Source: Actinomycetota bacterium (GTDB lineage Bacteria; Actinomycetota; Acidimicrobiia; Acidimicrobiales; Acidimicrobiaceae). Taken from it: DNA of 32,199 nt. The DNA lies in contig DAHVKW010000008.1 in the NCBI GenBank assembly GCA_027320695.1, positions 1-32,199 of the forward strand, given 5' to 3'. The position numbers and the translations under genes were made by a program. The notes below the pieces were generated by a model. It was given only the letters and a program-made list of their open reading frames with translations, did no database searches and was not told the DNA's origin. Position 1 is the first letter of the stretch; each line of letters opens with the position of its first letter. Shown in pieces: positions 1-32,199 of this stretch.

Positions 1-612
1 CAACCAACATCAGGTATCATCCTGCCCTAATGGTGCAACAGCAACCTCGATCACCCTACGAGCCCTGTTGGTCGCCGCTTGCTTGCCATAAAGCCGCGCA
101 CAGAACGATGTCAGGATTTCGGTCATGTCTTGGACCAGGTCGTCGTCCAGTTCGGTCGGGTCCATCACTATCAGTTCCCTCCCTTGGGCTGCAAGAGAAG
201 CCTCCACGTACTCCACGGCAAAGCGAGCGAAACGATCTCGGTGTTCAACAATGATCCGAGACACCGATGGATCGCGTAACAAGGCTAAGAACTTACGTCG
301 ATGACCATTGAGCGCAGATCCAACCTCGCTAACCACTCGGTCAACGCTTATCTCTTGAGATGTTGCCCATTCGGTGACTCGCGCCACTTGTCGATCTAGA
401 TCGGACTTCTGGTCCACCGAGGAGACTCGTGCATAAACGACGGTCTGTCCTTTTTGACGGACGTCGTCGAGAGCATCCACCAAAATCAGTCCCCCTACCT
501 TGCGAGCGGAAACGGGCAACTTCCCATCACGGAACCAGCGATAGGCAGTGATTCGAGCTATTCCTTGAGATTCGGCCCACTCAGCAAGGTTCATAGTGTC
601 AGTATAGTACAT
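1..612 (-). mobile_element. Partial IS607-type insertion sequence, clipped by the left window edge
   Basis: tnpA ends TGA at 10-12. A minus-strand ATG at 8-10 overlaps this stop (TGATG), consistent with a tnpB reading out of the window. The outer end of the element was not mapped. Confidence 0.6.
10..594 (-). CDS. tnpA: IS607-family transposase TnpA (MerR-type HTH plus serine resolvase domain)
   Basis: MNLAEWAESQGIARITAYRWFRDGKLPV (helix-turn-helix) followed by VVYARVSSVDQKSDLDRQ and VEHRDRFARFAVEYVE (serine recombinase). Internal ATG at 594 preferred over ATG at 612. Confidence 0.9.
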   Translation of the reverse strand: MNLAEWAESQGIARITAYRWFRDGKLPVSARKVGGLILVDALDDVRQKGQTVVYARVSSVDQKSDLDRQVARVTEWATSQEISVDRVVSEVGSALNGHRRKFLALLRDPSVSRIIVEHRDRFARFAVEYVEASLAAQGRELIVMDPTELDDDLVQDMTEILTSFCARLYGKQAATNRARRVIEVAVAPLGQDDT

Positions 613-896
613 TATTGTGCGTTATAGGTAGTGGATTCGGCAACAGTTGGCAGCCCCTTAATGGCCATGTTAATTATGCTGCCTTTGAACGTCAGTATTT
701 CCTTAAGTCCGCAAGGGCCCTATGATCGATGTTAGCTGGCAGCTTCTTTGGCGAATCCGCCAGCCTCTGCCGTCAGCGTTATCCTTTCTCCCCTGCCGAA
801 TGGGCCGCGGGAGTGATCGACCACAATGGGATTTTTGGACAGTTTCATTAGGCGGTCAATGTAATGTTGTAATTCGATGAGAAGGCTGAGGATCAT

Positions 897-1136
897 ATGG
901 TGACCGTGAAGTTTTTCGCAGGCGCACGCGAGGCAGCTGGCACGTCGAGTATGGAAGTTGAGGCGGATTCGGTTCAGGCGGCTCTTGACGCGGCTATCGC
1001 GGCTAGTGGAGATGACCTGGCTCGGATGATCGCAATCTCGAAGATATGGCTTAACGGCGAGCCTGCTGAACCTGAGGCAGCAGTATCATCCAGCGACGAG
1101 CTAGCTGTGCTACCTCCAGTTTCCGGAGGAATATAA
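897..1136 (+). CDS. moaD: MoaD/ThiS-family sulfur carrier protein (ubiquitin-like), C-terminus ...LPPVSGGI
   Basis: MVTVKFFAGAREAAG start and DELAVLPPVSGG tail typical of MoaD; about 79 aa. Confidence 0.85.
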   Translation: MVTVKFFAGAREAAGTSSMEVEADSVQAALDAAIAASGDDLARMIAISKIWLNGEPAEPEAAVSSSDELAVLPPVSGGI

Positions 1137-1164
1137 AGGAGAGGCCTTCGGGCCTCTCCTTTAT
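1133..1164. terminator. Bidirectional intrinsic terminator between convergent moaD and sodN
   Basis: Perfect inverted repeat ATAAAGGAGAGGCC-TTCG-GGCCTCTCCTTTAT: 14-bp stem, TTCG tetraloop, between convergent genes. Confidence 0.85.
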
Positions 1165-1184
1165 GGCATTCAGCGAGAACAAAC

Positions 1185-1601
1185 CTATTTTTTCGTTTCC
1201 CAGAAGATCTTGTCAATCTCGGCAATTTGGGTCAGGAGATCTTGCGCCACCGCGGTGTCATTGGTTTTCTTGCTCTCGCCAGCAGCCTTGGTTGCTTTCC
1301 AGAAGAGAGTGTGGAGTTGTGGGTACTTTTCAAGGTGCTCCGGCTTGAAGTAGTCGGTCCACAGTACCCATAAATGATGCTTGACGAGCTCTGCGCGCTG
1401 TTCTTTGATTGTCACGGCGCGTGACTTGAAAACCGAGTCGTCGGATCCATTGAATTTCTCCATGCAAGCCTTGACTGAGTCTGCTTCGATGCGAGCCTGG
1501 GCGGGATCGTAAACTCCGCAGGGGAGATCACAGTGGGCAGAAACTGATACTGGCGTAGCGATTCCTTCTAGTGACTTGATGACCCTGGCGAGTAGCTTCA
1601 T
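1185..1601 (-). CDS. sodN: Nickel-containing superoxide dismutase precursor
   Basis: Propeptide followed by the Ni-hook HCDLPCGVYDPAQARIEA; body ...EQRAELVKHHLWVLWTDYFKPEHLEKYPQLH...IDKIFWETKK. Upstream AAGGAG RBS. Confidence 0.97.
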   Translation of the reverse strand: MKLLARVIKSLEGIATPVSVSAHCDLPCGVYDPAQARIEADSVKACMEKFNGSDDSVFKSRAVTIKEQRAELVKHHLWVLWTDYFKPEHLEKYPQLHTLFWKATKAAGESKKTNDTAVAQDLLTQIAEIDKIFWETKK

Positions 1602-1738
1602 GGTTGCTCTCCTTTTTCCCTATAGTTTGCAATTGCCTATTTATGAGAACAGATACAGACATTAGTCTGAAATGCAGAAAAATCCAGAGGATTTTCGTGT
1701 CGTCCCTTTTGTGCTTTCAGATTAGGAATTATACTCCC

Positions 1739-2056
1739 TTGTTTTTTTTAGCTGTTGTCACTGGCGTTTCTATGTCGCCGTCGTTGAACCCAGGCGATCG
1801 ATTGGTGGTGCGCCGGATCAAGCACCCGGGCGTCGAATTGATGGGCCGGATTGTCGTTGCCCGGGATCCCCGCGAGAATGGGAATCTTGTGATCAAGCGA
1901 TTTGCCGGTTTGGATGGCGATTCATTTATACTGCTTGGCGACAATCCTGAAGCGTCAACTGATTCCCGTTTTCTCGGGAGCTTTGCTAGCGATTCACTTA
2001 TGGGAAGGGTCGTATATCGGTATTTTCCCCTCAATGCAGCGGGCCGCATTCGATAG
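1739..2056 (+). CDS. sodX: SodX-type nickel superoxide dismutase maturation peptidase (S26 signal-peptidase-like)
   Basis: GVSMSPSLNPGDRLVVRRI (catalytic Ser region) and GDSFILLGDNPEASTDSRFLGSF (S26 box); divergent neighbour of sodN. Start uncertain: the open frame reaches 1604, and a TTG at 1739 follows a TATACT-like box. Confidence 0.85.
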   Translation: MFFLAVVTGVSMSPSLNPGDRLVVRRIKHPGVELMGRIVVARDPRENGNLVIKRFAGLDGDSFILLGDNPEASTDSRFLGSFASDSLMGRVVYRYFPLNAAGRIR

Positions 2057-2594
2057 CACCTCCGGCGCGAATCGCGCGCTGCACAGATAAATTGGCCTGT
2101 TCCACGTTCTTTAACTGAGTTGCCAAGATATGAAGCTGGCTGCTCAAGGATTCACAGCCAGCTGCAGACCGCGGCACAATATAGCGAGCTATATCGATGT
2201 GTTTTCCTGGGTTGCTAATGGGCTTGTGAGGCCGATCAATATTTCGTTTTCGGCAGCGATCAGCTAGGGAATGCAACAAAGGCTCCGATGCCTTTGAAAT
2301 TGGAGTCATCCCAGTCGCTGGTGCCGGAGCAGCTTGCGAGGTGTATCCTTAGGCTGGCAGTTGCGTGGGAAGTTATGATTGCCTCCTAATGGGACTCGGT
2401 CCGGACTAACATGGTGGAGGTACTTAGTTCAAAAATTACGTCTGGCTAGGGGAAGATTTTCGTCTAAGTATCGGATTCGCCTCCGATGTCAGCATGATAT
2501 GCAAGATCGGGGAATACGGGCTTACAGTACGAAGTTAATAGGAGCGGGATCAAAAAGCCATTCCGCCAACGACTCTCGGATGAAAGCGATCTAG

Positions 2595-3839
2595 ATGCAG
2601 CGATTAGCGATTATCTCATACCACACCTCGCCATTGGTTCAGCCTGGAACCGGTGAAGGCGGCGGGATGAATGTCTATGTTAAACAGCTTGCTAGTGCTT
2701 TGGCCCGGCTGGGTATTTCCTGCGATGTCTACACGAGGGCCTATTCTCCAACTTTGCCAGCTTGTGTAACAGTTGAGCCCGGCTTCGTTCTGCATCACCT
2801 ACCTGCGGGTCCTCTGAGCGAATTGACTAAACCGGATCTCCTAGAACACGTGAGTGAGTTCACAGAAAACGTTCTTGAAAGAATCCGCATGAACCCCGGA
2901 CAGTTGCCCGATGCGATTCACGCCAATTATTGGCTCTCGGGAATTGTTGGCCATGCGCTCAAGCACGCGCTTGAAGTTCCTCTTATCACCACATTTCATA
3001 CACTTGAAAAGGTCAAGGCGAAGGACAGGGCAGTTCCAGACGACGAAATTTCGGAGAACCTCAGAATGGAGGAGGAGTCCAGGATCATCTACTGTTCCGA
3101 CCAGGTGCTAGCCTCTTGCGAGGTCGAAGCGGATGAGATATCTACTCTTTACGATCTCGATCGATCAAGAATTTCAATTGTTCCTCTGGGTGTTGACCAC
3201 GCCTTTTTCAGCCCCGGTAACCGTGACATGGCCAGGAGGGCAATTGGATTGCCTACCCGCGGGAAGATGGTGCTTTTCGTTGGTCGGATCCAGCCTCTCA
3301 AAGGTGCTGATATAGCCGTTCGGTCGTTTGCCAGAATTGCCTCACGGGTTCCGGATGCCTTTCTGGCGATGGTCGGAGGACCGTCGGGTCCTTTTGGGAA
3401 CGATGAGATTCTGAAGATCAAGAGCATTGTCGCGAAAGAACGCCTCAACAAGAAGGTCTATTTTTTTGATCCGCAGCCTCACGAAGTGCTTTCGAGTTTT
3501 TACAGGGCTGCCAATGTCTGCCTGGTCCCATCGCGCACAGAATCTTTTGGGCTGGTGGCCTTAGAGGCGGCAGCGTGCGGCGTTCCTGTAGTTGCTTCGA
3601 ATGTAGGGGGATTGAAAACCCTTGTCGTGCATGGATCCAGCGGATATTTGGTTACAGACCGTACTGCGGGTGAATTCGCAAGGTACCTCGTGAAAGTTCT
3701 GGAGGATCCATCGCTGGCCAGACCGCTCCAGGTTGCTGCAAGCTCATTGTCCACCAGCTACCGCTGGCGCGATTCGGCGCTTCGCCTCCAGCAAGTTCTC
3801 GTGGGACTGACGGCAAAAGAGCTTCTCGAGTGCGGTTGA
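2595..3839 (+). CDS. mshA: GT4 glycosyltransferase, MshA-like (D-inositol-3-phosphate glycosyltransferase family)
   Basis: SYHTSPLVQPGTGEGGGMNVYVKQLASALARLGISCDVYTR, HANYWLSGIVGHALK, VGRIQPLKGADIAVRSFA, PSRTESFGLVALEAAACGVPVVASNVGGL. Confidence 0.85.
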   Translation: MQRLAIISYHTSPLVQPGTGEGGGMNVYVKQLASALARLGISCDVYTRAYSPTLPACVTVEPGFVLHHLPAGPLSELTKPDLLEHVSEFTENVLERIRMNPGQLPDAIHANYWLSGIVGHALKHALEVPLITTFHTLEKVKAKDRAVPDDEISENLRMEEESRIIYCSDQVLASCEVEADEISTLYDLDRSRISIVPLGVDHAFFSPGNRDMARRAIGLPTRGKMVLFVGRIQPLKGADIAVRSFARIASRVPDAFLAMVGGPSGPFGNDEILKIKSIVAKERLNKKVYFFDPQPHEVLSSFYRAANVCLVPSRTESFGLVALEAAACGVPVVASNVGGLKTLVVHGSSGYLVTDRTAGEFARYLVKVLEDPSLARPLQVAASSLSTSYRWRDSALRLQQVLVGLTAKELLECG

Positions 3840-4046
3840 GAAAATTCAAGTCCTATCGCCGGCCCCTTGTTTGCTCGACTAGTTAAATAAATGCCGCGTA
3901 GCTGTTGGTGTCCGGGATACACGTCAACTGGCCGAGTTGGACCTACAAATGTCAACTCCTACCCCCAAAGCGGTGGAAGGCGACGACCGTTCTCGAGCAG
4001 TATGTCAGAAATAAAGGGAAGAATTTTCAATTTCTCAAATTTCCAC

Positions 4047-4076
4047 TTGACTCATCGGTTTTGTCTGGCGTAACTT
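4047..4076 (+). promoter_or_regulatory. Candidate sigma-A/70-type promoter for proC
   Basis: TTGACT (4047-4052), 18-bp spacer, TAACTT (4071-4076); predicted start about 4083. Confidence 0.45.
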
Positions 4077-4083
4077 TGCTGTG

Positions 4084-4150
4084 TTGGTTCTGGCGATGTT
4101 CTAGAACATTCGGGTCGGGGAAGCAGAAGATTCTAGAACGCCAGAGCCAA
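4084..4150. repeat. Long bulged inverted repeat upstream of proC
   Basis: TTGGTTCTGGCG-atg-TTCTAGAA ... TTCTAGAA-CGCCAGAGCCAA: 12-bp arm (one G-U) plus 8-bp arm, 3-nt bulge, 24-nt loop; includes the 14-bp palindrome ATGTTCTAGAACAT at 4096-4109. Confidence 0.8.
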
Positions 4151-4217
4151 TATCCAATTACCGGGCCCAATTTAGTCAAAGACGCTCGAGAGACAATATC
4201 AGGGTACTATTTATGAC

Positions 4218-5021
4218 GTGCTCGAACTCATGATAATTGGCGGCGGAAAAATGGGTCAGGCCTTGGCGCGGGGGATTCTTTCGGCGAACGCGGTCAGGCC
4301 CGAGTCCCTTGGCATAGTAGAGGTCTTTGAACCGCTGAGATTACAACTTGCAAAGGATTTCACTGGGAGCCAGATTTTGGCGTCGCCGCAAGCTTCACAG
4401 TCAACAATTATCGCAGTGAAGCCGGATAGCGTTGAAAAATTGGCAGGCTCAATGGAAAGCGACCACAAGCGCAGGGTCCTCTCAATCGCTGTCGGCGTGT
4501 CCACGGCAGCCCTTGAAGTGTGGCTCGGCGGAAGACCGCCCGTGATTCGCGCGATGCCGAACACTCCCGTGATGCTCGGGCTGGGAATGACAGCCTTGTG
4601 CAGTGGGCGATATGTAAGCGCCGAAGATATCCAATGGGCAAAGACGCTCATGGCGGCCGTTGGAAAAGTCGTCGTAGTCAAAGAGGCGCAGATTGACGCT
4701 ATAACCGCGGTTTCCGGTTCCGGGCCGGCGTATATCTTTCTGGTGGCCGAAGCGATGATAGAGTCCGCTGTCAGCGAAGGGCTTGGCTGGGATCTTGCCA
4801 GGGAGCTGGTGACTCAGACTATATACGGCGCGGGAGCAATGCTCGCAGAGGGCTCGCAGTCAGCAACGGTATTGCGACAAAATGTCACCTCTCCCGGCGG
4901 CACTACTGCCGCAGGAGTCGGTGCGCTTGAAGAGGCGGCTCTGAGGGCGGCATTTGCACGCGCGATCGCAGAGGCAAAGGAACGCTCAGCCGACATCACA
5001 GCGGAACTTTTCAAACACTAG
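4218..5021 (+). CDS. proC: Pyrroline-5-carboxylate reductase
   Basis: GTG start; MIIGGGKMGQALARGIL Rossmann motif, RAMPNTPVMLGLGMTAL, AVSGSGPAYIFLVAEAMIESAVSEGL, NVTSPGGTTAAGVGALEE. Confidence 0.96.
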   Translation: MLELMIIGGGKMGQALARGILSANAVRPESLGIVEVFEPLRLQLAKDFTGSQILASPQASQSTIIAVKPDSVEKLAGSMESDHKRRVLSIAVGVSTAALEVWLGGRPPVIRAMPNTPVMLGLGMTALCSGRYVSAEDIQWAKTLMAAVGKVVVVKEAQIDAITAVSGSGPAYIFLVAEAMIESAVSEGLGWDLARELVTQTIYGAGAMLAEGSQSATVLRQNVTSPGGTTAAGVGALEEAALRAAFARAIAEAKERSADITAELFKH

Positions 5022-5360
5022 AAGATGATTCCGCCGGCTTGAGACGGCAGTGCAAGATACTTTTTGCCCTTCGTCGGCAAGCTGCCTCGGAAAGTGAGTT
5101 GGTCAGATGTTCGGCGCCGACGCGCATCCACGGGGTGACACTTGACCTTACGTGCAACGATTTCCCATCCTGGTCTAGCGTGATTTTAGATTCCTGCTTT
5201 GTCGGGCTAGCGGTGTGGCGCACCTACGAGAAAGCTGCCGCGTAATTTTGGGGCACTGCGACACCTGCACACTGCGCAATGCGCCTTTATCGCCGTTCTG
5301 GATGCTAAATATTACGGCCGTAAGATTATTAGGATGGGATGAACATTCAAATTCAGACAG

Positions 5361-5999
5361 GTGGAAATGGACGGCGGAGATTATCTTGTTTCTTTGAATT
5401 TAGCGGGTCTCAAGGTGCTGGTAGTTGGGGCCGGCACGGTGGCCGCTAGGAAGATCGGAGGACTGCCTGCTTCAATTCTAGGCGTGACCGTTGTTGCGCC
5501 TGAAATAAGCAAAGAAATCGTGGAACTGCTGGCCCGGGCCAATTGGGAAGTCGACATCGCGCAACGAGAGTTCGAACCTTCGGATCTCTCAGGGTGCGAC
5601 CTTGTATTTGCAGCTACGTCAGATTCGGGGGTAAACGGCGAAATTGCAATGCTTGCCCGGGAACGGGGCATCCTTGTCAATGATGTATCGGATTCCCTAC
5701 AAAGCAGCTTTAGCAACGTGGCTCTGGTGAATAAAGGGGGAATCTGCATTGGAGTATCCTCTAATCCCAAGGTTCCCGGATTTTCCAAGGCGGTCAGTAA
5801 ACTTATAGAAGAAACGTTGCCGGAAGACCTTGATAGGTTGTTGGTCCTAGTAGCGGCGGTAAGGTCAAAGGCTTTAGATTCTGGTCATTCCGCAGACGGT
5901 TTAGATTGGGTAAAAGTATTACATTCCAGAGTTTTCGAATATATTCGCATGGGTGATTTTCCCCAGGCTGAAGAAAGTTTGGCCGAATGCCACTTGTAG
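5361..5999 (+). CDS. Precorrin-2 dehydrogenase / sirohydrochlorin ferrochelatase-type protein (CysG N-domain/Met8/SirC-like)
   Basis: LAGLKVLVVGAGTVAARKIGGL, LVFAATSDSGVNGEIAMLARERGILVNDVSD, GICIGVSSNPKVPGFSKAV; adjacent to hemA and cobA-hemD. Confidence 0.9.
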   Translation: MEMDGGDYLVSLNLAGLKVLVVGAGTVAARKIGGLPASILGVTVVAPEISKEIVELLARANWEVDIAQREFEPSDLSGCDLVFAATSDSGVNGEIAMLARERGILVNDVSDSLQSSFSNVALVNKGGICIGVSSNPKVPGFSKAVSKLIEETLPEDLDRLLVLVAAVRSKALDSGHSADGLDWVKVLHSRVFEYIRMGDFPQAEESLAECHL

Positions 6000-7240
6000 C
6001 CATTGGAATTGATAGGTCTAACTCACCAATTGATGACTTTGGCCGCTATTTCGTCTCTGAAGAGGACATGCTTGACAGGCTGAAGATATTTTCTTCAGCA
6101 GACGGAGTCGAGGAGGCGGTACTGGTATGCACCTGCGCGCGAACCGAGATTTTTGCTGAGATAACCAAGTTCCATGGCGGGATCGAGGAAATGTGGATCA
6201 ATTTCGCGAGGATGCTGCAGGTTGAACGTGAAGAGCTGGCTTCGGCAGCCACCGTGTATTACGAGAGAGGAGTCGTGTCTCACCTACTCAGGGTCGCCTC
6301 CGGCCTGGAGTCTGAGCTGATCGGTGAAACAGAAATCCTTGGCCAGGTCCGCAGAGCCTTTCTCCGATCCCATGATGCCGGATATTGCGGGCCCGGTCTC
6401 TACGGTTTGTTCCGAAAAGCGCTGGAGGTGGGAAAGAGGGCCAGGAGCGAAACCGGAATTGCCCGAGGAATTACCTCTTCGGCGCACGCTGCGGCAGGGC
6501 TTTTCTCGGAAGCCTGCGGCCTCGAGGGCAATGGCACCGTGATGGTAATTGGTGTTGGTGAGATTGGATCGAAGCTCGCGGAGGCCTTGTCACAGGGAGG
6601 TTATGACGTGTTCTTGACGTCACGGACCTTTGCCAAAGCCGAGAGTCTTGCCAACCGCATCAATGCTAAGGCGGTCCACATTCATGACTTCAAGTCCTAC
6701 ATACCTGATCTAGACGGTATTTTTCTCGCGACTTCTTCGAAGAAGCATTTGTTGGATGGCGACGACGCCGAGCTATTCGACCCCGCACGCAATTCCAAGA
6801 CATTCATAATCGACATGGGGGTTCCCAGAAACGTGGATCCCGCCCTGGATTCTTTTGGCGGAGTAACCTTGTACGATCTCAACGGAGTCAACGCATTCGT
6901 GAGGAGCGCCATCGAGCATCGCCAGCAGGAGGCGGAGCTAGTCGAGGAGATCATTGAATCTGAGACCAGCAAGTTCGTCGATCTGAAGAACTCGGGATCC
7001 GCCGCCTCTACTGTTGCCTCGCTATATGCATTTGCCGAAGAGGTTAGACTTCTGGAGCTTGCACGGTTTTCCGGTCGGCTCGAGGGTTTGACCGACGCTC
7101 AGAGAAAAGTTGTCGAGTCCCTGACCTATGGAATTGTCCGAAAAATTCTTCACCGGCCCGCTGCCAAGGTCAAAGAGCATTCCGGTTCCAAGAGGGGGGA
7201 GCGTCTGGTAGAGGATCTCTCCTTCTTGTTCGATTTATGA
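5987..7240 (+). CDS. hemA: Glutamyl-tRNA reductase
   Basis: CTCARTEIFAE catalytic Cys region, RVASGLESELIGETEILGQVRRAF, GVGEIGSKLAEAL, ITSSAHAAA; overlaps the upstream gene by 13 bp. Confidence 0.96.
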   Translation: MPLVAIGIDRSNSPIDDFGRYFVSEEDMLDRLKIFSSADGVEEAVLVCTCARTEIFAEITKFHGGIEEMWINFARMLQVEREELASAATVYYERGVVSHLLRVASGLESELIGETEILGQVRRAFLRSHDAGYCGPGLYGLFRKALEVGKRARSETGIARGITSSAHAAAGLFSEACGLEGNGTVMVIGVGEIGSKLAEALSQGGYDVFLTSRTFAKAESLANRINAKAVHIHDFKSYIPDLDGIFLATSSKKHLLDGDDAELFDPARNSKTFIIDMGVPRNVDPALDSFGGVTLYDLNGVNAFVRSAIEHRQQEAELVEEIIESETSKFVDLKNSGSAASTVASLYAFAEEVRLLELARFSGRLEGLTDAQRKVVESLTYGIVRKILHRPAAKVKEHSGSKRGERLVEDLSFLFDL

Positions 7241-8142
7241 AGCCGATCAGAATTGCCACGCGAGGTTCGGAACTGGCGCTGTGGCAGGCAAAGTTCATCG
7301 CCGAGAGGCTGGGGCGCGAATCAGAACTGGTAGTCCTAAGTACGCGCGGCGATAGAGATCAGGCTTCATCGCTTAGCGAAATTGGCGGCCAGGGTGTTTT
7401 CGTTAAAGAGATACAGGCCGCACTTCTTGATGGCCGTGCCGACGTGGCGGTTCACTCCGCCAAGGATCTTCCGACTCAAGCGGTTGATGGGCTTGTTATA
7501 GGTGCCTATCCTAAAAGAGGGGATCCCCGCGACGCCCTCATCGGGAAGTCATTGGAACAGCTGAAACCGGGCGATCTAGTTGCCACAGGTTCCATCAGAC
7601 GCCAAGTGCAGCTTAAAGCTATCAGGCCTGATCTCAACTTTGCTGCGCTCAGGGGAAACATGGCGACTCGTTTTGCAATGGCGGAAAGAGTCGGTGCTGT
7701 TGCAGTCGCCTACGCGGCCTTGGAAAGGTTGGGCCGCATCGATCTGGCCGCGCAGGTTTTCGATCCAACCCAGATAATACCCCAGGTTGGACAGGGCGCA
7801 TTGGCCGTTGAATGCAGGTCGGGCGCTGATGACCTGCGCGGCTTGCTCGCAGATATTGACGATTTGCCAACCAGGTTGGCGGTCGAATCTGAGCGCAATC
7901 TACTGAGGCAGCTTGGCAGCGGCTGCGCGCTGCCGGTTGGCGCATACGCGGTTACGCGTTTGTCCGACAGCCAGATTGATCTGATCGCGTTCGTAGGCTC
8001 GATTGACAGCACAACCGAAATTCGCGTCAGTGGCAGTGGTGGCGATCCGATTGCCTTAGGTTCCCGGCTTGGTCGTGAACTGCTGGCCAAGGGTGGCGCC
8101 GCGCTGTTGGAGCAGACGGCTGCAGGCGAGAAACATGACTGA
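7237..8142 (+). CDS. hemC: Porphobilinogen deaminase (hydroxymethylbilane synthase)
   Basis: IRIATRGSELALWQAKFIAERL, VHSAKDLPTQ, GSIRRQVQLKAIRPDL, GSGCALPVGAYA. Confidence 0.97.
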   Translation: MKPIRIATRGSELALWQAKFIAERLGRESELVVLSTRGDRDQASSLSEIGGQGVFVKEIQAALLDGRADVAVHSAKDLPTQAVDGLVIGAYPKRGDPRDALIGKSLEQLKPGDLVATGSIRRQVQLKAIRPDLNFAALRGNMATRFAMAERVGAVAVAYAALERLGRIDLAAQVFDPTQIIPQVGQGALAVECRSGADDLRGLLADIDDLPTRLAVESERNLLRQLGSGCALPVGAYAVTRLSDSQIDLIAFVGSIDSTTEIRVSGSGGDPIALGSRLGRELLAKGGAALLEQTAAGEKHD

Positions 8143-9598
8143 AATCGTTGCTGGAACGGTTTACCTGGTGGGAGCCGGACCCGGAGATCCCGGTCTGCTG
8201 ACCATCCGTGGGAAAGAGCTGCTCTCAATGGCAGATGTAGTGGTGTTTGATCACCTGTCAGACGAGTCTCTGCTCGAATTCTGCAAAGAAGGCGCACGTC
8301 TTGTAGATGTTGGCAAACGCCCGGGACGCCCAGTGCCCCAAAACGAAATCAACGAAGTTTTGATCCGCAGCGCAATGAGCTCCCGGACGATCGTCAGGCT
8401 GAAGGGCGGCGACCCGTTCGTATTCGGTCGCGGAGGCGAGGAAGCTCTCGCTCTAATCGATGCTGGGATTTCATTTGAAGTCGTGCCCGGCGTTTCCTCG
8501 GCGGTTGCCGTGCCCGCCTATGCTGGTATTCCAGTTACGCATCGCGGGCTTTCGACTTCGTTTACGGTGGTCACCGGACATCGGCACGGAAATGCCACCG
8601 ACCAGGTCGATTGGGAATCTCTTGCCAAACTTGGGGGGACAATCGTCGTGCTCATGGGTGTCGCGCACCGGTTTGAGATTGCTGAGAAGCTGATCAGCGG
8701 GGGTCTGGCGCCCAAGACGCCAGTCGCAGCTATTCGATGGGGTACGAGAGGCGACCAACTTACGATCCGAACGACCTTGGAGGACCTCGGAGGCGCTGAG
8801 ATACTTTCGCCGTCGACGATCGTGATTGGCGGCGTCGCCAGCCTTGATTTGAATTGGTTTGGAAAGCGGCCATTGCTCGGCAAGAGGATCGTGATTACCC
8901 GGGCCAAGGCACAGTCGGCGGGCCTGGAGCAAAAGCTCAGGGACCTGGGCGGGCATGTTATCTCTGTGCCTGCAATCAGAATCGGACCCCCTGTCGACAA
9001 TTATCAAGCTTTGGCGGAAGCCGCGGAAAATATCTCGCGCTACGACTGGATAATTTTTACCTCGGCAAATGCCGTGCCGAGATTCTTCAAATTTTTACGC
9101 GATTCACGCGATCTTGCTGGCGTCAAAGTAGCCGCAATCGGGGAAGGCACCGCCAGAGAAATTGCCAAGTTCAACATTGTCGCGGACCTGGTGCCGCCGC
9201 GCTTCGTCGCGGAGGCTCTAGTCGCGGACTTCCCTCCCGGCTCCGGACGCATCTTGCTGCCGCGCGCCGAAGTGGCGAGAGACGTGATACCTGTCGAGCT
9301 GGGCAGGACGGGTTGGCAGGTGGACGTGGTCGAGGCCTACCGAACCGAAATCCCGCCCATGGACATCGAACTTGCAGAGAAGATTGTGGCTAGCGACGCA
9401 ATAACCTTCGCGTCGTCTTCTGCTGCTTCGAACTTCTTGTCAAAGTATGGCGTCGGATGTTTGCCGGCACTAGTGGTCTCAATCGGTCCGATCACAAACA
9501 AGACGTTGGAAGAGTTCGGGGTCAGGAACTCAGTCATGGCTGCTACCCACGATATGGGCGGGCTCGTAAATACGCTGGTCTCTTCGCTGAATCAATAG
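8135..9598 (+). CDS. Fused uroporphyrinogen-III C-methyltransferase / uroporphyrinogen-III synthase (CobA-HemD)
   Basis: VYLVGAGPGDPGLLTIRGKELL, VRLKGGDPFVFGRGGEEALAL, VPGVSSAVAVPAYAGIPVTHRG (SUMT) followed by a HemD domain (GKRIVITRAKAQS ... WIIFTSANAVPRFF ... AITFASSSAASNF). ATG at 8135 preferred over 8069. Confidence 0.95.
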   Translation: MTEIVAGTVYLVGAGPGDPGLLTIRGKELLSMADVVVFDHLSDESLLEFCKEGARLVDVGKRPGRPVPQNEINEVLIRSAMSSRTIVRLKGGDPFVFGRGGEEALALIDAGISFEVVPGVSSAVAVPAYAGIPVTHRGLSTSFTVVTGHRHGNATDQVDWESLAKLGGTIVVLMGVAHRFEIAEKLISGGLAPKTPVAAIRWGTRGDQLTIRTTLEDLGGAEILSPSTIVIGGVASLDLNWFGKRPLLGKRIVITRAKAQSAGLEQKLRDLGGHVISVPAIRIGPPVDNYQALAEAAENISRYDWIIFTSANAVPRFFKFLRDSRDLAGVKVAAIGEGTAREIAKFNIVADLVPPRFVAEALVADFPPGSGRILLPRAEVARDVIPVELGRTGWQVDVVEAYRTEIPPMDIELAEKIVASDAITFASSSAASNFLSKYGVGCLPALVVSIGPITNKTLEEFGVRNSVMAATHDMGGLVNTLVSSLNQ

Positions 9599-9604
9599 GG
9601 CCAA

Positions 9605-9636
9605 ATTCGCATTTGGGTTGATTCGCATTTGGGTGG
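9605..9636. repeat. Two-copy 16-bp tandem repeat in the hemD-hemB spacer
   Basis: ATTCGCATTTGGGTTG / ATTCGCATTTGGGTGG, 15/16 identical. Confidence 0.85.
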
Positions 9637-9730
9637 CGCTGCCTGCAAGGGGAATAGCATCCTGGCGACGAGCCGGAGAATACCCGCTGTTGCCTGCTGG
9701 GTGAGGTCGGGAATGAAATAATCTGGAATT

Positions 9731-10711
9731 GTGACTTTTCCAATGCATCGTCATCGCCGCCTAAGAAGAACTCCTGCTCTTCGCCGTCTCGTGTCGGAGA
9801 CTAGTCTTAGCGTCGATGATCTGATCACCCCAATTTTCGTTCGTGAGGGAATTGATTCCCCAATCGAGATCCCATCTTTGCCAGGAGTGTTTCAGCACGA
9901 CGTCAAATCGGCCACTGAGTTTTGCAAGCGGCTCATCGATCTCGGTATCCCAGGAGTGATTATCTTCGGCATACCTGAGAGCAAGGATGAACTCGGATCG
10001 GCTGCTTGGGATCCGGATGGAATAGCGCAAGTCGCCATTTCTGAAATCAAATCGGCGGTTGCTGACGATTTGGTTGTGATGGCCGACCTGTGTCTTGACG
10101 AGTACACCTCCAGCGGCCACTGCGGAGTTTTCAGGTCTCCAAGCGATGTTGACAACGATGCCACGCTTGAGCTGTATGCAAAAGTGGCGATTGCGCAGGC
10201 GCAGGCCGGAGTGGATCTAGTTGGGCCATCGGGGATGATGGATGGTCAGGTCGGCGTGATCCGCAATGCCCTCGATCACGATGGTTACACCGACGTGGGA
10301 ATCATGGCCTACTCTGCAAAATATGCTTCAGCTTTATATGGCCCGTTCAGATATGCCGTGGACGTAACCATTGCCGACGGCGGCAACAGGAGCACTTACC
10401 AGCAGGATTTTCGCAACTCCAAGGAGTCCTTGTCGGAAATACTTGCCGATGTGGACCAAGGCGCTGACATTGTTATGGTCAAGCCGGCCATGACGTATTT
10501 GGACATCGTCTCGCTGGCAAGCCGAAACGTGACGGTCCCTGTAGCCGCATATCACGTGTCTGGGGAGTACGCAATGATAAAGGCTGCCGACGCCAACGGT
10601 TCGATAGACGGTGACGCAGTCGCGATTGAACAGCTGACAGCCATCAAGCGTGCCGGCGCGTCGATGATATTGACTTATTTCGCTCCGTTTATATCGGAAC
10701 TATTGGGCTAG
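9731..10711 (+). CDS. hemB: Delta-aminolevulinic acid dehydratase (porphobilinogen synthase)
   Basis: HRHRRLRRTPALRRLVSET, VMADLCLDEYTSSGHCG, VGPSGMMDGQVGVIR, VMVKPAMTYLDI, YHVSGEYAMIKAA; GTG start. Confidence 0.97.
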   Translation: MTFPMHRHRRLRRTPALRRLVSETSLSVDDLITPIFVREGIDSPIEIPSLPGVFQHDVKSATEFCKRLIDLGIPGVIIFGIPESKDELGSAAWDPDGIAQVAISEIKSAVADDLVVMADLCLDEYTSSGHCGVFRSPSDVDNDATLELYAKVAIAQAQAGVDLVGPSGMMDGQVGVIRNALDHDGYTDVGIMAYSAKYASALYGPFRYAVDVTIADGGNRSTYQQDFRNSKESLSEILADVDQGADIVMVKPAMTYLDIVSLASRNVTVPVAAYHVSGEYAMIKAADANGSIDGDAVAIEQLTAIKRAGASMILTYFAPFISELLG

Positions 10712-10768
10712 CTGTCGGCTGCAGGTAGCCTCCATTTATCTCGCCGACGAACAAGGAGCCGAGAACTC

Positions 10769-12082
10769 ATGTCTGCCCATTCAGAACCGTCCTATACCAA
10801 CAAGCAGCTTTTCGAGCGAGCATGCAAAGTAATACCTGGTGGCGTGAATTCTCCCGTGCGGGCCTTCAAATCGGTGGGCGGAACCCCTTTTTTTGTCGCC
10901 AAGGGGAAGGGTGCGTACCTGATCGACGAGGAGGGCAAAAGCTACATAGACTACATTCAGTCTTATGGCGCAGTGATCCTTGGTCATGCTGATGAGCGGA
11001 TTACTTTAGCCATCGAGCACGCCGCGCGATTAGGTTCGACTTTTGGAGCCCCCACCTTGGGAGAAGTTGCTCTGGCAGAGTTGATCGTCGGCAGAGCCGA
11101 GGGATGCGACATGGTGCGCCTCACCTCGTCAGGAACCGAGGCGGCAATGAGCGCCGTCCGTTTGGCTAGGGCTTTCACTGGACGGGAAAAGATACTCAAG
11201 TTTGACGGCTGCTACCATGGGCATTCCGACGCCTTGCTTGTAGGAGGCGGCTCAGGTGTCGCTTCGCTCGGGATCCCGGATTCAATTGGGATTCCTCAGG
11301 GCGCAGTCTCTAACACGGTCGTTGCTCCCTATAACGAGTTGCCGCCCATAGACGATACCTATGCCGCGGTGATCGTTGAGCCTGTGGCCGCCAATATGGG
11401 CCTTGTTCCCCCGGCCCCCGGCTTTCTGGAGGGCCTTAGGAAGCTCTGCAGTGAAAATGGCGTTGTGCTGATTTTCGATGAGGTAATCACTGGATTTCGC
11501 CTCAGCGCCGGCGGAGCCTCCAGGTATTTCGGAGTTGTCCCTGACATGTGGTGTTTTGGCAAGGTCATTGGCGGCGGCATGCCAATTGGAGCCTTCGGAG
11601 GCAGACGGGACATCATGGAATTGCTGGCGCCTATTGGTCCTGTCTATCAAGCTGGCACCTTGTCCGGTAATCCCTTGGCGACTAGTGCCGGCGCAACCGT
11701 TCTTGGCCTTCTTGACGATGCAAGATACCAGGATCTTGCTCAAACCGCCGAGCGATTAGCAAATGGCCTGAAAGAGGCGATAGCCTCCGCTGGGATCGAG
11801 GTTCAAGTTCCGCGGGTGTCGACTCTTGTCGGCATATTTTTCGGTTCCGATCCCGTAGACAATTACGCAGATGCCAAGCGATCGGTGGCTCTTGGCCTTT
11901 ACCCCAAGTTTTTCAAGGAAATGCTGGATTTGGGAGTTGCTCTGGCACCTGGCCCATACGAAGCCATATTCCCTGGGCTGAGCCATACCGACATTGAAGT
12001 CAGCCGTACTGTCGAGGCGGCCGCGGAGGCGGCGGCAAGGATTTCGAGGTTGCCGACTGACTCTCCGTATCCCGGCAAATAA
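10769..12082 (+). CDS. hemL: Glutamate-1-semialdehyde 2,1-aminomutase
   Basis: VIPGGVNSPVRAFKSVGGTP, LTSSGTEAAMSAVRLARAFTGR, FDGCYHGHSD, FDEVITGFRL, GKVIGGGMPIGAFGG. Confidence 0.98.
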   Translation: MSAHSEPSYTNKQLFERACKVIPGGVNSPVRAFKSVGGTPFFVAKGKGAYLIDEEGKSYIDYIQSYGAVILGHADERITLAIEHAARLGSTFGAPTLGEVALAELIVGRAEGCDMVRLTSSGTEAAMSAVRLARAFTGREKILKFDGCYHGHSDALLVGGGSGVASLGIPDSIGIPQGAVSNTVVAPYNELPPIDDTYAAVIVEPVAANMGLVPPAPGFLEGLRKLCSENGVVLIFDEVITGFRLSAGGASRYFGVVPDMWCFGKVIGGGMPIGAFGGRRDIMELLAPIGPVYQAGTLSGNPLATSAGATVLGLLDDARYQDLAQTAERLANGLKEAIASAGIEVQVPRVSTLVGIFFGSDPVDNYADAKRSVALGLYPKFFKEMLDLGVALAPGPYEAIFPGLSHTDIEVSRTVEAAAEAAARISRLPTDSPYPGK

Positions 12083-12335
12083 TAAGGTCACATATACGAC
12101 CTGTGTGATAGGGGACTATTTGATAACGTTTTAATTGCGCGGTTTTTCCCAGTTGTAGAAAATTATCGGAGAAATTACCGTGAAATCACCTTTTCGTTTG
12201 GCGCCAACAGGTGTTTGAATGCTAAGAAAAGTAGTGGAAAATTATCTGGTTCGTATCCAGCGTTTGGCGGGATCATACTAAGGTGATCGGGGCGACGGTC
12301 TCGGGTTTATTATCTACGCGAGAGGATGTGAGGTT

Positions 12336-12785
12336 TTGATTCAGTATTTGCCAATTTTGGCTTTAATGGTATTGGCGACGCTGTTTGCAGGACTTTCAAT
12401 AATTGCTTCAGTCATTATGGCTCCTCGGAAGCCAAATCCTGCTAAAAGCGCACCTTACGAATGTGGCATCATTCCAAGTCACGAACCGCCGGAACGTTTC
12501 CCGGTTCGTTTTTATCTTGTGGCAATGATTTTTGTGGTATTCGATATTGAAATAATTTTCATTTACCCGTATGCAGTCATTTCTAGATCTCTTGGGACCT
12601 TTGGAGTTGTGGAAATGTTGGTATTTGGTGCGACCATGTTTGTCGCGTTTCTCTACCTGATTTCCAACGGAGCGCTTAACTGGGGTCGTATCAAGGGAAA
12701 TAGAGACGAAGATAGTCCGTTCGAGGGACGAACTACTGCATCCACCATTCGGCGGGTGAGTTCAAAGGAAAAGACCGCAGCATGA
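12336..12785 (+). CDS. nuoA: NADH-quinone oxidoreductase subunit A (TTG start)
   Basis: PYECGIIPSHEPPERFPVRFYLVAMIFVVFDIEIIFIYPYAV; first gene of the nuo operon. Confidence 0.95.
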   Translation: MIQYLPILALMVLATLFAGLSIIASVIMAPRKPNPAKSAPYECGIIPSHEPPERFPVRFYLVAMIFVVFDIEIIFIYPYAVISRSLGTFGVVEMLVFGATMFVAFLYLISNGALNWGRIKGNRDEDSPFEGRTTASTIRRVSSKEKTAA

Positions 12786-12817
12786 ACCAAAAATCTCACG
12801 TTGGGGCGTGTCAATAA

Positions 12818-13393
12818 ATGGGATTAGAAGATCTAAATCACAATTTCTTTACTGGCAATATTGAAAACTTGGTCAAGTGGGCCAGACGTAATTCTGTTTG
12901 GCCCGCGACTTTTGGTTTGGCCTGCTGCGCCATCGAGATGATGGCCACCGCTGCCGCAGATTTCGATATCAGCCGCTTTGGCATGGAGGTCTTCAGGGCC
13001 TCTCCGAGGCAATCCGACCTGATGATTGTTGCCGGACGTGTATCTCAAAAGATGGCTCCGGTACTTAGGCAGGTATATGACCAAATGCCGGATCCAAAGT
13101 GGGTGATCTCGATGGGAGTTTGCGCTTCAACCGGAGGAATGTTCAACAACTACGCCATCGTACAAGGGGTAGATCAGATTGTTCCTGTTGACGTTTACGC
13201 TCCAGGATGTCCTCCGGGGCCGGAAACTCTGTTGCACGCGATCCTAACTCTGCATGAAAAGATCAGAACTGGCGACATAACCAAGAGGCGCGCCCAAACT
13301 ATGGCCGGTGCCCAGATACAGCTTGGTGAAGTGGAGCGGTCCAACCCGATACGTGTTCGCGGAGCCGCGAAAAAGAAGGTCTTAGGAGTATGA
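12818..13393 (+). CDS. nuoB: NADH-quinone oxidoreductase subunit B
   Basis: [53 protein letters not shown]. Confidence 0.97.
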
Positions 13394-13833
13394 GCACGTC
13401 CGAAATCTTGCACGTTGAACGCGCCGGCTATCTGGCCGCCATTGAAGATCTCAAGTCTCAGGGATTTGAGATGTGCGCAGATGTCACCGCGGTTGATTAT
13501 CTAACCAATATGGGCCGTCAGCTTCCAGACGGGGTTGTTCCTCAGCGTTACGAAGTTGTCGTAGTCCTTTTGTCTCTTGCTAAGAGATCGAGAATGAGAA
13601 TCCGGGTTCAGGTTCCTGAGGATGATCCGACGATAGAGACTCTGTTTTTTCTCTACCCTGGGAGCGAGGCCATGGAGAGGGAAGTTTACGACCTATTCGG
13701 AATCAAGTTCGTTAACCATCCCGATCTCACCAGAATACTGATGCCTCAGGACTGGGATGGGCATCCGCTCAGGAAAGACTATTCCGTCGGTGCTGTGCCG
13801 GTTCAATTCAAGTCAGTAAACGGGGCGGGCTAG
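13390..13833 (+). CDS. nuoC: NADH-quinone oxidoreductase subunit C
   Basis: [38 protein letters not shown]. Confidence 0.96.
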
Positions 13834-13835
13834 AT

Positions 13836-15215
13836 ATGGGAAAGAAAATGGACGACACAGCGAAGGCTGATGGTCTTTCTGGGAAAGAAGCTGGAAGCTT
13901 TAGTCTGATACCAGAGACCAGCGAAGGTCTGCAGGAAATGCAGCTGGAGGACCAGACTAACCCGAATGAGCTTTCTACGGAGTTTGGCTCGACCCTGAGA
14001 CTGCCGGAGGGGATTGACGTGAATCCCGCCGACATCGATATTGAATTTGCCGATGAGAAGATGATCATCAACATGGGACCTCAGCACCCTTCGACACATG
14101 GGGTTTTGCGTTTGATGATGGAACTGGACGGGGAGGTCATACTTCGGACCAAGCCAGTGGTTGGTTATCTGCATACCGGCATGGAAAAGACGGGCGAAAA
14201 CCTCACGTACCTCCAGGGACCGACCAATGTGACTCGGATGGATTACCTGTCGCCGCTACACAACGAGCTGGTTTTCTCCCTGGCAACTGAAAAGCTGCTT
14301 GGTTTGGAGCTGCCCGAAAGAGCCACCTGGATTCGCATGCTGATGACCGAGCTAAACCGATGCACTTCACATCTCATGTGGATGGCGACCAACGGCATGG
14401 ATCTCGGGTCTACATCGATGATGCTGTACGGTTTCAGAGAACGTGAGATGATCCTGGCCTTCTTCGAGAAGGTAACCGGCCTGCGGATGAACCACAACTA
14501 TATCCGCCCCGGAGGCGTGGCGGCTGACCTGCCCGATGGGTGGGAAGACGATGTGATGTCGATTCTCGAGACTATTCCAGGCCGTCTTGACGAGTATGAC
14601 GAGCTGCTTACGGGCCAGCCAATATTCAGGGAGAGAGTAGACAACGTGGGGATACTCACTGCCGAGCAGGCAGTAGCGTTGTCCGCCACGGGGCCGATTC
14701 TTCGTTCAACCGGAGTTGCCTGGGACCTTCGAAGAGACATGCCGTATCTCAACTACGATCAGGTCGAGTTTGATGTAATCGTGGGCTCGGTTGGCGACTG
14801 TTTCGACAGGTATTCGGTGAGGCTGAACGAGATCAGGGAGTCCCTGCGCATCATTGCGCAAGTCGTCGAGAAGATGCCTTCCGGAGATTACAGAATTCAG
14901 GACAAGAAGGTGACCCCTCCGCCACGGATTCGAATCGATGAGTCAATGGAGGCACTGATACACCACTTCAAGCTCTTCACCCACGGATTCAAAATTCCTG
15001 AGGGCGAGGTCTATGTCGCCGTTGAGTCGCCAAGGGGTGAGCTGGGCTGTTACCTAGTGTCCGACGGTTCAAACCGGCCATACAGGATGCATATTCGTGG
15101 GCCGTCATTCGTCAATTTGCAAACACTTCCCGCCATGCTTCGCGGCGGCATCATCGCCGACGCGATAGCCGCTATTTCCTCAGTTGATCCGGTTATGGGA
15201 GAGGTTGATCGCTAA
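13836..15215 (+). CDS. nuoD: NADH-quinone oxidoreductase subunit D
   Basis: INMGPQHPSTHGVLRLMMELDGE, HTGMEKTGEN, RMDYLSPLHNE, PRGELGCYLVSDGSNRPYRMHIRGPSF. Confidence 0.97.
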   Translation: MGKKMDDTAKADGLSGKEAGSFSLIPETSEGLQEMQLEDQTNPNELSTEFGSTLRLPEGIDVNPADIDIEFADEKMIINMGPQHPSTHGVLRLMMELDGEVILRTKPVVGYLHTGMEKTGENLTYLQGPTNVTRMDYLSPLHNELVFSLATEKLLGLELPERATWIRMLMTELNRCTSHLMWMATNGMDLGSTSMMLYGFREREMILAFFEKVTGLRMNHNYIRPGGVAADLPDGWEDDVMSILETIPGRLDEYDELLTGQPIFRERVDNVGILTAEQAVALSATGPILRSTGVAWDLRRDMPYLNYDQVEFDVIVGSVGDCFDRYSVRLNEIRESLRIIAQVVEKMPSGDYRIQDKKVTPPPRIRIDESMEALIHHFKLFTHGFKIPEGEVYVAVESPRGELGCYLVSDGSNRPYRMHIRGPSFVNLQTLPAMLRGGIIADAIAAISSVDPVMGEVDR

Positions 15216-15217
15216 CA

Positions 15218-15856
15218 ATGTCTTTTTTTAGCTCAGAGAATTTGGAAAAAGCTCAGGTCCTAATCGGTTTATATCCGGAAAAACGCTCAGCGCTCATACC
15301 GCTTTGCCACCTGGCCCAAGGCCAACACGGACATTTATCCAATGAGGCTATGGAACAGATTGCTGAACTGCTGGATATCCAGCCGGCAGAGGTTTTGGGC
15401 ACAGCCTCCTTTTATGACATGCTCCATACCGAGGAAGTAGGCAAGTACCTGGTTGGCGTGTGCACTAATGTCGCCTGCATGCTTGGCGGCGGAATCGAGC
15501 TGCTGGAACACGCAAGCGATGTGCTGGGTGTGCCTATCGGCGGAACTACGGAAGATGGAATGTTCACCTTGGAGGAGGTGGAGTGTGTAGCCCACTGCGA
15601 TAAGGCTCCATGCGCTCAGGTGAATTACCGCTATTTTGGTCCTTTGGCCAACGGAGACTTTGATCAGTTGGTTGATGATCTCAGGAATGACCGGCTGTCA
15701 GAATCCGTGCCACCACATGGCGTTCTTTCGCAGGTGTTCAGAGACGCCCCGGCAATGGTTCCGCTGGAAATCATCCACCGGGAGCGCAGAGCTATGGATG
15801 ACGAGAAGAAGGCAAGGCTGGCTGCCCTCAATAAGGATGCGGGGGGCAATCAATGA
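15218..15856 (+). CDS. nuoE: NADH-quinone oxidoreductase subunit E
   Basis: KRSALIPLCHLAQGQHGHLS, ATASFYDM-like GTASFYDMLHTE, VCTNVACMLGGG, EVECVAHCDKAPCAQVN. Confidence 0.95.
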   Translation: MSFFSSENLEKAQVLIGLYPEKRSALIPLCHLAQGQHGHLSNEAMEQIAELLDIQPAEVLGTASFYDMLHTEEVGKYLVGVCTNVACMLGGGIELLEHASDVLGVPIGGTTEDGMFTLEEVECVAHCDKAPCAQVNYRYFGPLANGDFDQLVDDLRNDRLSESVPPHGVLSQVFRDAPAMVPLEIIHRERRAMDDEKKARLAALNKDAGGNQ

Positions 15857-17148
15857 GTACGAAGATCGTGACGGCGCGAGTCGGAGTCCCCGAATCGTTT
15901 CTGCTCTCCACCTATCTCGGGCATGGCGGGTACTCGGCGCTCAGGAAGGCGCTTTCGATGACTCCCGAGGATGTTCATGCTGAGGTTATGGCTTCAGGCA
16001 TGCTTGGGCGAGGCGGCGCAGGCTTTGAAGCCGGGAGAAAGTGGTCGATGCTCAAGCAGGACCCAATCAGGTACCTGGTTGTAAATGGCGACGAATCTGA
16101 GCCCTCAACCTTCAAGGATCATCTGCTGGTGGAGAATGATCCGCATCAGCTGATTGAAGGAACGTTAATAACTGCCTACGCTATCGGAGCTACCCGAGCA
16201 TTCATCTACTTGAGAGGTGAGTTTGCCCTCGGGTTGGAAAGGGTCCAGACCGCGATAAACGAGGCATATGCCTATGGTGCGATAGGCGCGAATATCTTTG
16301 GCTCCGGATTTTCTATTGATCTGGTTCTTCAACCTGGCGCGGGAGCTTATATTTGCGGTGAAGAGACGGCGCTGATCGAATCTTTAGAAGGAAAGCGCGG
16401 GTTTCCAAGGATTAAGCCTCCCTATTTCCCGGCCGTTATTGGTCTCTATGGAGCACCGACGATTGTAAACAACGTAGAAACGATGTCCAACGTTCCCTGG
16501 ATTATAACAAACGGGGGCAAGGCGTTTGCGGCGCTCGGCAAGGGCCGCTCCACTGGTACGCGGCTCTTCGCACTATCTGGCGATGTCGTGAAGCCAGGAA
16601 ATTATGAGTTGGAGATGACGTCGAAGACATTCAGGGAGCTGATCTACGACCCCGATCTTGGCGGCGGGCTAAGAGACGGCCGCAGCGTAAAGGCGGTCAT
16701 TCCGGGAGGCGTGTCAGCCCCGTGGATCGGCCCAGATAATTTGGATCTGCCCCTCGGCCAAGATGAGGTCGCTCAGGCGGGCTCCATGCTGGGATCCGGG
16801 TCGATCATTGTGCTAGATGACCACTCCTGTGCGGTAAGGGCTGTCTGGCGTATAACCAAGTTCTTCTCCAGAGAATCCTGCGGCCAGTGTACGCCTTGTC
16901 GTGAAGGTTCAGGCTGGATTGAAAAGATCATGCATCGGATCGAATTGGGATCCGGTACCGAAAGCGATTTGGACTTGCTCCTGGACGTGTGTGACAATAT
17001 CGCGCCAGGACTTACTTGGCCTCCGCAGCAGACGACGATTTGTGTGCTGGGCCCTTCAATCCCATCATCTGTGGTCAGCGGAATAAAGATGTTCAGGGAT
17101 GAGTTCATGGTCCACATTAAGGAAGAAGGGTGTCCCTTTGTCCACTGA
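15853..17148 (+). CDS. nuoF: NADH-quinone oxidoreductase subunit F
   Basis: GRGGAGFEAGRKWSML, VVNGDESEPSTFKDHLL, GAGAYICGEETALIESLEGKRGFPRIKPPYF, ESCGQCTPCREGSGW. Confidence 0.97.
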   Translation: MSTKIVTARVGVPESFLLSTYLGHGGYSALRKALSMTPEDVHAEVMASGMLGRGGAGFEAGRKWSMLKQDPIRYLVVNGDESEPSTFKDHLLVENDPHQLIEGTLITAYAIGATRAFIYLRGEFALGLERVQTAINEAYAYGAIGANIFGSGFSIDLVLQPGAGAYICGEETALIESLEGKRGFPRIKPPYFPAVIGLYGAPTIVNNVETMSNVPWIITNGGKAFAALGKGRSTGTRLFALSGDVVKPGNYELEMTSKTFRELIYDPDLGGGLRDGRSVKAVIPGGVSAPWIGPDNLDLPLGQDEVAQAGSMLGSGSIIVLDDHSCAVRAVWRITKFFSRESCGQCTPCREGSGWIEKIMHRIELGSGTESDLDLLLDVCDNIAPGLTWPPQQTTICVLGPSIPSSVVSGIKMFRDEFMVHIKEEGCPFVH

Positions 17149-19777
17149 TGTTTCTCAGAATTTAGTAACGATCTCTATTGACGGCAAGGAGATTCAGGCC
17201 GGCAAAGGGGAGCTGTTAATTGCGGCGGCTGAGAAGGCAGGGGTATTTATTCCTCGTTTCTGCTATCACAACCGTCTTCCCCAGGTTGGAATGTGCCGCA
17301 TGTGTCTGGTCGAAGTAAATGGACCTAGGGGTTTCAGCCTTCAACCGGCTTGCTACCTTCCGGTATCAGATGGCATGGAAGTGGTCACAGAATCGGAAAA
17401 GGTGAAGAAGGCCCAAGACGGAGTTCTTGAATACCTGCTCATTAACCATCCTCTGGACTGTCCGGTTTGCGACAAGGGTGGTGAATGTCCGCTTCAGGAT
17501 CAGACCATGGCTTACGGGCCGGGCGAAAGCCGGTTTGTCGAAGAGAAGCGTCACTGGGAGAAGCCGATCCCGATCTCAGATCTGGTCCTGCTTGATCGTG
17601 AGCGCTGCATCCAATGCGACAGGTGCACTCGGTTTGCCGATGTGGTTGCTGGTGACGCGTTAATCGAATTCGTTGGCAGGGGAGACCACACTGAAATAAA
17701 CGTTTTCCCGGACAGGCCTTTCTCCTCCTACTTCTCGGGCAACACTGTTCAGATATGTCCGGTTGGGGCATTGACTGCGGTTCCATACCGCTTCAAAGCG
17801 AGGCCCTGGGACCTGTCGCAGGTTGAATCAAGCTGTACCACCTGTTCGATGGGCTGCCGCATCATGGTTCAGTCATCGCAAAATGAACTCACGAGGTACC
17901 TTGGGCTGGACGCTGACTCGATCAACCATGGATGGCTCTGCGATAAAGGCAGATTTGGCCATGAGGCAATCAACTCTTCCGACAGGATCACTGCGCCGTT
18001 GGTCCGCAAGGGAGACAGTTTTGTCGAAACTACCTGGGCCAGCGCACTTGAGCTAATCTCATCCAAAGTTTCAAGCGCACAGGCGGCTGGTGACCCGAAC
18101 CGGATCGGCTTTATCCTTGGATCGAGGCTGACCAATGAAGATATCTACGCCTGGGTAAAACTGGCCAAAGGGGTTGTTGGCACTGATTCCGTGGATTCGC
18201 AATTAGGTGACGGCCTTAAGGGCGAGGTAATTGCCTCGCTGCGCAGAGCAACAATTAATGAAGCCGTCTCCGCCAAAGCAATCCTTGCATTTACCGGCGA
18301 TATCAAAGAAGAGGTACCGGTACTGTTCCTGCGCTTGAGGGAGGCAGTCAAGTCGGGCTGGACCAAGATAGCCACAATTGGAACTCACGGAAGTTCGTTG
18401 GACAAGCTGAGCGAAGTTACGGCATCGGTTTCTGCAGGCCAACTACAGCTTTTGGCTAAAGAATTGATGAAGGAATCCTCGAAGTTCCCGGAGCTTACCA
18501 AGCTTTTCACGAATCAGGGAGTGGGAGCCGACGGCGAAGGCCTTGTAGTCCTTTTAGGGCGCGAGAATTTAGCTTGGGATCAGTCAGTAGTTGAGGCCTT
18601 CGCGCTCGAGCTGTCCAGGGCACTTCCGAGAGCTAAGTTCCTGCTTACTCTTCACAATGCGAATTTTGCCGGCAGCGTAGATCTAGGGGCAGTTCCAAAC
18701 ATGTTGCCTGGCCGATTGCCGCTGGGGAGTGCGTCGCAGGCAACTCGGCAAAAGTGGGCTGGCCTGCCAGACCGGGCGGGTCGAGGGGTCAAGGAAATGC
18801 TCGTGGCAGCCCTCCAGGGTGAACTCGATGTTCTCTTTCTGGTTGGATCCGACCCAAGAGAAGATTATGTCGATTCTGCGCTTGCGAACTCTGCTCTGGA
18901 CCAGGTCGGATTTGTTGTAAGCGTGGATACTTTCCTCAGCCAGTCGAGCGCCAAGGCGGATCTTGTATTGCCAGCTTCCAGCTTCGCTGAAAAGTCGGGC
19001 ACTACGACAAATCTTGAGGGAAGAGTCTTGACGCTGAATCAAAAAGTCGCACCGAAAGGGCTCTGTCGGCCGGACTGGGCAATTGCCAGCGAGATTGCCC
19101 TTGAGTTGGGCGATGATCTTGGCTTTGACAGCGCTGCCGGGGTTCTCGATGAAATAGCTGAAGTGTCCCCTCTGCACTGGGGACTTTCATGGAACCGCCT
19201 GGTCAAATCTTCCGCTATTGAAGGCATGATGATTCCGATCTCGGCGACTTCTTTATCGATCAGGCCCAAAGCGATGCTCGACGAGATATCGACTCCGGGC
19301 ATCGCCTCCGTTTGGGACCAGGGCTTGCCATCCTCCAAGACGGCCTACGTCGAAAATGGATCCACTTCCGCGGACGATAAGCCTGCAGGTGAACCTTCCA
19401 GTCAAACTGTTGCAGGACCCTTGGAGCCGATATGGCGGTTGGCTCCGGTGCAACCGCTTGGGTTCATGAATCTGGCATACTCGCGCAAGCTTTATTCCCA
19501 GGGTGAGCATCTCAGGAACAGCGCGCATCTTGTTCACCTTGTGGTGGAGGCAAAATGCCAGGTCTCGAGCAAGACTGCGGAGAAGCTTGGCGTGTCTTCC
19601 GGTGGTTCCGTTCTGATTACTGATAAGGCGGGCGGCGAAGGTCAGTTTGAGCTGGAAGTTGATGATTCCGTACCAAATGATACTGTCGAGCTGGTTCGCG
19701 GGTCGTTTTCGATTTCAGGATTTTCTCCGGTTCGCAGCGATGAAACAGTTAACTACGTCAAGGTGGAGCGTGCATAA
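17138..19777 (+). CDS. nuoG: NADH-quinone oxidoreductase subunit G (TTG start likely)
   Basis: FCYHNRLPQVGMCRMCLVEV, CPVCDKGGECPLQDQ, RCIQCDRCTRF, CTTCSMGC...WLCDKGRFG. TTG at 17138 after AGGAAGAAGGG, overlapping the nuoF end by 11 bp; the ORF-track ATG at 17099 is an alternative. Confidence 0.93.
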   Translation: MSTDVSQNLVTISIDGKEIQAGKGELLIAAAEKAGVFIPRFCYHNRLPQVGMCRMCLVEVNGPRGFSLQPACYLPVSDGMEVVTESEKVKKAQDGVLEYLLINHPLDCPVCDKGGECPLQDQTMAYGPGESRFVEEKRHWEKPIPISDLVLLDRERCIQCDRCTRFADVVAGDALIEFVGRGDHTEINVFPDRPFSSYFSGNTVQICPVGALTAVPYRFKARPWDLSQVESSCTTCSMGCRIMVQSSQNELTRYLGLDADSINHGWLCDKGRFGHEAINSSDRITAPLVRKGDSFVETTWASALELISSKVSSAQAAGDPNRIGFILGSRLTNEDIYAWVKLAKGVVGTDSVDSQLGDGLKGEVIASLRRATINEAVSAKAILAFTGDIKEEVPVLFLRLREAVKSGWTKIATIGTHGSSLDKLSEVTASVSAGQLQLLAKELMKESSKFPELTKLFTNQGVGADGEGLVVLLGRENLAWDQSVVEAFALELSRALPRAKFLLTLHNANFAGSVDLGAVPNMLPGRLPLGSASQATRQKWAGLPDRAGRGVKEMLVAALQGELDVLFLVGSDPREDYVDSALANSALDQVGFVVSVDTFLSQSSAKADLVLPASSFAEKSGTTTNLEGRVLTLNQKVAPKGLCRPDWAIASEIALELGDDLGFDSAAGVLDEIAEVSPLHWGLSWNRLVKSSAIEGMMIPISATSLSIRPKAMLDEISTPGIASVWDQGLPSSKTAYVENGSTSADDKPAGEPSSQTVAGPLEPIWRLAPVQPLGFMNLAYSRKLYSQGEHLRNSAHLVHLVVEAKCQVSSKTAEKLGVSSGGSVLITDKAGGEGQFELEVDDSVPNDTVELVRGSFSISGFSPVRSDETVNYVKVERA

Positions 19778-20964
19778 TGGGATCTGATCCTCTTTTTTCC
19801 CACGGCATTACACTCGCCGTCTTTCTGATAGTCATCGTCAAGGTGATAGTCGCGTTTGCGGTTCTCTTGGTGAGCGTGCTACTGATGATCTGGTTTGAGC
19901 GCAAGCTCATATCAGACATGCAGAACAGAATCGGACCTAACAGGGCGGGACCGTTTGGGATACTTCAGACACTGGCGGATGGGACGAAGCTTTTCTTCAA
20001 AGAGGATTTGATACCGGATTCTGCCGACAGGACGGTCTTCAAACTCGCGCCATTTCTTTCCGTGGTACCAGCGTTTCTCGTGTTCAGCATCGTGCCGATT
20101 GGTGGCATGGTGCATATCTTCGGTCATACCACCGAGCTGCAGGTAGCGGATCCTCCAATGGGAATTCTGTTCATGCTGGTGATGTCCTCGATTTCCGTCT
20201 ATGGAGTTACTCTTGCCGGTTGGAGTTCGGGTTCAAAGTACCCTTTGCTCGGAAGCGTGCGCGCCACGGCACAGATGATCTCGTATGAGGCAGCGATGGG
20301 TTTAGCCATCGCGTCGGTGGTGCTGATTACGGGATCGTTGTCCACGCGAGACATTGTCACTTCCCAGGTCGGTACTTTTTTGGGATTCATACCTAAATGG
20401 AACCTTATTCGTCTGGGGATCGTACCATTTCTGGTCTTCCTTGTTGCGATCACCGCCGAGATGAATCGGCCTCCATTCGACCTCGCGGAGGCGGAATCGG
20501 AATTGGTGGGTGGATTTCACACAGAGTATTCCTCCCTGCGGTTCGCCTTGTTCTATTTGGCGGAATTCATGAATACCGTGACCATGTCCGCAATCATCGT
20601 CACGCTGTTTTTCGGCGGTGCCTCTGGACCGGTTCTTTTCGGTCCAAGCTGGATTTGGCCGATTCTTTGGTTCTTGATCAAGACTGGCGCGTTTCTCTTC
20701 TTCTACGTTTGGGTCAGAGCTGCGCTTCCACGGTTGCGATACGACCAGCTGATGACGCTCGGCTGGAAAATATTGATTCCCGTAGCGCTGGCGTGGTTCT
20801 TGATCATTGCTGCGATGCAAGTCAGCAGTTATTTGGGATTTGGAGTTTTCATCCTAGTTTTGATCTCGGGTGGGCTTCTGTCGCGGGCTAGTGGAGTGGG
20901 AGATCTTAGCGATCCGTTCCGCCTTGGCCGAAGTCGTTCAGCGGGAACGAAGGGGGTGGAGTAG
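19777..20964 (+). CDS. nuoH: NADH-quinone oxidoreductase subunit H
   Basis: MIWFERKLISDMQNRIGPNRAGPFGILQTLADGTKLFFKED, AEMNRPPFDLAEAESELVGGFHTEYSSLRFALFYLAEF. Confidence 0.98.
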   Translation: MGSDPLFSHGITLAVFLIVIVKVIVAFAVLLVSVLLMIWFERKLISDMQNRIGPNRAGPFGILQTLADGTKLFFKEDLIPDSADRTVFKLAPFLSVVPAFLVFSIVPIGGMVHIFGHTTELQVADPPMGILFMLVMSSISVYGVTLAGWSSGSKYPLLGSVRATAQMISYEAAMGLAIASVVLITGSLSTRDIVTSQVGTFLGFIPKWNLIRLGIVPFLVFLVAITAEMNRPPFDLAEAESELVGGFHTEYSSLRFALFYLAEFMNTVTMSAIIVTLFFGGASGPVLFGPSWIWPILWFLIKTGAFLFFYVWVRAALPRLRYDQLMTLGWKILIPVALAWFLIIAAMQVSSYLGFGVFILVLISGGLLSRASGVGDLSDPFRLGRSRSAGTKGVE

Positions 20965-21648
20965 TTGGCTGTTTTTGATGGCCTAAAAGGTTTCAAAGTT
21001 ACGTTTGGCCAAATGGTTCAGCCTAGGGTCACCAAGCAATATCCTGAGGAAAAGCGAAAGAAGCCGGGTCGTTTTCATGGCCGCCACGTGCTCAATAGGT
21101 ACGAGGACGGTAGCGAAAAGTGCATCGGCTGCGAGCTGTGCGCAGGCGTATGTCCTGCTGGTTGCATTTACGTGCGAGGCAAGGACAATCCTCCTGACGC
21201 GCCGGTTTCACCCGGAGAGCGCTATGGCTACGTATATGAGATAAATTTCCTTCGCTGCATACACTGCGACCTTTGCGTAGAAGCCTGTCCTACGGAGGCG
21301 ATCACAGAGTCAAAGATCCTAGAGTTCTCGTTCACCTCGCGCCGGGAGGCAATCTATACCAAAAAGGAGCTCGTCGTGAACAACGATGGGACGCCGAAAC
21401 GGCTTCCTTGGGAGGATTGGAGGGTCGGGGACGACGAACTCACATCCGGGTGGATGCGGGCTACCTCTCCGGGCGGAGCCAAGGACTATGAGGGTTTAGT
21501 GCATTGGTCTGGCGAGCTTGGCCAGGGTGTCCGCAAGCCGGAGGCCGGTCAATCAGGCCTAAAGGATGAAGATGCCAGTCCAAGATACATGATCCGACAG
21601 GTGGAATCAGATCGTATCTCCAAGCGTCATGGAGGAAGGGTCAGATGA
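20965..21648 (+). CDS. nuoI: NADH-quinone oxidoreductase subunit I (TTG start)
   Basis: GRHVLNRYEDGSEKCIGCELCAGVCPAGCIYV, NFLRCIHCDLCVEACPTEAI (2x[4Fe-4S]). Confidence 0.97.
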   Translation: MAVFDGLKGFKVTFGQMVQPRVTKQYPEEKRKKPGRFHGRHVLNRYEDGSEKCIGCELCAGVCPAGCIYVRGKDNPPDAPVSPGERYGYVYEINFLRCIHCDLCVEACPTEAITESKILEFSFTSRREAIYTKKELVVNNDGTPKRLPWEDWRVGDDELTSGWMRATSPGGAKDYEGLVHWSGELGQGVRKPEAGQSGLKDEDASPRYMIRQVESDRISKRHGGRVR

Positions 21649-22247
21649 TCGATCTTCTAGCTGTGCAGACCTCCATGCCGGATTTGATCACATTTCTGAT
21701 CGCAGGGTGCGCGGTGATCCTTGGCGCTCTGGGAGTCATCCTCATGAAGAACCCGGTGCATTCCGCTTTGTCGATGGTCATGACCTTGTTTGCCGTTGCG
21801 GTTCTATTCATTGAGCAGGATGCTCAATTTCTTGCGGCCGTCCAGGTGATCGTCTATGCGGGGGCGATCGTGGTCCTCTTCCTGTTCGTAATCATGCTCC
21901 TCGGAGTGGACAAGCAGGAGAATCTGGCCAAGGACCAGCTTCGCGGTCAGAGGCCTCTTGCCTTTTTGGCAGTCTTGGTAATTTTTGTCGAAATACTGGC
22001 GCTCTCCAACGGCAACTGGACTTCGGGCGCCAAGGCGACCGTGCTTTCGACAAGTTCGCCGGGCTCGAACATTGTGCAGCTGGCTCAGTCGATCTTCACC
22101 ACCTATCTGCTCCCGTTCGAAGCCACTTCTGTACTTTTGATCATCGCAGTGGTTGGTGCCGTGGTCCTTGTTAGACGATCCGATTTGAAGCCGGGCCGGG
22201 ACCCAGGAGAGGCAATTGATCTCGATAGTGAAAGTGGGATTAAATGA
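21645..22247 (+). CDS. nuoJ: NADH-quinone oxidoreductase subunit J
   Basis: [54 protein letters not shown]. Confidence 0.96.
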
Positions 22248-22549
22248 CGGTACCTGGAAGCTGGTACTTGGTCCTGTCGGCGCTGCTGTTTTCCCTAGGG
22301 GCCTTGGGGTTCTTCACTCGTAAAAATATTCTCATCATGTTCATGAGTCTGGAACTGATGCTGAACGCGGTCAATTTGACTTTCGTAACATTCTCTCGAA
22401 TGCTAGGTGACATCGGGGGGCAAACGCTGGTCTTTTTTGTCCTGGTAGTAGCAGCCGCTGAAGTTGTTGTTGGTCTTGGAATCATCGTGGCCATATTCAG
22501 GCGCAGAAGCTCTGCTACCGCAGACGATCTCTCTATATTTAGGGGCTGA
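22244..22549 (+). CDS. nuoK: NADH-quinone oxidoreductase subunit K
   Basis: [52 protein letters not shown]. Confidence 0.97.
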
Positions 22550-22551
22550 GG

Positions 22552-24429
22552 TTGAATAGCACGGTAGTTTTCACGATGATGTTGTTGCCCTTGGCGGGGT
22601 TCCTGGTAAATTTGGTCTTCGGCAACAGACTCAAACGCCCGCTTGCTGGGGTCATAGCCAGCTTGTTTGTCATCGCGTCGTTTGCGTTGGCAATAGTTAC
22701 CTGGCTGGAACTTTTATCAAAGCCGGCCAGCCAGCGAGTATTCGATTTCACTCTGTTCAACTGGATCTCCTCCGGCAGTCTGCATCTAAATGTCGGGGCC
22801 TACATAGATCCTTTATCCGTGACGATGATTCTCTTTGTTACCGGAGTCTCTGCGGCGATCCACATCTATTCCATCGGGTATATGGCTCATGACGAGCGCT
22901 TTAGTCAGTTTTTTGTGTACCTCAACCTATTTGTCTTTGCGATGTCGGTGCTGGTGCTTTCTGACAACTTCGTGTTTACCTTCCTTGGATGGGAGGGAGT
23001 TGGTGCCACTTCCTACTGGTTGATCGCCTTTTGGTTTGAGAGGCCGACAGCAGCTGCGGCAGGCAAAAAGGCCTTCATAGTGAATAGAATGGGTGACTTC
23101 GGCTATCTCATTGCCGTGTTTCTCTTGTTTGGCTACGTTGGTTCATTGTCCTACGCGAAGGTATTCGGTTCCCTTGGCAGTATTGGTCATGGCGCGCTGA
23201 CTGCAATCGCACTGCTATTTTTTCTCGGCGCGGTTGGGAAATCGGCTCAGCTTCCACTTTTTGTTTGGCTTGTTGATGCCATGGAAGGCCCGACGCCGGT
23301 GTCCGCTCTAATCCACGCCGCAACCATGGTTACCGCAGGCGTTTATCTGATGGCTCGAATTTCGCCAATTCTGCATCTGACCGCCGGAGTCGGGACGTTC
23401 ATTGCCTTTGTGGGCGTGATCACAGCATTTGTTGCCGCCATGGCCGCCACGTCACAGACTGACATCAAGAAGGTATTGGCGTATTCGACGGTTTCCCAGC
23501 TGGGTTACATGTTCCTTGGCATCGGTACCGGGCAGTATGTGGCTGCCATCTTTTTGATGGTCACCCACGCATTCTACAAAGCCCTCCTCTTCCTGGGAGC
23601 CGGCTCCGTCATCCACGGATTGCATGACGAGCAGAACATCAAGAAGATGGGTGCGCTGCGGAAATTGATGCCGATAACTTCCGTTACCTTTATTGTGGCA
23701 TGGCTGTCGATAGCTGGATTTCCGCCTTTTTCAGGATTCTGGTCCAAAGGAGACGTTCTGGCTGGAGCGTACCAGAAGTCGGTGGTGCTGTGGTTGATTG
23801 GCGCGCTCACCGCAATCTTGACGGCCTACTACATGGGTCGCGAAGTTTACCTTGTGTTTTTTGGAAAGCAGCGATTTGAGAAATCGAACCATGTTCACGA
23901 GTCGCCAAAAGTTATGACGATACCACTGCTGATACTCGCAGTGCTATCGATATTCGGCGGCGTCCTTAATCTGCCGATTAGCGACAAGTTCAGATTCCTG
24001 GAGAACTGGCTGACGCCAGTGTTCGGTGGCGCACTAGCGCCGTCCACGCTTTCAAGTTCCCTGAGGCTGGCGCTCGGTGCCGCAGATGGCGTATTCGCAC
24101 TCGTTGGTATTGGCCTTGCCACTTCGCTATGGATAAGGAGCTCGTCGCGGCCTGCAATCGAGCCCTCGCTTCTAGCCAACGGGTGGGGTATTGACCGTTT
24201 TTACGATCGTGTTATCGCGAGATCGTCGACACGGCTATCCGCGGAGGTAACCGACGTCATCGAAGTGAAGGTTATAGATGGCGCGACGATGTCGATTGCC
24301 GGACTGGTTGGGTTTGTCGGCAAGTATGCTCGCAAGGTTCAGAGCGGCTATATCCGGAACTATGCCCTTTACATCAGCGTCGGCGTACTTTTGATCCTTG
24401 GGTACTTCGTGACAAGGGCGGGTGCGTAA
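22552..24429 (+). CDS. nuoL: NADH-quinone oxidoreductase subunit L (TTG start)
   Basis: FLGWEGVGATSYWLIAFWFERP, VWLVDAMEGPTPVSALIHAATMVTAGVYLMAR, KKVLAYSTVSQLGYMFLGIG, THAFYKALLFLGAGSVIH. Confidence 0.97.
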   Translation: MNSTVVFTMMLLPLAGFLVNLVFGNRLKRPLAGVIASLFVIASFALAIVTWLELLSKPASQRVFDFTLFNWISSGSLHLNVGAYIDPLSVTMILFVTGVSAAIHIYSIGYMAHDERFSQFFVYLNLFVFAMSVLVLSDNFVFTFLGWEGVGATSYWLIAFWFERPTAAAAGKKAFIVNRMGDFGYLIAVFLLFGYVGSLSYAKVFGSLGSIGHGALTAIALLFFLGAVGKSAQLPLFVWLVDAMEGPTPVSALIHAATMVTAGVYLMARISPILHLTAGVGTFIAFVGVITAFVAAMAATSQTDIKKVLAYSTVSQLGYMFLGIGTGQYVAAIFLMVTHAFYKALLFLGAGSVIHGLHDEQNIKKMGALRKLMPITSVTFIVAWLSIAGFPPFSGFWSKGDVLAGAYQKSVVLWLIGALTAILTAYYMGREVYLVFFGKQRFEKSNHVHESPKVMTIPLLILAVLSIFGGVLNLPISDKFRFLENWLTPVFGGALAPSTLSSSLRLALGAADGVFALVGIGLATSLWIRSSSRPAIEPSLLANGWGIDRFYDRVIARSSTRLSAEVTDVIEVKVIDGATMSIAGLVGFVGKYARKVQSGYIRNYALYISVGVLLILGYFVTRAGA

Positions 24430-24476
24430 ATGAAGACTGGGTTCGTGAAAGGGTTTGTTTTGAGGAAGGCACTGAT

Positions 24477-25997
24477 TTGAGCACGCTACTGAACCTTCTT
24501 ATATTTGTCCCTCTCGCTGGTGCGGTTATCGCGGCGATCGTCGGGTCCAAGAAGACGGCTATGACTGTCGCCAAAGTTGTGGCGCTACTAGATTTCGTCT
24601 TGGCGGCAATCGTCCTGGTACAGTTCAATACCAGCTCCACGGGGTTCCAGGGGGTGTCAAGTGTTTCTTGGATTCCAGCTTTTGGAATTTCCTGGAAACT
24701 CGGTATCGACGGCATCTCTCTTTTTCTGGTGTTATTGACTGCCGTGCTCTTTCCAATAGCCTTGTACGCTTCGAAGGAGACGAAGTCGGTAGGGTCGTAC
24801 GCGGCATGGATGCTTATGTTGGAGGCGTCGCTAATCGGCAGCTTCCTTTCTCTGGATCTGTTCAGCTTCTTCCTTCTCTTCGAGCTGACGCTGATTCCTT
24901 CATATTTCCTCATCGCAAGGTGGGGATATGCCCGATCCGGTTTCGCTGCGGTCAAGTTTTTCGTCTATACATTTTTTGGGTCGGCCTTCCTGCTGGTCGG
25001 CATCCTGGCTTTGGTTTTCATTCATCAGGCCCAGACTGGCACCACGACATTTGATTTAGTGACCTTGGCTCACTCAACTCATCTTTCCGACACCGCGCAA
25101 GAGTGGCTGCTAATCGCCTTCACGGTCGCTTTCGCCATAAAGGCGCCGCTCTTCCCGTTACACACCTGGTCACCAGATACCTACGGTGAATCTCCGCTGG
25201 GTCCGGTTGTAATTATCGCTTCGGTGATGGCAAAGCTTGGAATCTACGGCATGATTCGTTTCGATCTCGAGCTGTTTCCACGCGCCTCACATATTCTGGC
25301 GCCGCTGCTGCTAACTCTTGGAGTTGCCGGCATAATCTATGGCGCTGTTGTGGCTGCCTCATCCTCCCATATGCGGCGGTTCGTGGCGTTTTCCTCTTTG
25401 TCCCACGTTGGGTTCATCGTTCTTGGCCTCTTTGCGCTGACACCGCAGGGATTGACGGGCGCAGTTGTGCAGATGTTCAATCATGGTATCTACACCGCAG
25501 CACTGCTGCTGGTAATTGGATTTATCTATGAGCGGCGCGCGAGAATGGGATTCGATGGCTTAGGCGGTATTCAAAAATCGGCGCCGATAATGGCGGGAGT
25601 CGCAACGGTGATTGTCATGGCTACGGTCGGCCTGCCTGGCCTGAGCGGGTTTGTCGGAGAATTCCTGATTCTTCTTGGCGCATTTCTTTCCCATAGATGG
25701 TGGGCGGTTGTCGGAACCACCGGTGTGGTGCTGAGTGCGATATATATGTTGTGGGCATATCAGAGGATATTTCATGGCAAGCCGTCGGAGGCCATAACGA
25801 AGGAGGGCTTCAAAGACATAACGAAGGCCGAACTAGCTTTGGTTCTTCCGCTCATTGCACTGATAGTCTTCCTTGGGGTCTACCCCAAGCCGATGTTGGA
25901 TCGGGTGGATCCAACTGTAAATGCTCTCGTTACCCAGGTGGCACACGCCCCAAGCTATCCTTCTTCTGCCAACTACAGCGCACAGTCAAAGGGTTAG
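24477..25997 (+). CDS. nuoM: NADH-quinone oxidoreductase subunit M (TTG start)
   Basis: GIDGISLFLVLLTAVLFP, FELTLIPSYFLIARWG, FPLHTWSPDTYGESPLGPVVIIASVMAKLGIYGMIRF, MFNHGIYTAALLLVIGFIYER. Confidence 0.96.
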   Translation: MSTLLNLLIFVPLAGAVIAAIVGSKKTAMTVAKVVALLDFVLAAIVLVQFNTSSTGFQGVSSVSWIPAFGISWKLGIDGISLFLVLLTAVLFPIALYASKETKSVGSYAAWMLMLEASLIGSFLSLDLFSFFLLFELTLIPSYFLIARWGYARSGFAAVKFFVYTFFGSAFLLVGILALVFIHQAQTGTTTFDLVTLAHSTHLSDTAQEWLLIAFTVAFAIKAPLFPLHTWSPDTYGESPLGPVVIIASVMAKLGIYGMIRFDLELFPRASHILAPLLLTLGVAGIIYGAVVAASSSHMRRFVAFSSLSHVGFIVLGLFALTPQGLTGAVVQMFNHGIYTAALLLVIGFIYERRARMGFDGLGGIQKSAPIMAGVATVIVMATVGLPGLSGFVGEFLILLGAFLSHRWWAVVGTTGVVLSAIYMLWAYQRIFHGKPSEAITKEGFKDITKAELALVLPLIALIVFLGVYPKPMLDRVDPTVNALVTQVAHAPSYPSSANYSAQSKG

Positions 25998-26001
25998 GTC
26001 G

Positions 26002-27594
26002 ATGTCATTTCTAATTGCTCAAGTAGCATCCTCTGCACCAATCAAGTTGCCGTCGGTCGAATACTCCGCAATTGCGCCAGAGTTGATCATGATCGTCGGC
26101 GCCATTGTTGTGATGCTGATCAGTTCGCTAGTTGCCAAGCACGTGTCGAAGGCCACCTCAATTGCTGTTGGTGCGCTGGTGGCAATCGCCAGTCTGGCCG
26201 ACTCAATTTATTTGGGTTTTCAGTCAGGTGCCAGCGGGGCTAACAAGGCGGTCCTTTCCGGTGCCGTTGCGCTGGACAAATTCGCAGTTTTCTTCTACGC
26301 GCTGTTCTCCATAGTCGCACTACTGACTGTGCTGCTCGGACGGCAGCTGATGAATCTGGACCGGGGCCGCGTTCCGGATTTCGTTACGCTTGTATTGCTC
26401 TCCACATCCGGGGCCATGCTCATGGCGTCGGCCTTGGATCTGATAGTTCTCTTCGTGGGGCTCGAGATTTTGTCTATCGCGCTATATGTGCTGGTCGCCA
26501 TCGAATCGAATAGCTCTAGAGGCCACGAGTCATCAGTAAAGTACTTCATGCTTGGCGGGTTCTCATCGGCGGTATTCCTTTACGGCGTCGCGCTGGTCTA
26601 TGGCGCAACCGGATCCACGAACCTCGGGCAGGTTCTGACTTTCCTGGCTAATAATCTTCTCAAGTCAAACGGCGTGTTGCTAGCGGGAATTGGGATGATT
26701 CTTGTTGGGCTTGGGTTCAAGATATCGGCCGTCCCATTTCATTTCTGGGCGCCAGACGTTTATCAGGGTGCTCCCAGCCCAGTGACTGGATTTATGGCCG
26801 CAACAGCCAAAGCTGCTGGATTTGCAGCCTTGCTCCGGGTCTTCTACTCGGGATTCATCACCTATCAGTCCTACTGGGCGCCTGTAGTCGGTGCGCTCGC
26901 CGTGCTCACGCTTCTTCTTGGAGCTGTTCTGGCGGTTCTTCAAAGAGATATCAAGAGGACCCTCGCTTATTCCTCCATAAATCAGGCAGGCTTCATTCTG
27001 CTTGGGCTTTACGCCGTGTCGGCTAGAGGGGTTGGCGCTTCTCTGTACTTCCTGATCACTTACTCGGTGGTGATCGTGGGCGCATTTGCTACGGTTGGCG
27101 CAATGGAGAAGCTGCTGGGGAAGCAGGGCTTGGAGCTTGAAGATCTGCGGGGGCTTTCGAAGAAGTCGCCATTCCTGGCCTTTTCATTCGTTGCTCTGAT
27201 TCTTGCCCAGGCGGGCGCGCCATTTACTACGGGATTCCTTTCCAAGTTCAACGTTGTGCTTGCAACCGTGGATGCGCGCCACTATCCCGTTGCGCTTGTC
27301 GCCATGATTTCGGCCGCCATAGCAGTGTTTTTCTACTTGCGAATGGCGCTTTTGCCGTTCCGCGCGGCAAGCGGCGAATCTGAGACCATACTACCGGCAG
27401 CTGCCGGCTTGGAAGAAAATCAACAATCTGGAAATTCAGCTGTTCTGGTCAAAGAGGATGTAATCGTAGCGGTCAAGACCAAAATCGATAGCGTAACTGT
27501 GGTCATCGGCATTGCTGTGGCGGTAACGATAGGTCTTGGAATCTGGGCAGGTCCGCTTGTCGATCTGGCAAATAGGGCAGTGCTGTTTTTCTAG
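26002..27594 (+). CDS. nuoN: NADH-quinone oxidoreductase subunit N
   Basis: VGLEILSIALYVLVAIESNSSRGHESSVKYFMLGGFSSAVFLYGVALVYG, PFHFWAPDVYQGAPSPVTGFMA, KRTLAYSSINQAGFILLGL. ATG at 26002 preferred over the upstream in-frame start at 25921. Confidence 0.95.
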   Translation: MSFLIAQVASSAPIKLPSVEYSAIAPELIMIVGAIVVMLISSLVAKHVSKATSIAVGALVAIASLADSIYLGFQSGASGANKAVLSGAVALDKFAVFFYALFSIVALLTVLLGRQLMNLDRGRVPDFVTLVLLSTSGAMLMASALDLIVLFVGLEILSIALYVLVAIESNSSRGHESSVKYFMLGGFSSAVFLYGVALVYGATGSTNLGQVLTFLANNLLKSNGVLLAGIGMILVGLGFKISAVPFHFWAPDVYQGAPSPVTGFMAATAKAAGFAALLRVFYSGFITYQSYWAPVVGALAVLTLLLGAVLAVLQRDIKRTLAYSSINQAGFILLGLYAVSARGVGASLYFLITYSVVIVGAFATVGAMEKLLGKQGLELEDLRGLSKKSPFLAFSFVALILAQAGAPFTTGFLSKFNVVLATVDARHYPVALVAMISAAIAVFFYLRMALLPFRAASGESETILPAAAGLEENQQSGNSAVLVKEDVIVAVKTKIDSVTVVIGIAVAVTIGLGIWAGPLVDLANRAVLFF

Positions 27595-27608
27595 GCCCTA
27601 GCTCGACT

Positions 27609-30600
27609 TCAGGGGTTCGACGGAGAATCGGCAGGGTTTAGAAAACGCCCAATTATTGGCAGCTCCCACAAAGCTTCAGCCCTGGCGATTGCCAGCAGAA
27701 TGGCCGGGGCGTGCTCGGCGTTATCGTAGATCACGTATCTAGGATGCCAGTGGGGATCGAACTTGGAATTGAAGCGCCACAGGCTTTCGATTTGCATAGA
27801 ATCGCCCATGCGCTTGAGAAACCATTTTTCTACCCGCTGGGTCACTGAGCCCATCTCTCCAGAGAGAACGGCGCGCATGGTTGCAAAGTTGAGACTTAGG
27901 TGTTCGTAGCCATTGCTTGCCAGGTGGTCGATCGTTGACACGATCATGAAGTCCATAAGCCCGTTCGGATGCGCCCCGAGGTCCCGCCTCATGAGATCAA
28001 GGGAGTAGCCGTTGATTCCAGGCGCAGGCACCCATTGGCAGAAACCTACGACGCTTCCGCCGCTATCCTTGCACACGGTTAGTAGCAGATGCTTGTCAGA
28101 TGGGTCGAAGACTCTTCCCAAAGTCATCGAGAAGCCCCTTTCCGCCTCTCCTTTTCTGCTCTGGCTCATGACGGACATCAGAGCGGCCTTTAGCTGAGGA
28201 TCTAATCTGGAAGGGTCATGGAACTCGATGGTGTATCCGTATTTTCGGATTCTCCCCACTGCTTGGCGAAGTCCTTTGTTCTTTTTGCCTTCCAGTTGGG
28301 TTTCGTTTACAGCGACAATGGCTTCGTCGCCGACGTAGACAGAATGCATTCCCGTGGCTTGGTAGTTATCGAGCCAGGCCTCATCCGCGCCAAGCACGCC
28401 GACTATCCACCCCTTGGCGTTGGCGAAGGTGAGGAACTCTTTCCATGCTTGAACCTTCGTGGTGTCTGGTCCTACGGGATCAGGGGAAACAAGCGCCACG
28501 GATCCGTAGTTGGCATATGCCACGAGGCAGCCATGGGCAAAGAAGTAGCGTTTGTCGTCCCTCAGCGCGAAATAATCGAGGGTACCGTTCGAATATCTTC
28601 CCACGATGGCTCGGGCCCTTTCGCGCTCAGACCTGGCGCCAAATCTCACGGAAAGTCCCACCGATCTGTCGACGACAGGACGAAACGCCAGGAATAGCGC
28701 GATTGTCACGAGACACAGTCCGCTCAGTGCCAATGCCGGGGCGGCGAACTGGTCGATAGTTCCCGGCAAGAAGTGCGAGGAGAAACCCGCCATTCTTTCG
28801 CTAACTGCGATGAAGGTATACCAGTATGAGAAGCCGTGGTTGTGTTTTATCAGCGTTATGTAGCCAAAGACGATGCTTGTGCTAAAGATGATGATTGCGG
28901 CCGCCCCCAGGACTAAAGCCCGAACGCCCCGCCTCAGCGAGGGGCGGTCGGAAGGCGCTTTGAAGCTGTTCCTCTTGCTTATGAGGTACAGGGTGAGGAT
29001 TAGCAAGGCGAGGGCCTCTTCAAAGTCGCCTCCCTTGACCAGGTTCAAGCTGGCGGCGCCGATGGACAGCACCAGCGCAAAGGTCCACGCCTGTCTCTGG
29101 CCTCTGCGCACTCCGCCTGCCAGGAACATAAGGCCTATTGAAGCCATCGCCACCAAAGCGCTGGCCGTCGTCGAGATGGTTACGGGAAGAAACTCCTGAA
29201 TGACATGCAGCCTTGATCGTATTGGAGGAGTCAGCGCCGATGCGAGGTCCAGCGCGCCGACAATGAAAATGGCGGCAGATGCAATCCTTCTGGAACGTAC
29301 TTGCTTTACCACTGGAAGCTGATCTTCCCGGTAGTCGCTTCCATCCGGGAATGAGGCAAGCTGTCCGGATCGAAATGCCTTGTCTTTTCTCTTGCTGATA
29401 AGGAGCTGCTCGACTAGAGAATCCGCTTTGGCAAAACTGGTGCTGCTCAGGAGCCGCGCATGAAGCGCTGCACCGACATCGATCTCGATCCAGGTGACCT
29501 GATTTCTGGGCCTGAATATTGCCGGAAGTCCAAATGCCGCGGGAGCTTCCACGTAGATTCGAGACACCGATCCAGTACAGGCGAAAAAGCCATCACCGAC
29601 TCTAGACAGCTCGGGCGTAAGAAAATGACCCGCTATGAGGCCGGCATAACCGTCTTCAATCGCTTTGGCCGCACCCAGCCGTGCGTTTACGTTGATGTCG
29701 GAAGTCTTTATGTTTTCAGATTCTTCGCTTACGAACCGGGAATAGGAGATGCGAAGCAGTATGAGAATGGCGATCAGTAGAACCGCGGAATCAATTATTG
29801 TTGCCGCGCCGATATAGGCTAATCGCGAACCAAGGCTTACTGCATGGTATTTCAACCGGTTTATAACGGGAAGAGAAATCACAATCGGGATCTTTACCAG
29901 AAATGAGAGCACCAGCGGCAGCAGGATCCAAGGAGCGACTCGAACGGCTTTTTGATAGGTAATCCTTGAAATAACGAATCTCACCGACGCGATGGGGTCT
30001 CTTAGACGCTCGACACCTTGGAGCCATTTAGATTTCTTGTTTGACTGGTACCTTGGCCAGAAATCAGCCAGCAAGTGTTGTGCCCAGGGCGTTTCAACTG
30101 GCGAATATGGATCCTTTGCGCTGGTTATAGGATCGAACTCTCTCCCAGCGGTTACCCGGACTTTTTCGAATCCGCCGATGGTTTCTATCTGGAGATCAAT
30201 TTCCAGCGCTAGTTCAAACGGGAAGATTCGGCGTAAATTTGCCGCTGCCGCCGTATCGTAGGCGAGTCTTGAGTCTCTGAAGCCCGGAAGAACGAATATT
30301 TGCACGCTTGCCCGGTTGATAAGCGACTCGAAGGCCTGGAACAATGGCGAATCGGGAACTGTGCTCGAATCGTCCGAATGGGTCAGAAAATCAAGGAGAT
30401 TTCCTGCGATAATAACTGTCCCAGGTCCGTCCCAGCGGTTTAAGGCGGCAATGAACCGTTCAAGGCAATATTGATCAGAGGTGGAGCTTGAGCCTTCGAC
30501 TGACGGCTTGATGAAGAAGTCCGATGCAATCAGGACCTTTTCGCCAATGCCGACCTCGACCGTACGAATCGCGGGACAATGGATCGAGACTGCATTTGAA

Positions 30601-30653
30601 TCCGGGGCCGAATGGTTGTCAAGATGGTCAGGGTTTGTTGGGAAATCACTCAT
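27609..30653 (-). CDS. Membrane protein: degenerate calcineurin-like phosphoesterase domain + multi-TM region + DUF2156 / lysylphosphatidylglycerol-synthase-like C-terminal domain
   Basis: N-terminus VLIASDFFIKP / VIIAGNLLDFL / VLPGFRDSRL / AGREFDP / IAGHFLTPELSRVGDGFFACTGS aligns by eye to metallophosphoesterase motifs. TM segments follow. C-terminus FALRDDKRYFFAHGCLVAYANYGSVALVSPDPVGP ... GFCQWVPAPGINGYSLDLMRRDLGAHPNGLMDFMIVSTIDHLASNGYEHLSLNFATM ... LWRFNSKFDPHWHPRYVIYD is DUF2156/MprF-like. Confidence 0.85.
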   Translation of the reverse strand: MSDFPTNPDHLDNHSAPDSNAVSIHCPAIRTVEVGIGEKVLIASDFFIKPSVEGSSSTSDQYCLERFIAALNRWDGPGTVIIAGNLLDFLTHSDDSSTVPDSPLFQAFESLINRASVQIFVLPGFRDSRLAYDTAAAANLRRIFPFELALEIDLQIETIGGFEKVRVTAGREFDPITSAKDPYSPVETPWAQHLLADFWPRYQSNKKSKWLQGVERLRDPIASVRFVISRITYQKAVRVAPWILLPLVLSFLVKIPIVISLPVINRLKYHAVSLGSRLAYIGAATIIDSAVLLIAILILLRISYSRFVSEESENIKTSDINVNARLGAAKAIEDGYAGLIAGHFLTPELSRVGDGFFACTGSVSRIYVEAPAAFGLPAIFRPRNQVTWIEIDVGAALHARLLSSTSFAKADSLVEQLLISKRKDKAFRSGQLASFPDGSDYREDQLPVVKQVRSRRIASAAIFIVGALDLASALTPPIRSRLHVIQEFLPVTISTTASALVAMASIGLMFLAGGVRRGQRQAWTFALVLSIGAASLNLVKGGDFEEALALLILTLYLISKRNSFKAPSDRPSLRRGVRALVLGAAAIIIFSTSIVFGYITLIKHNHGFSYWYTFIAVSERMAGFSSHFLPGTIDQFAAPALALSGLCLVTIALFLAFRPVVDRSVGLSVRFGARSERERARAIVGRYSNGTLDYFALRDDKRYFFAHGCLVAYANYGSVALVSPDPVGPDTTKVQAWKEFLTFANAKGWIVGVLGADEAWLDNYQATGMHSVYVGDEAIVAVNETQLEGKKNKGLRQAVGRIRKYGYTIEFHDPSRLDPQLKAALMSVMSQSRKGEAERGFSMTLGRVFDPSDKHLLLTVCKDSGGSVVGFCQWVPAPGINGYSLDLMRRDLGAHPNGLMDFMIVSTIDHLASNGYEHLSLNFATMRAVLSGEMGSVTQRVEKWFLKRMGDSMQIESLWRFNSKFDPHWHPRYVIYDNAEHAPAILLAIARAEALWELPIIGRFLNPADSPSNP

Positions 30654-30738
30654 TTATCTCTGCATTCTTAGCAACCATAAGCCAGATGCATAATGCTATA
30701 GCAATTTTAGCTCCGCAAAACGCGGGTAGAATTGCAGT

Positions 30739-31266
30739 ATGTTTGTCAGCAAGTCGGTTCCGGCCCACTGGATATTTCCACAAGATAGTACCAAAAACTT
30801 CGCAAGCCTAACCGGTCCTGCCGTCTTGTGTGATCTCGATGGCGTGCTTTCAGACGCCGCCTGGCGGCAGCATTTCATCGAGAAGGGCAAGTATAAAGAC
30901 TGGGACAGCTTCTTTCAGAACTGCGGAGATGATCCGTTTCTCGACGAAGTCGCCACGGTGCTTTCACTGCTCGACAAAGATCTCGCGGTGATTCTGCTCA
31001 CCGGAAGGCCCTCCTCGGTAAAGCGGCAGACCGTATCTTGGCTGAGAAACAACTCGCTTCGCTGGGACGTATTGATAATGCGGGACTTTGGCGACTATTC
31101 AGCTGCCACAGAGTTCAAGTCCGAGAGCGTTGATGAAATACGCCGTCATGGGGTCGAGCCGGTGTTGGCATTCGAAGACGATAAGCGCAACGTAGAAATG
31201 TTCAAGGCCAAGGGAATCCCTTGCGTTTACATTCACTCCGGCTATTACGACAGGATCAATCCCTAA
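30739..31266 (+). CDS. Small HAD-superfamily phosphatase (polynucleotide 3'-phosphatase-like)
   Basis: HAD motifs: AVLCDLDGVLSD (I), VILLTGRPSS (II), EFKSE (III Lys), LAFEDDKRNVEMF (IV). Confidence 0.75.
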   Translation: MFVSKSVPAHWIFPQDSTKNFASLTGPAVLCDLDGVLSDAAWRQHFIEKGKYKDWDSFFQNCGDDPFLDEVATVLSLLDKDLAVILLTGRPSSVKRQTVSWLRNNSLRWDVLIMRDFGDYSAATEFKSESVDEIRRHGVEPVLAFEDDKRNVEMFKAKGIPCVYIHSGYYDRINP

Positions 31267-31744
31267 AGTTATTGAACTGCAAGGGGATCCCGAAGTCTTC
31301 TTCTTTGAGCTTGGCGATTACCAGTTGAAGGTCATCCCTTTTCTTGCCGGAGACTCGTAGTGAGTCACCCTGAGTTGAACTGCTGACCCCTTTTAGTCCT
31401 GAATCCTTTATAAATTTATTTATTTGCTTGGCCCGGTCCGAGGATATTCCAGCGACGATCTTGATGACGCGCCGAGCTGATCCGCGCGAGCCTTCGACAA
31501 CAGGCTGGCGATCCAGACATTTGAGCGACACTTCCCGCTTCACCAACTTCTCCTCGAGGACCTGTTCCAATGCCTTGAGGCGGTCTTGGCTTGATGAACT
31601 CAGGTTCAACTCCTGGCCCGAGAGTTCAATGCTCGAATCCGTATCCTTGAAGTCAAATCGGGTACTTGCCTCACGATTTGCTTGGTCCAAGGCATTTTTT
31701 ACTTCTTGCATATTGACTTCTGAAACAACATCGAAGGTAGGCAT
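31256..31744 (-). CDS. YajQ-family (UPF0234) nucleotide-binding protein
   Basis: MPTFDVVSEVNMQEVKNALDQANREASTRFDFKDTDSSIEL ... GISSDRAKQINKFIKDSGLKGVSSSTQGDSLRVSGKKRDDLQLVIAKLKEEDFGIPLQFNNFRD. Confidence 0.96.
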   Translation of the reverse strand: MPTFDVVSEVNMQEVKNALDQANREASTRFDFKDTDSSIELSGQELNLSSSSQDRLKALEQVLEEKLVKREVSLKCLDRQPVVEGSRGSARRVIKIVAGISSDRAKQINKFIKDSGLKGVSSSTQGDSLRVSGKKRDDLQLVIAKLKEEDFGIPLQFNNFRD

Positions 31745-31770
31745 GAATCAACAGGCTATCCTATTTCTAC

Positions 31771-31852
31771 GGGTCGGTGTCCGAGTGGCCAAAGGAAGCA
31801 GACTGTAAATCTGCCGGCTCAGCCTACGGGGGTTCGAATCCCTCCCGGCCCA
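31771..31852 (+). tRNA. tRNA-Tyr (GTA), class II with long variable arm; 3' CCA not encoded
   Basis: Acceptor GGGTCGG/CCGGCCC; anticodon stem GCAGA-CTGTAAA-TCTGC; variable arm CGGCTCAGCCTAC; T arm GGGGG-TTCGAAT-CCCTC; discriminator A followed by CG. Confidence 0.95.
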
Positions 31853-31856
31853 CGCT

Positions 31857-31878
31857 GGGTTAGCGACAAAACTAACCC
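31857..31878 (+). terminator. Stem-loop just 3' of tRNA-Tyr (terminator/processing candidate)
   Basis: GGGTTAG-CGACAAAA-CTAACCC, 7-bp perfect stem; no T-tract. Confidence 0.45.
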
Positions 31879-32199
31879 TATCGTAACGACAAAAGTCACG
31901 CTCCTTAGTCAATTATGACTCTGGGGTGTGACTACTTGTCCGGCCTTAGCGATTTTGGCGAGTTTCGCTTTTCGCTTGGCGGTAATTGAGATGATTCAGG
32001 TGCCTAATAGGCTGTTGTTGGGAACTTTTTACAACCCTGGTTTTTCAGGCAAACTGGCTAAGACTTGTTCTTCTGCGTTTAGCACGCTTTGGTTTCTGGC
32101 GGTAGGACTGTTCAGCTCTATAGCTTTTGATCTTTCTGACATTTGATGCCATGAGGAGCATTACCACGAATATTGACTGCGGAGCAATCCCTCTCACTC

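Follow-up and report, generated by a model that had tools for sequence, protein, structure and literature searches.

Results and discussion

A fusion gene on the minus strand

The stretch of DNA analysed, 32,199 nucleotides of an Acidimicrobiaceae contig (hereafter the window), carries on its minus strand an open reading frame that begins with ATG and occupies positions 27609-30653 (coding sequence 27612-30653, stop codon 27609-27611). The 1014-aa product is a fusion of a pseudo-metallophosphoesterase to a lipid aminoacyl-transferase of the LysX/MprF type. The plus strand of the same interval contains many stops, and full-length homologs are found as an open frame in the majority of genomes in the genus and family. 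The two-domain fusion described in an earlier note on this DNA is confirmed. The AF2 model of the full-length protein had a pLDDT of 80.6 and a pTM of 0.78. The host is represented by a draft genome of 1.9 Mb that is 70% complete. In the genome collection, the named entries closest to it were MAGs assigned to Acidimicrobiaceae or 'Actinomycetes', and two named isolates, Ferrithrix thermotolerans and Acidiferrimicrobium, were farther away.

The synthase half

The LysX/MprF-type synthase region spans aa 448-976 as a whole. It comprises a set of synthase-associated membrane helices, similar to the LysX N-terminal part or MprF subdomain 2 (aa 448-657; 28683-29312, minus strand; PF16995 region, NF002821/NF033480 and AF2 model), and an LPG_synthase_C domain of the tandem-GNAT lipid aminoacyl-transferase type (PF09924, aa 682-976; 27726-28610, minus strand). 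Both the second membrane block and the DUF2156/LPG_synthase_C domain that had been read from the sequence were recovered in the domain searches and in the AF2 model. The PF09924 match had an E value of 2.7e-63 and 214 bits, against a curated cut-off of 27.5, and in the PDB the synthase half gave sequence and fold matches to the synthase domains of MprF, L-PGS and A-PGS (structure matches of 2e-25 to 2e-17, with a TMt of 0.83 for 4v36). Across 46 homologs the motifs GDEAI, SLDLMRR and FNSKFDPxW are conserved, and the elements GxEA, DLMR and KxxPxW that are common to the solved synthases could be aligned and are invariant or nearly so. By these sequence features the synthase half belongs to the LPG_synthase_C family. 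No second PF09924 gene was found beside the fusion in the window genome, nor in any other genome tested that carries a fused gene.

Among NCBIfam models, LysX (NF002821) was the closest, matching aa 453-1001 at 8e-82 over model positions 17-574 of 1102, and MprF (NF033480) was next, both under the equivalog cut-off. Like Mycobacterium tuberculosis LysX, the fusion combines synthase membrane helices with LPG_synthase_C and has no flippase, but LysX has a C-terminal lysyl-tRNA synthetase, which the fusion does not have, its protein stopping after the synthase domain, and the fusion has an N-terminal domain of metallophosphoesterase (MPE) fold instead. MprF, for which structures are available from P. 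aeruginosa and Rhizobium, resembles the fusion in the synthase half, whereas the place of its N-terminal flippase subdomain is taken in the fusion by an MPE-type domain that contains one membrane hairpin. No PF03706 flippase domain was detected with Pfam in the fusion protein, and PF03706 flippase-like proteins are encoded by separate genes elsewhere in the genome. The fusion protein is thus neither MprF proper, having no flippase, nor LysX proper, having no lysyl-tRNA synthetase.

The N-terminal domain has a metallophosphoesterase fold

The N-terminal part (aa 30-415; 29409-30566, minus strand) was identified by profile search, hhalign and AF2 as a degenerate calcineurin-like MPE domain that contains a membrane hairpin. 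By itself, this segment of the window protein gave no match in Pfam or in a sequence search of the PDB. The degenerate profile A1, to which aa 30-415 match at 1.3e-149, also found no credible PDB sequence, and the intact profile A5 reached LpxH at 0.006, which is a hint at most. The relationship becomes evident in the predicted structure and in the relatives. A confident AF2 model of aa 22-430 (pLDDT 82, pTM 0.83) was used in a Foldseek search, in which the top three PDB structures were all LpxH, at 6e-7 (6.4e-7) to 2e-6, and the matches listed below them were other MPEs and inactive MPE relatives such as Vps29 and the DNA polymerase B subunits. When the profile of the window family was compared with one built from 23 intact or near-intact domains, hhalign aligned the two end to end over 389 columns (Prob 100, E 6.1e-92), with all five motifs in register (SDLH/SDFF, GD/GN, GNHD/GFRD, EHGHQ/TAGRE and GHTH/GHFL). 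Moreover, a stand-alone relative (L036) has the complete set of MPE motifs (SDLH, GD, GNHD, HGH and GHTH) and matches Metallophos at 1.2e-7, and a single ORF of an intact fused relative (L235) gives a Metallophos match above cut-off (1.7e-7) as well as one to LPG_synthase_C (4e-68).

By fold and descent, therefore, taking together Foldseek, hhalign and Metallophos matches of about 1e-7 in intact members, the domain belongs to the MPE superfamily. The proposal that the N-terminus is not an MPE, to which the empty Pfam search might point, is ruled out by the intact relatives, hhalign and the fold search, and the profile-profile alignment likewise rules out an alignment register that conceals intact ligands elsewhere in the protein; the two findings that could have overturned the original assignment were thus looked for and did not appear. 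The comparison with LpxH and calcineurin folds that had been suggested as a check had LpxH as the best PDB match.

The hairpin consists of two helices in the AF2 model (aa 220-264 and 274-315), lies between motifs IV and V (aa 220-315; 29709-29996, minus strand) and has hydropathy peaks at about aa 237-255 and 281-299, in agreement with the hydrophobic segments placed earlier at about aa 239-302. An equivalent pair is found in the stand-alone relatives. In LpxH, the acyl chains of lipid X are accommodated by a helical insertion at residues 119-173, between His114 and His195 (PMC5016852). The position of the insertion in the modelled window domain matches that of LpxH, but its form would be that of a long, membrane-spanning hairpin, whereas LpxH is a peripheral membrane protein whose insertion has four helices. 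Identity between the two in the structural alignment is about 11-12%.

Five of seven metal ligands have been lost

The metal ligands of P. aeruginosa LpxH are Asp8, His10, Asp41, Asn79, His114, His195 and His197 (PMC5016852), and they map in the window protein to D45, F47, N85, F125, A169, H343 and L345, respectively. In this set (D, H, D, N, H, H, H) the His of motif III is excluded. On the minus strand, motif I (SDFF, aa 44-47; 30513-30524) keeps D45 and has F47 in place of the His ligand; motif II (GNLLD, aa 84-88; 30390-30404) has N85 in place of the bridging Asp; motif III (GFRD, aa 124-127; 30273-30284) has F125 in place of the Asn ligand and R126 at the position of the catalytic His; motif IV (AGREFDP, aa 169-175; 30129-30149) has A169 in place of the His ligand; and motif V (GHFL, aa 342-345; 29619-29630) keeps H343 and has L345 in place of the second His.

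The five motif readings of the earlier note and their residue numbers are all correct. Its statement that metal-binding residues are altered at every motif holds in that each motif is changed, but two of the seven ligands, D45 and H343, survive. Two points also need correction. The ligand of motif IV is the His that precedes the Gly (HGH, HGN or HGD in intact relatives, His114 in LpxH), and the lost position is therefore A169, and not R171 as the change from GH to GR had been taken to indicate. In motif III, GNHD to GFRD does remove a ligand, but this is the Asn (F125), the His at aa 126 being no metal ligand; since that His is not among the seven and LpxH itself has an Arg there, the change from His to Arg alone would be no proof of inactivity.

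Measured against the seven conserved ligands of an active MPE, the window protein has two of seven. Loss of catalysis in the N-terminal domain is well supported by these substitutions, and the window domain would be expected to be inactive in vitro; with the dinuclear metal site lost in the window lineage, dinuclear MPE chemistry would be impossible. LpxH resembles the window domain in being its closest PDB fold, in having an insertion between motifs IV and V and in having Arg at the motif III His position, which in LpxH, unlike other MPEs, is Arg80 and forms a bidentate salt bridge to the lipid phosphate (PMC5016852). LpxH, on the other hand, keeps all its metal ligands together with that Arg, while in the window protein the Arg of GFRD is present and the Asn and four other ligands are gone. 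The presence of R126 at the position of the lipid-phosphate Arg is suggestive, by analogy, of lipid-phosphate binding. Arg or Lys occupies this position in 55 of the 121 members of the clade that has lost the site (see below) and His in the intact relatives, so that the likeness to LpxH at this residue is convergent and not universal. In the same clade, Asn is found at the motif II ligand position in 90/121 members and Asp or Glu at the position equivalent to D127 in 114/121. Across lineages, the bridging Asp has been replaced by N, G, A, S, P or R.

Intact relatives and the order of loss

The search for homologs with an intact site, advised in the earlier note, found them both as stand-alone and as fused proteins. 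All seven ligands are present in each of 21 stand-alone relatives. Among 133 distinct fused proteins, five have all seven, one has six, three have 4-5 and 124 have 0-3. The difference between 21/21 and 5/133 gives a Fisher p of 2e-21, a value that ignores shared ancestry, and for this reason the argument rests on a tree. This was built from the synthase domain, leaving the MPE part unused, and was rooted with LysX/MprF-like outgroups.

The earliest branches are intact fused forms (L221, then L196, L074 and L075). They are followed by a mixed group, in which the intact L106 and the nearly intact L183 stand with the losers L213, L107 and L214, then by L170, which keeps five of eight positions, and finally by a single lost clade of 121 sequences (SH-aLRT 100) that have 0-3 of eight positions left and include the window protein. 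A mixture-model tree of 51 rows concurs, with support of 91/97 for the lost clade and of 89/94 and 99/98 for the mixed group; support for the deepest order among the intact forms is weak. The order of branching implies that the ancestral fusion was intact and that the site was lost at least once toward the window and independently in other lines, the position of the intact L106 inside a supported group with L213, L107 and L214 pointing to independent ligand losses. Descent of the N-terminal domain from a former phosphohydrolase, as had been proposed, is strongly supported by the fold, the profile match, the intact stand-alone and fused relatives and the rooted tree with intact forms basal.

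Retention of the dead domain

Between the window protein and its nearest relative (dS about 1), dN/dS is 0.072 for the dead domain and 0.057 for the synthase part. In other close pairs the dead-domain values are about 0.07-0.4 and usually above those of the synthase part. The dead domain is under purifying selection, and in most pairs its rate of evolution exceeds that of the synthase. The domain, of roughly 385 aa, is present in nearly all fused proteins examined; in at least one lineage, L027, much of it has been lost by N-terminal truncation. With active ancestry, loss of catalytic residues and retention under selection, the domain would, on sequence grounds, qualify as a pseudoenzyme. Its repurposing, put forward in the earlier note, is favoured indirectly by the retention of the domain in most of the lineage and by purifying selection, whereas the regulatory or ligand-sensing role attached to it is conjectural.

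Gene neighbourhoods

A divergent gene for a HAD-type phosphatase (HAD_PNKP; 30739-31266, plus strand) lies next to the fusion, and many relatives also have it close by. Of 80 collected loci, 67 have one or more of NuoM, NuoN, HAD-type phosphatase and YajQ in the vicinity of the fused gene, and the nuoMN-yajQ neighbourhood is kept by most Acidimicrobiia copies; the NuoM/NuoN/HAD/YajQ neighbourhood was not seen at fused loci whose MPE is intact or partly so (L221, L196, L183 and L170). A replacement of the lost MPE activity by the HAD neighbour is unsupported: genomes in which the fused MPE is complete or almost so (G134, G064 and G203) also carry HAD, and several degenerate ones (G012, G014 and G015) gave no HAD-type phosphatase match.

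The intact fused gene of G134 is flanked on one side by a metallo-beta-lactamase/dienelactone-hydrolase pair and on the other by two TrkA genes. A matching neighbourhood in G037, a member of the same family, contains an intact stand-alone MPE, and that genome lacks any PF09924 gene (neighbours at these two loci were named by sequence appearance except where Pfam was run). On the simplest reading, an active MPE would have been retained in G037 after loss of the synthase half; where the synthase is gone the MPE would stay intact, and where the synthase is kept the MPE would usually be dead. G194 has MPE and synthase as two overlapping ORFs, which may represent either a split or a frameshift. A constant pairing of the stand-alone MPE with an LPG synthase was ruled out by G037, G504 and G332, which have no PF09924 gene. 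In six loci, a minority and all from one family, the stand-alone MPE adjoins an MGDG_synth-type gene, similar to diacylglycerol glycosyltransferases.

Possible function of the fusion

The reading that we favour, and consider fairly probable, is that an aminoacyl-lipid synthase was joined by fusion to an active lipid phosphoesterase, which then became a metal-free domain with a lipid-binding, positioning or regulatory role. The synthase half, to judge from its family, would transfer amino acids in a tRNA-dependent manner to phosphatidylglycerol, diacylglycerol (DAG) or a related acceptor. The family ancestor would have been an active, hairpin-anchored, LpxH-like MPE fused to this synthase, and the substrate of that MPE was probably a lipid phosphate close to the pool of acceptor lipids. 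That the intact MPE would act on a membrane lipid phosphate is suggested by the hairpin at the site of the LpxH lipid insertion, by the MGDG_synth-type neighbours and by the use of DAG by LysX, which is able to make lysyl-DAG and whose homologs accept DAG (PMC10580965). In the window lineage the dinuclear site was lost and the fold and hairpin were kept, with Arg or Lys in motif III of many members. The dead domain, at the N-terminal place held by the flippase in MprF, would now most probably bind or position a lipid or phosphate head group beside the cytosolic synthase domain, or regulate the synthase.

A more specific version, in which a two-enzyme lipid pathway was turned into an enzyme with a built-in phospholipid sensor that gates lipid aminoacylation, seems unlikely to us. 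Here the active LpxH-like MPE would have supplied or consumed the acceptor lipid (e.g. phosphatidic acid to DAG, or PGP to PG), would have been joined to a synthase that aminoacylates DAG or PG and, once the metal was lost, would have become a sensing subunit; if so, the intact stand-alone proteins would represent a lipid phosphatase of actinobacteria that has yet to be characterised. The faster evolution of the dead domain and the deletion in L027 are as compatible with a permissive scaffold as with a lipid sensor, and sensing, lipid presentation and scaffold roles are not separable by sequence and predicted structure. A plain scaffold or membrane anchor that replaces the MprF flippase subdomain and has no ligand in the old pocket is possible, if doubtful. 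The membrane part of MprF positions the catalytic domain (PMC8131360), and in the fused family hairpin and fold are conserved while pocket residues diverge widely, in a domain that changes faster than the synthase; but the synthase already has membrane helices of its own, and the conservation at the positions of D127 and N85 goes beyond the needs of a bare anchor.

Neutral decay, with the domain a relic on its way out and kept only through its joining to the synthase, would account for the many independent substitution patterns, the dozens of members with none of the eight positions left and the truncation in L027. We consider it improbable, however, as dN/dS is far under 1 in every close pair with usable estimates, the predicted fold is confident and the domain persists almost throughout. 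That the domain is still enzymatic, with another metal set or by metal-independent chemistry, might be argued from D45 and H343 and from several conserved polar pocket residues, but the loss of the other five ligands, the bridging Asp included, and the lineage-specific replacements of that Asp are unlike a new conserved active site and make it very improbable. An artefactual MPE assignment, with an unrelated fold at the N-terminus, would explain the missing Pfam and PDB sequence matches of the window protein, but it is already contradicted by the unbroken homology to intact MPEs and the structural match to LpxH and can practically be dismissed.

Relation to known pseudoenzymes

No description of an MPE-MprF/LysX fusion or of a pseudoenzyme form was found in the open literature searched, in line with the earlier note, which knew of no such system; this is no proof of novelty. 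Aminoacylated lipids lower the charge of the membrane, and they confer protection from acid and from cationic antimicrobial agents. The active ancestors of pseudoenzymes are usually gone or distant by the time of discovery, whereas in one bacterial group intact stand-alone, intact fused, partial and fully degenerate fused forms coexist, so that the successive steps of catalytic loss within a fused membrane enzyme can be traced. The close relatives with an intact site make both the former and the present roles of the dead domain testable. In addition, the fusion predicts membrane-lipid substrates for the uncharacterised stand-alone MPEs, which have the hairpin and sometimes the diacylglycerol-glycosyltransferase-like neighbour.

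Precedents exist for a dead MPE fold retained as a non-catalytic part. The DNA polymerase B subunits, which came up in the fold search and as weak Pfam matches, contain an inactivated calcineurin-like phosphoesterase domain, but they belong to replication, whereas the dead domain of the window is fused to a membrane-lipid enzyme and has intact fused relatives that survive. Vps29, of the retromer, shares the MPE fold with the window domain, as the fold search indicated, and has it in a non-catalytic role; it is a eukaryotic scaffold that is not fused to an enzyme and has no membrane hairpin, in contrast to the window domain, which has both.

Erosion and possible loss or splitting of the fused halves

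The neighbourhoods of L227, a stand-alone calcineurin-like metallophosphoesterase (MPE) with all metal ligands kept (genome G037), and L235, an intact fused protein (G134), match; the two genomes belong to one family. No gene for PF09924, the catalytic domain of the synthase half, was found in the 99%-complete G037 genome, and it looks as if this half had been lost there and the MPE retained. In G194 the MPE and the LPG synthase are encoded by two overlapping ORFs (L238:5086-7949); the gene could have split, or the break could come from a frameshift or from faulty assembly. The MPE domain can undergo erosion, since most of it is deleted in the 850-aa fused homolog L027.

Neighbouring genes

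Stand-alone intact membrane-hairpin MPEs adjoin an MGDG_synth-type glycosyltransferase gene at L231, L244, L246, L247, L249 and L252. The pairs occur in several orientations, and in some the two genes overlap. This proximity hints that the uncharacterised MPE family has a role connected with lipids. Lipid aminoacyl-transferases of unrelated bacteria are adjoined by alpha/beta-hydrolase genes (L235:9645-10691, L223, L225), candidates for aminoacyl-lipid hydrolase partners.

Divergent to the fused gene, and close by in many relatives, lies a HAD-type phosphatase gene (window 30739-31266, + strand; HAD_PNKP match, 4.5e-13), whose product also has a weak, below-cut-off LNS2/lipin-type match. Its presence did not track MPE-site loss among the relatives.

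Elsewhere in the window are a resolvase-type recombinase at the edge (10-612, - strand), a nickel superoxide dismutase (1185-1601, - strand; PF09055, 2e-46) and, upstream of respiratory complex I genes, a haem biosynthesis run (5987-12082, + strand) comprising glutamyl-tRNA reductase, porphobilinogen deaminase, ALA dehydratase and a class-III aminotransferase.
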